From Myxococcaceae bacterium JPH2 (GTDB lineage: Bacteria > Myxococcota > Myxococcia > Myxococcales > Myxococcaceae): a stretch of 64,000 nucleotides of DNA. Numbering within the stretch: the first letter of the stretch is position 1; each line of letters opens with the position of its first letter. Shown here piece by piece: positions 1-64,000 of the stretch. Both the position numbers and the translations under genes were made by a program. Below the pieces are notes generated by a model. It made no database searches. It had not been told where the DNA came from and saw nothing but the letters and a program-made list of their open reading frames with translations. The DNA lies in the NCBI GenBank assembly GCA_016458225.1, contig JAEMGR010000005.1, positions 744,001 through 808,000 of the forward strand, given 5' to 3'.

Positions 1-31
1 CGTCACCCAGGCGAACAAGCCGGCGAAATGA
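1..31 (+). CDS. C-terminal tail of an upstream kyn-operon gene (partial)
   Basis: An open frame enters the window from the left and ends at a TGA at 29-31, which overlaps the ATG of the next gene in an ATGA arrangement. The visible C-terminus reads VTQANKPAK. A 4-bp overlap like those between the following genes suggests it is the preceding gene of the same operon. In ACMSD operons this position is often held by a RidA-type deaminase or 3-hydroxyanthranilate dioxygenase, but ten codons cannot decide. Confidence 0.4.
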   Translation, partial: VTQANKPAK

Positions 32-1044
32 AGATCGACATCCACACGCACATCCTCCCGGCGGAGCTGCCGCGCTTCGCCGAGCGCTACGGCTATGGCG
101 GCTTCATCACCCTGGACCACCACCAGCCGTGCCGCGCGCGGATGCTGCGCGACGACGGGAAGTTCTTCCGCGAAATCGAGAGCAACTGCTGGGACCCGGT
201 GAAGCGCATCGAGGAGTGCGACGCCATCGGCGTGCACGTGCAGGCGCTCTCCACCATCCCGGTGATGTTCAGCTACTGGACCAAGCCCGAGCACGGCGAG
301 GACCTGGCGCGCTTCCTCAATGACCACCTGGCCTCGGTGGTGCGCGCGCACCCCAAGCGCTTCGTGGGACTGGGCACCGTGCCGCTCCAGTCACCCGAGC
401 GCGCGGTGCGCGAGCTGGAGCGCTGCGTGCGCGAGCTGGGCTTCGTGGGCGTGCAGATTGGCAGCCACGTCAACGACATGAACCTGAGCGACCCGGCCCT
501 CTTCCCGTTCTTCCAAGCGGCGAGCGAGCTGGGCGCGTCCATCTTCGTGCACCCCTGGGACATGATGGGCGAGGCGAAGATGCAGAAGTACTGGCTGCCC
601 TGGCTGGTGGGCATGCCCGCCGAGGTGTCGCTGGCCATCTGCTCGCTCATCTTCGGCGGCGTCATGGAGCGACTGCCCAAGCTGCGGCTCGCGTTCGCGC
701 ACGGCGGCGGCTCGTTCCCCGGGACGCTGGGCCGCATCCAGCACGGCTTCGAGGCGCGGCCGGACCTCGTGGCCGTGGACAACCCGGTGCCGCCGCGCGA
801 GTACCTGGGCCGCTTCTGGGTGGACTCGCTGGTGCATGACGCGGACACGCTGCGCGGCATCGTGAAGCTGTTCGGCCCCGACAAGGTGGCGCTGGGCAGC
901 GACTATCCCTTCCCCCTGGGCGAGGAGCGGCCTGGGACCCTGATTGAATCGCTGACCGAGCTGTCGCCCGCCGCGCGCGAGGGCCTGCTCTGGAAGAACG
1001 CCCTGGCGTGGCTGGGACGCTCGCGCGAGGACTTCGCACCATGA
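28..1044 (+). CDS. 2-amino-3-carboxymuconate-6-semialdehyde decarboxylase (ACMSD), amidohydrolase superfamily
   Basis: Zn-dependent decarboxylase that would convert 2-amino-3-carboxymuconate semialdehyde to 2-aminomuconate semialdehyde in kynurenine breakdown, diverting carbon from quinolinate. The 338-residue length fits the family. The metal-site HxH is at residues 6-8 (IHTHILP), with further expected ligands at His175 (FVHPWD), His225 (FAHGGG) and Asp292 (GSDYPFP). Its stop overlaps the start of kynureninase by 4 bp (ATGA), and kynurenine 3-monooxygenase follows, which supports ACMSD over related decarboxylases such as gamma-resorcylate decarboxylase. No strong Shine-Dalgarno precedes the ATG, consistent with coupling to an upstream gene. 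Confidence 0.88.
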   Translation: MKIDIHTHILPAELPRFAERYGYGGFITLDHHQPCRARMLRDDGKFFREIESNCWDPVKRIEECDAIGVHVQALSTIPVMFSYWTKPEHGEDLARFLNDHLASVVRAHPKRFVGLGTVPLQSPERAVRELERCVRELGFVGVQIGSHVNDMNLSDPALFPFFQAASELGASIFVHPWDMMGEAKMQKYWLPWLVGMPAEVSLAICSLIFGGVMERLPKLRLAFAHGGGSFPGTLGRIQHGFEARPDLVAVDNPVPPREYLGRFWVDSLVHDADTLRGIVKLFGPDKVALGSDYPFPLGEERPGTLIESLTELSPAAREGLLWKNALAWLGRSREDFAP

Positions 1045-2318
1045 CTTCGCATCGCTACGAGAACACCGAGGCCTTCGCCCGGCGCATGGACGCCGAGGAC
1101 GCGCTGGCCTCCTTCCGCGACGAGTTCCTCTTCCCGCCCAGCCCCTCGGGCGAGCCGTCCATCTATCTGGCGGGCAACTCGCTCGGGCTGCAGCCGAAGC
1201 GCGCGCGCCAGTACATCCAGGAGGAGCTGGAGGACTGGGCGCGGCTGGGCGTGGAGGGCCACGTGCACGGGCGCCACCCGTGGCTGCCCTACCATGAGCT
1301 ACTCACCGAGCAGGTCGCCCGCATCGTGGGCGCGCAGCCGCAAGAAGTCGTGGTGATGAACACCTTGTCGGTGAACCTGCACCTGATGATGGTGTCGTTC
1401 TACCGACCCACGCGCGAGCGCTACAAGATTCTCATCGAGGCGGGCGCGTTCCCGTCGGACCAGTACGCGGTCGCGTCCCAGGCGCGCTTCCACGGCATGG
1501 ATCCAACGCAGGCCGTGATGCTCCTCCAGCCGCGCGACGGCGAGGCCACGCTGCGCACCGAGGACGTCCTGGAGACGCTGGCGCGACACGGGAAGGAGAT
1601 CGCGCTGGTGATGCTGGGCAGCGTGAACTACCTCACCGGACAGTCCTTCGACCTCGCGGCCATCACCCGCGCGGCCCACGCGCAGGGCTGTCAGGTGGGC
1701 TTCGACCTGGCGCACGGCGCGGGCAACCTGAAGCTCGCGCTGCATGACACCGGGCCGGACTTCGCGGTGTGGTGTTCCTACAAGTACCTCAACGGCGGCC
1801 CCGGCAGCCTGGGCGGCGTGTTCGTCCATGAGCGCCACGCGCGCTCGCCCCAGCTCCCGCGCTTCGAGGGCTGGTGGGGCCACAACAAGGCCACGCGCTT
1901 CCAGATGGGCCCCACGTTCGACCCGCTCCCCGGCGCGGAGGGATGGCAGCTCTCCAACCCGCCCATCTTCCAGCTCGCCGCGCTGCGCGCCTCGGTGGAG
2001 TTGTTCGACCGCGCCACCCTGCCCGCGCTGCACGCCCGGAGCCAGAAGCTCACGGGCTACCTGGAGTTCCTCCTCGACCAACTGCCGGAGGGCTTCGTGC
2101 GCATCACCACGCCGAGAGACCCCGCGCAGCGCGGCGCCCAGCTCTCGCTGCGCTTCCGCGGCGAGCCCAAGCAACTGCTCACGCGGCTGGGCGAGGCGGG
2201 CGTCATCTGCGACTTCCGCGAGCCGGACATCATCCGCGCCGCGCCCACCGCGCTCTACAACTCGTTCCTGGACGTCTATCGCTTCGTGAAGACGCTGGAG
2301 GGCCACGCCCGTGGCTGA
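1041..2318 (+). CDS. kynU: kynureninase
   Basis: PLP-dependent hydrolase cleaving kynurenine or 3-hydroxykynurenine to (3-hydroxy)anthranilate plus alanine. The 425-residue protein carries the family PLP-lysine motif SYKYLNGGPG, with Lys248 as the expected Schiff-base residue, and the N-terminal YLAGNSLGLQPK segment typical of kynureninases. The ATG at 1041 is chosen over an in-frame upstream codon at 1008 because it makes an ATGA overlap with the ACMSD stop. It also overlaps the GTG of the next gene by 8 bp, so the three genes are probably translated as a unit. Confidence 0.95.
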   Translation: MTSHRYENTEAFARRMDAEDALASFRDEFLFPPSPSGEPSIYLAGNSLGLQPKRARQYIQEELEDWARLGVEGHVHGRHPWLPYHELLTEQVARIVGAQPQEVVVMNTLSVNLHLMMVSFYRPTRERYKILIEAGAFPSDQYAVASQARFHGMDPTQAVMLLQPRDGEATLRTEDVLETLARHGKEIALVMLGSVNYLTGQSFDLAAITRAAHAQGCQVGFDLAHGAGNLKLALHDTGPDFAVWCSYKYLNGGPGSLGGVFVHERHARSPQLPRFEGWWGHNKATRFQMGPTFDPLPGAEGWQLSNPPIFQLAALRASVELFDRATLPALHARSQKLTGYLEFLLDQLPEGFVRITTPRDPAQRGAQLSLRFRGEPKQLLTRLGEAGVICDFREPDIIRAAPTALYNSFLDVYRFVKTLEGHARG

Positions 2319-3702
2319 GCCCAAGGAAGCGGTCACCATCGCGGGCGCGGGGCTGGTGGGCTCGCTGCTCGCCATCAACCTGGCTCGACGCGGCCACCCC
2401 GTGGAGGTGCTGGAGCGCCGCGCGGACATGCGCCGCGAGACGGTGGAGGCGGGCCGCTCCATCAACCTCGCCATCTCCACGCGCGGCCTGTACGCGCTCC
2501 GGCAGCTGGGCCTGGAGGACGAGGCGCTGCGCCACGCCATCCCCATGCGCGGGCGGATGATCCACTCGCCTCGGGGCGAGCTGACCTTCCAGCCCTACGG
2601 CAAGGATGACTCGCAGCACATCAACTCGCTGTCACGAGGCTGGCTCAACCAGTTCCTCATGACGCGCGCGGAGGAGACGGGCCGGGTGAACATCCGCTTC
2701 CGCCAGCGCGTGAGCGGCGTGAACCTGAAGGCGGGCGAGATCCGCGTGGTCGACGAGGCCACCGGCGCGTCTCGCGACGTGCGCCCGGGCGTCCTCTTCG
2801 GGACGGACGGCTCGGGCTCGGTGCTGCGCCACACCCTGGCGGCGTGGAGCGATGCGCAGGTGACGCAGGAGCAGCTCGGCCACGGCTACAAGGAGCTGAC
2901 CATTCCCCCCGGCGCGGGCGGGCGCTTCCAGATGGAGAAGCACGCGCTGCACATCTGGCCGCGGGGCACGTACATGCTCATCGCGCTGCCCAACGAGGAT
3001 GGCAGCTTCACCTGCACGCTGTTCCTCCCGTGGCAGGGCCCGGTGAGCTTCGCCTCGCTGGATACGCCCGCGCGGCTGGAGGCGTTCTTCCAGGAGCAGT
3101 TCGCGGACGCGCGCGCGCTCATCCCCGACCTGGTGCAGGCGTTCTTCGCCCGGCCCACCGGGCACATGGTGACGGTGAAGTCCCCGCGGTGGCGCCTGGG
3201 CGGCGGCACGCTCCTGTTGGGCGACGCGGCCCACGCCATCGTCCCCTTCTACGGCCAGGGGATGAACTGCGGCTTCGAGGACTGCACCGTGCTGGAGGCG
3301 TGTCTGGACCGGCACGCCACGTGGGAAGGCGCCTTCGCGGAGTTCGAGCGGCTGCGCAAGACGAACGCGGACGCCATCGCGGACATGGCGGTGGAGAACT
3401 TCATCGAGATGCGCGACAGCACGGCCGACCCGCGCTTCCTCCTGGAGAAGGGCGTGGAGAAGGTGCTGCTCAACGCCTTCCCGGGAGAGTTCGTCAGCCG
3501 CTACTCGCTCGTGAGCTTCAGCCGCGTCCCGTACCGGCTGGCCTACGAGCTGGGCGCGCTCGCCAGCGGCATCGTGTCCGAGCTGGCGCGGGAGCTGACG
3601 CGCCCGGAGGACGTGGACCTCACGCGCGCCGGCCAGCTCATCCGAGCCCGGATGGTGCCCTTCATGAAGGAGAACGCGGATGGATTTCGGACTGAAGGGT
3701 AG
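2311..3702 (+). CDS. kmo: kynurenine 3-monooxygenase (FAD)
   Basis: Flavoprotein hydroxylase making 3-hydroxykynurenine from kynurenine with NADPH and O2. It has the N-terminal dinucleotide fold GAGLVGSLLAINLARRG followed by an acidic strand end (VEVLERR), and the second FAD motif GDAAHAIVPFYGQGMN starting near residue 304, both characteristic of class A flavin monooxygenases and KMO in particular. Length (463 residues) is normal. The start is GTG at 2311, overlapping the kynU stop by 8 bp. The 3' end contains the AAGGAG and start codon of the following SDR gene. Confidence 0.93.
   Translation: MAEPKEAVTIAGAGLVGSLLAINLARRGHPVEVLERRADMRRETVEAGRSINLAISTRGLYALRQLGLEDEALRHAIPMRGRMIHSPRGELTFQPYGKDDSQHINSLSRGWLNQFLMTRAEETGRVNIRFRQRVSGVNLKAGEIRVVDEATGASRDVRPGVLFGTDGSGSVLRHTLAAWSDAQVTQEQLGHGYKELTIPPGAGGRFQMEKHALHIWPRGTYMLIALPNEDGSFTCTLFLPWQGPVSFASLDTPARLEAFFQEQFADARALIPDLVQAFFARPTGHMVTVKSPRWRLGGGTLLLGDAAHAIVPFYGQGMNCGFEDCTVLEACLDRHATWEGAFAEFERLRKTNADAIADMAVENFIEMRDSTADPRFLLEKGVEKVLLNAFPGEFVSRYSLVSFSRVPYRLAYELGALASGIVSELARELTRPEDVDLTRAGQLIRARMVPFMKENADGFRTEG
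3667..3672 (+). promoter_or_regulatory. ribosome binding site inside kmo for the SDR gene
   Basis: AAGGAG lies inside the last codons of kynurenine 3-monooxygenase, 7 nt before the ATG at 3680. It fixes that ATG as the SDR start and shows that the two coding regions overlap by 23 bp. Confidence 0.7.
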
Positions 3703-4417
3703 ACGGGCGCTGGTGATGGGCGCCTCGGCCGGCCTGGGGCGCGCGTGCGCCACCGCGCTGGTGAAGGAGGGCGCCACCGTGGCCCTCTGCGCGCGCGGCG
3801 GAGACCGCCTCAACGCCACGGCCCAGGCGATGGGCGCCGCGCTCGCCGTCCCGTGCGACCTGTCTCAGCCCGGCGCTGCCCGCGCGCTGGTGCGCGAGGT
3901 GGTGGCGAAGCTGGGCGGCGTGGACATCCTCGTCATCAACTCGGGCGGCCCGCCGCCCGGCGGCATCGAGTCCATCAGCGACACCCAATGGCAGGCGGGC
4001 TTCCAGAGCCTGTGGATGACGGCGGTGGACAGCATCCAGGAGGCCCTGCCCGGCATGAAGGCCCAGGGCTGGGGACGCATCGTGCTCGTCACCTCCACCG
4101 CCGCACGCGAGGCGCTGCCCAACCTCACCATCTCCAACGGCCTGCGCGCCGGGCTCCTCGGATTGGTGAAGACCGTCAGCAACGAGGTGGGCCCGCACGG
4201 CATCACCGTCAACGCGGCGCTGCCCGGCTACCATGCCACGGACCGCATGAAGGACCTGGGCCTCACCGACGAGAAGGTCGCCCCCCAGATTCCCGCGCGC
4301 CGCCTGGGTCGCCCCGAGGAGTTCGGCGCCCTCGTCGCCTTCCTCGCCTCCGAGCCCGCCGCGTACATCAACGGCCAGTCCATCGCCTGCGACGGAGGCG
4401 CCCTCCGCGGCTTCTGA
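3680..4417 (+). CDS. atypical short-chain dehydrogenase/reductase lacking the YxxxK pair
   Basis: A 245-residue SDR with a GASAGLG cofactor loop (residues 14-20), an NSGGPPPG segment at the usual NAG position, and a C-terminal INGQSIACDGG. The catalytic serine is present (Ser139), but the tyrosine and lysine of YxxxK are replaced by Ser152 and Arg156 (ISNGLRAG). This matches the FabG-like SDR subgroup known to lack the canonical tetrad, so ordinary SDR chemistry cannot be assumed. The gene is coupled to kmo by a 23-bp overlap and is last in the kynurenine operon. Its substrate is unknown; a role in kynurenine or aminomuconate metabolism is inference from position. Confidence 0.85.
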   Translation: MDFGLKGRRALVMGASAGLGRACATALVKEGATVALCARGGDRLNATAQAMGAALAVPCDLSQPGAARALVREVVAKLGGVDILVINSGGPPPGGIESISDTQWQAGFQSLWMTAVDSIQEALPGMKAQGWGRIVLVTSTAAREALPNLTISNGLRAGLLGLVKTVSNEVGPHGITVNAALPGYHATDRMKDLGLTDEKVAPQIPARRLGRPEEFGALVAFLASEPAAYINGQSIACDGGALRGF

Positions 4418-4494
4418 GCCCTCCGCGGAGAAATCTCGCTGATTACCTCTTTTCGACTTTTCACGTCTTGAGACAGAGTTGACCCCGCTGGTTC

Positions 4495-4502
4495 GAGGGA
4501 GG
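4495..4502 (+). promoter_or_regulatory. ribosome binding site deciding a TTG start
   Basis: GAGGGAGG sits 6 nt before a TTG at 4509. An earlier in-frame TTG at 4479 lacks a Shine-Dalgarno and would spoil the signal peptide, so 4509 is preferred as the receptor start. Confidence 0.65.
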
Positions 4503-4508
4503 TTGGCT

Positions 4509-7500
4509 TTGTCCAAACGTGCAGGTCTCGCCCGCGGGCTGTGTCTCGCGGTGTTGCTATGGGGTGTCGGGGCGTTGGCCCAGGGCACCTCGGTCATCAT
4601 CGGAACCGTGGTCAGCGCGGACGGTGGCCACGCGCCCCTGGCGGACGCGGTGGTGACGGTGACGTCGCCCCACCTCCAGGGGGCGCGGGATGTCGTCACG
4701 GATGCGAGCGGCCTGTATCGCGTGCCGCAGCTTCCGCCCGGCACGTACACCGTGCGCGTGGAGCGAGACGGCTTCCAGCCCTACGCCCGCGAGGGGCTGG
4801 TGCTGCGATTGGACCGCACCATCCGCTTCAACGTGGAGCTGCTCCCCTCGACCATCACCGAGGAGCGCACGGTGGTGGGCGCGCCGCCCACGGTGGACGT
4901 GGGCTCCAGCAGCTCCGGGGTGAGCGTGGACCAGGAGTTCCTGCGCAACGTGGCCATCATCCGGCCCGGCACCAAGGGCGCGGCCTCGCGCTCGTTCGAG
5001 TCGCTGGCGGAGCTGGCCCCGGGCGCGCAGTCGGACCGCTACGGCGTCAGCGTCAGCGGCAGCACGTCCCCCGAGAGCCAGTACGTGGTGGATGGCTTGT
5101 CGGTGAACAACCCGGGCGTGGGCACGCTGGGCACGCCGCTGTCCGTGGACTTCGTGCAAGAGGTCAACGTCATCACCGGCGGCTACCTGCCGGAGTACGG
5201 GCGCTCCACGGGCGGCGTGCTCAACGTCGTCACGAAGTCCGGCTCCAACGAGTTCCACGGCTCCGTCTTCACCTACTTCGCCCCGGGCGCGCTCCAGGCC
5301 TCCACGGCGGAAATCCGCCAGGAGGGCAGCGTCATCTCCGCGCAGGGCACGCCCGTCAATCTGGGCAGCTTCGGCTTCGACCTGGGCGGCCCCATCATCA
5401 AGGACCGGCTCTGGTTCTACGTGGGTGCCGCGCCGTCCTTCAATCGCATCCGCGTGGACCGTCAGCTCAACGCGTATGACATCTGTGAGGGGCCGGATGA
5501 CCAGGGCTGCGCGAAGAAGGACGCCAAGCGCAAGGACCTGGAGACGGGCTACTCGCTGGCCACGCCCATCGAGGGCACCAAGACGTCGCGCTTCGCGGAT
5601 GAGCGCAGCCTCCAGTACGTGGCCAAGCTGACGTACCTCTTCAATCCCAACCACAACGTGTCGCTCTCCGTGTTCGGCGCGCCGCGCTCCTCCGGTGGGC
5701 AGGGCAAGTACTCCTTCAGCGCGGACGGCGCGCCCGAGGTCTGCCTGGGACTGGCCTGCACCGCGTACGTGCAGGGCGCGTATGGCTCCATCGCCACGCA
5801 GCGCAACAACGGCGCGCTGGACCTGGTGGCCAAGGACTCCTCGTCGTTCTTCGACAAGAAGCTGCTGGTGGACGCGACGTTCGGCTGGCACCACCAGAAC
5901 GACTCCATTCTCCCGTCGGATGGCTCGGGCCTCTCCAGCGGCGAGGGCCTGTCCGCCACGCCCAACATCTCCTGGCGGCGCACGAAGAACCCCGGCTACC
6001 ACACCATCGACGAGTTCGAGGAGCTGCCCGACGCGGACGCCTGCGGCACCACGCCCGCGGAGCGCCGGCTGCGCTGCCCCGTCACCAGCTACACGACGGG
6101 CGGCCCTGGCACCATCAGCACCCAGCGGTTGGACCGCGTGCAGGGCAAGGTGCTGGCCACCGGACTCCTCGAGGGCCTGGGCCACCACGTCATCAAGGCC
6201 GGCTTCGACATGGAGCGGCTGAGCTTCTACAACAAGCGCGCGCGCACCGGCCTCACGCCCTGGCAGGAGTGCACGGATGGCTCGTGCTTCTTCAGCCTCA
6301 ACCAGTACGGCTATCTGGAGGGGCCGGACCAGCCGGTGTTCCTCGCGGAGAAGGAGGGCACGTCCACGTCCGTGACGGTGGGCGGCTTCGTGCAGGACAG
6401 CTGGTCCGTGCTCGACAAGGTCACCGTCAACGCGGGCGTGCGCTACGACGCGCAGACCATCTGGGGCCTGGATGACAAGGTGGGGCTGTACCTGCCCAAC
6501 CAGTGGTCGCCGCGCGTGGGCCTCATCTACGACTTCACCCAGCAGGGGCGCAGCAAGGTCTTCGTCAACTACGCGCGCTTCTACGAGAACGTCCCGCTGG
6601 ACATGGCGGACCTGTCCTTCCCGCAGCAGCAGCTCCTGTCCGCCACCTACGACGCGCCGCCGTGCAACCCGAGCGACGCCACGGGCCGGCTGACCACCTG
6701 CGTGCCCACTCGCAGCGGCCAGCCGCTGGGCAACCGCGAGAGCCCCAACCAGTACTGGGACGCGCAGGGCGGAGACCGCGTGCCGGTGGATCCGAACATC
6801 AAGCCGCAGTCGGTGGACGAGTTCGTCATCGGCGCGGAGTACGAGGTGCTGCTCGGCCGCGTGGGCCTGTCCTATACGCGCCGCGCGCTCAACAACGTCA
6901 TCGAGGACATGAGCCGCGACGACGGCAACACGTTCTTCATCGGCAACCCGGGCAAGGGCTTCTCGTCGGACTTCCCGGTGGCGCGCCGCGACTACGACGC
7001 GGTGAGCCTCTATTACAACAAGGCCTTCACCGGCGGCTGGCTGGCCCAGGCCAGCTACACGTGGTCCACGCTGCGCGGGAACTACTCGGGCCTGTTCCGC
7101 GCGGACACAGGCCAGCTGTCGCCCAACCTGACGCGCGACTTCGACCTCTTGTCCCTCACCTACAACCGCGAGGGGCCGCTGCCTGGAGACCGCACGCACT
7201 CCATCAAGGTCATGGCGGGCCGCGATTTCGAGTTCGACGCGAACACCCACTTCAACCTCGGCGCCTACTACCGGACGCGCTCGGGCGCGCCGCTCAACTA
7301 CCTGGGCGCGCACCCGCGCCGCAGCGGCTCGGAGACGTTCATCCTCCCGCGTGGCAGCGCCGGCCGGCTGCCCTGGGTGCATGACATCGACGCGGTGGTG
7401 GGCGTGGCCCGGCGCCTGTCCGGCCCCTACGTGCTGTCCGCCTCGCTGGAGGTCTTCAACCTCTTCAACTTCCAGCAGTACACCAACGTGGACCAGACCT

Positions 7501-7712
7501 TCACGTTCACGCGCGTGTATGCCATTGAGCAGGGCGGCAAGCCCGAGGACCTCACGGCCTGCGCCCACGATGAGACGAAGGCCGCGTGCAAGGTCATCTC
7601 CACGTCCACCAACACGCCCATCGGCACCGCGGACATCAACCCCAACTTCAAGCGCCCCACCGAATATCAGGCGCCGCGCGTCATCCGGCTGAGCGCGAAG
7701 TTGAGCTTCTAG
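4509..7712 (+). CDS. Oar-like TonB-dependent outer-membrane receptor with carboxypeptidase regulatory domain
   Basis: About 1067 residues from the TTG at 4509. A signal peptide (hydrophobic core LCLAVLLWGVGALA, cleavage near AQG) is followed by a carboxypeptidase-regulatory-like beta-sandwich (about residues 20-100), a plug domain with VDGLSVNNPG and NVVTKSGSNEFHG, and a long beta-barrel ending in a terminal Phe (LSAKLSF). This order is typical of the Oar family of myxobacteria, in which Oar itself is needed for development and protein export. No clear TonB box was seen. A lipoprotein gene follows after 29 bp and is probably co-transcribed. Substrate unknown; transport of a protein, peptide or glycan is possible. 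Confidence 0.88.
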   Translation: MSKRAGLARGLCLAVLLWGVGALAQGTSVIIGTVVSADGGHAPLADAVVTVTSPHLQGARDVVTDASGLYRVPQLPPGTYTVRVERDGFQPYAREGLVLRLDRTIRFNVELLPSTITEERTVVGAPPTVDVGSSSSGVSVDQEFLRNVAIIRPGTKGAASRSFESLAELAPGAQSDRYGVSVSGSTSPESQYVVDGLSVNNPGVGTLGTPLSVDFVQEVNVITGGYLPEYGRSTGGVLNVVTKSGSNEFHGSVFTYFAPGALQASTAEIRQEGSVISAQGTPVNLGSFGFDLGGPIIKDRLWFYVGAAPSFNRIRVDRQLNAYDICEGPDDQGCAKKDAKRKDLETGYSLATPIEGTKTSRFADERSLQYVAKLTYLFNPNHNVSLSVFGAPRSSGGQGKYSFSADGAPEVCLGLACTAYVQGAYGSIATQRNNGALDLVAKDSSSFFDKKLLVDATFGWHHQNDSILPSDGSGLSSGEGLSATPNISWRRTKNPGYHTIDEFEELPDADACGTTPAERRLRCPVTSYTTGGPGTISTQRLDRVQGKVLATGLLEGLGHHVIKAGFDMERLSFYNKRARTGLTPWQECTDGSCFFSLNQYGYLEGPDQPVFLAEKEGTSTSVTVGGFVQDSWSVLDKVTVNAGVRYDAQTIWGLDDKVGLYLPNQWSPRVGLIYDFTQQGRSKVFVNYARFYENVPLDMADLSFPQQQLLSATYDAPPCNPSDATGRLTTCVPTRSGQPLGNRESPNQYWDAQGGDRVPVDPNIKPQSVDEFVIGAEYEVLLGRVGLSYTRRALNNVIEDMSRDDGNTFFIGNPGKGFSSDFPVARRDYDAVSLYYNKAFTGGWLAQASYTWSTLRGNYSGLFRADTGQLSPNLTRDFDLLSLTYNREGPLPGDRTHSIKVMAGRDFEFDANTHFNLGAYYRTRSGAPLNYLGAHPRRSGSETFILPRGSAGRLPWVHDIDAVVGVARRLSGPYVLSASLEVFNLFNFQQYTNVDQTFTFTRVYAIEQGGKPEDLTACAHDETKAACKVISTSTNTPIGTADINPNFKRPTEYQAPRVIRLSAKLSF

Positions 7713-7741
7713 CCTCGGCTCCCGCAAGGACACGACTCCAC

Positions 7742-8542
7742 ATGAAACTTCGATTGTTGGGACTGAGCGCGGGCGTCGCGGCGGCGGCCATCGCGGCGGC
7801 GGCTTGCAACACGGACGCTCCCGAGCCGCAGTGCGTGGTGGCCCGCGCCGTCATCGACGGCTCCACCGGCTCGTTCACCACCTCGTACACCCTCAAGCCC
7901 GGGCAGAACCCGGACCTCGCCTGCGCGCGGCTCAAGCCGGAGCCGGTGGGCATGCAGAAGTTCTTCAGCCAGGACCCGAGCGCCCCCGACTCCGTGGGCG
8001 TGCGCAGCGCGCGCATGGGCAAGCTCTCCGAGGACTACGCCTCACGGCCGGATCCGGATGCGGCGCACACGCTCTACTCGGTGGGCCCGCTGAGCACCGC
8101 GGTGCCAGGTGAAGACCACTTCTGTGAGGTGCCCACGCTGAACGCGGCCCGGCTCCAGGTGCCCTCCTCGCCCCCAGGCCTGGCGGACGGTGGCACGCTT
8201 CCGGACGGCGGTCCTCCCGCGATGCCCGCGCAGAGCTTCGAGTACGCGTGGTCCAACCTGCGCATCTACAACACGCCAGAGATTCCCGGCACGCAGTTCA
8301 CCGCGGACCTGCGCTACACGGAGAACGGCTGCACGGCGGAGTACAGCGCCAAGGGCATCTGGCCCGTGGTGTCGTGCCGCAACAGCAAGACGGGGAAGGC
8401 GGATGACGCGCTCTGCGACCCGTACGCGGACTTCAACGCGGGGCGCCTGCGGGGCTCGGGCATCAACCCGCTGTTCCCCGTGAAGTGCGACCCGGACGTG
8501 CTGCTCTGCGTGCTCACGGGCGAGGTGCCTTCCGCGCCGTAG
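7742..8542 (+). CDS. lipoprotein of unknown function paired with the Oar-like receptor
   Basis: A 266-residue protein beginning MKLRLLGLS with a lipobox-like AAAACNTD (Cys about residue 22), so it is likely lipidated. It has several Cys residues in the mature part (for example CAR, CEVP, CDP, VKCDPDVLLC) that could form disulphides in the periplasm or at the surface. The ATG at 7742 is chosen because it gives the signal sequence; a longer in-frame opening from 7586 lies inside the receptor gene. I do not recognise a family. The 29-bp spacing after the receptor suggests a receptor/lipoprotein pair. Confidence 0.75.
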   Translation: MKLRLLGLSAGVAAAAIAAAACNTDAPEPQCVVARAVIDGSTGSFTTSYTLKPGQNPDLACARLKPEPVGMQKFFSQDPSAPDSVGVRSARMGKLSEDYASRPDPDAAHTLYSVGPLSTAVPGEDHFCEVPTLNAARLQVPSSPPGLADGGTLPDGGPPAMPAQSFEYAWSNLRIYNTPEIPGTQFTADLRYTENGCTAEYSAKGIWPVVSCRNSKTGKADDALCDPYADFNAGRLRGSGINPLFPVKCDPDVLLCVLTGEVPSAP

Positions 8543-8550
8543 TCACGCAA

Positions 8551-8584
8551 ACGCCGGCCGCGAGGTGAATCGCGCGGCCGGCGT
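8551..8584. terminator. bidirectional intrinsic terminator-like hairpin
   Basis: A perfect 12-bp inverted repeat (ACGCCGGCCGCG at 8551-8562 and its complement at 8573-8584) with a 10-nt loop lies between two convergent genes ending at 8542 and 8607. There is no U-tract, as is common in high-GC bacteria, but position and strength favour a terminator serving both strands. Confidence 0.7.
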
Positions 8585-8606
8585 AAAGGACGTCACGACT
8601 GCGACG

Positions 8607-8990
8607 TCAGGACTGCTTGGAGCTGGCGCGCTTCTTCTCCGCCAGCATCTCGCCCAGCCAGGGCCACAGCTTCTGGTACTCGGGAATCTCCTCGGACTCC
8701 TCAGGCGCCGCGGCCTTGGCGGCGGCCTTGGGCGCGGCCTTCGCGGCGACCGGCGCGGCCTTGGGGGGGGCGGCCGGGGCCGTGGACCGCGTCTGGCGGA
8801 CGGGCGCCTGAGTCTTCGCCGCGGCCTTGGCGGGCTTCTGCGCCTCGCCCTTGGCCAGCACCACCGTCAAACCTTCGGCAATCCCTCCCAGGCGCTCCGC
8901 GGTCTCTCGGACCCGGCGAAGCTGCTGGACTCCCTGAGTGAGTCTCCGCGCAAGCTCCGGGGCCAGGGGCGAACTCTCCGCATTCTTCAT
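8607..8990 (-). CDS. Ala/Lys-rich small protein with conserved acidic C-terminus
   Basis: A 127-residue protein if it starts at the ATG at 8990 (MKNAESSPLAPELARRL), which has GGAG about 11 nt upstream; a longer frame reaches 9038. Residues about 1-50 look helical (QGVQQLRRVRETAERLGG). The middle is low-complexity Ala/Lys/Pro with repeated AAKAAPKAAAK units resembling histone H1-like tails. The C-terminus has a conserved-looking aromatic patch (YQKLWPWLGEMLAEKK). No enzyme motif is visible. It could be a nucleic-acid-binding or scaffold protein; function unknown. Confidence 0.65.
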   Translation of the reverse strand: MKNAESSPLAPELARRLTQGVQQLRRVRETAERLGGIAEGLTVVLAKGEAQKPAKAAAKTQAPVRQTRSTAPAAPPKAAPVAAKAAPKAAAKAAAPEESEEIPEYQKLWPWLGEMLAEKKRASSKQS

Positions 8991-9117
8991 TGCAGCGCTC
9001 TCTCCAGGAAGATGACGTGCATCGTGACGCGTGAGCACTATCCCAATCCGACCCAGGAAAGAAGTCCCGGCGTCTGTCGACGCACGCTGTTACACGCCGC
9101 GTGACGCTCCCGGGGCC

Positions 9118-11874
9118 TCATCCCCCTTCATCCGGGGAACCCTCGCCGAGCCGCACCTCCAGGAACTCATCCCCCCCCGAGAGCGGGTGCAGGGAGGTGG
9201 CGTGCGATGAATCAAAGACCTTCAGCGTGAGCTGGCGGGGCTCCACGGCGGGAAACTCGAAGGCGCCCTCTTCCTGGGAGAGCACCTCGCGCAGCGCCTC
9301 CTGGTCATCCGGTGCATGGCTGTAGAGCAGTTGGACCTGGGCGCCCACCAGGGAGCGGCCCGTCTGGGCATCCAGGACGCGCCCGCGAATCCGCCGCCCT
9401 CGCTCCAGCCGGACGGTGCCCAGGTCCACGCTCTCCCCCAAGGGGACGTCCACCTGGCGCGTGGCGTACGTGTAGCCCGGCACGTCGAAGATGAGGAGTT
9501 GCTTCTCATTGCGATAAACGGAGTAGGTAAAGGCCCCGGTCGGGTCGCGGTGGGACTCCGAGCTGACCGAGAACGCGGTGATGGGCTTGCCCGCCTCGTC
9601 CACCAGGCGTCCGGTGATGCGCCCCTGGAATCGCATCACCAGGCGCGTGTTGCGCGTGCCCGTCTTCGCGAGCACCTCGCTCTCCTCCGCCGCGGTGATT
9701 TCGTCTGACGCGTCTGAATCCAGTGCATCGTCGGACTCCTCGCGCGGAGCGGGCGCCCGCCTGGCAGGCCGAGGGACCTCCGTCGCATAGCCATCCAGAC
9801 TCGCGCGCAAAGCGTAGCGGCCCTCTGCCATGCGCTCGAAAGAGAAGCGACCGTCCGGCCCGGTCCGAGCCTGGAGCGTGGAGAAGCCCAGCGCTCCCAA
9901 GCGCGTGTCCTCGTCGCGGGCCTCGGCCTCCACGTCCACCCCGGCCAACGGGCGGCCCGCGGTGTCCACCACCACGCCCGCCAGCGAGCCCGTCAGCGGC
10001 ACGCGCAAGGACACCTCCACCGTCTCCGCGCCATGGATGCGCACGGGGACGGAGGCCTCGCGCCGCATCCCGCCCTCGCCCACCGTGTAGAACACGGCGT
10101 AGCTCCCGGGAGGAACTCCGAGGAGCGTGAAGTGTCCCTCCGAATCGGTCGCCTCGGTGACCGTCGGGCCCAGCTCCTCGCCCTCGGTGCTCGTGAGCGA
10201 GACCTCCACGTCCGCGATGGGCACGCCGAGGTGGTCTCCCACGAAGCCCTTCACCGTGCCGCCGTGATGAACCACCACGCGCACATCTCGCGAAGGGGCG
10301 TCCACCGACTGCGTGAGCGACAGGTATTCCTCCGCGCGCGCTTGCAGCTCGTAGGACGCGGCGGCCGGCGCCTTGAGCTGGAAGCGCCCCTGCGCATCGG
10401 ACGTCACCAGCGAGCCGACGAGCATGGCGCGCGAATGGCGAATGGGCGCATGGAATGAAGACGGCGAGAGGTGGCCGTCCAGGTGGCGCGCCACGCCTTC
10501 CTCGATGACGGCCCGGGTCATCAAGCCCAGGGAGATCTCCGGGACCGGGTTCCCCTTCTCGTCGGTGACGACACCTTCGACGAGCACGGCGGGCTTGAGG
10601 GTGAAGTCCATGGCCTCTCCGAAGACCACCGTGCGCTCCTCGCTCACGTCGATGTGTCCCGGCGCCGACACCACGAAGCCGTAGCTGCTCGCCGACAGGG
10701 GGCCGATTCGGAAGTGGCCCGCCGCGTCCGCATCCGCCTCCCTCTCCCGAGGCAGCACGACGCGCCCCATCTGCACGAAGTCACGCACCACCACGTGAGC
10801 CCCCGCCACCGGCCGGCCATCCTCTCCGCGCACCGAGCCTTCCACGTACGCCAACGTGCCCAGCCGCAGCGTGACGCGGGCCTCGCTCAAGTCCTCGGTG
10901 AGGGCGACACGGGAGAAGCCCTGTCGGTTCGCGTTGTCCGCCACGAGCCGGTACTCACCGGGCGGCAGGGACTCGAAGGAGAAGCGCCCCTCGGAGTCCG
11001 TCACCGACACGCGCTCGCCCTCCTCCTCGTGGACCTCGACCCCCGCGATGGGGCGATCTCCATCCACCACGCGGCCCACGATGCGGCGCGCGCGGAACAA
11101 CACGATGTCTTCGTCTTCTTCTCCCGTCACCGAGGTCTCGGCGACGTCCGAGGTGAGGAACCGCGGATGGGAGACGATGAACGAGTAGTCACCCGGAGGC
11201 AGCGGGCCCACGCGGAAGCGACCGTCCGCGCCCGTGCGGCCCTCGAAGTAGCGGGAGTGCGCCCGGTGGAACACCGTGACCTGTGCGTCGGGCAGCGGCA
11301 CACCGCTCTCGTCCACCACCCGGCCGGACACGGCGTAGCTCGCCTGGAGAATCAAGGAGACCTGCTCCGAGCCCGACGGGACATCTCGCGCCAGCGCCGA
11401 CCCCGCCGCACTCAAGGCCCAGATGGCCACCCTGCCCTCGGGCAACGCGTCCAACGTGAAGGTGCCGTCCGCCGCCGTCGTGGCGCGCGCGAGCACCGGC
11501 GCCTGTCCTCGCTGCTGCTCCACCTGCTCGCGCAACCACAGCGCGGCGGCTCCCTGACATCCGGAGTTGGACAGCGTCAGCTCCGGCGAGTCCTCTGAAC
11601 AAGGCTGCGAGGACAGCGTCTCCCCCGCGATGGCCATCGTGGCGGACACGTCCACGCCCGCCGCGGGCTCGCCGCGCGCGTTCTTCACGATGCCGCGCGC
11701 GTGCAACAACCCACGGGGTGGGGCCGCGAGCGGAGGCAACACACGCAGCCGGTTCGACGCCGCGCGCACGGGCACCGGCGCGGGCTCACGACCTCCGCGC
11801 CAGGCCAACAGCCCCACAGCCACCACCAGCACGAGACTCCCCAGGCCCACCGCCACGTATGACCGAGTCCGCAT
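9118..11874 (-). CDS. surface-anchored protein with nine carboxypeptidase-regulatory-like (CnaB/Ig-like) repeats
   Basis: A 918-residue protein starting MRTRSYVAVGLGSLVLVV, with one N-terminal hydrophobic segment (signal anchor or uncleaved signal) and GGGAGG-type Shine-Dalgarno upstream. The rest is built of about nine beta-sandwich units, each opening with a pattern like GxVxDxxGxPxxGAxVxV (for example VSGRVVDESGVPLPDAQV, VEGSVRGEDGRPVAGAHV, LAGVVVDTAGRPLAGVDV), followed by GxFxxxxLPPGxY turns. Such stacks are common in myxobacterial envelope proteins and are taken to be adhesive or structural; no catalytic domain is visible. It stands alone, divergent from the lipoprotein gene at 12050. 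Confidence 0.8.
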   Translation of the reverse strand: MRTRSYVAVGLGSLVLVVAVGLLAWRGGREPAPVPVRAASNRLRVLPPLAAPPRGLLHARGIVKNARGEPAAGVDVSATMAIAGETLSSQPCSEDSPELTLSNSGCQGAAALWLREQVEQQRGQAPVLARATTAADGTFTLDALPEGRVAIWALSAAGSALARDVPSGSEQVSLILQASYAVSGRVVDESGVPLPDAQVTVFHRAHSRYFEGRTGADGRFRVGPLPPGDYSFIVSHPRFLTSDVAETSVTGEEDEDIVLFRARRIVGRVVDGDRPIAGVEVHEEEGERVSVTDSEGRFSFESLPPGEYRLVADNANRQGFSRVALTEDLSEARVTLRLGTLAYVEGSVRGEDGRPVAGAHVVVRDFVQMGRVVLPREREADADAAGHFRIGPLSASSYGFVVSAPGHIDVSEERTVVFGEAMDFTLKPAVLVEGVVTDEKGNPVPEISLGLMTRAVIEEGVARHLDGHLSPSSFHAPIRHSRAMLVGSLVTSDAQGRFQLKAPAAASYELQARAEEYLSLTQSVDAPSRDVRVVVHHGGTVKGFVGDHLGVPIADVEVSLTSTEGEELGPTVTEATDSEGHFTLLGVPPGSYAVFYTVGEGGMRREASVPVRIHGAETVEVSLRVPLTGSLAGVVVDTAGRPLAGVDVEAEARDEDTRLGALGFSTLQARTGPDGRFSFERMAEGRYALRASLDGYATEVPRPARRAPAPREESDDALDSDASDEITAAEESEVLAKTGTRNTRLVMRFQGRITGRLVDEAGKPITAFSVSSESHRDPTGAFTYSVYRNEKQLLIFDVPGYTYATRQVDVPLGESVDLGTVRLERGRRIRGRVLDAQTGRSLVGAQVQLLYSHAPDDQEALREVLSQEEGAFEFPAVEPRQLTLKVFDSSHATSLHPLSGGDEFLEVRLGEGSPDEGG

Positions 11875-11930
11875 GGTGCCCTCCCAGGCGCGCCAGCGTA
11901 CCAGCGCCCCAGGGCCTGAGACGACATGCA

Positions 11931-11975
11931 GCTATTCCAATAAATACTGCTTTATCCCGAAGCAAAACCGGGGGC
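11931..11975. promoter_or_regulatory. AT-rich patch in a divergent intergenic region
   Basis: The 175-bp gap between divergent genes starting at 11874 (minus) and 12050 (plus) contains an AT-rich island unlike its surroundings (ATTCCAATAAATACTGCTTT near its centre), with short ATAAA/TTTAT arms. It is the likely promoter zone for both genes; no -35/-10 pair is convincing enough to name. The rest of the gap shows nothing else. Confidence 0.35.
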
Positions 11976-12049
11976 CCCGTTCCCAGGGAAACGCGGCCGT
12001 CGCGCCCCCATGGGGAGGGGTGCTCCAGGCCCGTTCGAGGAGCGACTCC

Positions 12050-13642
12050 ATGAAGCGAATCATCGGGGGATTGTTGTGCGCGGGCATGCTGTCCGCATGT
12101 GGTGGCGCCGAGGCCGTGGACACTCGGGCGGCGGCCACCGCGAGCGAGCAGCAGGACCCAGGCATCCAGCTCGCGAGCGTGCGGTTGCCAGAGGGACAAA
12201 CCCTCACGTTCTATGAGACGCCGGAGCACGGCATCGTCTCCGTCGCCAAGGGCCCCAAGGGCTCGCCCATGCCGGACAGCCGCGAGCTGCAAGGCCTGTC
12301 GGTCGTCGAGGCGTATCGCAAGCTGTCCGGCCAGGAAGCTCCCGCCGCGCTGGTGGAGGCGTCGCGCCGCATCGAGGATCCCGCCATGTCCGCGCTGCGT
12401 CGGCGGGAGCCCGCGCCGGATGTCGTGGCCCAACGCACGGAGGGGGGCGGCGTGAGCGCGGCGGGCACGCCCAACACGTCGTGGTTCACCTCCAACTTCT
12501 GCACGGGCCTCAACGTCGAGTACGACGCCATGTGGTGCCCCACGCATTCCTACGCGTCAGCGTGGTCGGGCTGGGGCGCGTGGCAGAAGTTCTATCAGAC
12601 GTGCGGCACCACCACGGACGCCACCGGCGTGCTGCGGTTGGAGAAGTGGGGGAGCGGCGCATGGCAGCGCTTGCAGACGGTCAACCTCCAGACGTGGCAG
12701 TGGGCGTGTGCGTGGGGTTGGGGCGTGGGCCAGTACCGGTCGGGCATCGACTCGACGCAGGCAGTGCTGTTCTCGGAGCGCTTCCGCTACAGCATCCCCA
12801 ACATCAGCGCCTACCTGGGAGACTTCCCGGACGACCGCAGCTATCCCAACTTCTACAATGACATCCAAGGCATCACCCACGATGCCTACAACTGGTACCT
12901 CACCCGAAACGACACCAACTGGGGGAAGGACGTGAACCTCAACGGCATCATCGGCCGGCAGGCGATGACCGCCATCAACGAGGACCCGTCGCCGCGCTAC
13001 TCCATGCCCACGCCCTGGTACAACGCGGGCTTCCGGCACTACGGCGACCTCGTCCACGTCAACGGCCTCATCTACGTGGCCATGGATGGACCCGGCGCGG
13101 GCGTCGCGGGCATCGGCGTCTTCAATACCAACCTGCAATACATTGGCATGGCCTACATGCCCAACTGGTCGGGGGGCGTGCCGTTCCTCGCGTACAACCC
13201 TCGCAACAATTGGTTCTACGTCGTGACCAACGCCTTCGGGCCCACCACGATGCGCGCCTTCCAGATTGGCGTGTCCGGGAACACGGTCACCATCACGGAG
13301 AAGCAGAGCACCCAGCTCACGAGCCTCATCCCCGGTGACGCCTGGATTCAGGGCGGCAAGGTCTCCGCGCACGGCAACCTGTACGTCAGCGTCGGCGGTG
13401 ACGGGAAGCAGTCCGGCATCTACATGATTGATGCCGTGAACGGCTATGTGCAGACGTTCTATCCCATCGGCTACGGCGCCTCGTCGGAGTTCGAGGGCCT
13501 GGACCTGTGGGACCTGGACGCGGACCCGCGCATCGGCGCGTACGGGCAGATCCACCTCCAGCAGCTCCACGTCGACTGGCCCGGCTTCGCCGACGACTAC
13601 TGGCTGGCCCACTTCCGCGTGGACGACCCGAGCAAGCTGTAG
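12050..13642 (+). CDS. lipoprotein with C-terminal propeller-like region, function unknown
   Basis: A 530-residue protein with a typical lipoprotein signal (MKRIIGGLLCAGMLSACGG, lipidated Cys17). AGGAG 7 nt before the ATG at 12050 supports this start over the longer open frame from 11567. The N-terminal 140 residues look like a propeptide or linker. A Trp-rich region follows (SAWSGWGAWQKFYQTCG, WQWACAWGWG), then repeated Gly-aromatic strands (GNLYVSVGGDGKQSGIYMI) that suggest a beta-propeller. No catalytic motif is recognised. It ends convergent with the WD40 gene. Confidence 0.72.
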   Translation: MKRIIGGLLCAGMLSACGGAEAVDTRAAATASEQQDPGIQLASVRLPEGQTLTFYETPEHGIVSVAKGPKGSPMPDSRELQGLSVVEAYRKLSGQEAPAALVEASRRIEDPAMSALRRREPAPDVVAQRTEGGGVSAAGTPNTSWFTSNFCTGLNVEYDAMWCPTHSYASAWSGWGAWQKFYQTCGTTTDATGVLRLEKWGSGAWQRLQTVNLQTWQWACAWGWGVGQYRSGIDSTQAVLFSERFRYSIPNISAYLGDFPDDRSYPNFYNDIQGITHDAYNWYLTRNDTNWGKDVNLNGIIGRQAMTAINEDPSPRYSMPTPWYNAGFRHYGDLVHVNGLIYVAMDGPGAGVAGIGVFNTNLQYIGMAYMPNWSGGVPFLAYNPRNNWFYVVTNAFGPTTMRAFQIGVSGNTVTITEKQSTQLTSLIPGDAWIQGGKVSAHGNLYVSVGGDGKQSGIYMIDAVNGYVQTFYPIGYGASSEFEGLDLWDLDADPRIGAYGQIHLQQLHVDWPGFADDYWLAHFRVDDPSKL

Positions 13643-13654
13643 CGCTCGGCGCCG

Positions 13655-13679
13655 AGCGGGGCCTCACCAGGGCCCCGCT
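13655..13679. terminator. bidirectional terminator hairpin between convergent genes
   Basis: A perfect 9-bp inverted repeat (AGCGGGGCC at 13655-13663, GGCCCCGCT at 13671-13679, 7-nt loop) lies between the lipoprotein stop at 13642 and overlaps the last codons of the minus-strand WD40 gene. Only about 20 bp separate the two genes, so one hairpin probably serves both. Confidence 0.65.
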
Positions 13680-16318
13680 CCCTTCGGCCAGCGGGTCTTC
13701 GCGTCGTGCTTCACGTCGCGCGCGTTGGCGGGCAGGCGCGCATCGCGCAGGTCCGCGCCGCTGAGGTTCGCGTAGTCCAGGTTCGCGTCCGACAGGTCCG
13801 CGCCCCGGAGGTCCGCGCCGTCGAAGCGCGTGGTCATCAGGTCGGCGGACAGCTTCGCCTCGCGCAGGTCCGCCAGGGTGAAGATGGCGCGGTAGCAATG
13901 GGCTCGGGAGAGGTTCGCGCCGCGCATGTCCGCGCCTCGGAAGTCAGCGTCGAACAGGTTCACGTCCGAGAAGTCCGTGCCCACGAGCTTCGCCTCGCGG
14001 AAGTCCATGACGTCGAGCATCGCCTCGGACAGTCGCCGCCCGCTCAGGTCGATGCCCGTCAGCGGAACCGGGAAGCGCTCCCCCAGGTCACGGCGGAAGC
14101 GCTCGCGCCACGCATTCCAGCGCCCGAGCCCATCCTCCACCTCGCCCCGCAGCATCGCGAAGGCCTCCTCCCGCGTGGGCAACAGGAGCCGGATGAGCAC
14201 CTCCTCGGAGAGCACCCGCGCCTTCGTGGGCACACCCGCCTTCGGCTTCCCCTTCCCCAGCTCCCCTCGCGCCACATCCGTCACCACCGGTCCAGGCTTC
14301 GCCACCACGGCGCCGCCCAGCTCCTTCACCGTGACCTCCCGCAGGGCCTTGCTGGCCTGCTTGAAGCGTCCCTCGAAGAAGAAGTGATGACCCGCGAGGC
14401 GCTGCTCGAACAAGCGCACGGGCTCCGCCGGCACCACCACCCGCGTCTCCGATTCCAGCAGGAAAGGCTCACCGGCCTCGCGCGCCACCGCATCGAGTTC
14501 GATGACCGCGACGCTCCGGTCCTCGCCGATGAAGGCCACGTGATTGCCGTCGACGGCCAGCGGGTGGGCCCCGAGTTCCTCGCGTCGGGTCGGCTCCTCC
14601 TCCTCATCCCGCGCCTCTTCGGGAGCGTCGTGCCAGCGCGCTTGCGCCACGTCCGCGAGGAGCAGTCGCCCCCCGGAGCCGGTCACCGCCAGCCGCGTCC
14701 CTTCCCCCACGAAAGCCACCTGTCCCAACCGGAGCCGCGGGCGCGCCAGCCGCGACACGACAGCGCCATCGCGTGGATCCACGACGAGGATGGCGCAGCG
14801 GGCATGGTAGTGGTTCACGTCCTCGTCGAAGCTGACCGCGATCCACCCGCGCGCGGAGACCGCGAGCCCGCGCGCCACGCCGCCCGCCTTCAAGGGGATG
14901 GAGCGCAAGAGTCGCGGTGTCCCCACGAGCGACCAGATCCGCACGGCCGTGTCCACGCTGACCAGCCACGCGTCCTGGGGGCCAAAGGCACACGCCTGGA
15001 CCCGGGCGTCATGCGTCAGCGTCGCGACCCGCACCTTGCGCTGCACATCCCAGACTTCGACGTCGTGGTCGGCGGAGGCTGCGATCCACGTCTGACTTCG
15101 CGAGAGGGCGAGCGGGCCACTCGCATAGGTCCCCAGTTGGAACGCCGGCAGCGACTCCTCGCCCAACAACTCGCCCACGAAGACCGAGTCGTAATCGAGC
15201 CGCACCCACTCCCCCGAGGCGAGCCCCTTCACGTCCGTGGGCGGAAACGTCGTGGGAATCTCCGACCGCTTCCCCGTGGCCCGCTCCCACGTCACGCACG
15301 TCGAGCGGCTCGCGGCCGACACGGCACGAGCAGTGAGCGCCAGTCCCTCGATGTCCGTGGGCGCCGCGTCGCCCGTGCACGGCTGCCCGTCCTCCGTGGA
15401 CCAGACGCTCAGCGCGCCGTCCGTGGAGCCCGTCGCGAGCCACTTTCCATCCGGCGACAGCGCGGTGCTGGAGCCCTGCGCGTGACGGCGCGGCACCGTC
15501 AGGTGGGACAGCTCTTCCCCCGAGTCCACGCTCCACACGCGCACCCACCGCTCGTTGCCCAGCGAGTACGCGCGCGCTCCGTCTGGAGAGAACGCCACCC
15601 AGCGGCACCCCGCGCCTCCCGAGGCGCCCGTGGCCTCGAAGGTGTGTTGTCCCGTGAAGCCGGCTCGCGGCGCCAGACCCGGCACTTCCCAGAGCCTCAC
15701 GTCTCCCACGCCGTGCCCGCTCAGCAGCAGGCTCCCATCCGGAGAGAAGGCCAGGGCGAGCACCTTGGTGCGCTTGCGCTTCGCCCGCTCCTTCCCCGTG
15801 CGCGCATCGAACACGCGCACCATGCCCCGTGAAGAGCCCGTGGCCAGCCACGCCCCATCCGCGCTGAACGCCGCCGCGTAGAGCTGTCCGTCCTCGGGTG
15901 GCAGCGTGTGCAGCAGGGCGCCGGTCTCCACGTCCCAGACGCGGGTGTCCTGCTCCTCGCCGAAGGTGATGAGCCGCGTGCCATCCGGGCTCACGCTCAC
16001 GTTGCCCAGCTTGTTGTCCAGCGTCCCCACCTTCCACGCCATCCGGCCCGAGGGCTTCAACCGCCGCGCCTGTCCCCAGGTCGAGGTGATGACGTCTCCA
16101 TCGGGCAGACAGAACAAGGACCGCCCCACGTCGAGCACCCGCTCGTCCACGAGCGCACCGTCCTCCACGGAGAAGGTCAGCAGGCGCGTGTCGTCGGCCA
16201 GCACCGAGAGTTCGCGGGAGTCCGACGAGAAGGCCAACCCCGAGAAGGATCCGGGCGCGTTGAAGCGCGTGGCGCCGTAGACGACACGAGCGGACGAGTC
16301 GAGAGGGGTGCGGGACAT
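13664..16318 (-). CDS. WD40-repeat / pentapeptide-repeat fusion protein
   Basis: An 884-residue protein from the ATG at 16318 (MSRTPLDSSARVVYG). The N-terminal two thirds are WD40 beta-propeller repeats with recurrent LAFSPDGxxLLSG and VRLWEV/VRVFDA motifs, enough for one or two propellers. Residues about 755-872 are a pentapeptide-repeat quadrilateral helix with A(D/N)Lxx units (DFRGADMRGANLSRAH, DLRGADLSDANLDYA). The middle segment (about 600-740) is less repetitive. Both halves are protein-interaction scaffolds, so a scaffold or effector-sensor role is likely; no enzymatic domain is seen. It is divergent from the methyltransferase gene with only 21 bp between start codons. Confidence 0.82.
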   Translation of the reverse strand: MSRTPLDSSARVVYGATRFNAPGSFSGLAFSSDSRELSVLADDTRLLTFSVEDGALVDERVLDVGRSLFCLPDGDVITSTWGQARRLKPSGRMAWKVGTLDNKLGNVSVSPDGTRLITFGEEQDTRVWDVETGALLHTLPPEDGQLYAAAFSADGAWLATGSSRGMVRVFDARTGKERAKRKRTKVLALAFSPDGSLLLSGHGVGDVRLWEVPGLAPRAGFTGQHTFEATGASGGAGCRWVAFSPDGARAYSLGNERWVRVWSVDSGEELSHLTVPRRHAQGSSTALSPDGKWLATGSTDGALSVWSTEDGQPCTGDAAPTDIEGLALTARAVSAASRSTCVTWERATGKRSEIPTTFPPTDVKGLASGEWVRLDYDSVFVGELLGEESLPAFQLGTYASGPLALSRSQTWIAASADHDVEVWDVQRKVRVATLTHDARVQACAFGPQDAWLVSVDTAVRIWSLVGTPRLLRSIPLKAGGVARGLAVSARGWIAVSFDEDVNHYHARCAILVVDPRDGAVVSRLARPRLRLGQVAFVGEGTRLAVTGSGGRLLLADVAQARWHDAPEEARDEEEEPTRREELGAHPLAVDGNHVAFIGEDRSVAVIELDAVAREAGEPFLLESETRVVVPAEPVRLFEQRLAGHHFFFEGRFKQASKALREVTVKELGGAVVAKPGPVVTDVARGELGKGKPKAGVPTKARVLSEEVLIRLLLPTREEAFAMLRGEVEDGLGRWNAWRERFRRDLGERFPVPLTGIDLSGRRLSEAMLDVMDFREAKLVGTDFSDVNLFDADFRGADMRGANLSRAHCYRAIFTLADLREAKLSADLMTTRFDGADLRGADLSDANLDYANLSGADLRDARLPANARDVKHDAKTRWPKGAGPW

Positions 16319-16325
16319 GCGAGCC

Positions 16326-16333
16326 AATATACT
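16326..16333. promoter_or_regulatory. back-to-back -10 elements for divergent leaderless transcripts
   Basis: The 21-bp gap between divergent starts at 16318 and 16340 holds AATATACT. On the plus strand TATACT (16328-16333) lies 6 nt before the ATG at 16340; on the minus strand TATATT (16331-16326) lies 7 nt before the ATG at 16318. Transcripts from either box would begin at or next to the start codon. No Shine-Dalgarno fits in the gap, and no good -35 was seen. Confidence 0.6.
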
Positions 16334-16339
16334 GGCCAC

Positions 16340-17164
16340 ATGCTTCCGCGAGCTGCTGACGCGCTCCCACCCCACCCTCGCCTCCCGCTGCTCGTCACCA
16401 CCTCGGACCGGGTGGATGACGACCTGTCCACGCGCGCGCGCCTCGCGGCCGAGGACGCGGGGGTGCCCTTCGTGGCGCGGCACCACAAGCTCCCGCTCAA
16501 GAAGCTGCTCGCGGAGACGGCGGATGCGCTCGTCGTCTTCGAGGCGGAGGCCGTGTCGCTGGTGGACGCCGAGGGCGTGCTGCGCTTCTCGCCGGGCCTG
16601 GGACACCTGCGCATCCGGCAGCTCGACGCGGGCGTGCCCGAGGACATGCTCCTGCGCGTCGCCGGACTGCGCGAGGGCGAGCACGTCCTCGACTGCACCC
16701 TGGGCCTGGGCGCGGACGCGCAGGTGGCGGCGCGAATCGTGGGGCCCTCGGGCGCGGTGACGGGTCTGGAGAAGAGTCCCGCCCTGTACCTCCTCGTCCG
16801 CCACGGACTCGAAGGGCTTCCTCGTCATCCCGCCGCGTGCGCCATCCGCGTGGTGCACGCCGACGCGTCGGAGCACCTGCGCACGCTTCCCTCGGGCGCC
16901 TTCGACGTGGTGCTCTTCGACCCGATGTTCGAGCGTCAGCGCAAGTCCTCCGCCGCCTTCGAGGCGCTGCGCCGCCACGCGGACTACAGCCCCCTCACGC
17001 GAGAGACCGTGGCCGAGGCCCAGCGCGTCGCGCGCCGCGCGGTGGTGCTCAAGGGCTCGCGCTACTCGCAGGACTTCAAGAAGCTAGGCATCCAGCCAGA
17101 GCCCGCGCGCCCCAACGCCACCGTCCTCTGGGCGAAGCTCCCTGGCATCAGCGCCGCGCCATGA
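16340..17164 (+). CDS. RsmJ/YpiP-like class I SAM methyltransferase
   Basis: A 274-residue Rossmann methyltransferase. Motif I is DCTLGLGADAQVAAR, and the post-IV motif is DVVLFDPMF, where DPMF is characteristic of RsmJ (16S rRNA m2G1516 methyltransferase) and of the Bacillus YpiP group. The N-terminal region (LLVTTSDRVDDDLSTRARLAAEDAG) resembles the RsmJ/YpiP N-terminal domain. An rRNA (guanine-N2) methyltransferase is the best guess, but the sequence is distant from proteobacterial RsmJ and the substrate is inferred. The start at 16340 has no Shine-Dalgarno and is probably leaderless. Its stop overlaps the next gene by 4 bp. Confidence 0.75.
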   Translation: MLPRAADALPPHPRLPLLVTTSDRVDDDLSTRARLAAEDAGVPFVARHHKLPLKKLLAETADALVVFEAEAVSLVDAEGVLRFSPGLGHLRIRQLDAGVPEDMLLRVAGLREGEHVLDCTLGLGADAQVAARIVGPSGAVTGLEKSPALYLLVRHGLEGLPRHPAACAIRVVHADASEHLRTLPSGAFDVVLFDPMFERQRKSSAAFEALRRHADYSPLTRETVAEAQRVARRAVVLKGSRYSQDFKKLGIQPEPARPNATVLWAKLPGISAAP

Positions 17165-17910
17165 CCGAGCCCCAGCCCCCGGACTCACGCCACGACGACG
17201 CGTTGACGGAGTTCGACCTCCCGCTCGTCCAACGGCTCGCGCTCCAGCTCCAGGTGACGGTGCTCAGCGTCCTCCTGCGCGCCAGCGACGTGCTGCTCGT
17301 GGTGCTGCGTCCCCGTCTGCTTGGGCCCTACCTGGGAATCTGGTGGGAAGGGATTCTGCGCACGCCCTACCGCGCGCGACGTTCGTTCGAGGTCGTCCGC
17401 GCGCTGCAAGCCAGCGGGCAGCGCTTCCGCGAACTGGTGTATGGCGAAACGCCGCTCGTCACCGCGCTGTTTGTCTTGAAGCGCGCCGGGGTCGGGCCCT
17501 CAAGCCGGCTGGTGGACCTGGGCGCGGGCCGAGGCCGCGTACTCATCGCGGCGAGCTGGCTGGGCTCGCTCGCGCACGGCGTGGAGCTGCTCGCGGAGCA
17601 CGTGAATCGGGTCGCCCCGAGACTCCGGGCCGCGGGCATGACGCTGGAAGAGGGAGACATGATGCGGGCGGACCTGAGCCAGGCCACGCATGTCTTCACC
17701 AACTGGGTAGCGCTCGGCGATGAGACGAAGGCCCGGCTGGTCGCGCACCTGCGCACCTGCCAACCCGGAACGCGCATCATCACCGTGACCCGGTCCATCG
17801 AGGCCGAGGACTTCCCGCGCCGCTCGCGGCACTGGGCCCTCTTCTCCTGGGGTTTGGAAGCGGTGTGGGTCCACGAATATCGCCCCAAGGCTCCGCCCGA
17901 GCTGGCATGA
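17161..17910 (+). CDS. class I SAM-dependent methyltransferase with N-terminal hydrophobic segment
   Basis: A 249-residue protein overlapping the previous methyltransferase by ATGA. The SAM motif I is LVDLGAGRGRVLIAAS, and the segment VELLAEHVNRVAPRL follows; the TNWVALGDETKARLV stretch resembles motif IV of small DOT1-like or class I methyltransferases. A hydrophobic N-terminal helix (LQVTVLSVLLRASDVLLVVL) could associate with the membrane. Substrate unknown; a membrane-linked protein or lipid target is possible. Coupling to the RsmJ-like gene implies co-translation, not a shared substrate. Confidence 0.75.
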   Translation: MTEPQPPDSRHDDALTEFDLPLVQRLALQLQVTVLSVLLRASDVLLVVLRPRLLGPYLGIWWEGILRTPYRARRSFEVVRALQASGQRFRELVYGETPLVTALFVLKRAGVGPSSRLVDLGAGRGRVLIAASWLGSLAHGVELLAEHVNRVAPRLRAAGMTLEEGDMMRADLSQATHVFTNWVALGDETKARLVAHLRTCQPGTRIITVTRSIEAEDFPRRSRHWALFSWGLEAVWVHEYRPKAPPELA

Positions 17911-17971
17911 CGGGCCCCGGCCCCCTCGCCTCCCCCTTCACCGAACGGTCCCCTGAGCGGGGGCCTCTCGG

Positions 17972-20614
17972 ATGCGCAGTCTTCCCGCCATGACCCGACG
18001 AAGTCCGCCGCCCTCCCGGGCGTCCACCGCGCCCCAGTCGCCCAGCGCTTGCGTTCGCGTGCGAGGCGCCCGTCAGCACAACCTCCGCGACGTCGATGTC
18101 GACATTCCTCGCGACGCGCTCGTGGTCTTCACCGGGGTCTCCGGCTCGGGCAAGTCCTCGCTGGCCTTCGGGACGCTCTACGCGGAGGCGCAGCGGCGCT
18201 ACTTCGAGTCGGTGGCGCCCTACGCGCGACGCCTGCTCGACCAGGTCGGCGTCCCCGAGGTCGACTCCATCGAGGGGCTCCCGCCCGCCGTCGCCCTCCA
18301 GCAACAGCGCGGCACGCCCACGACGCGCTCGTCGGTGGGCAGCGTCACGACGCTGTCCAACTCGCTGCGCCTGCTGTACTCGCGCGCGGGCACCTATCCG
18401 CCCAAGCAGCCCCACCTGGAGGCCGAGGCGTTCTCGCCCAACACGCCCGCGGGCGCGTGTCCGCAGTGCCACGGGTTGGGCCGCGTGTATGAAGTCACCG
18501 AGCGCTCGCTCGTACCGGACGACTCGCTCACCATCCGCGAGCGCGCCATCGCCGCGTGGCCGCCCGCATGGCACGGCCAGAACCTGCGCGACATCCTCGT
18601 GTCGCTCGGGTACGACGTGGACCGCCCCTGGCGCGAGCTGCCCAAGAAGGACCGCGATTGGATCCTCTTCACCGAGGAGCAGCCCGTCGTCCCGGTCTAC
18701 GCGGGGCTGACGCCGCAGGAGACCCGGCGCGCGTTGCAGCGCAAGGATCCGCCCAGCTACATGGGCACCTTCTCCGGCGCGCGGCGCTACGTGCTCCAGA
18801 CGTTCGCGAGCACGGAGAGCCCCGCCATCAAGAAGCGCGTGCAGCAGCACCTGCTGAGCCAGGAGTGCCCGCTCTGCCACGGCAAGCGCCTGCGTCTCGA
18901 ATCCCTCTCCGTGACGTTCGCGGGCGTGGACATCGGTGAGCTGTCACGCCAGCCGCTCACCCGAGTCGCCGAGGCGTTGCGCCCCACCGCGGAAGGGACA
19001 GCGCGCGGCTGGGCCCAGCTCGTGCGCGAGCATCCCGAGAAGGCCCTGGTGGCCGAGCGCCTCGCGCGCGACGTGCTCGGGCGCATCCAGGTGTTGGTGG
19101 ACTTGGGGCTCGGTTACTTGTCGTTGGAGCGCAGCACGCCCACGCTGTCACCCGGCGAGCTTCAGCGCTTGCGGCTGGCCACGCAGATCCGCTCCAACCT
19201 GTTCGGCGTGGTGTACGTGCTCGATGAACCGTCGGCGGGGCTGCATCCCGCGGACACGCAGGCGCTCCTCCAGGCCCTCGAGTTGCTCAAGCGCTCGGGC
19301 AACTCCCTCTTCGTCGTGGAGCACGAGGTCGAGGTCATCCGCGCGGCGGACTGGGTGGTGGACATCGGGCCCGCCGCGGGCGAGCAGGGCGGACAGGTGC
19401 TCTACAGCGGTCCTCCCGCAGGACTGGAAGCCGTGGAGGCGTCGCAGACGCGGCGCTTCCTGCGCGAGGCGGACCTCGCCGTGCGCCGCACGCCCCGCGC
19501 GCCCCAAGGTCAACTCCAGTTGCGAGACATCACCCGCAACAACCTGCACCACCTCGACGTCGACATCCCGCTCAAGGCCCTCACCACCGTGACGGGCATC
19601 TCGGGCTCGGGCAAGTCGAGTCTGGTGAGCCAGGTGTTGGTGGAGCTGGTGTCTCGGCACCTGGGCCACGCGAACCCCACCGAGGAGCCCGAGGAGGGCG
19701 AGGAGCTGGAGCGCGCCGTGCCGCTCACGCTCGGCGGGAGGATTCACGGCGGCATGGAGGACATCCAGCGGCTGGTGGTGGTGGACCAGAGGCCCATCGG
19801 CCGCACGCCGCGCTCGAACCTCGCCACGTACACGGGCCTCTTCGACAACGTGCGCAAGCTCTTCGCCGGGACGAAGGAGGCGCGGGCGCGCAAGTACGAC
19901 GCCGGGCGCTTCTCCTTCAACGTGCCCAAGGGACGCTGCGAGACGTGCGCGGGCGAGGGCTTCGTCAGCGTCGAGCTCATCTTCCTGCCCAGCGTCTTCG
20001 CGCCCTGCCCCACGTGCCACGGCGCCCGCTACAACGCCCGGACACTGGAGATTCAATACCGAGGCAAGAACATCGCCGAGGTGCTGCGCATGACCGTGGA
20101 TGCGGCGCACGAGTTCTTCGCGGACGTGTCGCATGTGATGCGCTCGCTCGGCGTGTTGCGCGAGGTGGGCCTGGGCTACTTGAGACTGGGCCAACCCGCC
20201 ACGGAGCTGTCGGGGGGCGAAGCCCAGCGCATCAAGCTCGCGACGGAACTCCAGCGCACCCAGCATGGGGACACGCTGTACGTATTGGACGAGCCCACCA
20301 CGGGGCTCCATCCCGCGGATGTGGAGAAGCTCCTGGCGCAGCTCGATCGCCTGGTGAACGCGGGCAACACGGTGCTGCTGGTGGAGCACGACATGAGCCT
20401 CGTGGCACGAAGCGACTGGGTCATCGACATCGGCCCTGGGGCCGGCGAGGCCGGCGGGCGCGTCGTGGCCCAGGGCACTCCCGCGGAGGTGGCGCAGTCC
20501 CACGAGAGTCGCACCGCGCCGTTCCTCGCGAGGGCGCTGGGAGGCACTCGCGGACATGCGCGCCATCCCGTAGCATCACCTGCCCGCCGCTCCCGCACCG
20601 CGAGCTCCCACTGA
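17972..20614 (+). CDS. class II UvrA paralogue (UvrA2-type ABC ATPase)
   Basis: An 880-residue UvrA-family ABC ATPase with two nucleotide-binding modules. Walker A motifs are GVSGSGKSS (N-terminal) and GISGSGKSS (C-terminal); signatures are LSPGELQR and LSGGEAQR; Walker B regions are VLDEPSAGLHP and VLDEPTTGLHP. Zinc-binding CxxC pairs are present in GACPQCHG, ECPLCHG, CETCAGEG and CPTCHG. It is shorter than canonical UvrA (about 940 residues), and the region after the first Walker A is compact, as in class II UvrA proteins lacking the UvrB-binding domain. Such paralogues have been tied to DNA-damage tolerance or drug resistance. Start at 17972, or at 17990. Its stop overlaps the next ATG. 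Confidence 0.88.
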   Translation: MRSLPAMTRRSPPPSRASTAPQSPSACVRVRGARQHNLRDVDVDIPRDALVVFTGVSGSGKSSLAFGTLYAEAQRRYFESVAPYARRLLDQVGVPEVDSIEGLPPAVALQQQRGTPTTRSSVGSVTTLSNSLRLLYSRAGTYPPKQPHLEAEAFSPNTPAGACPQCHGLGRVYEVTERSLVPDDSLTIRERAIAAWPPAWHGQNLRDILVSLGYDVDRPWRELPKKDRDWILFTEEQPVVPVYAGLTPQETRRALQRKDPPSYMGTFSGARRYVLQTFASTESPAIKKRVQQHLLSQECPLCHGKRLRLESLSVTFAGVDIGELSRQPLTRVAEALRPTAEGTARGWAQLVREHPEKALVAERLARDVLGRIQVLVDLGLGYLSLERSTPTLSPGELQRLRLATQIRSNLFGVVYVLDEPSAGLHPADTQALLQALELLKRSGNSLFVVEHEVEVIRAADWVVDIGPAAGEQGGQVLYSGPPAGLEAVEASQTRRFLREADLAVRRTPRAPQGQLQLRDITRNNLHHLDVDIPLKALTTVTGISGSGKSSLVSQVLVELVSRHLGHANPTEEPEEGEELERAVPLTLGGRIHGGMEDIQRLVVVDQRPIGRTPRSNLATYTGLFDNVRKLFAGTKEARARKYDAGRFSFNVPKGRCETCAGEGFVSVELIFLPSVFAPCPTCHGARYNARTLEIQYRGKNIAEVLRMTVDAAHEFFADVSHVMRSLGVLREVGLGYLRLGQPATELSGGEAQRIKLATELQRTQHGDTLYVLDEPTTGLHPADVEKLLAQLDRLVNAGNTVLLVEHDMSLVARSDWVIDIGPGAGEAGGRVVAQGTPAEVAQSHESRTAPFLARALGGTRGHARHPVASPARRSRTASSH

Positions 20615-20997
20615 TGAAGACCTCAACCCGAAAGACCACAGCCAAGAAGACCGTGGCGAAGAAGACCGTGGCGAAGAAGACCGTGGCGAAGAAGACCGCA
20701 GCCAAGAAGACCGCAGCCAAGAAGACCGTCGCGAAGAAGGCTCCGGTGAAGGAGCCGGACACCTCGCGCCTCCAGAGGGCGCTGCACCCCATGCCACCGT
20801 TCGTCGAGCGGGCCCTCCAGGAGCACCGGCTCGTGGAGGCCTACAGGCAGCGTCCGGCCTACCAGCGGAATGACTACGTAGGGTGGATCTCCCGCGCCAA
20901 ACAGGAAGCGACCCGGCAGAAGCGCCTGAACCAGATGCTGGAGGAGCTGGCCGCGGGCCACGGCTACATGCGCATGGCGTGGCGCCCCAAGTCCTGA
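20614..20997 (+). CDS. (KKT)n-tailed YdeI/OmdA-like protein
   Basis: A 127-residue protein. Residues about 4-45 are nine near-identical AKKT(V/A) pentads, a histone H1-like basic tail. Residues about 65-127 match the YdeI/OmpD-associated (OmdA) C-terminal domain: Y-V-G-W-I-S-R-A-K followed by TRQKRLNQMLEELAAG, the pattern YxxWIxxAKxxxTRxxRIxxxxxxLAxG of that family. The basic tail suggests DNA or RNA binding. Its ATG overlaps the UvrA-paralogue stop (TGATG), so it is co-translated with a DNA-repair-type ATPase. Function unknown. Confidence 0.78.
   Translation: MKTSTRKTTAKKTVAKKTVAKKTVAKKTAAKKTAAKKTVAKKAPVKEPDTSRLQRALHPMPPFVERALQEHRLVEAYRQRPAYQRNDYVGWISRAKQEATRQKRLNQMLEELAAGHGYMRMAWRPKS
20641..20738 (+). 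repeat. 15-bp tandem repeat encoding AKKT(V/A) units
   Basis: Consecutive 15-bp units of the form GCCAAGAAGACCGTG / GCGAAGAAGACCGTG run through the 5' end of the gene, encoding the Lys-rich tail. Units differ at only one to three positions, mostly GTG versus GCA and GCC versus GCG, so copy number could change by slippage or recombination without frameshift. Confidence 0.85.
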
Positions 20998-21030
20998 GGC
21001 ACGTCTACGCGGGATCGAGAGACTCGCCAC

Positions 21031-21528
21031 TCAATTCCTGTCGTCAGACAGTTCGACCGGTGACGCCTGCTCGACCTTGAAGTCCAGGACCTCTTGCGCG
21101 AAGCGGGACATCCGCGCGCGCAGCTCCGCGAGAATCTCTCCTGGATGGCGACCGGAACGATTGGCCGCGTCCTCCAGCCGATCCTTGCAACGCAGGTCCG
21201 CGCAAAGACTCACGCCCACCCGGCGCTTGCTGTTCACGTCCGTGGTCAGCAGCCCCACCTCGGACGACCCGCCATAGGTGTGGCACCACTCGCACATGCT
21301 CGCCATGCGCTCTCCCCCCAGGGAATCCCGGCGGAAGATGATGCCAATCGGCTTCACGCTGCCCGTCGCGGCGAAGACGAGGTACACGCGCGCGCCCGAG
21401 GTCTCCGTCCAGGCGAGATAGTCCCGGACGAAATGGGGAAAGGAGACGCCCTTGGGCATCTCAATGACCCGGCGATCTCTCGGTCGGAATGCCTGGATGA
21501 GCGCCCGGTCAGTCTCGAGTCGGAACAC
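21031..21528 (-). CDS. FBP-type zinc protein (EF-G-binding/FusB-like C-terminal treble-clef)
   Basis: A 165-residue protein with four Cys expected to bind zinc: Cys79 and Cys82 (MCEWCHTYGG) and Cys109 and Cys114 (SLCADLRC). The sequence around them (IIFRRDSLGGERMASMCEWC, then GVSLCADLRCKDRLEDAA) matches the treble-clef finger of the FusB/FusC family, which binds EF-G and frees stalled ribosomes, giving fusidic-acid resistance in staphylococci. The start is taken as GTG at 21528 because AAGGAG ends 5 nt upstream; a longer frame begins with TTG at 21555. Role in translation rescue is inferred from the family. Confidence 0.8.
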   Translation of the reverse strand: MFRLETDRALIQAFRPRDRRVIEMPKGVSFPHFVRDYLAWTETSGARVYLVFAATGSVKPIGIIFRRDSLGGERMASMCEWCHTYGGSSEVGLLTTDVNSKRRVGVSLCADLRCKDRLEDAANRSGRHPGEILAELRARMSRFAQEVLDFKVEQASPVELSDDRN

Positions 21529-21597
21529 GACGGCTCCTTGAGGTAGTTCCTGCAACTAACAGGCAAGCCACCCCAGGTCCATTCAAGACGCGCGCGC

Positions 21598-22074
21598 TCA
21601 GAAGGTCATCGTCACCACCACCGTGTCGGAATACGCGCCCGACGCCACGTTCTGGAGGGCGGGAATCCTGCCATAGACAGGCAGGCTCACGTCCGCCCCG
21701 AGAATGGGCAGCACCGGCCCATAGCGTGACGTGCCCGAGCTGCCATCGCCCCAGACCGTCAGGTGCGCCGCGTCCATGTAGAGGTTGTAGGAGAGGGTAT
21801 TGGAGGAAGGTCCCTGCATCTGCCGAGCGGCGTAGCTGCCCGAGCTGCCTCGGCTCAAGGAGATGTTGACCACCGACAACTGCAGCAAGTCACAGCGGTA
21901 GCCCACGCTCCCCACCGTATCGAGCGGCACCGCGGAGCCCGGATTGTACGCGCCGAAGCTCAGGCCCACGATTCCCTGCAAGGAACACGAGGCCCCCGCC
22001 GACGCGGGCACCAACGCACACAGTCCCGCGAGGAAGAGGCCACCCCCGCGCCCTCGCACGTCGCGCCTATTCAT
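21598..22074 (-). CDS. spore coat protein U-domain (SCPU) subunit, distal
   Basis: A 158-residue secreted protein: Tat- or Sec-like N-terminus with an Arg-rich start (MNRRDVRGRGGG) and a hydrophobic core ending ASAGA. The mature part is a single SCPU fold with Cys in SCSLQG and YRCDLL, the NLYMDAAHLTVWGDGSSGT segment, and the terminal GAYSDTVVVTMTF donor-type strand typical of chaperone-usher subunits. Its ATG overlaps the usher stop by 8 bp. Like Myxococcus protein U, it would be exported by the adjacent usher and placed on the spore or cell surface. Confidence 0.88.
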   Translation of the reverse strand: MNRRDVRGRGGGLFLAGLCALVPASAGASCSLQGIVGLSFGAYNPGSAVPLDTVGSVGYRCDLLQLSVVNISLSRGSSGSYAARQMQGPSSNTLSYNLYMDAAHLTVWGDGSSGTSRYGPVLPILGADVSLPVYGRIPALQNVASGAYSDTVVVTMTF

Positions 22075-24409
22075 TCACACACCTCACCCGCCCCACGTCC
22101 ACGACCCGGCCCGACACCGCGGGGACATCCAAGGTGGCGACACATTGGCCCCCCGAAAACACCACCGTCGCCGGGTAGCGCCCCGGCGGCACGCCCGACA
22201 GCTCGAACTCTCCCTTCGCCCCCACCGGAGAGCTCCAGCGCTCCCCTCCCGCCTCGACTCTCAGCTCGCCATACGCGGGCGCGCGCGACTCCTCCCCCGT
22301 GACGAGCACCAGCCGTCCGCGCAGGGCGCGCAGCACCCGCGCGCGAAAGTCGAGCACCACGCCGCCCCGGCGCCACGGCACCACCATGGCCTCGGTCGTG
22401 GGCACCTGCATCTCCAGGGGAAGCTCCTCGTCCGAGAGTGACAAGCGATTGGGGCTGTAGGCTTGCAGTCGCGTCACCACGTACTCGCCCGCGGGGTCCG
22501 TGCGCCCGATGACATGGTTGTTCAAGCGCACCCCAATCCCTTCCACGCCCGTCACACGCACCAGCGCGAAGCCCTGGTCCACCACGCGGGTGGCGCGCAC
22601 GCGTCCGCCAATGGCGACCACTCCGCCAGACACCTCCGCCAATCCCACCAGGTTGCCCGCGGCCCACTCCATGCCCGCCGTGGCGCGGCCCACGTCTCCC
22701 TCGTAATCCACCCGCCCTCGCGCCTGCTCCGCGCGCCCCGTCTGTCCTTGGACCTGGAAGCCCCAGCCCCCCTCCAACGGCACGCCGCGCGAGACATCCA
22801 CCGAGGCCGTGTCCCCACCCACCGCGCGGCCATAGCCCACCGAGGCCGAGGTCCGCGCATCCAGGATGGCGCTGAGGAACACCGTCCCCTCCAGCGCGGC
22901 GACCCCGGACTGTTCCTGGCCTCGGCTCGCGGTGAAGGAGAGCGTGGCCAGGTCCGTCACCCGCGCGGACGTGGTCGCGCCCAGCCACGTGGTCCAGCCG
23001 CGGTCTCGCCAGTGCGTCACCGCGAGCTGTCCGCCCACGTTCACGCGATTGCCCAGCGAGAGGAAGAAGCCACCGCCCGTCTCCAGCCGTGGGTGATCAT
23101 CCGCCGGCGCGAGGTTGGTGTGGGCATAGTGAGCGCTCATCGCTCGCGTGAAGAACGAGCCGCCCATCCACTGTCCTTGCAACGCGTAGGCGACTCCCGC
23201 CGCCACGCCTGTCTGTCCTTCGCTCCGGCTCACGGCCTCCGCCAGCTCCATCGCCCCCACCGGAAGCTGCGCGGTCTGCATGAGCCCCGTGCTCAGGCGG
23301 TCCGGGGACACCTCCAGACGCACCCCGGGCGTCAGCCATGGCGTCGTGCCCACGCGGAAGCTGCCCAACAGCAGCGGCGATCCGAAGTCGAAGCTGCGCG
23401 TGGCCAGGGACTGCCGCTCGGCCCCCACCGAGAGGTGATAGTCGACCACGCCCGGCGCCAGGAGCTGCTCGCCCAGCGAGTACGAGGAGCGCACCTCGCG
23501 GGCGCGACCGAACGCGTCCCGCACCACGTAGCGCGTGGAGCCTTCGCCCCGAGGCACCGTGACGTTCTCCAGTCGGAATGGCCCAGGCGGCAGGTCCGTG
23601 CGACGCACGAGCTGGTTGTTGACGTAGACCTCCAGCGACGACGGCGTGCTGACGTCCCCCGCGAAGTCCTGCACCGGGTTGCGCACGAAGTAGGGATTGA
23701 GTTCGAACGAGCGCAGCACGTGCAGCCCCGCCACCACGGCGCCACCGCCCAGGGCACCGCCATAGCCGGTGGACTCCCCCGCGATGGCGCGCACCATGAC
23801 CTCAGGGAAATCCACCGTGAGCTGCGTCAGGCCGCGCAGAGGCTCGCGGCCTGGATGCCACTGCGCCTGCGTGGTGAACAGGCCCCGGCCCACCGAGGCG
23901 CCCACCTCCCCAAACAGGGTCAGCCACGTGTTGCGCGTTCGCGCGGCGTAGTTCAGGAAGCCACTCGGATCGCCTCGCACGCCGTAGCCCCGAGGCGGCT
24001 CCAGGGCCAGGTCGATGCGCGTTGGACGAAACGCCGTGGCAGGCAGCCGGACCTGGAGCGTGGCCGCGCGCGCGTCGAACTGGAACGTCGTGTCCGGAGC
24101 CAAGGAGCGCAGCGAGACATAGCCCTGCCCCGCGACGACCTCCGTGCGTCCCCCCAGCTTCCCCATGTCCACGTCGCATTCCTGGAGCGTGGAGAGCGGG
24201 AGCCACACGTCCTCGTCGCGCAGCAGGGGGAACACCTCACCGCGCGGGATGTCATTGAGGGTCAGCTCGGCGACGATGGGCTCTTGCGGCGCCACCCGCG
24301 CCTCGGGAGTCGGGAGCGCTCGCGCCTCCAGGCCCATCACCAGGAGCGAGGCCGCGCACGCCCATCCCAGGTGCCCCCACGAGCGCCGTGCCGACATGGC
24401 CCGAGACAT
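22067..24409 (-). CDS. outer-membrane usher of a sigma-type chaperone-usher system
   Basis: A 780-residue FimD/PapC-family usher forming the outer-membrane pore for SCPU subunits. A signal sequence (LGWACAASLLVMGLEARALP) is followed by the N-terminal chaperone-binding domain (AELTLNDIPRGEVFPLL), the 24-strand barrel and plug (VYVNNQLVRRTDLPPGPF, DAFGRARE), and C-terminal beta-sandwich domains with Cys pair (GGQCVATLDVP, RVRCVNE). It is smaller than enterobacterial ushers (over 800 residues) but normal for SCPU systems. It follows the chaperone gene by 10 bp and overlaps the distal SCPU gene. Equivalent to the Myxococcus xanthus usher needed for spore-coat protein assembly. Confidence 0.9.
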   Translation of the reverse strand: MSRAMSARRSWGHLGWACAASLLVMGLEARALPTPEARVAPQEPIVAELTLNDIPRGEVFPLLRDEDVWLPLSTLQECDVDMGKLGGRTEVVAGQGYVSLRSLAPDTTFQFDARAATLQVRLPATAFRPTRIDLALEPPRGYGVRGDPSGFLNYAARTRNTWLTLFGEVGASVGRGLFTTQAQWHPGREPLRGLTQLTVDFPEVMVRAIAGESTGYGGALGGGAVVAGLHVLRSFELNPYFVRNPVQDFAGDVSTPSSLEVYVNNQLVRRTDLPPGPFRLENVTVPRGEGSTRYVVRDAFGRAREVRSSYSLGEQLLAPGVVDYHLSVGAERQSLATRSFDFGSPLLLGSFRVGTTPWLTPGVRLEVSPDRLSTGLMQTAQLPVGAMELAEAVSRSEGQTGVAAGVAYALQGQWMGGSFFTRAMSAHYAHTNLAPADDHPRLETGGGFFLSLGNRVNVGGQLAVTHWRDRGWTTWLGATTSARVTDLATLSFTASRGQEQSGVAALEGTVFLSAILDARTSASVGYGRAVGGDTASVDVSRGVPLEGGWGFQVQGQTGRAEQARGRVDYEGDVGRATAGMEWAAGNLVGLAEVSGGVVAIGGRVRATRVVDQGFALVRVTGVEGIGVRLNNHVIGRTDPAGEYVVTRLQAYSPNRLSLSDEELPLEMQVPTTEAMVVPWRRGGVVLDFRARVLRALRGRLVLVTGEESRAPAYGELRVEAGGERWSSPVGAKGEFELSGVPPGRYPATVVFSGGQCVATLDVPAVSGRVVDVGRVRCVNE

Positions 24410-24419
24410 GACGGAGGAC

Positions 24420-25193
24420 TCAAGACGCGCAGGGCGCCGCCCCGCTGTTGGGAATGGCGACGGTCTGGCGAAGCACGCCCTGGTCCGTCTCCACCTCCAG
24501 CTCCACGGAGCGCACCTTTCGACAGTGCTCCGGAGGAACCTCCAGCTCGAAGACCTGCGAGCCTCCGGCCAGCACGTACCAACCCGGCTGTCCCAGCTCC
24601 GCCACGGCCTTGCCCTCTGCGTCCAGGCCGTGGCCGCGCGCCTGACGCACGAAGAAGTTCACCGTGCCCGCGTTGCGCACGCGCAGGCGCAGGCGCGAGG
24701 CGCGCACCTCCGCGTCCTCGATGCGCCCCTCGAAGACCCGGCGCTTGGGCGCGACGAACACCGGCAGCGAGACACGGGTGAGGACCTTCAGGCCCGCCGT
24801 GGGCACGGCGGGCTCCAGCGGCGGCAGCTCCTCCACGATGAGCCGGAAGGCCCGCTCCGCCTCCGCGGGAGCCGAGGAGAGCCCCACCCGAATGGGACGA
24901 GACTCCCCTGGCTCCAGCGTCAGCATCGACGGGAAGAAGAACAGCTCCTGCGTGGGTTCGAGCGTCATGTGTCCGCGCTCGTCCTGGGCCCAGGTGTGGA
25001 CCGAGGCCTGGAAGCGCGTGGGCTCCGTGCCTTGGTTCTTCACCATCACCACCGTCCCGCGGGCGCCGGACGCCAGTTCGAGCCGGACCGGGTTCACCTC
25101 CACCGAAGAGGCACTCACGCCCCTCGGGAGCATGCAGGCCAAGGCGGCCCATCCCACGAGGGCTCGGGTCCGGGAGAGCAAGCGGATGCACAT
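24420..25193 (-). CDS. periplasmic pilus-assembly chaperone (PapD-like)
   Basis: A 257-residue chaperone with a signal peptide (LVGWAALACMLPRGVSA) and two Ig-like domains. The N-terminal domain has VNPVRLELASGARG, the TRFQASVHTWAQDE strand with a basic residue ahead of it, and LEPGESRPIRVGL, matching the donor-strand chaperone fold; VEELPP is the usual FRLIVEELP-type motif between domains. It would fold SCPU subunits and deliver them to the usher. It lies between the proximal SCPU gene (16-bp gap) and the usher (10-bp gap). Confidence 0.9.
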   Translation of the reverse strand: MCIRLLSRTRALVGWAALACMLPRGVSASSVEVNPVRLELASGARGTVVMVKNQGTEPTRFQASVHTWAQDERGHMTLEPTQELFFFPSMLTLEPGESRPIRVGLSSAPAEAERAFRLIVEELPPLEPAVPTAGLKVLTRVSLPVFVAPKRRVFEGRIEDAEVRASRLRLRVRNAGTVNFFVRQARGHGLDAEGKAVAELGQPGWYVLAGGSQVFELEVPPEHCRKVRSVELEVETDQGVLRQTVAIPNSGAAPCAS

Positions 25194-25209
25194 GACGCGT
25201 CGGTCTCCC

Positions 25210-25737
25210 TCAGAAGGTGATGGTGGCGACGACGACGTCGCTGTAGTTGCCCGAGGGCACGTTCTGCCCCTTGGCCACGGTGCCGTAGACAGGCACGGGA
25301 ACGGACAAGCCCGTGCCCACGTAGGCCAGGCCCGTGCCCGCGGTGTTGCCCCACACCACGAGGCGCGCGGCGTCCTGGTCCAGCGAATAGGACAGGTAGT
25401 TCGCCGAGGCCGTGTTCTTCATCCGACGCAGCGGCGCGGCATCCGTGGAGCCCGTGTCCGCGTTGGAGCCCTGCCCCATCGTGATGACAGCCGTGCCCAA
25501 CAGCGTGCACTGCACGTTCATGGTGCCGGAGCCGAGCAGGTCCACGCCTGTGCTCGCGTTGAGGATGACCGGGTCATAGCTGCCGAAGTTGAGGGTGCCC
25601 GAGCTGATGCTGCACACCGAGCCCACCGTGGCCGTCACCGTCAGGTTCGCGGTGGCCGTGGCGGCGTGCGCGTCGGAGAACGAGGCGAATGCAGAGGCGA
25701 CGCCAATGACAGCGGCAACACGCGAGATGGCTTTCAT
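25210..25737 (-). CDS. spore coat protein U-domain (SCPU) subunit, proximal
   Basis: A 175-residue secreted subunit from the ATG at 25737, with signal peptide MKAISRVAAVIGVASAFAS ending SDAHA. The SCPU domain has VGSVCSISSGTLNFGSYD, a second Cys in NVQCTLLG, LSYSLDQDAARLVVWGN, and the terminal GNYSDVVVATITF. It is related to the distal SCPU gene at 21598 but longer and clearly divergent, so the cluster offers two different subunits for one usher. A longer frame to 25851 lacks a signal sequence and is rejected. GGAG lies about 9 nt before the start. Confidence 0.9.
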   Translation of the reverse strand: MKAISRVAAVIGVASAFASFSDAHAATATANLTVTATVGSVCSISSGTLNFGSYDPVILNASTGVDLLGSGTMNVQCTLLGTAVITMGQGSNADTGSTDAAPLRRMKNTASANYLSYSLDQDAARLVVWGNTAGTGLAYVGTGLSVPVPVYGTVAKGQNVPSGNYSDVVVATITF

Positions 25738-26076
25738 GGGCAATGCTCCAGCAATGGGCCGGCGGATTCCGGCGAGACCTTCACTGTTGCAAGCTGAGCG
25801 CCGGGCCCCGCCGCGCCCAGCACGGCCCACCGGTTTCGCGCAGCAGCGCACGCTGGCATCGCGCGCTATCGGTCAGTTCCCTGCGCGCGACGCCGCGACG
25901 TTGTCTGGAGGAAAGGTCCCCTGCCCCGAAGCCGCTCCACGCGCGCGCGAGCCACGCCGCGACGAGCGGAGGGGCACAGCGAGCGGTGACAGGGTCTTCC
26001 CAAGCTGGGAAGCACGTGGCGCAGGGTGTTGCGTCAGCGCTCCCCGCGCTCGTTCACACGTGAGCGGTCCCCACGC
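25738..26076. other. 340-bp gap upstream of the chaperone-usher operon
   Basis: No convincing gene, RNA or repeat. The gap separates the 5' end of the chaperone-usher operon from the 3' end of the beta-lactamase-like gene, both on the minus strand, so it should hold the operon promoter and an upstream terminator. I could not identify a clear sigma-70 or sigma-54 element. Short open frames here have no start signals or domain content. Confidence 0.5.
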
Positions 26077-27024
26077 TCAATCACAGTCGTAGTTCGGAGG
26101 CGCCTCTCCCGGCGCGAGGCGCGAGGGAGCGGGACCGCCCGCCGCCGCGAGCGCCTCGCCACAGTCCAGCGCCGCGTCGCGCGAGAAGTGGCGGTAGAGC
26201 ACGCACGAGGCGCGCTCGATGAAGAAGGCCTGCTTGGGCCAGTCCGGCCCGTGCGCGGCCAGCAGCGCCACCGCGTAGCGCCGGCCATCTGGCAGGGTCA
26301 CCAGCCCCACCTCGTTGAGGACGTTGTAGCGCGCGTCATCCGAGCAACACCCCGGAGGCAGCCAGCCGCCCTTGTGCTGCAACGACGCCCGCGCGGCGGC
26401 GGGCAAGCGCGTGCCCAACCAACCGCCACAGCCCTCGCGCGGCGTGAGCAGCATCCAGGCGCGCAGCCGCTCCGTCCGCTCGGCATCCAGCAACTCGCCC
26501 CGGTCCAGGCGCCGAAGGAAGGACACCGCGTCCGCCGCGCAGAAGTAGTTGTCATTGCCCAGCGCGCGCGGCGAGTTCGTCGCCCAGCGCGGCTTGCCGT
26601 AGTTCCACTTGGTGAGCGCCGTGTGCTCCAGCCCCAGCCCGTGCAGATAGACGTTGATGGCGTCCGGGCCGCCCACCAGGTCGATGACCTCTCCAGAGGC
26701 CTCGTTGTCGGACGTGCGGAAGACCTTCTCCGCGCGCGGCGACACCTGGGACAGCGCCACGTCTCGCAACGCCGCCGCCACCCAGAACACCTTGGCCGAG
26801 CTGGCGGACACATGCGGCACCGTGTCCGCCGCGCCCGCGTACTCGCCCGTGCCCACCTCCTGCACCGCGAGCGCCACGTCCGAGCCCGGAGCCAGCCGCG
26901 CGGCCTCCTGCACGAGCCCGTCCACCACGCCCTGCAACGAGGGCCGAGGCGCCTCCGAGGACACCGGCGCCGTCGCACACCCCAGCACGAGCCCCGCCGT
27001 GCACACCCAAGCCGCGCGCATCAT
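26077..27024 (-). CDS. class A beta-lactamase-like serine hydrolase lipoprotein
   Basis: A 315-residue protein with a lipobox (GLVLGCATA, Cys16). The catalytic set of the penicillin-binding/class A fold is visible: Ser75-x-x-Lys78 (SSAK), Ser105-Asp-Asn (SDN) and a C-terminal HKGG in place of KTG, followed by YNVLNEVGLVTLPDGRRYAVALL. It could be a beta-lactamase, but the KGG box and the gene context (dipeptide epimerase and DUF819 protein) fit a DD-peptidase or muropeptide hydrolase better. The start overlaps the DUF819 stop by one base (TGATG). Confidence 0.82.
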   Translation of the reverse strand: MMRAAWVCTAGLVLGCATAPVSSEAPRPSLQGVVDGLVQEAARLAPGSDVALAVQEVGTGEYAGAADTVPHVSASSAKVFWVAAALRDVALSQVSPRAEKVFRTSDNEASGEVIDLVGGPDAINVYLHGLGLEHTALTKWNYGKPRWATNSPRALGNDNYFCAADAVSFLRRLDRGELLDAERTERLRAWMLLTPREGCGGWLGTRLPAAARASLQHKGGWLPPGCCSDDARYNVLNEVGLVTLPDGRRYAVALLAAHGPDWPKQAFFIERASCVLYRHFSRDAALDCGEALAAAGGPAPSRLAPGEAPPNYDCD

Positions 27025-28232
27025 CAGCCTCCGTGGATGAAGTGGTGCACCTGCTCCAGCACCAACGCCGTCACCAGCCCGCCGTAGGTCCCCAGCACGT
27101 AGCCCAGCACCGCCAGCAGCACACCCACCGGCGCGAGCGCGGGGTGGAACGCCGCCGCCACCACCGACGCGGACGCGGTGCCCCCCACGTTCGCCTGCGA
27201 GCCCACCGCCGCGAAGAACACCGGCGCGCGCAGGTAGCGCCGCACGCCCATGGTGACTCCCGCGTGGATGACCATCCAGAGCGCGCCCACCGCCACCAGC
27301 GCGGGCGCGTCCAGCAGCTTGCGGAACTCCGCCTGGGCTCCGATGGTGGCCACCAGCAGGTAGAGGAACAGCGAGCCCATGCGGCTGGCGCCCGCGCCCT
27401 CCAGCTTCCGCACCGGCGTGAAGGACAGCACCACGCCCGCCGTCGTCACGAGCAGCACCACCCACGTGAAGCCCGTCACCACCGTGCCGATGTCCGGCAG
27501 CCGCGCCGCGAGCGCGGTGGCCGCCACGGTGACGCCGAAGGCGATGGTCACCATCCACATCAGGTCCGGCAGGCTCGCGGGCCGCGCGGTGCCCGCTTGG
27601 AGTCGAGCCGCCTCCTCACGCACCGCCTCCAGCGCGCGCCGGTCCGCGCCGATGCGCGCGTCCATGGCCAGCTCCCGACCCGCGAAGGACAGCAGCACCG
27701 CCGTCCACACGTTGGAGACGCCCACGTCCACCACCACCATCATGCTGAGGATGCTGTCGAGCGCGCCCACGCTCTGGCCAATGGCCACGAAGTTCGCGCT
27801 GCCGCCAATCCACGAACCGCTGAGCGCCGCGAGCCCCTTCCACGCCTGGTCCCCCAGCTCCGCCGGCACCAGCCGCCCGAGCACGAGGTACGCCAGCGGA
27901 CCGCCCACCATGATGCCCAGCGTGCCCGCCAGGAAGAGCACCACCGCGTCGCGACCGAGCCTCGCGATGCCGGGCAGGTCCACCGAGAGCACCAGCAACA
28001 CGAGACTGCCGGGCAGCAGGTACGTCCGCACGAAGCGGTACAGCTCCGACTGCGTGGGGATGACGCCCAGGTTCGACAAGAGCGTGGGCACGAAGTACGC
28101 GAACACCAGCAGCGGCACGACCTGGAACAGCCGGCCTCCCGCCCGCGTCCGCTCCACCGCGTAGAGCGCCGACAGCACGGTGAGCAGCACGGCCAGCACC
28201 GCCATCGGGTCCTGGATGAGCGCGGCCTTCAT
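27024..28232 (-). CDS. DUF819 family multi-pass membrane protein (putative transporter)
   Basis: A 402-residue membrane protein with about ten to eleven hydrophobic helices, in two similar halves. The DUF819 signature is clear: ALSGSWIGGSANFVAIGQSV in the middle and VGSQANVGGTASASVVAAAF near the C-terminus, giving the paired GGSANF/GGTASA re-entrant-like motifs. Its ATG overlaps the epimerase stop (ATGA) and its stop overlaps the serine hydrolase ATG. DUF819 proteins resemble secondary transporters; transport of murein peptides or D-amino-acid-containing dipeptides is inferred from the coupled epimerase. Confidence 0.85.
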   Translation of the reverse strand: MKAALIQDPMAVLAVLLTVLSALYAVERTRAGGRLFQVVPLLVFAYFVPTLLSNLGVIPTQSELYRFVRTYLLPGSLVLLVLSVDLPGIARLGRDAVVLFLAGTLGIMVGGPLAYLVLGRLVPAELGDQAWKGLAALSGSWIGGSANFVAIGQSVGALDSILSMMVVVDVGVSNVWTAVLLSFAGRELAMDARIGADRRALEAVREEAARLQAGTARPASLPDLMWMVTIAFGVTVAATALAARLPDIGTVVTGFTWVVLLVTTAGVVLSFTPVRKLEGAGASRMGSLFLYLLVATIGAQAEFRKLLDAPALVAVGALWMVIHAGVTMGVRRYLRAPVFFAAVGSQANVGGTASASVVAAAFHPALAPVGVLLAVLGYVLGTYGGLVTALVLEQVHHFIHGG

Positions 28233-29257
28233 GAAGCGGCCCGGAGTTCGACGCCCAGTCCGGCGCCGCTCCCGAGCTGGATGCGCCCCGCCACCACGGG
28301 GTGCCCCACGAAGGGGTCCTCCGCCAGCAGCAGGTTGCCGTCCAGGTCCACCCAGTCCACCAGCGGCGCGAGCTGCGCGCCCGCCGCGATGCCCACGCCC
28401 GTCTCCACCATGCAGCCCAGCATCACCTTCAGCCCGCACGCGCGCGCGGTCTCGATGATGCGCAGCGCCTCGCGGATGCCACCGCACTTCTGCAGCTTCA
28501 CGTTGATGCCGTGGTAGCCCTCCACCAGCCGAGGCACGTCGCCCGCCATGGACAGGGCCTCGTCCGCCACCAGGGGCAGGGGCGAGCGCGCGCGCAGCCA
28601 CTTCGCGCCCTCCACGTCCGCCGCGGGCAGCGGCTGCTCCACCAACTCCACGCCCTGCGAGGCCAACCACTCGATGTGCGCCAGCGCCTCATCGGGGCGC
28701 CACGCCTCGTTGGCGTCCACGCGGATGGGCTGCCGCGTGTGGGCCCGCACGGCGCCGAACGTCTCACGCACGCGCTCCGCGCCCAGCTTCACCTTGAGGA
28801 CCGCGAAGTCCGCCGCCTCGCGGACCTTGAGCGCGAGCGCCTCGGGCACATCGATGCCGATGGACATGGACGTGGCCGGCATCCGCGTCGGCGTGACGCC
28901 CAGCATCCGATACAGCGGCGCGCCCAAGAGCTTCCCCGCCAGGTCATGCAGCGCGAGGTCCACGGCCGCCTTCGCCGCGTGGTTGCCGGGCAGCGCCGCC
29001 TCCAGCGCTTCGGAGAGGTCGCGAAAGCAGCGCGGGTCACGCCCCTCCAATACCGGGGCCAGCACCTGGAGCGCGGCGGTCACCGTCTCCGCGGACTCGC
29101 CATAGCGCACGTTGGGCGCGGCCTCGCCGTGGCCCACGTGGCCCTCGGCGCGGAGCTCCACGAGCACGTTGCGCTTCGAGGTGCTCGTCCCTCGCGCGAT
29201 GGTCCAGGCGTGACGCAGCGGCAGCTCGACGGTGCGAAAACTCAGAGGTGCGGACAT
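28229..29257 (-). CDS. dipeptide epimerase (L-Ala-D/L-Glu epimerase type), enolase superfamily
   Basis: A 342-residue muconate-lactonizing/AEE-subgroup enzyme. Catalytic residues are in place: KxK at Lys155/Lys157 (VLKVKLG), metal ligands Asp181 (RVDANEAW), Glu207 (VEQPL) and Asp232 (ADEAL), and the C-terminal lysine in NVKLQKCGG (Lys254 or Lys257). The N-terminal capping domain begins VELPLRHAWTIARGTST, typical of AEE. It would epimerise L-Ala-D-Glu from murein to L-Ala-L-Glu for reuse, though related dipeptide specificities are possible. It is first in a tightly overlapping three-gene operon. Confidence 0.88.
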   Translation of the reverse strand: MSAPLSFRTVELPLRHAWTIARGTSTSKRNVLVELRAEGHVGHGEAAPNVRYGESAETVTAALQVLAPVLEGRDPRCFRDLSEALEAALPGNHAAKAAVDLALHDLAGKLLGAPLYRMLGVTPTRMPATSMSIGIDVPEALALKVREAADFAVLKVKLGAERVRETFGAVRAHTRQPIRVDANEAWRPDEALAHIEWLASQGVELVEQPLPAADVEGAKWLRARSPLPLVADEALSMAGDVPRLVEGYHGINVKLQKCGGIREALRIIETARACGLKVMLGCMVETGVGIAAGAQLAPLVDWVDLDGNLLLAEDPFVGHPVVAGRIQLGSGAGLGVELRAAS

Positions 29258-29422
29258 CGGTGCGGTCTCCCGTTGCGGAGGCTCGACACGCGGGCGTTCA
29301 AGCCACCCCCGCGCACGAGCCCCATCTCGACTTCTCCTCGCTTCGAGCCTCGACCCGCGCGCCCACCGTGACGCCCCTCCAGAATCCGTTGCCCCCGCGA
29401 CCGCGTGTCGTGGTGCGCACGC

Positions 29423-29428
29423 TACAAT
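29423..29428 (+). promoter_or_regulatory. candidate -10 box for the M20 peptidase gene
   Basis: TACAAT lies about 38 nt before the chosen start at 29466, in the 208-bp gap shared with the divergent epimerase operon. No -35 at proper spacing was convincing. The rest of the gap shows nothing else. Confidence 0.3.
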
Positions 29429-29465
29429 GAACCCGCGTCCTCCACCCGCGTTCCGCACGGTTGCC

Positions 29466-30887
29466 ATGCGCTCCTTGCTTTGTCTCTGGTTGATCCTCAT
29501 CCCCGGGCTCTGCCTCGCGGATGGTCCCCGCGAGGCCGCGGAGATGCGCGCGCTGCTCGCGGAGCTGGTCGCCGCTGACACCTCCAATCCTCCCGGCAAC
29601 GAGGTCGCGGCGGCCCGAGTCGCGGCGCGGTGGCTGAAAGAAGCGGGCATCGAGTCGGAGCTCCTCGAGCCCTCGCCTGGACGCGGCAACCTCCTGGCGC
29701 GACTGAAGGGAAAGGGCGCAGGTCGGCCCGTGCTGGTGGTGGCGCATCTGGACACCGTGCCCGCCGTGCGCGCCGAGTGGGAGAGCGACCCGTGGGTCCT
29801 CACCGAGAAGAACGGCCTGCTCTACGGCCGCGGCGTCCAGGACAACAAAGGCATGGTGGCCGCCAGCGTCCTCGCGCTGCGTCGGCTGAAGCGCGAGGGC
29901 ACGCCCCTGTCGCGCGACGTGGTGCTCTACCTGGGCGCGGATGAGGAGGTGGGCTCCGGTCAGGGCCTGGACTGGATGCTGGAGCACCGGCCCGAGCTGC
30001 GCGAGGCGGAGTTCGCGCTCAACGAGGGCGGCCTCACGGAGCTGACCCGCGACCGGCGCCGCGTGCTCTTCGTCGCCGTGCAGGCCGCGGAGCGCGTGTC
30101 GCGCAACGTCGTCCTGAGGGCGAAGGGCCCCGGAGGCCACTCGTCCGCGCCGCCCGTGGAGCCGGGCCCCCTGGTGCGCGTGGCGCAAGCGGTGGCGCGC
30201 GTGGGCACGCTCACCTTTCCCGCGCGCCTGACGCCCGCCACCCGCCTCCACGTCCAGGGCCGCGCCGCCGTCACGCCGGGCGAGCTGGGACAAGCGCTGC
30301 GCCGCATCGCCGCCGCGCCGGACGCTCCCGCCCAGGAGGACGTGGACACCGTCGCGCGCCTGGAGCCCGCGCTGGGCGCGGTCCTGCGCACCACCTGCGT
30401 GCCCACCCTCTTCCAAGCGGGCACGCGCCCCAACGTCATCCCCGCCTCCGCCGAGGCCACGCTCAACTGCCGCCTGCTGCCCGATGATGACGCCCGCGCC
30501 GTTCGCGAGCGCATCGTCGCCACCATCGCGGACCCCACCCTCCAGGTGGACATGGACGTGAGTCCGCCCGACTCGCCCATGTCCCCCGTGGGAGACAACG
30601 CGCTGTTCCGCGCCGTGACGTCCGCCGCCGCGCGCGTGTGGCCCGGGGTGCCCGTCATCCCCCGCATGTCCACCGGCACCACCGAGTCCGCCACGCTGCG
30701 CCGCGCGGGCATCCACGCGTATGGCATCGACCTGTTCGCGCTCACGCCCGACGACGCGCGCACCGCCCACGCGCCCGGCGAGCGCATCCCCGTGGGGTCG
30801 CTGCAACCCGGCGCGGAGTACGTCTACCTGACGCTGAAGCACCTCGCGAAGGAGGGTGCGACGCCGAAGTCCGCGGGCTCCTTGTGA
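29466..30887 (+). CDS. secreted M20 family metallopeptidase
   Basis: A 473-residue zinc peptidase from the ATG at 29466, chosen because it gives a clean signal peptide (SLLCLWLILIPGLCLADG); an ATG 39 bp upstream lies inside a TACAAT that may be the -10 box. M20 metal-binding motifs are visible: VVAHLDTVP, GRGVQDNKGM, the catalytic Glu pair in GADEEVGSGQ, LNEGG (Asn at a usual Asp position), and a late His in TAHAPGERIP. The dimerisation domain carries GPGGHSSAPP. Likely a carboxypeptidase or aminoacylase acting in the periplasm or outside. The C39-like gene follows after 31 bp. Confidence 0.85.
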   Translation: MRSLLCLWLILIPGLCLADGPREAAEMRALLAELVAADTSNPPGNEVAAARVAARWLKEAGIESELLEPSPGRGNLLARLKGKGAGRPVLVVAHLDTVPAVRAEWESDPWVLTEKNGLLYGRGVQDNKGMVAASVLALRRLKREGTPLSRDVVLYLGADEEVGSGQGLDWMLEHRPELREAEFALNEGGLTELTRDRRRVLFVAVQAAERVSRNVVLRAKGPGGHSSAPPVEPGPLVRVAQAVARVGTLTFPARLTPATRLHVQGRAAVTPGELGQALRRIAAAPDAPAQEDVDTVARLEPALGAVLRTTCVPTLFQAGTRPNVIPASAEATLNCRLLPDDDARAVRERIVATIADPTLQVDMDVSPPDSPMSPVGDNALFRAVTSAAARVWPGVPVIPRMSTGTTESATLRRAGIHAYGIDLFALTPDDARTAHAPGERIPVGSLQPGAEYVYLTLKHLAKEGATPKSAGSL

Positions 30888-30918
30888 GGGCCGCGCCGCG
30901 CCTGACAGACTCGCGCGC

Positions 30919-32172
30919 GTGAACGCACGCGCCCGCTGGCTGACCGCCTTGTTGCTCTCCCTCGCGACGGCATGCGCCTCGCAGCCGCCCTCGTCGCTCC
31001 CGGGTTCCTCCACCGATGACGGCCCCACCACGCGCCAGTGGCGGCGCGGCGCGGAGGCGCGGGACTTCGAGCGCTTCACGCGCGACGGCACGACCCTCAC
31101 GGCGGACGGCGCGCTCGTCCTGGGCGACACGGCCCACGCGAGCACGGTGCCCTTCCCCACCGGCGCGCCACCGGACGCGGGCACCGGCGCCACGCTCGAC
31201 GCCTATCGCGTAGGCACGGCGGTCTCCGAGGTTCAGGCCGTCTCGGGAGGCTTCGACAGCGTCGTGCCGTCGTTCGAGGCGCAGACGCCGCCGGGCACCT
31301 GGGTGCAGGTCTGGGTGGCCGCGCGCATCGAGGGGCAATGGACGCGCGACTACGAGCTGGGCGTGTGGGCCTCCGAGCGGGACACCGTGTCGCGCCACAG
31401 CGTGAACGCACAGGAGGATGCGGACGGCACCGTGTCCACGGACACGCTGAACCTGAAGCGCCGCGCGGACGCCTTGCGCGTGACGGTGGGCCTCTACTCC
31501 ACGCGGCCGGAGGCGAGCCCTCGCGTGCGCGCGCTCTCCGCCGCGGTGACGGACACCCGCCGCACGGCCGAGGACTCGGCCTCCGAGCGCACGGCGTGGG
31601 GCACCGCGCTGGAGGTGCCGGGGTACTCGCAGATGCTCTATCCGGACGGCGGCGAGGTCTGGTGCTCGCCCACGTCCACCACGATGTTGCTGGGCTACTG
31701 GAGCCGCAAGCTGGGCCGCGCCAACCTGGAGGAGCCCGTGCCCCAGGCCGCGGCGCACACGTATGACGTCGCGTACCAGGGCACGGGGAACTGGAGCTTC
31801 AACACCGCCTACGCCTCGGCGCGCGGCAGCGGCGAACTGCAGGGACTGGTGGCCCGGCTCGACACCTTCGCGCAGGTGGAGCGCCTCATCGCGGCGGGAA
31901 TCCCGGTGAGCATCAGCATCGCGTTCGAGGAGGGCCAGCTCACGGGCGCGCCCTCGCGGCGCACGGACGGACACCTCATCGTCGTGCGCGGCTTCACGCC
32001 CGAGGGAGACGTCCTCTGCAACGACCCCGCGGCCCGCAGCAACGAGGGCACGGCCGTCACCTACCGGCGCTCGGAGCTGTGGCGAGCGTGGAGACACTCG
32101 CGCGGCGCGGCGTATGTCCTGTGGCCCACGGGCACGCCGCTGCCTCCCGACGTGGTGGAGTGGCTGCGCTAG
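30919..32172 (+). CDS. C39-like cysteine peptidase lipoprotein
   Basis: A 417-residue protein starting at GTG 30919 with a lipoprotein signal (LLLSLATACAS, Cys19). The C-terminal half is a Peptidase_C39_2-type papain fold: catalytic Cys in VWCSPTSTTMLLGYW, catalytic His in TDGHLIVVRGF, and the following Asn/Asp in LCNDPAA. The N-terminal 200 residues form a separate beta-rich region (FEAQTPPGTWVQVWVAAR). Probably a surface or periplasmic peptidase acting on peptides or murein stems. CAGACT ends 7 nt before the GTG and no Shine-Dalgarno is seen, so it may be leaderless or read from the M20 gene. Confidence 0.82.
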   Translation: MNARARWLTALLLSLATACASQPPSSLPGSSTDDGPTTRQWRRGAEARDFERFTRDGTTLTADGALVLGDTAHASTVPFPTGAPPDAGTGATLDAYRVGTAVSEVQAVSGGFDSVVPSFEAQTPPGTWVQVWVAARIEGQWTRDYELGVWASERDTVSRHSVNAQEDADGTVSTDTLNLKRRADALRVTVGLYSTRPEASPRVRALSAAVTDTRRTAEDSASERTAWGTALEVPGYSQMLYPDGGEVWCSPTSTTMLLGYWSRKLGRANLEEPVPQAAAHTYDVAYQGTGNWSFNTAYASARGSGELQGLVARLDTFAQVERLIAAGIPVSISIAFEEGQLTGAPSRRTDGHLIVVRGFTPEGDVLCNDPAARSNEGTAVTYRRSELWRAWRHSRGAAYVLWPTGTPLPPDVVEWLR

Positions 32173-32328
32173 CGAGACCGGCAGAGAGGCGGCGCGCTCG
32201 CTCCGCCTGCTCGCCCCGGTGCTTCGCGCCCTGAAATCGCGACGCCGCGGTGTTCAGCTAGGCGGGGAGCCGTCGCCGCGCGAGCAGCACTGCCGTGGCC
32301 TCGGCTCCCACCACCGCGGGAGTCGAGG

Positions 32329-35300
32329 ATGTTGCAGTCCCTCTGCGACAGGGGTGTGCGGGAAATCCATCGCGGGCACCGGTACCTCGTGTTGCGAGGA
32401 CACCTGCCGGGCGGTGAGCTCCGGGTCATCAAGCAGGTGCGCGCCGGGCCGCTCGCGGTGGGCAGCGGCGCCATGCTGCGGCACGAGTACGCGCTGCTGC
32501 GGTCCCTGCAAGGAGGCATCCCGGGGGTGGCCCGCCCGGTCGCGCTGGAGGAGGACGCGGCGCATCGGCCCGTGCTCGTCCTGGAGGACGTGGGCCCGGA
32601 GAACCTCCAGCAGTGGACGCGGCGCCGGCCCGTGACGGTGGAGACCTTCCTGACCATGGCCACGCAGCTCGCGGCCATCGTCGCGCGGCTGCACCGTCAG
32701 CACGTCATCCATCGCGACCTCAACCCCACCAACATCGTGGTGGCCGCTGGCGGCGGGCAGGTCACCCTCATCGACTTCGACCTGTCCACGAAGGTCTCCG
32801 GCCTGTCGCCGCCCGACGAGAGCCCCGGGGAGCTGCCGTGGGCCCTGCCCTACGTGTCCCCCGAGCAGACCGGGCGGATGAGCCGGCCCATCGACCATCG
32901 CGCCGACCTCTACTCGCTGGGCGCGACGTTCTACGAGCTGCTCACGGGCCAGCCCCCCTTCCTCGCCACGGATCCCGCCGAGCTGGTGCACGCGCACCTC
33001 GCGCGCCCGCCGGTCCCTCCCACGTTCGCCAACCCCACCGTGCCGCAGCCGCTGTCGGACATCGTGCTGCGGCTGCTCGCGAAGATGCCCGAGGCGCGCT
33101 ACCAGAGCGCGGAGGCCCTCCTCGCGGACCTGGAGGAAGCGCGCCGCCGCTGGAGCACGGGACGCGCGGAGTCCTTCGAGCTGGGACGCGTGGACCTTGC
33201 CCGACAGCTCGTCGTCTCCGAGCACCTCCACGGACGCGAGCGCGAACAAGCCGAGCTGAGCGCGGCCCTGGAGCGCGTGCGCCACGGCCCCAGTGAGACG
33301 GTGCTCATCACCGGCAACGCGGGCGTGGGCAAGTCGTCGCTCGTCCGAGACCTCCAGCGCCGGGCCCCCCCGGGAGACCGCTTCCTCTTCGGGAAGTTCA
33401 ACGCGCTCCAGGGCAACGTTCCCTATGCCGCGTTCGTGGAGTCCTTCCAGTCACTCTTCCACGCGCTGCGCGAGGAGCCCGAGTCTGTGCGCGAGCTGCT
33501 GCGGCGACGCCTGCTCGACGCGGTGGGGGACTCGCTGCGCGTCATCCGCGACGTCGTGCCGGAGCTGGAGTCCTTGATGGGCGCCCTGCCTCCGCCTCCG
33601 GAGCTGGGCGCGGTGGAGGCCGCCGCGCGATTCCACCTCGCGTTCCAGTCCTTCGTCCAGGCGCTCCCCGAGCCCGGTCAGACGCTGGTGCTCTTCCTGG
33701 ACGACCTCCAGTGGGCGGACTCCGGTTCGCTCCAGCTCCTGCAGAGCCTGATGCGAGACCCCGACTCGCGGCGGGTGCTGCTGGTCGCGGCCTACCGCCC
33801 CGATGAGGTCGAACCCGAGCATCCGCTCGCGCACGTGCTGGCCGCCCTGCGCATCCCGCAGGTGATGCGACACCAGACCCTCGCGCTCGCGCCGCTGACC
33901 CTGGAAGCGCTCACGCGATTGTGCGCGGAGACCTTCCGCCGCGCGCCCGAGGGGGTCTGTCCGCTCGCGGATCTCCTGCTGCGCAAGACCGCGGGCAACC
34001 CCCTCTTCATCCGCCGCCTCCTGCGCGACCTGCACCAGGATGGCCTGCTCAGCTTCGACCTGGAGCGGGGCGTCTGGGATTGGGACCTCGCGCGGCTGGA
34101 ACGGGTGGAGGTGACGGAGAACGTGGTCGAGCTGATGCGCGACTCCATCCGCCGACTCCCACCGCGCGCCCAGGACGTGCTCAAGGTCGCCGCGTGCCTG
34201 GGAGACCGCGTGGAACTCTGGCTGCTGTCCGCGCTGGTGGGCGCACCCGAGGACGAGTCCGCCTCCGCGCTGTGGAGCATCCTGCGCGAGGGCCTGCTCA
34301 TCCCCGAGCAGGAGGCGCCTCGTGCCCTGCGCGTGGACGGCCCACCGCTGCCGGGAGCCCCTCCGCCTCAGGACGCCACGTACCGCTTCGCGCACGACCG
34401 CGTCCGGCAAGCCGCCTACGCCCTGCTGTCGGACACGCAGCGAAAGCGACTGCATCGCGAGGCGGGGCGCCTGCTCTTGCGAGGAGCCTCGGGTGAGCTG
34501 CTCGATGCGCGGCTGTTCGCCGTGGTGGACCACCTCCACCTGGGCGCGGAGGCCGTGAGCGGATCCGCGGAGCGACTGCAATGGGTGGGGCTCAATGGTC
34601 AGGCGGGCCGCAAGGCCAAGGCGGCCTCCGCGTTCGGCGAGGGACTGGTGTACCTCTTGCGCGCCATCGACCTCCTGCCCCCCTCGCTGTGGCCGTCCCG
34701 CCGCGCCCAGGTGTTCTCCCTGCATCAGGACGCGGCGCTGTGCGCGTACCACTCGGGCGAGCCCGCGCTGGCCACGCGGCTGGTGCGCACCGCGCTGGAG
34801 CACGCCGCGAACCGGTTGGAGCAGGTGGACCTCTATGCCCTCCAGACGCTCGCGAGCCTGGCGAACGCGGACCTGGCGCAGGCCGCGCACTGGGGGCAAG
34901 CGGGGCTGAGCCTCTTCGGGGTGGAGTTCCCAGAGCACGACCGCGAGGCCGCGCTGGCGGCGGAGCTGGCCGCCGTGCCCGGCAACATGCGAGGCCGCTC
35001 CCCGGAGGAGCTGCTGAGCGCGCCGCGCATGGAGAACCCCGAGCACCTCGCGCGCGTGAGACTCCTGTCGGAGTTCATCAGCGCGGCGCTGCTGCTGGAC
35101 CCCACCCTCTTTGCCCTGGCCAACACCCGCGCCTTGAACCTCCTGCTGACCGAGGGCAACGCGCCGTGGGCGCCCGTGGTGTACGCCGGCCACGGCATGG
35201 TGCTGGCGACACTCGGAGACCTGGAGGGTGGCAACGCCTTCGGGAACCTGGGCGTGGAGCTGGCGCGGCGTATGGGGGATGCGCGCATGGAGTGCCGCGC

Positions 35301-38013
35301 GCTGCTCTCGCTCACGCTGCACATCCAGCACTGGCGCGCGCCGCTGCGCACCAGCCTGCCGCTGATGCGCCGAGCCACGGCCACGGGGATGGCCAGCGGT
35401 GACTTCCAATCCACCGCCTACGCGCTCACCACCGCGCTCACCATCGAGCTGGCCATGGGGACCGAGCTGGCGCGGGTGATGGGCTCCGTCGTCGGCACGC
35501 TCTCCTTCCTGCGCAAGAGCGGCGTGCGGGCCACGACCGACGCGGTCATCGTCTGCCGCCAGTTCATCCGCAGCCTCCAGGGACTCACGCACCAGGTCGC
35601 CCGCTTCGACGACGACGACTTCCGCGAGCAGGCCCTGCTCGACACGCCCCACATGGCGCCGTCGGTGCGCCACCTGCTCGCCTCGCTGCGCATGGAGGCC
35701 GCGTACCTGCTGGGCGACCTGGACGAAGCCCAGCGCATGGCTGACGCGACCGTGCCCCTCGTGGAGCATGCCCGCGGCTTCTTCCGCTCCGTGGAGAGCG
35801 CCTTCTTCCTCGCGTTGACGCTCACCGCGCGCGACGACGCGCCCGCCCGCACCGTCGCGCGGGTGACGCCCTCTCTGGCGCAGCTCGCGGCGTGGGCCAC
35901 GCAGTGTCCGGAGAACTTTCGTCACAAGCATCGGCTCGTCGCCGCCGAGCTGGCCCGGCTGGAGTCTCGCCCCACCGAGGCGATGGCGCTGTACGACGAG
36001 GCCATCGACGGCGCGCACACCGAGGGCTTCCTGCGCGACGAGGCGCTGGCGAACGAGCGCGCGGGGCGCTTCTACCTGTCGCTCGGGAGACGCCGCTTCG
36101 CGCTGCTCCACCTGCGGGCCGCGCTGGAGACGTATGCGCGCTGGGGCGCGAGCGCGAAGGTGGCCCTGCTGGAAGAGGAGTTCCCCGGCCTCAAGCTCTC
36201 CAACGAGGGGGCCGCACGCCTCGCCCCCGATGCCTCGCTGGACCTGAGCAGCCTGCGCAAGGCCTCCGAGACGCTGATGGGCGAGGTGGTGCTGGACCGC
36301 CTCTTGGAGAAGCTCATGGCGGTGTGCTTCGAGGTCGCCGGGGCGACGCGGGGCGCCTTGGTGCTCGATGAAGACGGCGCCCTCGTGGTCCGCGCCGTGG
36401 GCGTCACGTCCGAGCCCGTCGGGCTGGAGCGCGTGGCGCTGGCCGCGTCCGATCAAGTCCCTGCTTCGCTGGTGGAGCACGCGTGGCGCACGGGGGAGAC
36501 GCTGGTGTTGTCGGACGCCGCGCACCAGGGGCGCTTCGTCGCGGACCCCTACGTCGCGCGCCGCGAGGTGAAGTCCGCGCTCGCCGTCCCCATCCTCCGG
36601 CACGGTCGCGCCGTGGGCGTGCTGTACCTGGAGAACGAGCTGGCCACGCGCACCTTCTCGCCCGAGCGGGTGGGCGTGCTCCGGACGCTCTCATCCCAGC
36701 TCGCCATCTCCCTGGAGAACAGCCAGCTCTTCGAGCAGCTCAAGGTGGAGGTGCAGGAGCGCCGACGCGCGGAGCAGTCCGTCCGCTTCCTCGCCGAGTC
36801 GGGCCTGTCCCTGGCTGAGTCGCTGGACCTGGAGTCCATGCTCGCCCAGGTGACGCGGCTGCTCGTCCCGTTCCTGGCCGACTGGTGCATGGTCACGCTC
36901 GTGGAGAAGGATGACCGGCTGCGCGTGCTCGCGCTCGCCCACGCGGACCCCCGCTGGGAGGCGCGGCTGAGACTGCGGCTCGGTCAGGCCCCTCCGGACT
37001 GGCATCGGGACATGGACTCGCCCCTGGCCGAGGTGCTGCGCACTGGAACGCCCCGCTTCGCGTCCGACGCCCCGCTCGACGACCCCGCCGCGCCTTCGCG
37101 CTTCCAACACGAGCTGCGCGCGATGGGCCTCGGGCCGCTCATGCACGTGCCGCTCACCGCGCGCGGCAAGACGCTCGGGGTGCTCACCTTCGCCTCGTCC
37201 GCGACGGGGCATCGCCACGACGAAGCCGACCTGCGACTGGCCCAGGAGCTGGCCCGCCGCGCCGCCGTGAGCATCGACACCGCGCGGCTGTATGGCGAAG
37301 CCCAGGACGCCATCCGCGTGCGCGACGAGTTCCTCAGCGTCGCCTCGCACGAGCTGAACACCCCGCTCACCTCCCTGCGGCTGACGGTCCAAGGCGTCCT
37401 GCGGCACCTGCCAGCCAACCTGCCGGAGCGCTCACGCAAGGCGCTGCGCATGCTCGACCAGCAGACGCTGAAGCTGGCCCGGCTGGTGGAGGAGCTGCTC
37501 GACGTGTCCCAACTCCAGTCCGGTCGGCTGGCGCTCACCGTGGAGTCCGTGGACCTGGCCGCCGTCATCCACGCCGTCGCGGAGCGCCTCCACGAGTCCC
37601 TCGCGCAGGCCCACTCGCCGCTCGTGCTGCGCGTGCAAGGCCCCCTGGTGGGACGCTGGGACGCACAGCGCCTGGAGCAGGTCCTGCTCCACCTGCTCTC
37701 CAACGCCATGAAGTTCGGCGCCGGGGGACCCATCGAGCTGGCGGCCGGCACCCGCGACGACACCGTGTGGCTCACCGTGAAGGACCAGGGCATCGGCATC
37801 GCCCCCGACCGCCTCCCCCACATCTTCGAGCGGTTCGAGCGGGCCGTCTCCGTGCGCGCCTACGGCGGGCTGGGGCTCGGCCTCCATCAGGTCCGGGAGG
37901 TCCTCACCGCCCTGGGCGGCACCGTCCAGGTGGAGAGCACCCTGGGGGAGGGCACCCTCGTCACCCTGGAGCTGCCCCGGGCCGGTCCGCAGCGTCCGGA
38001 TTTCGACATCTGA
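32329..38013 (+). CDS. PknK-type Ser/Thr kinase / AAA ATPase / GAF / sensor histidine kinase
   Basis: An 1894-residue multidomain signalling protein. Residues about 10-275 are a Ser/Thr kinase (VIKQ lysine; HRDLNPTN near 128; IDFDLS near 148, so DFD instead of DFG; APE-like SPEQ). Residues about 300-620 are an AAA/STAND-type ATPase with Walker A GNAGVGKSS (about 328) and Walker B LVLFLDDLQWAD. A long helical TPR-like region follows to about 1290. Two GAF domains lie at about 1320-1470 and 1500-1650. The C-terminus is HisKA (SHELNTP, His about 1674) and HATPase (N-box NAMKFG, DQGIGI, GGLGLGL). No receiver domain is fused. Ligand and partner unknown. Confidence 0.92.
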   Translation: MLQSLCDRGVREIHRGHRYLVLRGHLPGGELRVIKQVRAGPLAVGSGAMLRHEYALLRSLQGGIPGVARPVALEEDAAHRPVLVLEDVGPENLQQWTRRRPVTVETFLTMATQLAAIVARLHRQHVIHRDLNPTNIVVAAGGGQVTLIDFDLSTKVSGLSPPDESPGELPWALPYVSPEQTGRMSRPIDHRADLYSLGATFYELLTGQPPFLATDPAELVHAHLARPPVPPTFANPTVPQPLSDIVLRLLAKMPEARYQSAEALLADLEEARRRWSTGRAESFELGRVDLARQLVVSEHLHGREREQAELSAALERVRHGPSETVLITGNAGVGKSSLVRDLQRRAPPGDRFLFGKFNALQGNVPYAAFVESFQSLFHALREEPESVRELLRRRLLDAVGDSLRVIRDVVPELESLMGALPPPPELGAVEAAARFHLAFQSFVQALPEPGQTLVLFLDDLQWADSGSLQLLQSLMRDPDSRRVLLVAAYRPDEVEPEHPLAHVLAALRIPQVMRHQTLALAPLTLEALTRLCAETFRRAPEGVCPLADLLLRKTAGNPLFIRRLLRDLHQDGLLSFDLERGVWDWDLARLERVEVTENVVELMRDSIRRLPPRAQDVLKVAACLGDRVELWLLSALVGAPEDESASALWSILREGLLIPEQEAPRALRVDGPPLPGAPPPQDATYRFAHDRVRQAAYALLSDTQRKRLHREAGRLLLRGASGELLDARLFAVVDHLHLGAEAVSGSAERLQWVGLNGQAGRKAKAASAFGEGLVYLLRAIDLLPPSLWPSRRAQVFSLHQDAALCAYHSGEPALATRLVRTALEHAANRLEQVDLYALQTLASLANADLAQAAHWGQAGLSLFGVEFPEHDREAALAAELAAVPGNMRGRSPEELLSAPRMENPEHLARVRLLSEFISAALLLDPTLFALANTRALNLLLTEGNAPWAPVVYAGHGMVLATLGDLEGGNAFGNLGVELARRMGDARMECRALLSLTLHIQHWRAPLRTSLPLMRRATATGMASGDFQSTAYALTTALTIELAMGTELARVMGSVVGTLSFLRKSGVRATTDAVIVCRQFIRSLQGLTHQVARFDDDDFREQALLDTPHMAPSVRHLLASLRMEAAYLLGDLDEAQRMADATVPLVEHARGFFRSVESAFFLALTLTARDDAPARTVARVTPSLAQLAAWATQCPENFRHKHRLVAAELARLESRPTEAMALYDEAIDGAHTEGFLRDEALANERAGRFYLSLGRRRFALLHLRAALETYARWGASAKVALLEEEFPGLKLSNEGAARLAPDASLDLSSLRKASETLMGEVVLDRLLEKLMAVCFEVAGATRGALVLDEDGALVVRAVGVTSEPVGLERVALAASDQVPASLVEHAWRTGETLVLSDAAHQGRFVADPYVARREVKSALAVPILRHGRAVGVLYLENELATRTFSPERVGVLRTLSSQLAISLENSQLFEQLKVEVQERRRAEQSVRFLAESGLSLAESLDLESMLAQVTRLLVPFLADWCMVTLVEKDDRLRVLALAHADPRWEARLRLRLGQAPPDWHRDMDSPLAEVLRTGTPRFASDAPLDDPAAPSRFQHELRAMGLGPLMHVPLTARGKTLGVLTFASSATGHRHDEADLRLAQELARRAAVSIDTARLYGEAQDAIRVRDEFLSVASHELNTPLTSLRLTVQGVLRHLPANLPERSRKALRMLDQQTLKLARLVEELLDVSQLQSGRLALTVESVDLAAVIHAVAERLHESLAQAHSPLVLRVQGPLVGRWDAQRLEQVLLHLLSNAMKFGAGGPIELAAGTRDDTVWLTVKDQGIGIAPDRLPHIFERFERAVSVRAYGGLGLGLHQVREVLTALGGTVQVESTLGEGTLVTLELPRAGPQRPDFDI

Positions 38014-38015
38014 GC

Positions 38016-38035
38016 CTCCAAAACCCGGTTTGGAG
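38016..38035 (+). terminator. weak hairpin after the kinase gene
   Basis: CTCCAAA and TTTGGAG form a 7-bp stem with the intervening ACCCGG, starting 2 bp after the stop at 38013. There is no T-run. It may be the kinase gene terminator. Confidence 0.35.
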
Positions 38036-38063
38036 CGTTCAGAACCTACATTCAAGGCTCTGA

Positions 38064-38080
38064 AGCCAAGGCTCTTGGCT
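38064..38080. promoter_or_regulatory. perfect inverted repeat upstream of glutamine synthetase
   Basis: AGCCAAG-GCT-CTTGGCT is a perfect 7-bp-arm dyad with a 3-bp centre, 118 bp before the glutamine synthetase ATG, in an unusually AT-rich 184-bp leader. The following region (38101-38127) has TTGATT and TAAATA 15 bp apart as a weak sigma-70-type candidate. The dyad could be an operator; a hairpin of this size is also possible. Confidence 0.4.
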
Positions 38081-38197
38081 AAATGCCACGAGATTTAGAC
38101 TTGATTTCTCGCCAGCAAATGTAAATACCTGTGCCCAGAACTTTCTGGCCCCGCCCACGAAGCGCTCGGCGAGGGCCCACTGCCGGGAGGCATGCTC

Positions 38198-39640
38198 ATG
38201 GAGTCGACGAAGCCGCTGCGGGATTTCCTGGAGATTCCCTACGACGAGCTGGAGGTGATGAACCTCCGCGTGAAGGAGCAGCGCATCAAGCGGGAGTCGC
38301 CGGAGAAGCTCCGCGACGAGCGCATCAAGTACCTGACGGACGAGAAGCGGATCAAAGCCGTCACCGTGTGCTTCACCGACCTCGAGGGTCGGCTGCACAT
38401 GCTCGACTACGACAAGAAGTTCCTGCTCAAGAGCGCCGACAACCTCACCTTCGACGGCTCGTCCATCCGGGGCTTCTCCGCGCAGGCGGAGAGCGACCTG
38501 CGGCTGAACATCGACTGGGCCTCGTTCTACTGGCTGCCGTCGGACATCTTCGGGCCGGGCAAGGTGCTGGTGTTCAGCGAGGTCCTGGAGCGCGACGGCA
38601 CGCCGTACCACTCCGACATGCGCGGCCAGCTCAAGCGCTTCACGGACGGCCACTTCCAGAAGGACGGCTCCGTGTTCCACGCGGCGCCGGAGATTGAGGG
38701 CTTCCTCTTCAAGGGCCGCGACGCCGAGCGCCACTACCACGAGACGAACCAGTTCGAGTTCATCTCCACGGGCGGCTACTACCACGCGCTGCCGGGAGAC
38801 TCGCTCCGCACGTTCATCGACAAGGCGGCCGAGGCCCAGCGCGCGATGGGCTTCCAGAACGAGAAGGACCATCCGGAAGTGGCGCCCAGCCAGTTCGAGA
38901 TGAACTTCACGTACAGCGAGGCGCTCATCGCCGCGGACCAGATCCAGCTCTACAAGCTCCTGTGCCGCCAGGTCGCCGCGCAGATGGGGCTGACCGCGTG
39001 CTTCCTGCCCAAGCCCGTGACGGGCGTGAACGGCAACGGCATGCACATGAACATGTCGCTGTCCAAGGGCGGCAAGAACCTGTTCTACGACAAGAACGGG
39101 CAGGACGGCCTGTCCGCCGAGGGCTGGTCGTTCATCGACCGCATCCTCACCAACGCGAACGACATCTGCCTGGTGCTCAACTCCAGCGTGAACGCGTACC
39201 GCCGGTTGGATCCGCACTTCGAGGCGCCGAATCAGATCAAGGCGAGCGCAAACAACCGCGGCGCCATGGTGCGCATCCCGTTCGGCAACGAGCGCAGCGC
39301 GCGCGTCGAGGTGCGCAGCGTGGCTCCGGACTCCAACCCGTACATGGTGCTGCTCACGCTGCTGCGCACCGGCATGGAGGGCCCGCAGCCGCAGGAGGAC
39401 GCCGAGTCCAAGCGCAGCCGCACGCGCTTCCTGCCGGACAACATCTTCGACGCCGTCCGCCTGTTCAAGGGCAGCCAGTTCGTCGCCCAGATTCTGGGTG
39501 AGAACGTGCAGGGCAAGTTCGCCGAGCTGAAGACCGCCTCGGCCGAGCGCAGCCCCAAGCAGCTGGGCACGCGGGTGAAGACCTCGGAGATCCAGTTCCA
39601 CCACGAGGTGACCAACCAGTACCTCTGGAGCATCTTCTGA
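38198..39640 (+). CDS. glnA: glutamine synthetase, type I-like
   Basis: A 480-residue ATP-dependent ammonia-glutamate ligase. Family motifs are FDGSSIRGFSAQAESD, the metal-binding HPEVAPSQFEMNF, the NGNGMHMNMSL stretch (canonically NGxGMHxHxSL) and PFGNERSARVEVR with the substrate-binding arginines. The adenylylation loop (NLYDLP) of enterobacterial GlnA is not seen in the C-terminal part, so control by adenylylation is unlikely. The ATG at 38198 is preferred to the ATG at 38192 because the GGGAGG at 38185-38190 is 7 nt away. Two hairpins follow the gene. Paralogue functions such as gamma-glutamylation of amines remain possible, since the motif differs from consensus. Confidence 0.88.
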   Translation: MESTKPLRDFLEIPYDELEVMNLRVKEQRIKRESPEKLRDERIKYLTDEKRIKAVTVCFTDLEGRLHMLDYDKKFLLKSADNLTFDGSSIRGFSAQAESDLRLNIDWASFYWLPSDIFGPGKVLVFSEVLERDGTPYHSDMRGQLKRFTDGHFQKDGSVFHAAPEIEGFLFKGRDAERHYHETNQFEFISTGGYYHALPGDSLRTFIDKAAEAQRAMGFQNEKDHPEVAPSQFEMNFTYSEALIAADQIQLYKLLCRQVAAQMGLTACFLPKPVTGVNGNGMHMNMSLSKGGKNLFYDKNGQDGLSAEGWSFIDRILTNANDICLVLNSSVNAYRRLDPHFEAPNQIKASANNRGAMVRIPFGNERSARVEVRSVAPDSNPYMVLLTLLRTGMEGPQPQEDAESKRSRTRFLPDNIFDAVRLFKGSQFVAQILGENVQGKFAELKTASAERSPKQLGTRVKTSEIQFHHEVTNQYLWSIF

Positions 39641-39647
39641 GACGCGC

Positions 39648-39668
39648 GGGTCCTCTTCGGTAGGACCC
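39648..39668 (+). terminator. terminator hairpin 1 after glutamine synthetase
   Basis: GGGTCCT (39648-39654) pairs perfectly with AGGACCC (39662-39668) around a 7-nt loop, 7 bp after the stop. Confidence 0.6.
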
Positions 39669-39670
39669 TC

Positions 39671-39704
39671 ACGGCGCGCGGCCCCTCCCCGGGTCGCGCG
39701 CCGT
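39671..39704. terminator. terminator hairpin 2 between convergent genes
   Basis: ACGGCGCGCG (39671-39680) and CGCGCGCCGT (39695-39704) form a perfect 10-bp stem with a 14-nt loop, between glutamine synthetase and the convergent hydrolase gene ending at 39728. It probably serves both strands. Confidence 0.65.
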
Positions 39705-39727
39705 TCGCGTCTTGAAGCGCGTGCAAC

Positions 39728-40534
39728 TCACAGCAGGGACTGGAGCGCCTCCACCACGCGGGGCCACTCCTGGGAGCGCGGGTCGATGAGTTCGTAATGT
39801 CCCGTGCCCTCCAGCCGCACGTAGGTGATGGGCGCGCCGAGCGCGGTCCCTCTCGCATGGAAGGCGTCGCTCATCTCCACGGGCACCGTGTCGTCCACCG
39901 TCCCGTGCACCAGCACCTGCGGCACCGTCAGCGGCTGGAGCATCGCGGGAGAGGCCACCGCGTAGCGCGCGGGCAGGTCGGTCGCGCCCTCGCCCACGAA
40001 CGCCGCCACGGCCCCATCACCCAGACGCTTCGCCACGCCCTCTTCCAGGTCCACCACGCCCGCGAGGGACACCACGCCTCGGAGCTTGAGCGGATCCGCT
40101 GAGTACAATGGCTGACCAGGCTTCAGCCGAGACCGCGCCGCCAGCCACATGGCGAGCTGCCCGCCCGCGGAGTGGCCCATCACCGCCACGCGGTCCAGGT
40201 CCAGCCCGCGCGAAGGCGCCACGGCCCGCAAGTGGTCCAGCCCCGCGGCCACGTCTTCGAGCGTCCCGGGGTAGCCGCCGCCCGCGTGCCCCACGCGACG
40301 GAACTCCAGGCTCCACGTCGCGAAGCCTCGACGGGTCAGGTCCGCGCAGAGGTGGCCAGCGTGCTCCAGCCCGTACTTCGCGCGCCAGAAGCCGCCGTGC
40401 ACGAAGACCACCACCGGGTGCGGACCCGGGCCCTCGGGCACTCGAAGCTCCGCGAACCGGTGCGGCCCCTCGCCATAGGCGATGCGCTCATCGGGGGGCG
40501 GCTGCGGCTCGTCGAGGACCCAGGTGGAGTTCAT
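39728..40534 (-). CDS. alpha/beta hydrolase with HGGXW oxyanion motif (BD-FAE/kynurenine formamidase-like)
   Basis: A 268-residue hydrolase. The oxyanion motif HGGFW is at residues 46-50, the nucleophile Ser122 is in GHSAGG, the acid is in HGTVDD and the base His in GTGHYEL. HGGXW is characteristic of kynurenine formamidases and of bacterial BD-FAE and carbamate-type esterases. Because this window encodes kynureninase and kynurenine 3-monooxygenase, N-formylkynurenine formamidase is a reasonable but unproven function. It is 21 bp downstream of the methyltransferase gene on the same strand. Confidence 0.8.
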   Translation of the reverse strand: MNSTWVLDEPQPPPDERIAYGEGPHRFAELRVPEGPGPHPVVVFVHGGFWRAKYGLEHAGHLCADLTRRGFATWSLEFRRVGHAGGGYPGTLEDVAAGLDHLRAVAPSRGLDLDRVAVMGHSAGGQLAMWLAARSRLKPGQPLYSADPLKLRGVVSLAGVVDLEEGVAKRLGDGAVAAFVGEGATDLPARYAVASPAMLQPLTVPQVLVHGTVDDTVPVEMSDAFHARGTALGAPITYVRLEGTGHYELIDPRSQEWPRVVEALQSLL

Positions 40535-40555
40535 CCCGGCATCTTCCGGAGGGAC

Positions 40556-41524
40556 TCATTCCTCGGCAAGCGCGCCGCGCACGGCGGTGAGGAGCAGGTC
40601 GTACTTCCCCCCGAGGAACGTGCGGAAGCCGTGCTGGTGCAGGTAGCGGCGATAGAACGACAGGTCCTTCACCACCAACGACAGGTCTGGCTCGCGCAGG
40701 TTGCGCACCCGCGCGCCATAGACGACCTCGCCTTCGCGGAAGCGCGAGTTGGGGAAGCCCAGCACCAGCGCCGCCGCGGGCTCCAGGTGCTCCTGCACCA
40801 GCTTGCGCAGGAGCGCGTGGTCCTCCACCCCCGGGCTCTGCAGCGTGCCCACCGACACCACGAGGTGGAAGCGCCCGAGGTCCGGCGGCAGCGCGTTCAG
40901 GTCCGCGACGTGGAAGGAGTGCCGAGCGTCCGGGAAGCGCGCCCGCGCCTCGGCGAGCGCCGTGGCGCTGTGATCCACGCCGACGAAGGCGACGTCTTGG
41001 AGTCCCTCGAACCACGCGAAGGTCTCCAGCTCGTCACCTCGGTTGACGCCCAGGTCCAGCACGCGCGCACCGGGAGGAAGCCGCAGTCGCCCCAGCGCTT
41101 CGAGCCACGGCAAGAGAAACCCCGCGTCCTCGAACTTGCGCAGCGCGGAGAACGCCGAGCCCGCACCGTATCGCTCCTGCCGGGGCGTGGACTCCGAGGA
41201 CGCAGCGCCATGCCAGGACGCCTCGGCGCCCAGCGGCTCGAACGTCAACGCGATGTGCGTGGCGTCCACGGAGCGCGGCGTGAGCAGACGGCACGACAAT
41301 CCTTCCGCCAGGTCACACCACGAACGGAAGGAACGGTGGACGAGCGTTCCCTCCGGCCCGACTCGCGCCCCCGGATACTCACCGCGCCCCAGGTCTGGAT
41401 CCGCAACCTCGATGCACACCCGCGGCTCACCGCGAGCCAGTGCCTCGCGAATGTGGCGCACCACGAGGACGAGGGGCTCGGCATGGAAGCGGCGCGGAGC
41501 AGCGGATGACGTGAGGCTCGACAT
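40556..41524 (-). CDS. class I SAM-dependent methyltransferase
   Basis: A 322-residue protein from the ATG at 41524; the longer frame to 41593 has no support. The C-terminal half has a Rossmann methyltransferase core: motif I VLDLGVNRGDELETFAW, motif II FVGVDHSATALAEAR, motif IV FHLVVSVGTLQSPG. The N-terminal 130 residues are a separate domain (VCIEVADPDLGRGEYPGARV) with no recognised family. The substrate is unknown. The start has TACGCT 9 nt upstream and no clear Shine-Dalgarno. It is followed by the hydrolase gene after 21 bp. Confidence 0.75.
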   Translation of the reverse strand: MSSLTSSAAPRRFHAEPLVLVVRHIREALARGEPRVCIEVADPDLGRGEYPGARVGPEGTLVHRSFRSWCDLAEGLSCRLLTPRSVDATHIALTFEPLGAEASWHGAASSESTPRQERYGAGSAFSALRKFEDAGFLLPWLEALGRLRLPPGARVLDLGVNRGDELETFAWFEGLQDVAFVGVDHSATALAEARARFPDARHSFHVADLNALPPDLGRFHLVVSVGTLQSPGVEDHALLRKLVQEHLEPAAALVLGFPNSRFREGEVVYGARVRNLREPDLSLVVKDLSFYRRYLHQHGFRTFLGGKYDLLLTAVRGALAEE

Positions 41525-41617
41525 GGCCCCGGCAGCGTAGGGGCTCCGCTGAACCCAGGGACGGAAATCCACTGTCGCGTTCCTCCGCGACACCGCAACA
41601 GCAGCGCTCTGTGTTCA

Positions 41618-41669
41618 ATGTCGACATGACACGGCTGTGCTATTTTTCAAGATAATCAGGCTTGGCCTG
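41618..41669. promoter_or_regulatory. palindrome cluster upstream of the subtilase gene
   Basis: The gap 41525-41683 contains a perfect 10-bp palindrome ATGTCGACAT (41618-41627), an AT-rich stretch with GATAAT (41651-41656), and a small dyad CAGGC-TTG-GCCTG (41657-41669) ending 14 bp before the subtilase ATG. It is likely a regulated promoter zone. GGAGG for the protease lies at 41675-41679. Confidence 0.4.
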
Positions 41670-41683
41670 AAATTGGAGGATGG

Positions 41684-44338
41684 ATGCGCAGAGCCGTAGG
41701 TGTTGCGTCGATGTGGGTGATGGCCGTGACCTGGGCGGGCTGTGAGGTACGCGAGGTCGAGCCCCCGGGTTCCACCGACCTCAAGGCCCAGAGCGCCCTG
41801 GTCTCCGAGGGCTACCGCCACGGGATGACCTGGCGGGTGTTTGAACAGAGGGGCCTCTATGTCGACATGGGCGCGGATGGGCAGAGCAATGCCTATCTCG
41901 GTGACACCACGACGGACACGGCCTTGCCCGTGCTCTGCCTCAAACAAGATGGGCGCGCGGCTCCAACTGGGTTCACCTTCACCGCCAACAATGGATGGGC
42001 CGCCGGAGAAGTGAAGCTCACCCCGGCCATCCCCGCCTTGGTGCTGACCTCACCCGAGCTGGCGGACACGATGTGCGCCGAGACCTTTGGCCCGGGCTGG
42101 CAGATGGCCGAGTTCCACGATGGAGGGGGTGGCTGGGCCTATTGGGCCCAAGGCACGCTTCCCACCACAAGTCGGTTCTGGGTCTCCATCAATGACCAAC
42201 CGGCCAATCCTTGGAACTCCACCGGCGTCATCCCCCCTACGCCCGCCCCACCGAAGTTCTTCGAGAACGAGAACGCATTGCCAGGGCGGTTCATCGTCAT
42301 GCTGCCGGACAGCACCGCAGCACAGAACGTAGCAGCACTGGCTCAGACCCTGGCGACGGCATACAGCGGCACGGTGGAGGATACCTACCCAGGGCTGCCC
42401 GGTTTCACGTTCCTCGGAGTGGACGCGAAAGCTCGCGCACTCAGCTTGGACACCCGCGTGGACTCCGTGGAGCAGGACAGCGAGGGCAGCGCGCAACAGG
42501 CCACCAGTGGAGTCCAACAGTCCCCCGACTGGGGGTTGGACCGGATCGACCAACGGTTGCGTCCCGTCGACTACCGGTATCAGTACAACACCACGGCCGC
42601 GGGAGTGAATGTCTATGTCCTGGACACGGGTCTGCGGCGTTCGCACGTCGAGTTCGAGGGTCGTGCCATCCAGGCTGTCGACTTCGTCCGCATCTTTGGC
42701 CAGCGCGAGGACTGCAATGGGCACGGCACGAGTGTGGCCAGCGTCATCGGGGGAAAGACGACGGGCGTCGCAAAGGCCGCGAAGATCATCTCGGTGCGCG
42801 TCGCTGGCTGCAAAGGAACTGCCTACAACCCCGCCGTGTCGCTCGTGAATTCCACCCTGGTTGCGGGAATGGACTGGGTGGCGCGCAACCACGTAAAGCC
42901 CGCAGTGGCCAACATCAGCTATGGCTCCTCCCCAGGCTTCTTCCGTCGCTGGCTCAACTGGAAGACCCCCACCGACAAGGCTGTCCTGCGAGCGATTCAG
43001 GCAGGAGTCACCGTGGTCATCTCGGCTGGCAACGAAGACAAGGACGTCGAGCGGTCCTCTCCAGGCCGCCTGCGTGAAGCCATCACCGTGGGCGCAACGG
43101 ACCAGAGCGACAAGCGCTCACAGTTTTCCAGTGGCGCTTCGAACTACGGCGCGGGCGTGGACATCTTCGCCCCGGGTTCCCATATCCTCTCGGCCGATAT
43201 CGGCTCCGACACGAGCTACTCGACCGGCTCTGGCACCTCGCTGGCGGCTCCCTTCGTCGCGGGAGCGGCGGCGCTCTACCTGCAAGATCACCCCTTGGCC
43301 TCTCCCAACGAGGTGGCCACGGCCCTCTACAACAACGCCACGCCCAACCTGGTGGTGGACCCTCGCGGCTCCGTGAATCGACTGTTGATGACGCTGCCCA
43401 TGGTGGTCCGCCCCCAGGACGTGGGCGTCATCGCGCCCGCCACGGGGTGCCCCGCGAACAGCCCTGCGCTGCAGTTCAACCTGGACAACGAAGACAAGCG
43501 CGCCAGCAGCTATGTCAGCGGCTGGGTGGGCGGCACCGTGATGACTGGGAACTCGGACACCCAGCTCAACTTCTGCCGGGTGGACGGGGTGTTGTTTCAT
43601 TCCCTCTTGGCGTCGAGCGATTCACGCAGCAACTACGCGGTCTTGAAGCTGGGCACGCAGTGCCCCACGGGGTCGGTGGAGTTCTCTCGGTACTTCGACA
43701 ACGAGGACCGCAACAACCTCAACTCGTATCTCGGCAACATCGCCCCCAACACCATGGATGGGAACACGCGCATGTACTTCTGCCTCTTCCGAGGCGGAGG
43801 GACCGTCGCCTTGAGGCTGCCCTCGCTCGGCTTCGAGTATGGCGTCTTCGCGGAACCCGGCTTCGCCGTCGCCGCGGCCACGGGGCTCATCCACACGGAC
43901 GATGAGGACACCCAGAACATCAATGGCTATTCAGCCGACCCCGCGTGGTTCTCCGCGGCGACGGCCATTGTCAGCGATGGCGGAAACACGGACCTGCACA
44001 CGGCCAAGGCAGGGTTCCCCCTGTGCGGCGATGGCACCTGCAATGGCGTGGAGAGCCCCGTCACCTGCGCCGCCGACTGCCACACGGTGTGCGGCGACAA
44101 CGTGTGCGAAGCGCCGGAGACGGCCACGTCCTGTGCCTATGACTGTGGCTCGTGCGGCGATGGCGTCTGCGGCTCGGGAGAGCAGACCTGGAACTGCGGC
44201 ATCGACTGCGGCTACTGCGGCGACGGCACCTGCAGTCCTGGCGAGTCGGGCTTCAGTTGCGACGTCGACTGCGGCTACTGCGGTGACGGCATCTGCGGCA
44301 GGAACGAGGACCACTGGACCTGCTTCAATGACTGCTGA
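41684..44338 (+). CDS. secreted subtilisin-like protease (S8) with five Cys-rich C-terminal repeats
   Basis: An 884-residue protease. The signal sequence ends in a lipobox-like WAGCEV. An unassigned N-terminal domain (about 30-185) precedes an I9-type propeptide (PGRFIVMLPD). The peptidase domain has Asp314 (VLDTG), His347 (NGHGTSVAS) and Ser519 (SGTSLAAPFVAG), as in proteinase K-type subtilases. Two related NEDxR/FDNED-containing beta modules follow (LQFNLDNEDKRASSY and EFSRYFDNEDRNNLNSY). The last 100 residues hold five CGDGxCxxGE...CxxDC repeats common on myxobacterial surface proteins. A predatory or nutritional exoprotease is likely. Confidence 0.9.
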   Translation: MRRAVGVASMWVMAVTWAGCEVREVEPPGSTDLKAQSALVSEGYRHGMTWRVFEQRGLYVDMGADGQSNAYLGDTTTDTALPVLCLKQDGRAAPTGFTFTANNGWAAGEVKLTPAIPALVLTSPELADTMCAETFGPGWQMAEFHDGGGGWAYWAQGTLPTTSRFWVSINDQPANPWNSTGVIPPTPAPPKFFENENALPGRFIVMLPDSTAAQNVAALAQTLATAYSGTVEDTYPGLPGFTFLGVDAKARALSLDTRVDSVEQDSEGSAQQATSGVQQSPDWGLDRIDQRLRPVDYRYQYNTTAAGVNVYVLDTGLRRSHVEFEGRAIQAVDFVRIFGQREDCNGHGTSVASVIGGKTTGVAKAAKIISVRVAGCKGTAYNPAVSLVNSTLVAGMDWVARNHVKPAVANISYGSSPGFFRRWLNWKTPTDKAVLRAIQAGVTVVISAGNEDKDVERSSPGRLREAITVGATDQSDKRSQFSSGASNYGAGVDIFAPGSHILSADIGSDTSYSTGSGTSLAAPFVAGAAALYLQDHPLASPNEVATALYNNATPNLVVDPRGSVNRLLMTLPMVVRPQDVGVIAPATGCPANSPALQFNLDNEDKRASSYVSGWVGGTVMTGNSDTQLNFCRVDGVLFHSLLASSDSRSNYAVLKLGTQCPTGSVEFSRYFDNEDRNNLNSYLGNIAPNTMDGNTRMYFCLFRGGGTVALRLPSLGFEYGVFAEPGFAVAAATGLIHTDDEDTQNINGYSADPAWFSAATAIVSDGGNTDLHTAKAGFPLCGDGTCNGVESPVTCAADCHTVCGDNVCEAPETATSCAYDCGSCGDGVCGSGEQTWNCGIDCGYCGDGTCSPGESGFSCDVDCGYCGDGICGRNEDHWTCFNDC

Positions 44339-44393
44339 GGGACGGCCGCTCTACTTCCAGTGGAGGTGAAGCCGTAGCGCAGCACCCTCGCGT

Positions 44394-44421
44394 GGTCGTC
44401 ACCCATGGCACGGTGACGACC
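44394..44421. terminator. perfect 10-bp hairpin after the subtilase gene
   Basis: GGTCGTCACC (44394-44403) pairs with GGTGACGACC (44412-44421) around an 8-nt loop. It lies 56 bp after the protease stop and 50 bp before the kinase start, so it is either the protease terminator or an operator for the kinase gene. Confidence 0.55.
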
Positions 44422-44471
44422 CCGCGGCGCCTTCGCCATGCGCGCGGGCTCGCGCTCTTCCGCTACGCTGC

Positions 44472-47400
44472 ATGGCCGCCGCCCTGGCCCTCTCCTGCCT
44501 GGACGGAAGACAGGGGCACTCCGCCGTGCGTGAGGAGTACGAAGCCGAGCTGAGGATGGCGCTCGCCGAGGGGTGGATCTCTCGGGACGAAGTGGACTCG
44601 CTGCGCGCCGAGGTCGCGCGACTTGGACGTGGGCCTCTGGAGTTGCTCACCGAGCAAGGCCGCTTGTCCTCGGATACCCTTGCCTCGTTGCGCCGCGAAC
44701 CTCCTCACGCGCACGGTCCACGCCCCGATACGGGCGAGCCCGAGGCCACGCTTCCTCCCGTCGAAGAGGGCGCCGCGCCGCCGCCTCGCTCCGATGCGCC
44801 TGCGTTCCCCGTGCCGCATTGGGATCGCTACCGCTGCGTGCGCTTCCTGGGGCAGGGCGGCATGGGTCGCGTGTTCCTGGCCCATGACCCTCGGCTGCGT
44901 CGCGAGGTGGCGCTCAAGTTCGTTCGCGACGAAGACCCGGAGCTGACCCGCCGGTTCATCGCCGAGGCCCGTGCCCAGGCTCGCGTGGACCATGAGCGCG
45001 TCTGTCGCGTCTACGAGGTGGGTGAGGTCCAGGGACGCGCGTACATCGCGATGCGGTACGTGGATGGACAGCCGCTCCATGCGCTCGCCTCGGCGCTCAC
45101 CGTGGAGCAGAAGGCGCTCGTCCTTCATGATGCCGCGCTGGGTGTCCACGCCGCCCACCGTGCCGGGCTCGTCCACCGCGACCTCAAGCCCTCCAACATC
45201 CTGGTGGAGCGCACCGAGGACGGTGGCCTGCTGCCCTCGGTGATGGACTTCGGGCTCGCCCGTGATTGGAAGGACGGCGACACCGCCTCCGGCACCGTGC
45301 TGGGCACGCCCCACTACATGGCCCCCGAGCAGGCCCGGGGCGAAGTGGCTCGGCTGGACCGACGCGCGGATGTCTACAGCCTCGGCGCCACGCTCTACCA
45401 TCTGCTGACCGGACAACCGCCTGTCCCTGGCTCCAATGGATTGGAGGTGCTCAGTCGCATCGCCACCCACGAGCCTCGCCCACCTCGCGCCGTGGACGCG
45501 GACATCCCCTCGGACCTGGAGGCCATCGTCCTCAAGTGTCTGGAGAAGGACCGCTCGGCCCGGTACGACTCGGCTCGGGCGCTCGCGGATGACCTGGACC
45601 GGTTCCTCAACGGCGAGCCCGTGCAGGCCCGCCCCAGCCCGGGCTACCGACTTCGCAAGCGACTGCGCAAACACTGGCGCGTGGCCGCGGCGCTCGGCGT
45701 CGTGGCGTTGGCGCTTGCGCTCGGCGTGGGGCAGACGGTGCGCGCACGCCGTGAGGTGGCCCGGAGAGAGCAGCTCGCCCGTCGCTTCACGGAGAGCGTC
45801 GAGCGCATCGATGCCATGGCGCGTGCCATCGGACAGGCGCCTCTGCATGACACCCGCGCGGACCGTCGCCTGCTGCTGGCGCGGATGACTGACATCGAGA
45901 CCAGCATGCGCGAGGCCGGCCCCGTGGCCGAGGGCTCCGGCCACTACGCCCTGGGCCGCGCCTTCCTCGCGCTGGATGACCTGTCCTCTGCGCGCCAGCA
46001 CCTCGATGCCGCGTGGGCGACGGGGGAGCATGAGCCTCGCGTGGCGTATGCGCTCGCCTGGGTGCTCGGCGCTCAGTATCAGCGCGCGCGACTGGAAGCG
46101 GAGCGCAGCGCCGAGCCCTCCCAGCGCGAGGCGAAACAGCGCGACGCCGAGCACCGCCTCCGCGCCCCCGCCCTCGACTTCCTCCAGCGCAGCCAGGGCG
46201 CCGAGGTCCCCGCGCCCGAGTACGTCGAGGCCCTGCGCGCCTTCCACGAGGACCGCCCCGACGCGGCCCTTCAACAGCTCGATGCGCTCGGCGGCAGACT
46301 GCCCTGGTTCCATGAGGCCCCGCTGCTGCGCGGCGACATCCTCCACGCGCGAGCCCTCCATCGCTGGAACGCGGGTCAGCGCGACGCCGCGCGCGCGGAC
46401 TTCGAGGCGGGCCGTCGTGCCTATGCCGAGGCCGCCGCCATTGGACGCAGCGTGCCCGCCGTCCACCGCGCGCGGGCCGACCTGGAGCAGGATGCGCTCC
46501 TCATGGAGGTCAGCGGCGGCGGCGACGTGCTGCCGGCCTATACCCAGGGACTCGAGGCCGTGGGCCATGCGCTCACGGCCAACCCCGACGACGCGGATGC
46601 ACACCTGTTGGCCTCGCGGCTTCATCGCCGCTTCGCGCAGCAGCGCGTGAGCCAGGGCAGCCCCGAGGCCGAGGCCTTGTTGGGTCAGGCGGTCGCGTCG
46701 GCTCGGCAGGCGCTCACCCTGGCGCCGACCAATGCCGTGGCGTGGCACGCGCTGGGCTCGGCCTACTGGCAGTGGTCGCGCGCTCGGCAGCAGCGCAGTC
46801 AGGATCCGAGCGAGCAGCTCCGAGCATCCGCCGAGGCCTTCGAGCACGTGCCCGCGACCGAGCGCGACTTCAACTTCCACATCGACCGGGGCCTCGTGTA
46901 CCGCGTCTGGGCGGACCATGAGGGCGCGCACGGCGGCGACCCGCGTGAGCATCGGGCCCGCGCCATCGAATCCTTCCGCACCGCGCTCGCCCAGGACGCC
47001 AGTCCAGCGGAGACGTGGATCAACCTGGGCACGGAGTACGTGAAGCAAGCAGCGGATCCACACGCGCCCTCACCCGAGGCGAGCCTCGATGAGGCCACCG
47101 CCGCGCTGAGCCGCGCTCGCGAACTGGACCCGAGCAACGTCGTCCCCTGGTTCTACGAGGGCGAGGCGCTCATCACGCGGGCTCGGCTGCGAAGAGACCA
47201 CGGCGGAGATGCTCGCGCGGATCTCGAGCGGGCCCTCTCGCTCTATCGCCACGGCGCCACCCTCAACACGCACCTGCCCCAGCTCCCCAACGGAGTGGGC
47301 ACGGCGATGTTCGAACAGGCGAAGGAGGCGTGGAGCCGGGGCGAAGACGCGGAGCCGCTCGTGCGCCAGTCGCTGGAGGCCTATGCCCAGGCGCAGGACC

Positions 47401-48116
47401 GCGCGCCCACGCAGGGCTTCGCCGCGTTCAACGCCGGAGAACTCCGCGCGTGGTGGGCCGCCATGCAGCTCTCCCACGGAGATTCGCCACTCGCCAGCGC
47501 GCACGACGCGGAGGCTTCGCTCCAACAAGCCCTGCGCTCACTGCCCGACCTGCCCGAGGCGTGGACGCAGCTCGGCCGTGTGCGCCTGCTCGTGGGGGCC
47601 TTCCAGAAGTCACGCGGCCAAGACGCGCGCCCGAGCCTGGCGAGCGCCACGGAAGCCCTTCAGAAGGCCCTCGCGCTCAATCCCTCGCTCGCGCTCGCGT
47701 GGCGTTACCAGGGGGAGACGCAGGCCCTCTCGGAGCACGGGGAGGACGCGCTGCGCTCGGTCGAGAGGGCGGTAGCGCTGGAGCCCACGGGACTGGAGCA
47801 CCAACTCGCCTTCGGCCACGTCAGCTTGATGGCGGCGAAGGTCTCTCGGGACGCCTCGCCTGTGTTGAAGCAAGGGTTGGTGCGTGTGGAGCAGGCGCTG
47901 TCCGCGCGCCCGCACTGGCCCGAGGCACAGGCCCTGCGCGCGGCGCTCCTCACGGCGCTGGCGGACACACCCGCCCCGGCCGAGAAACGGAGCGAGTGGC
48001 TGCGGCGTGCTCGCGAGGACCTGAATGCCGCGCTCCAGGGCAACCGCCACCTGGAGCGCGCCTGGGGCTCGATGGATCCACGCGCTCAGCGAGAGGCCAC
48101 CGCGCCACCGCCGTGA
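44472..48116 (+). CDS. transmembrane Ser/Thr protein kinase with TPR ectodomain
   Basis: About 1214 residues. Residues about 115-385 are a complete Hanks-type kinase: GQGGMGRVF, catalytic lysine in VALKFV, HRDLKPSN (about 235), MDFGLA, GTPHYMAPEQA, and DVYSLG. A single transmembrane helix (VAAALGVVALALALGVG) at about 405-425 is followed by an external region of about 790 residues rich in TPR-like helices (AWYALGSAY-, AETWINLGTEY-type repeats). This layout is typical of myxobacterial Pkn proteins that sense partners through TPRs. Starts at 44472 or, less likely, GTG 44526. Confidence 0.9.
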   Translation: MAAALALSCLDGRQGHSAVREEYEAELRMALAEGWISRDEVDSLRAEVARLGRGPLELLTEQGRLSSDTLASLRREPPHAHGPRPDTGEPEATLPPVEEGAAPPPRSDAPAFPVPHWDRYRCVRFLGQGGMGRVFLAHDPRLRREVALKFVRDEDPELTRRFIAEARAQARVDHERVCRVYEVGEVQGRAYIAMRYVDGQPLHALASALTVEQKALVLHDAALGVHAAHRAGLVHRDLKPSNILVERTEDGGLLPSVMDFGLARDWKDGDTASGTVLGTPHYMAPEQARGEVARLDRRADVYSLGATLYHLLTGQPPVPGSNGLEVLSRIATHEPRPPRAVDADIPSDLEAIVLKCLEKDRSARYDSARALADDLDRFLNGEPVQARPSPGYRLRKRLRKHWRVAAALGVVALALALGVGQTVRARREVARREQLARRFTESVERIDAMARAIGQAPLHDTRADRRLLLARMTDIETSMREAGPVAEGSGHYALGRAFLALDDLSSARQHLDAAWATGEHEPRVAYALAWVLGAQYQRARLEAERSAEPSQREAKQRDAEHRLRAPALDFLQRSQGAEVPAPEYVEALRAFHEDRPDAALQQLDALGGRLPWFHEAPLLRGDILHARALHRWNAGQRDAARADFEAGRRAYAEAAAIGRSVPAVHRARADLEQDALLMEVSGGGDVLPAYTQGLEAVGHALTANPDDADAHLLASRLHRRFAQQRVSQGSPEAEALLGQAVASARQALTLAPTNAVAWHALGSAYWQWSRARQQRSQDPSEQLRASAEAFEHVPATERDFNFHIDRGLVYRVWADHEGAHGGDPREHRARAIESFRTALAQDASPAETWINLGTEYVKQAADPHAPSPEASLDEATAALSRARELDPSNVVPWFYEGEALITRARLRRDHGGDARADLERALSLYRHGATLNTHLPQLPNGVGTAMFEQAKEAWSRGEDAEPLVRQSLEAYAQAQDRAPTQGFAAFNAGELRAWWAAMQLSHGDSPLASAHDAEASLQQALRSLPDLPEAWTQLGRVRLLVGAFQKSRGQDARPSLASATEALQKALALNPSLALAWRYQGETQALSEHGEDALRSVERAVALEPTGLEHQLAFGHVSLMAAKVSRDASPVLKQGLVRVEQALSARPHWPEAQALRAALLTALADTPAPAEKRSEWLRRAREDLNAALQGNRHLERAWGSMDPRAQREATAPPP

Positions 48117-48119
48117 GCG

Positions 48120-48626
48120 TTACCGGGCCCGCACGCCGTCGGGCTCGCCGCCCTTGCTCGTCACGTCGAGGCTGCCGTTGATGGTGACCTCGATGGACGT
48201 CGGACAGCCGGCCTGGCAGTCCCCCTTCGTCCCCGTGAGCGCGAAGTTCTCGACGGTCGCGTTGGGGCTCACCACGCCCTGCCAGCTCGAATGGGCATTC
48301 ACCTGCACGCAGCCCGTGGTGACGCCCACGAAGATGGACGGCAGGTTGACGCACCGGTTCCCATCCGTGTCGTTCTCGATGATGAGCGGCTGGTCCTGCT
48401 GCACCGCCAGACACTCGGGCTTGAAGTGGGTGCCGCCGGTCGAGCTCTCTCCGATGCGCAAGAACGCGCACGTCCCGCCATCACCGCACGCCGTTGTCGT
48501 CGCCTTGCACGTCGTGTCCGCGGCCTCGCGCACCGTCGTCGCGCTCTCGCTCGGCGAGGTCGCCGTCACGCACGCCACGCCTCCCAGGGACAGCATCACC
48601 ACCAGACCCACGTCTCGAACTCGCAT
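48120..48626 (-). CDS. lipoprotein of unknown function, Cys-rich
   Basis: A 168-residue protein with a lipoprotein signal (VVMLSLGGVACVTA, Cys19) and AAGGAG about 9 nt before the ATG. The mature part has seven Cys (TTCK, ACGDGGTC, PECLAV, NRCVNL, TGCVQV, DCQAGC) suggesting disulphides, and a beta-rich pattern. No family recognised. It is convergent with the kinase gene, with stops only 3 bp apart, so no separate terminator fits between them. Confidence 0.68.
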   Translation of the reverse strand: MRVRDVGLVVMLSLGGVACVTATSPSESATTVREAADTTCKATTTACGDGGTCAFLRIGESSTGGTHFKPECLAVQQDQPLIIENDTDGNRCVNLPSIFVGVTTGCVQVNAHSSWQGVVSPNATVENFALTGTKGDCQAGCPTSIEVTINGSLDVTSKGGEPDGVRAR

Positions 48627-48696
48627 GTGTGCCCGCTCCTTGTCTCGACTCCGCGGGCCCGTATAGCGAGGAGCGTGCCAGCACGGCCAGCACCTC

Positions 48697-50292
<1,596 letters not shown>

Positions 50293-50345
50293 GGGAGGTC
50301 CCGGCCGGACTCCCGGCGCGGTGGCCGGCACTCTACCGCCGGAGA

Positions 50346-50377
50346 CGACGTGTCGGAACGCGACGGTCGACACGTCG
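50346..50377. promoter_or_regulatory. long perfect inverted repeat between divergent genes
   Basis: CGACGTGTCG (50346-50355) and CGACACGTCG (50368-50377) are perfect 10-bp inverted arms with a 12-bp spacer. Each arm is itself near-palindromic (CGAC-N2-GTCG). A related sequence (GTCGACACATCGG) lies nearby at about 50258-50270 within the regulator gene. The site is centred about 70 bp upstream of the regulator start and about 45 bp upstream of the AlkD-like start, a typical operator or activator position. Confidence 0.55.
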
Positions 50378-50392
50378 GCCGACGCGCATGGC

Positions 50393-50398
50393 TAGAGT
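50393..50398 (+). promoter_or_regulatory. -10 box TAGAGT, 7 nt before the AlkD-like start
   Basis: TAGAGT ends 7 nt before the ATG at 50406, leaving no room for a Shine-Dalgarno. The transcript would begin at or next to the start codon. Confidence 0.5.
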
Positions 50399-50405
50399 GC
50401 CCGCC

Positions 50406-51134
50406 ATGCCCCAAGCCCCCACGTTGACGGCGGCCGCGGTGCGGCACGAGCTGGCCCTGCTGGCGGATCCGCACAAGGCCACCGTCCTCACCCGCTTCTT
50501 CCAGTGCGCCCCCGGCGGCTATGGCGAAGGCGACCGCTTCATCGGCGTGCAGGTGCCGCCACAACGCAAGCTGGCCCGCACCTTCCGCGCCCTGCCCCCC
50601 GAGGCCATCTCCGAGCTGCTCCAGGACGGCATCCACGAGCACCGCTTCACCGGCTTCCTCATCCTGGTGGGCCGCTTCGCTTCGGGAGACACCGCCACGC
50701 GGGCCCACAGCTTCGCGCTGTGCCGCACGCACCTCGCGGGCCTCAACAACTGGGACCTGGTGGACACGGTGGCCCCGGGGCTGCTCGGTCCTCACCTCCT
50801 GGACAACCCCACGCTCAAGCCCTGGCTCGACACGCTGGCGCGCTCCCCTGTGCTGTGGGAGCGGCGGATCGCCATCATTTCCACGCTGGCCTTCATCCGG
50901 GCCGACGCGTTCGAGGACACGCTGCGGCTCGCGGAGCGGCTGCTCCACGACAAGCACGACCTCATGCACAAGGCGGTGGGCTGGATGCTGCGCGAGGTGG
51001 GCAACCGAGACCTGAAGCAGGAAGAGGCGTTCCTCGACCGCCACGCGCACGAGATGCCACGCACCATGCTGCGCTACGCCATCGAGAAGTTCCCCGCCGA
51101 CCGCCGTCAGCACTTCATGCGACAGAAGGGCTGA
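50406..51134 (+). CDS. AlkD-like DNA alkylation repair protein (DNA glycosylase)
   Basis: A 242-residue HEAT-like repeat protein of the AlkD/AlkC family, which excises N3- and N7-alkylated bases from DNA. Family landmarks are FIGVQVPPQRKLAR, HEHRFTGFLIL, NNWDLVDTVAPGLLG, the WERRIAIISTLAFIR motif with the Arg used for DNA binding, HDLMHKAVGWMLREVG and TMLRYAIEKFP. The DxD-like catalytic Asp lies in NWDLVD. It is divergent from the FHA regulator and the start at 50406 has TAGAGT 7 nt upstream; an alternative ATG is at 50388. Confidence 0.88.
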   Translation: MPQAPTLTAAAVRHELALLADPHKATVLTRFFQCAPGGYGEGDRFIGVQVPPQRKLARTFRALPPEAISELLQDGIHEHRFTGFLILVGRFASGDTATRAHSFALCRTHLAGLNNWDLVDTVAPGLLGPHLLDNPTLKPWLDTLARSPVLWERRIAIISTLAFIRADAFEDTLRLAERLLHDKHDLMHKAVGWMLREVGNRDLKQEEAFLDRHAHEMPRTMLRYAIEKFPADRRQHFMRQKG

Positions 51135-51285
51135 GCAGGCAGGCCCCCGCGCGCCTCGCACTGGCCTCGAAGACAGCTCCCCTGCGCGAACGTCGACACG
51201 GGCAAGGCCCCACCGAGGCACTGTGCCCCGCCCCCCGATGGGACCCACCCTTGGCGAGTGATGGGGTGACGACACGGGGGAAGTC

Positions 51286-53568
51286 ATGATGCGGCGGTTG
51301 CGTCTAAGTGCGGTGTGTTGGGTCGCCTGGGTGTGCTGTGTCGGCGTGGCCTGCTCCTCGAATCCAGAGAGGGGCGCGCACACGCCCGACTCGCCGCCCA
51401 TCTCCAACGGCCCCCGCCCCGTCGACCCCGCCACGCCCGACGCGGGACCGCCGCCCGCTCCGCCTCCCGAGCCCCAGACGCCGCCGCCCCCTGAGCCGCC
51501 CACGGGCTATCCCGAGGCGCAGGTCTTCCCGCCGGCCTTCGAGCAGGAGCTGCCTGGCTCGCGCACCGTGGCGCAGCGCACGACGTTCCGCTTCCGCGTG
51601 CCGGTGGCGCGCGCAGGTGAGCGACTGAGCTTCGTGTTCGTCGCGGGCGATGACGCGCTGCGGATCCACGCGGCCACGGTCGCTCGCGCGGATGCGAATG
51701 GAGCGCTCGCGTCGGCGCCCGTGGCGTTGTCCTTCCAGGGCGCTCCCGGCGCCACGCTCACCGCCCACCACACCGTGCACAGCGATCCGGTGGCGCTCTC
51801 CGTGAGCTTCCGCGAGGAGCTGGCGGTCTCGTTCGAAGTCGACGGCGCGATCGCCCAGGGACAGGCAGACCTCTTCCCCCAGAGCTACGCGGCCGAGGGC
51901 GCCCATGCCTCCGCGCCCGAGCGCTTCGGTCAGCCGCAGGGCCGACTGGTGGGGCTCGGCGGCATCGAGGTGGAGGGCACGGCGGCGCGCACGGTCATGC
52001 TCATCGGCGGCGGGCTCGCGGCGGGCAAGGGCGCGCCCACGGGAGACTACCGGGACACCTGGCCCGCGGTGGCCGAGCGGCTGCTCGGCGCGCCCGTGCT
52101 CAACGTCAGCCAGGAGGGCCTGGGCGTGGACGCGGCGCTCACGGCGCTCGACGCGGGCACGTTGAAGCTGACGGGCGTCTCGGATTGCCTCGTCATGTTG
52201 GGTGGAGACGAGGCCACGACGACCTCCTCGGCCACGCTGCAGACCTCCCTCGACGCGCTCCTGTCCCGGCTGCGCGCGCACTGCAACGTGTACGCGGGCA
52301 CGCTGCCGCCGCAGGGCGTCTCCACGGCCAGCGGGACGCCGGACGCCACGGCGCGGCGCGCGATGAATGACTGGCTGCGCTCGGCCGTCCCCGCGCCGCA
52401 GGTGGTGGACTTCGACGCGCTGCTGAGGGACCCCTCCAACCCCGAGCACTGCCAGTCCGACATGCAGGATGGCGCCGGCGTCCTCTCCGAGCGCGCCCAG
52501 GTGCGGATGGGCGCGGAGGTGGCGCGGCGGCTCGGCGGCGCGCCCCCGGAGGAGCGCCCCCGGACGATGACCACGGAGGTGACGCACTCGGACTCCAGCC
52601 ACGACGTGCTCGCGGTGGATGCCAGCGGCACCGTGTACGCGGTGAAGAACGGCGCGGGGCGCTCGCGCCTGTGGGCCAGCACGGACAACGCGCGCTCGTT
52701 CAAGCCGCGCGGGATGCACCCCACGGGCTCGGCCTTCCAGGTGATGACGGCGCTGAAGGACGGCACGCTCCTGGCGGACACCCAGGCCATGGACGGCACG
52801 CACGCGATTGCGCGCTCCATCGACCACGGCGCCACCTGGAGCAACGTGCTGCCCCTGGGACTGTTCCGCATGCTCCAGCCCGGCAACATCCGCGAGCTGC
52901 ACGGCACGCTCTTCTTCGGCGAGTACCAGGTGTTCGCCGAGGAATCGCCCGTGCGCATCTGGGCGAGCACGGACCGAGGCGCCACATGGAAGGTGCGCGC
53001 CACGCTGCAGGGGCGCCGGCACTGCCACTCGCTGGTGGCGGACCCCGAGCAGGGCGTGCTGTGGGCGATGATGGGTGACCTGCACGGTGGGCTCTTGCGC
53101 TCGGTGGATGACGGCGTCACCTGGAAGCCCGTGCTGGACGGCCCCACGGGCGTCGCGGTGGACGGCATCATCACGCCGCGCGGCCTGCTCTTCGGGACGG
53201 ACAACCTCTACCGGCCGCCCGTGCCCGTCATCCGCCGCGTGGGCACCGACGACGAGGTGGCGCAGATGAAGCGCCTGCCGGGCCCCAGCTACTCAGTGCT
53301 GCGGCTGCGCAACGGGGGCTACCTCATGGGCACCACGCGCGAGACGAGCGGCGACGTGTACGCGGACGGGGACGTGAGCGCCCATCTCTTCGCCAGCGCG
53401 GACGGCGTCTCCTGGACCGAGCTCACCGCCTACCCGCGCATGTTCCCGGACGACTACGCGCGGGCGGACGTGTACTGGGAGCTGTCCTCGGGCGAGGCCC
53501 TGCTGAAGCTGACCAACGTGGAGGGCATCGGGACGGGGTTCCAGCTCCTCAAGAGCACCCTGCACTGA
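51286..53568 (+). CDS. lipoprotein with degenerate SGNH-like domain and BNR/sialidase-like repeats
   Basis: A 760-residue protein with a lipoprotein signal (WVCCVGVACSS) and a Pro-rich linker (about 35-75). Residues about 235-420 resemble an SGNH hydrolase (VMLIGGGLAAGKG at block I, CLVMLGGDEATT at the GxND-like block III), but the nucleophile Ser is lost (GGG for GDS), so hydrolase activity is doubtful. Residues about 450-755 are repeated BNR/Asp-box strands (WASTDNARSF, RSIDHGATW, WASTDRGATW, RSVDDGVTW), giving a sialidase-like beta-propeller. It may bind glycans. GGGGGAAG precedes the ATG. Confidence 0.78.
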   Translation: MMRRLRLSAVCWVAWVCCVGVACSSNPERGAHTPDSPPISNGPRPVDPATPDAGPPPAPPPEPQTPPPPEPPTGYPEAQVFPPAFEQELPGSRTVAQRTTFRFRVPVARAGERLSFVFVAGDDALRIHAATVARADANGALASAPVALSFQGAPGATLTAHHTVHSDPVALSVSFREELAVSFEVDGAIAQGQADLFPQSYAAEGAHASAPERFGQPQGRLVGLGGIEVEGTAARTVMLIGGGLAAGKGAPTGDYRDTWPAVAERLLGAPVLNVSQEGLGVDAALTALDAGTLKLTGVSDCLVMLGGDEATTTSSATLQTSLDALLSRLRAHCNVYAGTLPPQGVSTASGTPDATARRAMNDWLRSAVPAPQVVDFDALLRDPSNPEHCQSDMQDGAGVLSERAQVRMGAEVARRLGGAPPEERPRTMTTEVTHSDSSHDVLAVDASGTVYAVKNGAGRSRLWASTDNARSFKPRGMHPTGSAFQVMTALKDGTLLADTQAMDGTHAIARSIDHGATWSNVLPLGLFRMLQPGNIRELHGTLFFGEYQVFAEESPVRIWASTDRGATWKVRATLQGRRHCHSLVADPEQGVLWAMMGDLHGGLLRSVDDGVTWKPVLDGPTGVAVDGIITPRGLLFGTDNLYRPPVPVIRRVGTDDEVAQMKRLPGPSYSVLRLRNGGYLMGTTRETSGDVYADGDVSAHLFASADGVSWTELTAYPRMFPDDYARADVYWELSSGEALLKLTNVEGIGTGFQLLKSTLH

Positions 53569-53610
53569 AGGGCCGGACCTCGTGGGTTGAGGCGCGCAAG
53601 CCCCCCGGGC

Positions 53611-53616
53611 TAGCAT
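53611..53616 (+). promoter_or_regulatory. -10 box TAGCAT, 8 nt before the DUF2378 start
   Basis: TAGCAT ends 8 nt before the GTG at 53625 in a region without Shine-Dalgarno, another near-leaderless arrangement. Confidence 0.45.
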
Positions 53617-53624
53617 GCGCGCGC

Positions 53625-54167
53625 GTGGAGAGCCCCGAGCGCGTCGTATTCCAGCAGAGCTTCGAAGGACTCATCCGCGCCCTTGGCTCGCGCATGGACG
53701 ACGATTGCGTCCAGCGCCTGCGTCAGGTGGGAATCGACCCCATCCGCCCGCTCGCGGTGGCCTACCCGCTGGAGGTCTGGGTGGGCGCGCTGCGCGAGGC
53801 CGCCGCCACGCTCGCCCCCAAGGCGCCGCTGGACGAGGCCGCCGCGCTGGTGGGGCACCGCTTCCTGCACGGCTACGGCGGCACGCTCATTGGCCGGGCG
53901 CTGCTGACCGGCGTGCGGCTGCTGGGACCGCAGCGCATGCTGGAGCGCATGACCCGCAACCTGCGCACGGGCACCAACTACCTGGAGGCCCACCTGGTGC
54001 AGCAGGGCCCCACGCACTACGTGCTCACCTGCCGCCCCGTCGTCATCGTCGGTTTCTACGTCGGCCTCTTCTCCGCGGGGCTCGAAATCAGCGGCGCGCA
54101 GCAGCCCGTGGTCCGCGTGTTGAGCACCGACGGCGACAAGGCCGTGTACGACCTCACCTGGACGTGA
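53625..54167 (+). CDS. DUF2378 family protein (Myxococcus paralogous family)
   Basis: A 180-residue protein of the myxobacteria-restricted DUF2378 (TIGR02265) family. The diagnostic sequence is VVFQQSFEGLIRALG at the N-terminus, GHRFLHGYGGTLIGRALL in the middle, LRTGTNYLEA and FYVGLFSAGLE near the end. Function of the family is unknown and no catalytic residue set is evident. It starts with GTG at 53625, has a -10-like TAGCAT upstream and no Shine-Dalgarno. It is followed after 20 bp by a small secreted protein gene. Confidence 0.9.
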   Translation: MESPERVVFQQSFEGLIRALGSRMDDDCVQRLRQVGIDPIRPLAVAYPLEVWVGALREAAATLAPKAPLDEAAALVGHRFLHGYGGTLIGRALLTGVRLLGPQRMLERMTRNLRTGTNYLEAHLVQQGPTHYVLTCRPVVIVGFYVGLFSAGLEISGAQQPVVRVLSTDGDKAVYDLTWT

Positions 54168-54175
54168 GCGGGCCC

Positions 54176-54181
54176 TATACT
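54176..54181 (+). promoter_or_regulatory. -10 box TATACT, 6 nt before the TonB-C-like start
   Basis: TATACT followed by exactly 6 nt and then the ATG at 54188, the same arrangement as at 16328-16340. A transcript would start at the ATG. Confidence 0.55.
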
Positions 54182-54187
54182 CGGGCC

Positions 54188-54580
54188 ATGTCTCGCCTCG
54201 CCCTCGTCGCCGCGCTGGCGCTCGCGCTGCCCACCCTGGCCCTCGCCGCCGGGGGACGCCCGCAGCTCCAGACGTATTTCCAGTCCAGCCTGAGCAGCGC
54301 CACCTACTCGCAGAAGACCTTCGCGCGCGTGGCGCGGAACTGGGCCCAGCCGGGCGCGAAGCAGGTTCCCGCGGTGGGCAAGAAGGCCATCGTCCAGGCG
54401 TTGCTCGGCCCGGACGGCAAGCTCGTCTCCAGTCAGGTGTTGATGGCGTCCGGCTCCAAGGCCTGGGACGCGGCGGCGCTCGCCGCGGTGAAGAAGGCCG
54501 CGCCGTTCGACCCGCTGCCGGCGGGCACCACGGCCCCGCTGGAGGTGCACTTCCACTTCGCGTGGGTCGCGGACAAGTAG
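54188..54580 (+). CDS. secreted TonB C-terminal-like protein
   Basis: A 130-residue protein with a signal peptide (LVAALALALPTLALAAGG). The mature part resembles a TonB C-terminal domain: KKAIVQALLGPDGKLVSSQVLMASGSKAWDAAALAAVKKAAPFDPLP, which shows the usual GxVxxxxVxxSSGxxxLDxAAxxAVxxA pattern and the FxPLPxG loop. There is no N-terminal membrane anchor typical of TonB, so it is more likely a periplasmic domain-only protein. Starts leaderless behind a TATACT box. It is convergent with carH. Confidence 0.75.
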   Translation: MSRLALVAALALALPTLALAAGGRPQLQTYFQSSLSSATYSQKTFARVARNWAQPGAKQVPAVGKKAIVQALLGPDGKLVSSQVLMASGSKAWDAAALAAVKKAAPFDPLPAGTTAPLEVHFHFAWVADK

Positions 54581-54588
54581 CGCAGCGC

Positions 54589-55488
54589 CTACTCCAAGAG
54601 CCGCGTCCAGTCGCGCTCGTCCTCGAAGAGGCGCACGCCGAGCCGCACACACACCTCGCGGTGCGCCAATGCCGCGCGCCCGCCCACCCAGATGAGCTGC
54701 CCCCGAGGCATCGCGTCCACCAAGGCCGTCAGCGTGGACTCGAACGAAGCCCGGCCCTCGTCCTTTACGGAGGACAGGCCCACGAGGTCCGGGCGGATCC
54801 GCGTCACCACCCGCCCCAGGTCCGCGGCCGGCACCCGCTGCCCCAGCAGCGTCACCCGCACGCCCGCGTGGCGCAGGCGGAGGGCGGCGCCCAACAAGCC
54901 AATCTCGTGCTGCTCCTCCGGGAAGCATGAGAGCACCGCGTGACGACGCCCGCCCTTGGGCGCGCCGTGCAGCAGGCTCACCATGCGCATCCGCACCATC
55001 TGCGAGACCAGGTGCTCCTGCGCCACGGTCAGCAGGCCCGCGTGCCAGCGGTCACCCACTTCCAACTGCACGGGCGACAGCACCTCTTCATAGGCCTTGA
55101 GCGGCGGCAGCGCGGACAGCGCCTCGTCGAGGATCTCCGAGACGCGCGTCTGGTCATAGTCCTCGGCCGCCGACAGCATCGCGGCCTTCCACGCCTCCAG
55201 CTGCGCGCCGTTGACGGTGGGGCGGACTTCGCCCGGCGGGGGCTCCGCGGACAGCTCCGAGAGCAGGCGCGGCACCATGCGCGCCGCCTCGCTGATGGCC
55301 ACGCCCTCATCCGTGAGCTGCTTCAAGCGCTTGAGCAGCGCCACGTCCCGCTCCGTGTAGACGCGGTAGCCCGAGGGCGTGCGCTCCGGGGTCAGGATGC
55401 CGTAGCGCCGCTCCCAGGCGCGGATCAACTCCACCCGGACGCCGGAGAGTTCGGCGGCGATGTGGATGCGGTAGGTGCGCTCTGCCAT
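54589..55488 (-). CDS. carH: CarH-type B12-dependent MerR photoreceptor/repressor
   Basis: A 299-residue protein with an N-terminal MerR helix-turn-helix (residues about 5-75; IRAWERRYGILTPERTPSGYRVY) and a C-terminal cobalamin-binding domain. The B12 motifs are Trp148-x9-Glu158-His159 (WHAGLLTVAQEH) and Glu-x-His194-x-x-Gly (EEQHEIG), which match CarH. In Myxococcus and Thermus, CarH with adenosylcobalamin represses carotenoid genes in the dark and light breaks the complex. It is the last gene of the crt operon. In M. xanthus a second paralogue, CarA, precedes it; here only a remnant is left. Start at 55488 rather than 55500 for fold reasons. Confidence 0.88.
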   Translation of the reverse strand: MAERTYRIHIAAELSGVRVELIRAWERRYGILTPERTPSGYRVYTERDVALLKRLKQLTDEGVAISEAARMVPRLLSELSAEPPPGEVRPTVNGAQLEAWKAAMLSAAEDYDQTRVSEILDEALSALPPLKAYEEVLSPVQLEVGDRWHAGLLTVAQEHLVSQMVRMRMVSLLHGAPKGGRRHAVLSCFPEEQHEIGLLGAALRLRHAGVRVTLLGQRVPAADLGRVVTRIRPDLVGLSSVKDEGRASFESTLTALVDAMPRGQLIWVGGRAALAHREVCVRLGVRLFEDERDWTRLLE

Positions 55489-55496
55489 GGTGTGTG

Positions 55497-55658
55497 TCAC
55501 CGCGGAGGTCGGAACGAGGCACTTCGCACGTGCGGCCAGAGAGCGACCCGCTCTTCCGCTGACTCCGCGTCCTGTACTCCCACCGGGATGAGGGTTTTGA
55601 GGTGCTCCCGAGCGCCCGGATCTCCTAGCACGACCTCGTGGGGAGCGCAGGCCTTCAT
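55497..55658 (-). pseudogene. carA: C-terminal remnant of a CarA-like MerR/B12 repressor
   Basis: A 53-codon frame between the acyltransferase and carH. Its product (with GAREHLKTLIP, GVQDAESAEE and VALWPHV) closely resembles what I recall of the last 50 residues of M. xanthus CarA (VVGGLGAREHLKAIF..AESSEELVAIW). It also aligns with residues 263-298 of the adjacent CarH (VGG..ALAHREV..GVRLFEDERD). About 235 N-terminal residues, including the DNA-binding helix and B12 motifs, are missing. The ATG at 55658 overlaps the acyltransferase stop (TGATG), so it may still be translated as a short peptide. The CarA match rests on memory and needs alignment. Confidence 0.6.
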
Positions 55659-56356
55659 CACCGCGCGGACCGCGGCGAGCGGGCGGGCCAGCGCCGCACC
55701 GAGTCCCAGCGCTCGGCCACGCCCCGGGCGCCCTCGATGCATCGCGTGAAGCCCTCCAGGTCCGTCACGCGCGCCAGCCGCGCCACCACGCCCTCCAGCC
55801 CCTCTTGGAATCGAGCCAGCGGCCCCGGCGCGTGAGGCTCACCCACCTCCACGAGCACGTCCGGGCGCTCGTCCTCGAAGAACGCGTAGCGGATTCCCAT
55901 GGGCACACAGGTGACGTCCGCGGCCCGGGCCAGCAGCTCCACGCCGCGCCCCAGGCGCAGCGGCAGCACGCCGAAGGGACGGTGCTCCCCCTCGGGGAAG
56001 AGACACATCGTCGCGTGCGGCCCGCGCAGCAGCTTCCGCGCGTAGCGCAGCGAGCCGAGCGAGGACGCCGCATCCCCGCGACGGATGCTGAAGGCCCCCA
56101 GCCTCGCCAGGAAGCGGTAGCGGCGAAGGTTCTCCTCGTCCATGAGGCAGTAGCCGTCCCAGCCCGCCAGCTGGCAGAGCTGGTGCGCCACGAAGCCGTC
56201 CCACCAGTTGGCGTGGTTGAGATAGACGAGCCGGCCCTCCGGCCCCGTGGGCAGCGCGCCTCGCATCCACAGGCCCCGGAACGCGCCTCGAAACTTCCAT
56301 CCGACGTAGCGGTCCAGCGCCCACCCGAGGGGCCCGCCCTTCGCCGCGCGAATCAA
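55658..56356 (-). CDS. carotenoid acyltransferase (PlsC-like)
   Basis: A 232-residue lysophosphatidate acyltransferase-fold protein with the catalytic HX4D at His48/Asp53 (NHANWWD), a FPEGEHRP block (FPEG being the acyl-acceptor motif) and a CVPMGIRYAF segment. In the myxobacterial carotenoid operon it probably adds fatty acids to the glycosylated carotenoid. The start is TTG at 56356, overlapping the crtYd stop by 4 bp (TTGA). Upstream codons in the same frame lie within crtYd. Confidence 0.8.
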   Translation of the reverse strand: MIRAAKGGPLGWALDRYVGWKFRGAFRGLWMRGALPTGPEGRLVYLNHANWWDGFVAHQLCQLAGWDGYCLMDEENLRRYRFLARLGAFSIRRGDAASSLGSLRYARKLLRGPHATMCLFPEGEHRPFGVLPLRLGRGVELLARAADVTCVPMGIRYAFFEDERPDVLVEVGEPHAPGPLARFQEGLEGVVARLARVTDLEGFTRCIEGARGVAERWDSVRRWPARSPRSAR

Positions 56357-56694
56357 GCGGCCCGGGCCTCGCCGCGCGCCAGGGCGGTGAACAGCGCCAC
56401 CCCCAGCGACACGAGCGCGCTCGTCAGCAGGAAGAACAGCACCTCTTCCAGCGGCACCGCCCCCACGTACCAACCCAAGTGGCGGCCCTCGCCAAACCGC
56501 CAGAGGCCCGTGGAGATGGCCAGGTGGTCCGCCACCGACAAGTACACGCCCACCCCGAACGCCGGAGGCAGCACCGCGCGAAGGACCGCTCCGGTGCGCG
56601 CGCCGTGGTGACGCCACAGGAAGAACAACTGCAACCCGATGACGGGAAGTCCCCACGCGAGCAGATGGATGAGATAGGCCCAGCGAGAACCCAT
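56353..56694 (-). CDS. crtYd: lycopene beta-cyclase subunit, CrtYd type
   Basis: A 113-residue membrane protein with three hydrophobic helices and the lycopene-cyclase domain motif VPLEEVLFFLLTSALVSLG, the PLEE sequence of heterodimeric CrtYc/CrtYd cyclases. It acts with CrtYc to close the ionone ring. Its ATG overlaps the crtYc stop by one base (TGATG), and its stop overlaps the acyltransferase start. Confidence 0.87.
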   Translation of the reverse strand: MGSRWAYLIHLLAWGLPVIGLQLFFLWRHHGARTGAVLRAVLPPAFGVGVYLSVADHLAISTGLWRFGEGRHLGWYVGAVPLEEVLFFLLTSALVSLGVALFTALARGEARAA

Positions 56695-57038
56695 CACGAC
56701 GCCACCTCTCGTGAGACCCGGACACGAGGCTCGGGAGCGAGCACGCGCTCCAACCGGGCCCGTGCCCAGACCCCCACCAGCAGCGTCTGGAGCCCGAAGA
56801 ACAGGTACTCCTCCACCGGCAGCCAGCCCAACCGAGGCCCCCAGATGCGCTCCGGCGCGAAGTCCCACAGCCCCCACTTCACGGCCGCGTTGTCCCACGG
56901 CGTCGTCGCCGCGTAGACGACGAGCAACAGCCACCCCAGCGGCAGGAGGAACCGCCACGAGAGCATGCGCCGCTCTCGCACGAGGAGCAGCGCCAGGGGC
57001 AAGACGACGAACAAGCCCAGGAAGCGCGCGTAGGTCAT
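56694..57038 (-). CDS. crtYc: lycopene beta-cyclase subunit, CrtYc type
   Basis: A 114-residue membrane protein with three predicted helices and the matching cyclase motif WLPVEEYLFFGLQTLLVG; TTPWDNAAVKWGLWDF is the conserved loop of this family. Pairs with CrtYd to form the heterodimeric cyclase. Starts at the ATG at 57038, which overlaps the glycosyltransferase stop by 4 bp; the longer frame to 57170 lies in the glycosyltransferase gene. Confidence 0.87.
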   Translation of the reverse strand: MTYARFLGLFVVLPLALLLVRERRMLSWRFLLPLGWLLLVVYAATTPWDNAAVKWGLWDFAPERIWGPRLGWLPVEEYLFFGLQTLLVGVWARARLERVLAPEPRVRVSREVAS

Positions 57039-58165
57039 CCCGGTCCTCCGCTCGGCTCGGGCCACACGCGCTCCAGTCGGCCACCAGGGCGAAGCCGATA
57101 CAGATGCCCGCGCCACATCACCGGGCCGGAGCGGCGCAGCGAGCACAGGAACGCGGCCAACAGCAGACACTCCCCCAGCAGCCAGTCCGTCCCCGCGCGC
57201 ATGAGGCCGCCCGCGTCTCCTTCGGCTCGGGCCACGTCATCGCCTACCCAAGCCAACCGCCTCGACAGGCCCAGTCGAGCCAGCACCAGCAACGCCACCG
57301 CGCCCCCCAGCAGCGGCTCGCGCAGCGCCCCGGCGATGAGGAGCAGTGGCACCGTGGGCGTGAACAGGAGCGGCACGGAGGGGTACAGGTCGGGTCGATG
57401 CGACGCGAGCACGCGCATCCACCGCGTGAAGCGCGTCAGCGGTCCCCACCAGTCGGAGCTGGCCTCCAGCGGGACCACCGCCGGAGCGGCCGCCAGCGCC
57501 ACCGTCAGGCCGTGCGCATGCAGTCGCCGAGACAGCTCCAGGTCCTCGCCCAGATGATCCGCCACGCTCCGCAGCGTCTCCACCGCCCGGGGAGACAACC
57601 CCAGCGCCTTGCCGCACACCGCCGGAGCGCCCACGCTCATGACGTGCAGCGCGCGGAAGCTGTGGTGCGTGTAGCGCAGCAGACCCGCGAGCGCCCGGGC
57701 CGACACGCCTCGGGGCGACACGGGCATGGGCGCGGCCGTGCTCAGCGCGGCCCCCGCGACCACGGGCGCGACCAATCCCTCCACCAGCGCGCCCGTCACC
57801 GCCACGTCCGCGTCCACCGCCACCACCACGCGCTCCCGCGTATCGAGCACCTCCAACGCGTGCAGCAGGTGGCCCACCTTGCGGTTGGGCGTGAGCGGCT
57901 CGCTCGGCAGCCACCGAACCCCCGGCGCCAGCCGAGGCCGATACGGCGAGATGACCACGTGCTCCAGCGGCCCCGCGTAGTCCACGGGCCGAGCGAGGTT
58001 CTCCAACTCCTGCCGCGTGGGCGCCTCCACCGGGCGCAGCAACAACACGGGCACGCGCGTGCGCTCCGCAACCGGCACGCGCCGCCCCAGGCGATGCCAG
58101 GTCACGACACTGAAGGCCGCCGCCACGCCCGCCCAGGACAGCGCCACCATTCCCAGCGCGCTCAT
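57035..58165 (-). CDS. glycosyltransferase, GT2/GT21-like, membrane-associated
   Basis: A 376-residue protein with an N-terminal membrane helix and a ceramide-glucosyltransferase-like catalytic domain: DxD in VVAVDADVAV, EDLELSRRL (the acid-base ED) and the TRWMRV block (Q/RxxRW type). Further hydrophobic helices lie near the C-terminus. In this operon it would glycosylate a carotenoid, in keeping with the glycosylated, acylated carotenoids of Myxococcus. It overlaps crtC and crtYc by 4 bp at either end. Confidence 0.82.
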   Translation of the reverse strand: MSALGMVALSWAGVAAAFSVVTWHRLGRRVPVAERTRVPVLLLRPVEAPTRQELENLARPVDYAGPLEHVVISPYRPRLAPGVRWLPSEPLTPNRKVGHLLHALEVLDTRERVVVAVDADVAVTGALVEGLVAPVVAGAALSTAAPMPVSPRGVSARALAGLLRYTHHSFRALHVMSVGAPAVCGKALGLSPRAVETLRSVADHLGEDLELSRRLHAHGLTVALAAAPAVVPLEASSDWWGPLTRFTRWMRVLASHRPDLYPSVPLLFTPTVPLLLIAGALREPLLGGAVALLVLARLGLSRRLAWVGDDVARAEGDAGGLMRAGTDWLLGECLLLAAFLCSLRRSGPVMWRGHLYRLRPGGRLERVWPEPSGGPG

Positions 58166-59085
58166 GCGGCATGCTCCACGCGGGTGCGGAAGTGCGCCAT
58201 CCAGCGAATGAAGGGCGAGTGGAAGCGACGAAAGTCCGCCACCTCTCCGAGCGAGTCCAACCCACCCTCACGCACTTCCAGACGCGCGTAGAACGGCGAG
58301 GACTCCAGCAACCGAGGCTCCCCCAGCGGCGCGGGCCCCGCCGCCAACCGCTCGGGGATGCGCAGGCCCCAGCTCGACACGTAGGTGGACCGCCGCTCCG
58401 ACGAGAGCCCTCGCGCGCATGAGACCTCCGAGGCGGAGGCCGTCAGTCGCAGCGACGGGACGCGGCCCGGCAGGTGGTAGTCCACCACCGTCGAGTCCGC
58501 GCGGTGCGTCCGCGTCCAGTGCCACCCCGACAGGCGCTCACCGAGCAGCTCCTCGCCGTGGTTGGTGTCGTGATAGCCCAGGCCCTCCACCGCCACGCCC
58601 AACGTGTCCACCTCCAGGCGCGCGCGGGCCCGAGGCGCCACCGCGCGCCAGTAATGCGGCAACCCCGGCGCCAGCATCACCTCTTCGCCCGAGGGCGTCA
58701 GCGGCTCCAGCAGGAGGCGCGCACGCACCGGCCGGCCCCAGGGCGCGGTCCAGTCATCCACCTCCATGCGCACCGCGCCGTCCTCCGCGTAGGTGAGCGA
58801 CGAGCGCCCGATGCTCAACTGGCGCGGCGCCTCGACACGCGCCTCCGGGTACTCGCTGAGCACCCACGCCTCGCGCGTCCCCTCGTGGTACAGCGCGAAG
58901 TTCACCGCGCTGTGCTCCACCGGGCGTCCACCGCGCCGCGCCGCCGCCGAGTACCGAGGCGAGAACAGCGACCCCAGCATGAAGATGCACACCGCGCTGA
59001 AGGGGCCCGCGCTGACGTCCGCGTAGAACCAGCGATAGGCCCCCGCCACCTCTGGCAACGGCGGCAAGGTGCATGGCTCGCTCAT
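58162..59085 (-). CDS. crtC: carotenoid 1,2-hydratase (CrtC)
   Basis: A 307-residue hydratase that adds water to the 1,2 double bond of acyclic carotenoids. Family landmarks are AGAYRWFYADVSAG, AVCIFMLGSLFSPRY, the YHDTNHGEE active-site stretch and WHWTRTHRADSTVVDY. Starts at the ATG at 59085 with GGAGG upstream; a longer frame to 59526 lies in crtD. Overlaps the crtD stop and the glycosyltransferase start by 4 bp. Confidence 0.87.
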   Translation of the reverse strand: MSEPCTLPPLPEVAGAYRWFYADVSAGPFSAVCIFMLGSLFSPRYSAAARRGGRPVEHSAVNFALYHEGTREAWVLSEYPEARVEAPRQLSIGRSSLTYAEDGAVRMEVDDWTAPWGRPVRARLLLEPLTPSGEEVMLAPGLPHYWRAVAPRARARLEVDTLGVAVEGLGYHDTNHGEELLGERLSGWHWTRTHRADSTVVDYHLPGRVPSLRLTASASEVSCARGLSSERRSTYVSSWGLRIPERLAAGPAPLGEPRLLESSPFYARLEVREGGLDSLGEVADFRRFHSPFIRWMAHFRTRVEHAA

Positions 59086-60539
59086 GTCTCCCTCCGCAAG
59101 TGCGCCAGGGCCATCTCCGCGGCGAAGCGCCCGGACAGCATGACGAGCGGCACCCCACCGCCTGGGTGCGTCCCACCTCCCGCGAAGAACAAGCCGGGAG
59201 TCCCCCCCCGAATGCGAGGACGCCGAAACGGACCGAACTTCCCGTGCGGCAGGAAGCCGTAGATGGAGCCACCGGGAGCACCCTGCTCCGCCAGGTCCAC
59301 CGGGGTCCGCTGCCCCATGATGCGCGCGCGTCCGCGCAGCTCCGGGAAGTGCTGATGGAGCTTGTCGAACATCTGGGCCTTCACCCGCTCCGCGTTCAGC
59401 TCCCACGCGCGCGCGGCATGCTCGGCGGCCTCGGCGTCCTGAGGCAGCGGCGGCGCGTTCACCATGACGAACACGCCCGTGCGTCCCGGCGGCGCCATGG
59501 TGGCGTCCGTCGCGGAGGGGTTGCACAGGTACACCGTGGGGTCCGCCGCGAGCTGTCCGCGAAACAGCTCGGAGAACTCGCGAGCCGAATCCCCCCCGAA
59601 GAGCACCGTGTGGTGTGGCAGCGCCGGGCGTCCCTCCACCGCGAGGAGGAGCACGAAGCCGGAGAGCGCCAGGGGCTCGGACTCACGGCGCGCCGCGCTC
59701 AGCGGATCCGCGTTCACCACCACCGTGTCGAACGGCTCCGCGCTCCCGAGCGGCCCCACGCGGTAACCCTCCGCGTCTCGCGAGAAGCTGGCGCGCACAC
59801 CCAACCGCACCGTGACGCCCTGACGGCGCACGGCCTGCCCCAGGGCCTCCACCAACGCACCAATGCCGCCGCGGACATGGTGCACCCCATAGGCGCGCTC
59901 GATGTGCGGGATGAGCGAGAACGCCGCGCTCGCCGCATAGGGTGAGGCGCCCGCGTAGGTGGCGAAGCGCCCCACGAACTGCTGGAGGTGGTGCGTCTTG
60001 AAGTGCTTCACCGCGAGGTCATGCAGCGTGGGCAGCTTCATCCCCGCCACCACCGCGCCCACGCCCCGTCGCGCCACGCGCGCCATGAAGCCGGCCAGTC
60101 CCTCGAAGGGCGCCTCCAGGTAGGGCTCGCCCGCGGCGCGCCAGATGCGCGCGGCCTCGTCGTAGAACGAGCGGACCCCGCGCCGCTCGCAAGGCCGCAG
60201 CTCGCCCGCGCTCCACGCCGTGCGCTCCAGGTCCTTGTGCGCCGTGAACCTGCACCCGTCCGAGAATCGGTAGGCGCACTGCGGCTCCAGCTCGATGAAG
60301 GGTGGCAAGAGGTCCACCGCGTCCAGCGCCGCGAACGTGCCGCGCACCAGCTCCGGCAACGTCAGCAACGTGGGGCCGGTGTCCAGCGTGAGCCCGTCGC
60401 ACGTGAGCGCGCGAGCCTTGCCGCCCAGCGTCGCGCTGCCCTCGAAGAGCGTCACGGCGTGGCCCTCCTTCGCCAGCAGCCCCGCGGCGGTCAGCCCTCC
60501 GATTCCTCCCCCCACCACGGCGACGCGCGTTCGCTTCAT
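59082..60539 (-). CDS. crtD: carotenoid desaturase, CrtD-type
   Basis: A 485-residue FAD amine-oxidoreductase-like desaturase: GGGIGGLTAAGLLAKEGHAVTLFE, followed by LGGKARALTCDGLTLDTGPT and a C-terminal LFFAGGGTHPGGGVPLVMLSG. It is a second desaturase in the operon, next to crtC, which favours CrtD (3,4-desaturase of hydroxy-carotenoids) over a phytoene desaturase; crtI-type sequence is used for the other gene at 61554. In M. xanthus, related pairs have been described under other names, so the symbol is tentative. Confidence 0.78.
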   Translation of the reverse strand: MKRTRVAVVGGGIGGLTAAGLLAKEGHAVTLFEGSATLGGKARALTCDGLTLDTGPTLLTLPELVRGTFAALDAVDLLPPFIELEPQCAYRFSDGCRFTAHKDLERTAWSAGELRPCERRGVRSFYDEAARIWRAAGEPYLEAPFEGLAGFMARVARRGVGAVVAGMKLPTLHDLAVKHFKTHHLQQFVGRFATYAGASPYAASAAFSLIPHIERAYGVHHVRGGIGALVEALGQAVRRQGVTVRLGVRASFSRDAEGYRVGPLGSAEPFDTVVVNADPLSAARRESEPLALSGFVLLLAVEGRPALPHHTVLFGGDSAREFSELFRGQLAADPTVYLCNPSATDATMAPPGRTGVFVMVNAPPLPQDAEAAEHAARAWELNAERVKAQMFDKLHQHFPELRGRARIMGQRTPVDLAEQGAPGGSIYGFLPHGKFGPFRRPRIRGGTPGLFFAGGGTHPGGGVPLVMLSGRFAAEMALAHLRRET

Positions 60540-60549
60540 GGTGGCGCCA

Positions 60550-61557
60550 TCAGCCTTCCGTCCCCGTGCGCAACAGCGGCGTGCGCGCCGCCTCGGGGGA
60601 CTCGGGCAGCACGGCCTGAGGGCGCACGAAGGTCAGTGCCGCCAGCGCGAGCTTCCGTCGCGTGGGCACGAACGCGCGGGCGCGGAAGACGTCGAAGTCC
60701 CTCGCCTCGATGTCGCGGAGGATGTCGCCGTAGATGGCGCCCATGAGCCGCACCATCCGCTGTGAGCCCACCCCTCGGAGGTAGCGCACGCCCGACGCCG
60801 CGCGCGCGTAATAGGCCCGAGCGCGACGAATCTGGAACCGCATGAAGTCGCGCCACCGCGCATCCACTTCGCCTCGGCGCAGGTCGTCCTCCGACAGGCC
60901 GAACGCGCGCAGCTCCTCGGCGGGCAGGTAGACACGACCGCGCTCCAGGTCCTCGCGCACGTCGCGCAGGATGTTGGTGAGCTGCATGGCGCGGCCCAGG
61001 TCCGCGGCCGGAGCCACCGCGCGCGCATCCTCGCCCCCGAGCACCGGCGTCAGCATCAGCCCCACCACGCCCGCCACCCGGTAGCAGTACAGGTCCAGCT
61101 GCTCCCACGTGTCATAGCGAGCGCGCGTCAGGTCCATCTCCATCCCGGAGATGAGGTCCTGGAAGGGCTGCTCCGGAATGCGGTAGCGCCGCACCGTGTG
61201 CCCGAGTGCGGCGAACTCGCCCGCGTCCCAAGGCGCGCGGGCGTCCCCTCCGCGCGAGCGCCCGGTCAGCGCTCCCCACTCGGGAGAGGCCAGCTCCGGC
61301 AGGGCCGCATACAGCTCGCGAACACGCCACCGCGCCGTCGCCAGGCGAAGGGCCAGGTCGCCCCCCTCCCCCGCATCGCCATCCACCAGGTCATCGAGCC
61401 TTCGGCAGAAGGCATACAGCGCGAAGGCCGCCTTCCGACGCGCCCCGAAGAGCAGATACGAGGCGAAGTAGAAGCTCTTCGCGTGATGGCGAGTCACCTG
61501 CTTCGCCAACCCGTACCCCCGCGCGATGAGCGGCGCATCGTTCCGAGCGGGCGTCAT
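60550..61557 (-). CDS. crtB: phytoene synthase
   Basis: A 335-residue squalene/phytoene synthase condensing two geranylgeranyl diphosphates. The first Asp-rich motif is CRRLDDLVDGD and the second is NILRDVREDLERGRVYLP; HHAKSFYFASYLL and the VGLMLTPVLG segment are also typical. The ATG at 61557 overlaps the crtI stop (ATGA); longer frames are rejected. crtD starts 10 bp further on. Confidence 0.93.
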   Translation of the reverse strand: MTPARNDAPLIARGYGLAKQVTRHHAKSFYFASYLLFGARRKAAFALYAFCRRLDDLVDGDAGEGGDLALRLATARWRVRELYAALPELASPEWGALTGRSRGGDARAPWDAGEFAALGHTVRRYRIPEQPFQDLISGMEMDLTRARYDTWEQLDLYCYRVAGVVGLMLTPVLGGEDARAVAPAADLGRAMQLTNILRDVREDLERGRVYLPAEELRAFGLSEDDLRRGEVDARWRDFMRFQIRRARAYYARAASGVRYLRGVGSQRMVRLMGAIYGDILRDIEARDFDVFRARAFVPTRRKLALAALTFVRPQAVLPESPEAARTPLLRTGTEG

Positions 61558-63104
61558 GCGGTGGCCTCCGAGAACGACTCCGTCGCATGCGCTGCCGGCC
61601 GGGGCACGAGCCCCGCGGTGCGCGCCCAATCCCCCAGTCGCTCGGTGACGAGCCGCGCGGAGATGAGCACCGTGGGCAACCCCGTGCCCGGCTGCGTGGA
61701 CGCCCCCACGAAGAAGAGGTTGCGCACGCGCGCGTCCTGGTTCGCGGGACGGAAGGGACCAATCTGCATGAAGTTCTGCGCCAGCCCGAAGGCGCTGCCG
61801 CGCGCCAGATTGAACGTGCCGGCCCAATCGTCCGGCGTGAAGACGCGCTCCACGGCGATGTCTCGCTCCAGGTCGGGGATCCCCAGCTCCGCCAGGCGCT
61901 GGAACACCTTGGCGCGCACGCGCGGCCCTTCTTCGCGCCAGCTCAGGCTCGCGTGTTGATGTGGCACGGGCACCAGGACGTAGAGCGCGTCGCGGCCGGG
62001 CGGCGCGAGCCCCGGGTCCGTCCGAGTGGGCACGTTGACGTAGAAGCTCGGGTCCTCCGGCACACGGAAGCGCTCGAAGATGTCCTCGAACGAACCTCGG
62101 TAGTCCCGACCGAACACGACGTTGTGGTGCAGGAGCCCTGGCACTCGCCGCTTCAAGCCCAGGTAGAGGAGGTAGGCGCTCGACGTGAAGCGCAGCGAGG
62201 TGCGCCGCTTCAGCGGGGCGGCCTTCGGGTCCAGCAATGACTCGTAGGCATAGGGCAGGTCCGCGTTGCACAGCACCGCGTCCGCGCGAATCACTTCGCC
62301 GCCCGCCAACCGCACGCCCGTGGCACGGCCGCCCTCCGTGAGGATGCGCTCCACGGGCGCGCCATAGCGGAAGCGCACACCCTCCTCGCGCCCCAGCCGC
62401 TCCAGCGCGCGGGGAATGGCATACAGCCCGCCCTGGGGAAACCAGATGCCCACGCCCAGCTCCGTGAAGGGCAGCAGGCCGTACACGGCGGGAGACGCGT
62501 ACGGGGACACGCCCAGGTACATCGTCTGGAAGGTCATCGCCGCGCGCAGCCGCTCGTCGCGGAAGAAGCGCGCCACGTCCGAGTACATGCGGCGGTGCGC
62601 GCGCACGCGGAAGAGGCTCGCCAGCACGCGGGGCGACAGATAGTCCGTGAGCCCCGCGTAGTTGCGGCCCACCAGCCGGTCCAGGCTGATGCGGTACTGC
62701 TCACGGCCCTGGGCCAGGAAGGCCAGGTAGCGCTGGTAGCTGCCGGGCTCCACGCGCTCCAGCTCGCGTCCCATGGCGCACAGCTCGGAGGTGAACGTGA
62801 TGTGCGAGCCGTCGCGGAAGTGCACGCGGTAGTTCGGATCGCACCGCAGGAGCGTCAGGTAGTCCTCGATCCGCCGGCCAAGCGCGCGGAAGGTCTCCTC
62901 GAACACCTCCGGCATCAACACGATGGTGGGGCCGATGTCCCACGTGAAGCCGTCCACCCGAAGCTGGTTGCAGCGCCCGCCGGGCCCCGCTGTCTTCTCC
63001 AGAACCTGGACGTCGAAGCCCTGGTGCGCGAGCCGCGCCGCCGCGGCCAGCCCGCCCACGCCCGCGCCCACCACCACCACGCTCGGCCTGTGGGGTCCGC
63101 TCAT
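61554..63104 (-). CDS. crtI: phytoene desaturase
   Basis: A 516-residue FAD-dependent desaturase introducing double bonds into phytoene to give lycopene or a precursor. The N-terminal fold is VVGAGVGGLAAAARLAHQGFDVQVLEK, followed by GPGGRCNQLRVDGFTWDIGPTI, the CrtI signature; the C-terminal motif is NLFFVGASTQPGTGLPTVLISA. It lies directly after crtE, 7 bp downstream, and overlaps crtB. Confidence 0.92.
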   Translation of the reverse strand: MSGPHRPSVVVVGAGVGGLAAAARLAHQGFDVQVLEKTAGPGGRCNQLRVDGFTWDIGPTIVLMPEVFEETFRALGRRIEDYLTLLRCDPNYRVHFRDGSHITFTSELCAMGRELERVEPGSYQRYLAFLAQGREQYRISLDRLVGRNYAGLTDYLSPRVLASLFRVRAHRRMYSDVARFFRDERLRAAMTFQTMYLGVSPYASPAVYGLLPFTELGVGIWFPQGGLYAIPRALERLGREEGVRFRYGAPVERILTEGGRATGVRLAGGEVIRADAVLCNADLPYAYESLLDPKAAPLKRRTSLRFTSSAYLLYLGLKRRVPGLLHHNVVFGRDYRGSFEDIFERFRVPEDPSFYVNVPTRTDPGLAPPGRDALYVLVPVPHQHASLSWREEGPRVRAKVFQRLAELGIPDLERDIAVERVFTPDDWAGTFNLARGSAFGLAQNFMQIGPFRPANQDARVRNLFFVGASTQPGTGLPTVLISARLVTERLGDWARTAGLVPRPAAHATESFSEATA

Positions 63105-63111
63105 GACGTCC

Positions 63112-64000
63112 TCACGCGGCCCGGTACGTCAGCCGCTCGATGAGCGCGTCCAGCCGCTCGCGCATGCCTTGAGGATTGGGGAGCCCCCGGAGCGCACGAC
63201 GCGCGGCGCGAGAGCACTGCTCCACCCGCCGCTCACACGCGGCACGGCCCCCATGGAACTCCACCAGCGCCCGGGCCCGAGCCACCGCGGCGGCGTCCTT
63301 CTCTTCCGCGGGCAGCGACCACAGGGCATCCAGCTCGGCGCGGCCCTCGGGCGAGGCGCGCGTGTACGCGGCCAGCACCGGGAAGGTGCGCTTGCCTTGG
63401 ACGAAGTCGCTGTCGCAGGACTTGCCCGCCACGCCCGAGTCGCCGAAGAGGCCCAGCAGGTCGTCGCGGAGCTGGTAGGCCAGCCCCACGTGGCGCCCCA
63501 CGCGCTCCAGTCCTTCCGTCAGCGCCTCGTCGCCACCCGCGAGCATGGCCCCGCACACCAACGGCGCGCAGAAGCCGTAGCGCGCCGTCTTCAAGTGCGC
63601 CACCCGCAGCGCCTGGAACAGCGTCACCTCGGACAGCGGCGCGCGCGACACCTCCAGGTCCAGGAACTGTCCCGCCGCGGTGTGCCGGCACACGCCCAGG
63701 TAGTAGCGCGCCACGTCCATGACGCCGGGCAGCCCACACTCGAGCAGCGCCTCCAGTGCCCGCGCGAAGAGGTGGTCCCCCATCACCACCGCCAGGTCCT
63801 CGCCCGCGCGCCCCGCCGCCAGCATCGAGTGCAGCGCGGGCCCACCTCGGCGCGTCGCCGCCTGGTCCGCCACATCGTCATGGATGAGCAGGAACGTGTG
63901 CAGCAGCTCCAGGCCCGCCGCGAAGCGCCACAGCTCCGGCGGCACCCCCGAGGTGCCCCGAGCCAGCCCATAGCCCGCCAGCACCAACGCGGGCCGCAGC
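63112..64000 (-). CDS. crtE: geranylgeranyl diphosphate synthase, N-terminus beyond window
   Basis: A polyprenyl synthase open to the window end; the reading frame continues through 64000 (LRPALVLAGYGLA...), so a short N-terminal part is missing. The first Asp-rich motif is LLIHDDVADQAATRRGGPA (DDxxD), the second is LRDDLLGLFGD (DDxxG-type), and GKSCDSDFVQGKRTFP (with KxT/R) follows. It supplies GGPP for phytoene synthase and is the first visible gene of the crt operon; the operon promoter and its CarH/CarA operators are outside the window. Confidence 0.92.
   Translation of the reverse strand, partial: LRPALVLAGYGLARGTSGVPPELWRFAAGLELLHTFLLIHDDVADQAATRRGGPALHSMLAAGRAGEDLAVVMGDHLFARALEALLECGLPGVMDVARYYLGVCRHTAAGQFLDLEVSRAPLSEVTLFQALRVAHLKTARYGFCAPLVCGAMLAGGDEALTEGLERVGRHVGLAYQLRDDLLGLFGDSGVAGKSCDSDFVQGKRTFPVLAAYTRASPEGRAELDALWSLPAEEKDAAAVARARALVEFHGGRAACERRVEQCSRAARRALRGLPNPQGMRERLDALIERLTYRAA

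Follow-up and report, generated by a model that had tools for sequence, protein, structure and literature searches.

Bidirectional promoters, as described for E. coli and Salmonella, have start sites 7-25 bp apart and reciprocally overlapping -10 elements (PMC12825309, PMC10268837). Start-site distances of 10, 18 and 23 bp are common in these reports, as a preference which is not strict and allows small variation. All 5 E. coli promoters tested in PMC12825309 were so weak at basal level that losing one RNA left the other unaffected, and interference appeared once one direction was activated. Of 33 delta-proteobacterial genomes, 8 were predicted to contain leaderless genes, the motif in high-GC groups being TAnnnT (Zheng, 2011; PMC3160421); the main text of that study uses none of the words Myxococcus, Anaeromyxobacter and Sorangium. 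For the Deinococcus-Thermus phylum a -10 region adjoining the open reading frames and leaderless mRNA were described (PMC12340547). Cappable-seq data are available for M. xanthus (E-MTAB-11042; PMC8844925), in a paper whose main text does not use the word "leaderless". Among the titles and abstract openings surveyed none named leaderless bidirectional promoters or myxobacterial leaderless mRNAs, which is weak evidence of their absence.

Here we describe a locus of Myxococcaceae bacterium JPH2 at which features of these systems appear to meet. The analyzed window, a stretch of 64,000 nucleotides with a GC content of 67-73%, belongs to an assembly of 9.0 Mb. Two divergent genes are separated by an intergenic gap of 21 bp (16319..16339, both strands; GCGAGCCAATATACTGGCCAC on direct reading), which holds both predicted promoters. 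The ATG of the rightward gene, encoding a methyltransferase, occupies 16340-16342 of the plus strand, and the ATG of the leftward gene, encoding a WD40 protein, reads as CAT at 16316-16318. A -10-like hexamer TATACT (16328..16333, plus strand) is followed by 6 nt and then by the methyltransferase ATG; its minus strand counterpart TATATT (16326..16331, read from 16331 to 16326) is followed by 7 nt and then by the WD40 ATG. TATA (16328-16331) is common to both hexamers and lies inside AATATACT (16326-16333). The distance between the ATGs, the two spacings and the overlap had been given in a first-pass annotation and proved exact. With a spacing of 7 the predicted +1 of TATACT is 16340, the A of the methyltransferase ATG, and with a spacing of 7-8 that of TATATT is 16319-16318. 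The Shine-Dalgarno words GGAG, AGGA and GAGG were found 0 times in either 21-nt upstream stretch. The annotation's wording that no Shine-Dalgarno sequence can fit is valid only if the transcripts begin within the gap. At spacers of 15-19 the best match to the -35 sequence TTGACA was 1/6 on the plus and 2/6 on the minus strand, too little for a sigma-70-type promoter with a -35, and a sigma-70 scan of 16200-16460, which requires a -35, returned 0 promoters. Neither hexamer carries the TG of an extended -10.

The methyltransferase gene (16340..17164, plus strand, start set at ATG 16340) encodes 274 amino acids. Its product scored 44.8 bits against Pfam PF04445 (SAM_MT; cutoff 26) and 22.1 bits against the NCBIfam RsmJ equivalog NF008012 (cutoff 422). 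Because the first cutoff was passed and the second score fell far below its cutoff, the protein is classified by these profiles as RsmJ-like and not as RsmJ. Using a cutoff of E<=0.001, matches were found in 50 of 60 genomes; many of the weaker ones are partial and probably belong to other methyltransferases. The WD40 and pentapeptide-repeat protein of 884 amino acids is encoded at 13664..16318 on the minus strand, with its start at ATG 16318. Its gene is rare: when up to 15 candidates per genome were scored, matches at E<=1e-40 were obtained in 3 of the 60 genomes, its own included. Within the same search, long relatives were confined to two genomes, G015 and G029, where they stand at other loci. 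One of them (L045, in G029) matched residues 9-640 and 790-883 only, as if it had been shortened internally.

How common such starts are in this genome was analyzed in a sample of 40 stretches (L046-L085) plus the window of G000, together 864 kb or 9.6% of the assembly, in which a dynamic-programming gene caller blind to upstream signals predicted 646 genes. TANNNT was rare in this sample, with 664 occurrences in 1,727,976 strand-positions. At 6-10 nt before in-frame ATGs, 51 matches were found over 918 ATGs, where distances 14-34 predict approximately 8.6 (Poisson p of about 6e-23, with positions treated as independent). Out-of-frame ATGs used as controls gave 2 matches over 404 and 0 over 207. 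The 51 matches were distributed as 47 on 628 ATGs lacking a Shine-Dalgarno word and 4 on 290 ATGs with one, and GTG starts showed little enrichment. Using distances of 5-11 nt and ATG, GTG or TTG starts, 78 of the 646 genes qualified before chance correction. Those with ATG numbered 55, with about 12 expected, an excess of approximately 43 genes. Since TANNNT is enriched before in-frame ATGs which mostly lack a Shine-Dalgarno word, -10 elements abutting open reading frames are in use in this genome and a leaderless-like gene class exists. The size of the excess suggests leaderless expression as a sizeable mode in the genome. Among the 55 ATG genes no clear -35 was observed (mean best match 2.62 versus 2.54 in shuffles; a match of 4/6 in 8 genes versus 4.6 expected). 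The middle letters of their hexamers were G in 35/55, G or A in 47/55 and G or C in 42/55, so that the commonest letters, taken position by position, read TAG(G/A)(G/C)T. TATACT and TATATT depart from these letters. The locus, with its elements at 6 and 7 nt, consequently fits the class in position and less in letters. A second, smaller rise of TANNNT was seen at distances of 36 and 37 nt from in-frame ATGs (7 and 9 matches versus a background of about 1.7), upstream of them, and perhaps reflects a preferred leader length. AATATACT itself occurred 2 times in the 8,994,968 bases of the genome, both strands considered, the second time in an A+T-rich stretch. Because its reversed control word was also scarce (1 occurrence), this rarity is largely one of composition.

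For the methyltransferase, 13 of 16 close orthologous loci (at least 69% identity) had an in-frame ATG that lacked a Shine-Dalgarno word and was preceded by TANNNT at 6-13 nt. This count combines 14 loci scored first (13 positive, L006 negative) with L004 and L005, both negative. The hexamers of the positive loci were TAGGCT (9), TACGCT (2), TATACT (1) and TATCCT (1). In 11 of the 13 the spacing to the ATG was 10-12 nt, which implies a predicted leader of a few nucleotides and not of zero length. Among more distant loci (about 41-54% identity) 1 of 21 had TANNNT near a candidate start, a GTG. In this comparison L020 and L025, whose matches were cut or partial, went unscored, as did L042; L001, the locus itself, and L002, taken to be the same as L031, were omitted. 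Conservation of the promoter as a family-wide methyltransferase trait was rejected on this count. Judged from these loci, the trait is confined to the close clade, a group whose loci do not count as independent cases. No match to the WD40 gene was found at the close methyltransferase loci except for a remnant in Citreicoccus inhibens, and the predicted open reading frame upstream of the methyltransferase, examined at five loci, was never the WD40 gene. It lay on the same strand in L031 and on the opposite strand in L032, L034, L036 and L039, so that such methyltransferase genes can also be divergent, from other genes. Because the close loci keep TANNNT where the WD40 gene is missing, the close clade appears to have a near-leaderless-looking methyltransferase start that is independent of it. 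By analogy with these orthologues and with the genomic class, we consider it quite probable that the methyltransferase studied here has a leaderless or near-leaderless start.

The comparison with C. inhibens also bears on the WD40 side. In the search of 60 genomes the methyltransferase of a same-genus relative was 95% identical, and C. inhibens gave the same match. The alignment with this sister species (L031) breaks at window positions 13742/16287, with a junction overlap of 6 bp (L031 3948-3953), and the segment 13743..16286, 2,544 bp comprising nearly the whole WD40 gene, is missing. Because both ends of the WD40 gene remain in C. inhibens, a deletion there is more likely, on this alignment, than an insertion in the studied genome. 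C. inhibens keeps AATATACT and AGCCAATATACTGGCC, with an identical TATACT and the same 6-nt spacing to the methyltransferase ATG, and the WD40 ATG is lost. The flanks are about 92% identical, and at this level an identical run of 16 bp is not significant by itself. Since the element persists there without the WD40 gene, its conservation says nothing for leftward use. In C. inhibens a GTG in the same frame, 21 nt ahead of the methyltransferase ATG and itself preceded by GAGG at 12 nt, may be an alternative start. The long WD40 relatives L044 and L045, both at other loci, were inspected by eye for TANNNT beside their likely starts and had none; they were thus discarded as independent evidence for leftward initiation. 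The first-pass annotation had regarded both genes as probably leaderless: by analogy this is supported for the methyltransferase, and for the WD40 gene a leaderless start is plausible and not independently supported.

In our view, leaderless use of this promoter in both directions is plausible, with the chances about evenly balanced. The alternative to be taken most seriously, although we regard it as rather unlikely, is that TATACT drives the methyltransferase only and that TATATT is a by-product of symmetry. The promoter of the WD40 gene would then lie within the methyltransferase gene and give its mRNA an ordinary leader, or the gene would hardly be transcribed at all. Since TATA equals its reverse complement, the two hexamers are not fully independent, and a leftward -10 comes fairly cheaply. 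In the sample, 88 of 662 other TANNNT sites (own two hexamers removed) were overlapped by an opposite TANNNT; for other TATANT sites the figure was 1 of 6. Such figures allow for a by-product, as do the rarity of the WD40 gene among the 60 genomes and the retention of the rightward element in C. inhibens, where the WD40 gene is lost. A rate of about one in seven is low, however, and a WD40 ATG at the right distance does not follow automatically from the symmetry: it lies at leaderless distance, 7 nt from the hexamer, and lacks a Shine-Dalgarno word. Nor are double starts unusual in this genome. Divergent pairs leaderless-like on both sides amounted to 7 of 115 in the sample versus 4.2 expected; doubles therefore need no special cause, which weakens the one-way explanation, and for the same reason the idea that an excess of such pairs marks a special arrangement was rejected.

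Two further explanations were considered. If the starts or hexamers were misread, true translation would begin elsewhere, at GTG 16412 for the methyltransferase or at one of the in-frame codons GTG (16339) and TTG (16327) upstream of the WD40 ATG, and the octamer would be an A+T-rich word without promoter role. The gene caller indeed chose GTG 16412 for the methyltransferase, and 20 of the 21 more distant methyltransferase loci lack TANNNT. However, the same caller placed the WD40 start at 16318, such a hexamer is scarce in the genome, and the close orthologues align to the methyltransferase from residues 1-17 on, upstream of GTG 16412, which corresponds to residue 25. Homology thus favours, at the level of these alignments, ATG 16340 over the start called, and we hold a misreading to be improbable. 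Still less probable, to a degree that we would give it little weight, is an operator: the imperfect palindrome GCCAATATACTGGC (16323..16336), centred on the shared TATA and symmetric at 12 of 14 positions, would then be a dyad for a transcription factor controlling one or both genes. With up to 2 mismatches the genome contains 9 forward and 6 reverse matches, and the reversed control has 2 in each orientation. A perfect palindrome, GCCAATATATTGGC (L086 2882-2895), precedes by about 94 bp a gene that was identified by eye as superoxide dismutase-like. Yet the matches at all but two places carry 2 mismatches, several of them are the same word GCCAACATCCTGGC, approximately one site with 1 mismatch is expected by chance from a rough composition estimate, and neither neighbour protein matched a regulator family.

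Returning to the promoter read in both directions, its layout was searched for in 96 family genomes at each of three fixed spacings (7/6, 7/7 and 8/7 nt) with the overlap fixed at ANTATANT. The studied site and one site in G033, inside an open reading frame, were recovered, with 0, 2 and 0 matches for the controls; no other intergenic case was found in these 96 genomes at the three spacings. Three double pairs of the sample have hexamers at most 60 bp apart, and in the studied pair alone do the hexamers overlap. The arrangement is compact and apparently a one-off. Two other closely spaced pairs were observed. In L083 (4253-4295) divergent genes 37 bp apart carry TAGAGT on each strand, each copy at leaderless distance and part of a dyad, GGACTCTA...TAGAGTCC. 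In L053 (about 4136-4200) divergent genes 59 bp apart are leaderless-like on both sides; from its N terminus, we take one of them to encode a GalU-like protein.

From the observed sequence and spacings, the missing Shine-Dalgarno and -35 words, the class of genes abutted by -10 elements and the retention of AATATACT in C. inhibens, we infer a model for transcription in either direction, its start positions, the route of translation and the degree of competition. The 21-bp gap would act as a single bidirectional core promoter with neither a -35 nor an extended -10, in which a single, nearly symmetric TATA element provides the -10 for both strands. RNA polymerase with the housekeeping sigma factor would engage this element in either orientation, one at a time. 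Rightward transcripts would begin with the A of the methyltransferase ATG (16340), leftward ones with the A of the WD40 ATG or the base preceding it (16318/16319). Leaderless or almost leaderless, both mRNAs would be translated by the leaderless route. Rightward use would be the older function, retained in the sister species, and leftward use would be confined to the lineage that still carries the WD40 gene. The first-pass annotation had the two promoters compete for one site, making expression of the two proteins mutually exclusive. Competition is physically reasonable, and the geometry is that of the promoters in PMC12825309 and PMC10268837. Mutual exclusion is unsupported, considering the basal weakness of the five promoters in PMC12825309. 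Without a -35 and an extended -10 the promoter should likewise be weak and is unlikely to saturate its site; low output, mostly independent in the two directions, is expected for this reason. We would entertain, as a tentative and rather doubtful extension, that the promoter for two leaderless mRNAs consists of nothing more than one 8-bp -10 element. If so, opening of the DNA at one TATA would make both start codons accessible within 21 bp, polymerase orientation alone would pick the protein, and there would be no room for leader-based regulation either way.

Compared with the described systems, the locus shares with the leaderless genes of high-GC genomes (PMC3160421) TAnnnT at leaderless distance, the lack of a Shine-Dalgarno word and the high GC content; unlike here, the parts of that study considered do not mention an element shared between two divergent genes. 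With the Deinococcus-Thermus genes (PMC12340547) it has in common a -10 motif directly before the open reading frame and the predicted leaderless mRNA. That work concerns another phylum, and the words "bidirectional" and "divergent" are absent from its main text. The bidirectional promoters of E. coli and Salmonella, as far as described in PMC12825309 and PMC10268837, resemble the locus in divergent genes and in -10 elements overlapping on opposite strands, here with TATA in common, and the predicted start-site separation of 21-22 bp falls within the published window. They differ in that the starts studied here are predicted at the start codons themselves, that a recognisable -35 is lacking, and that the predicted separation is none of the preferred distances. 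If both starts are leaderless, the locus would come close to the smallest possible divergent gene start and would offer a clean natural test of output coupling, with no leader, Shine-Dalgarno sequence or -35 to confound it. The two-way leaderless arrangement would combine two already known kinds of gene start.
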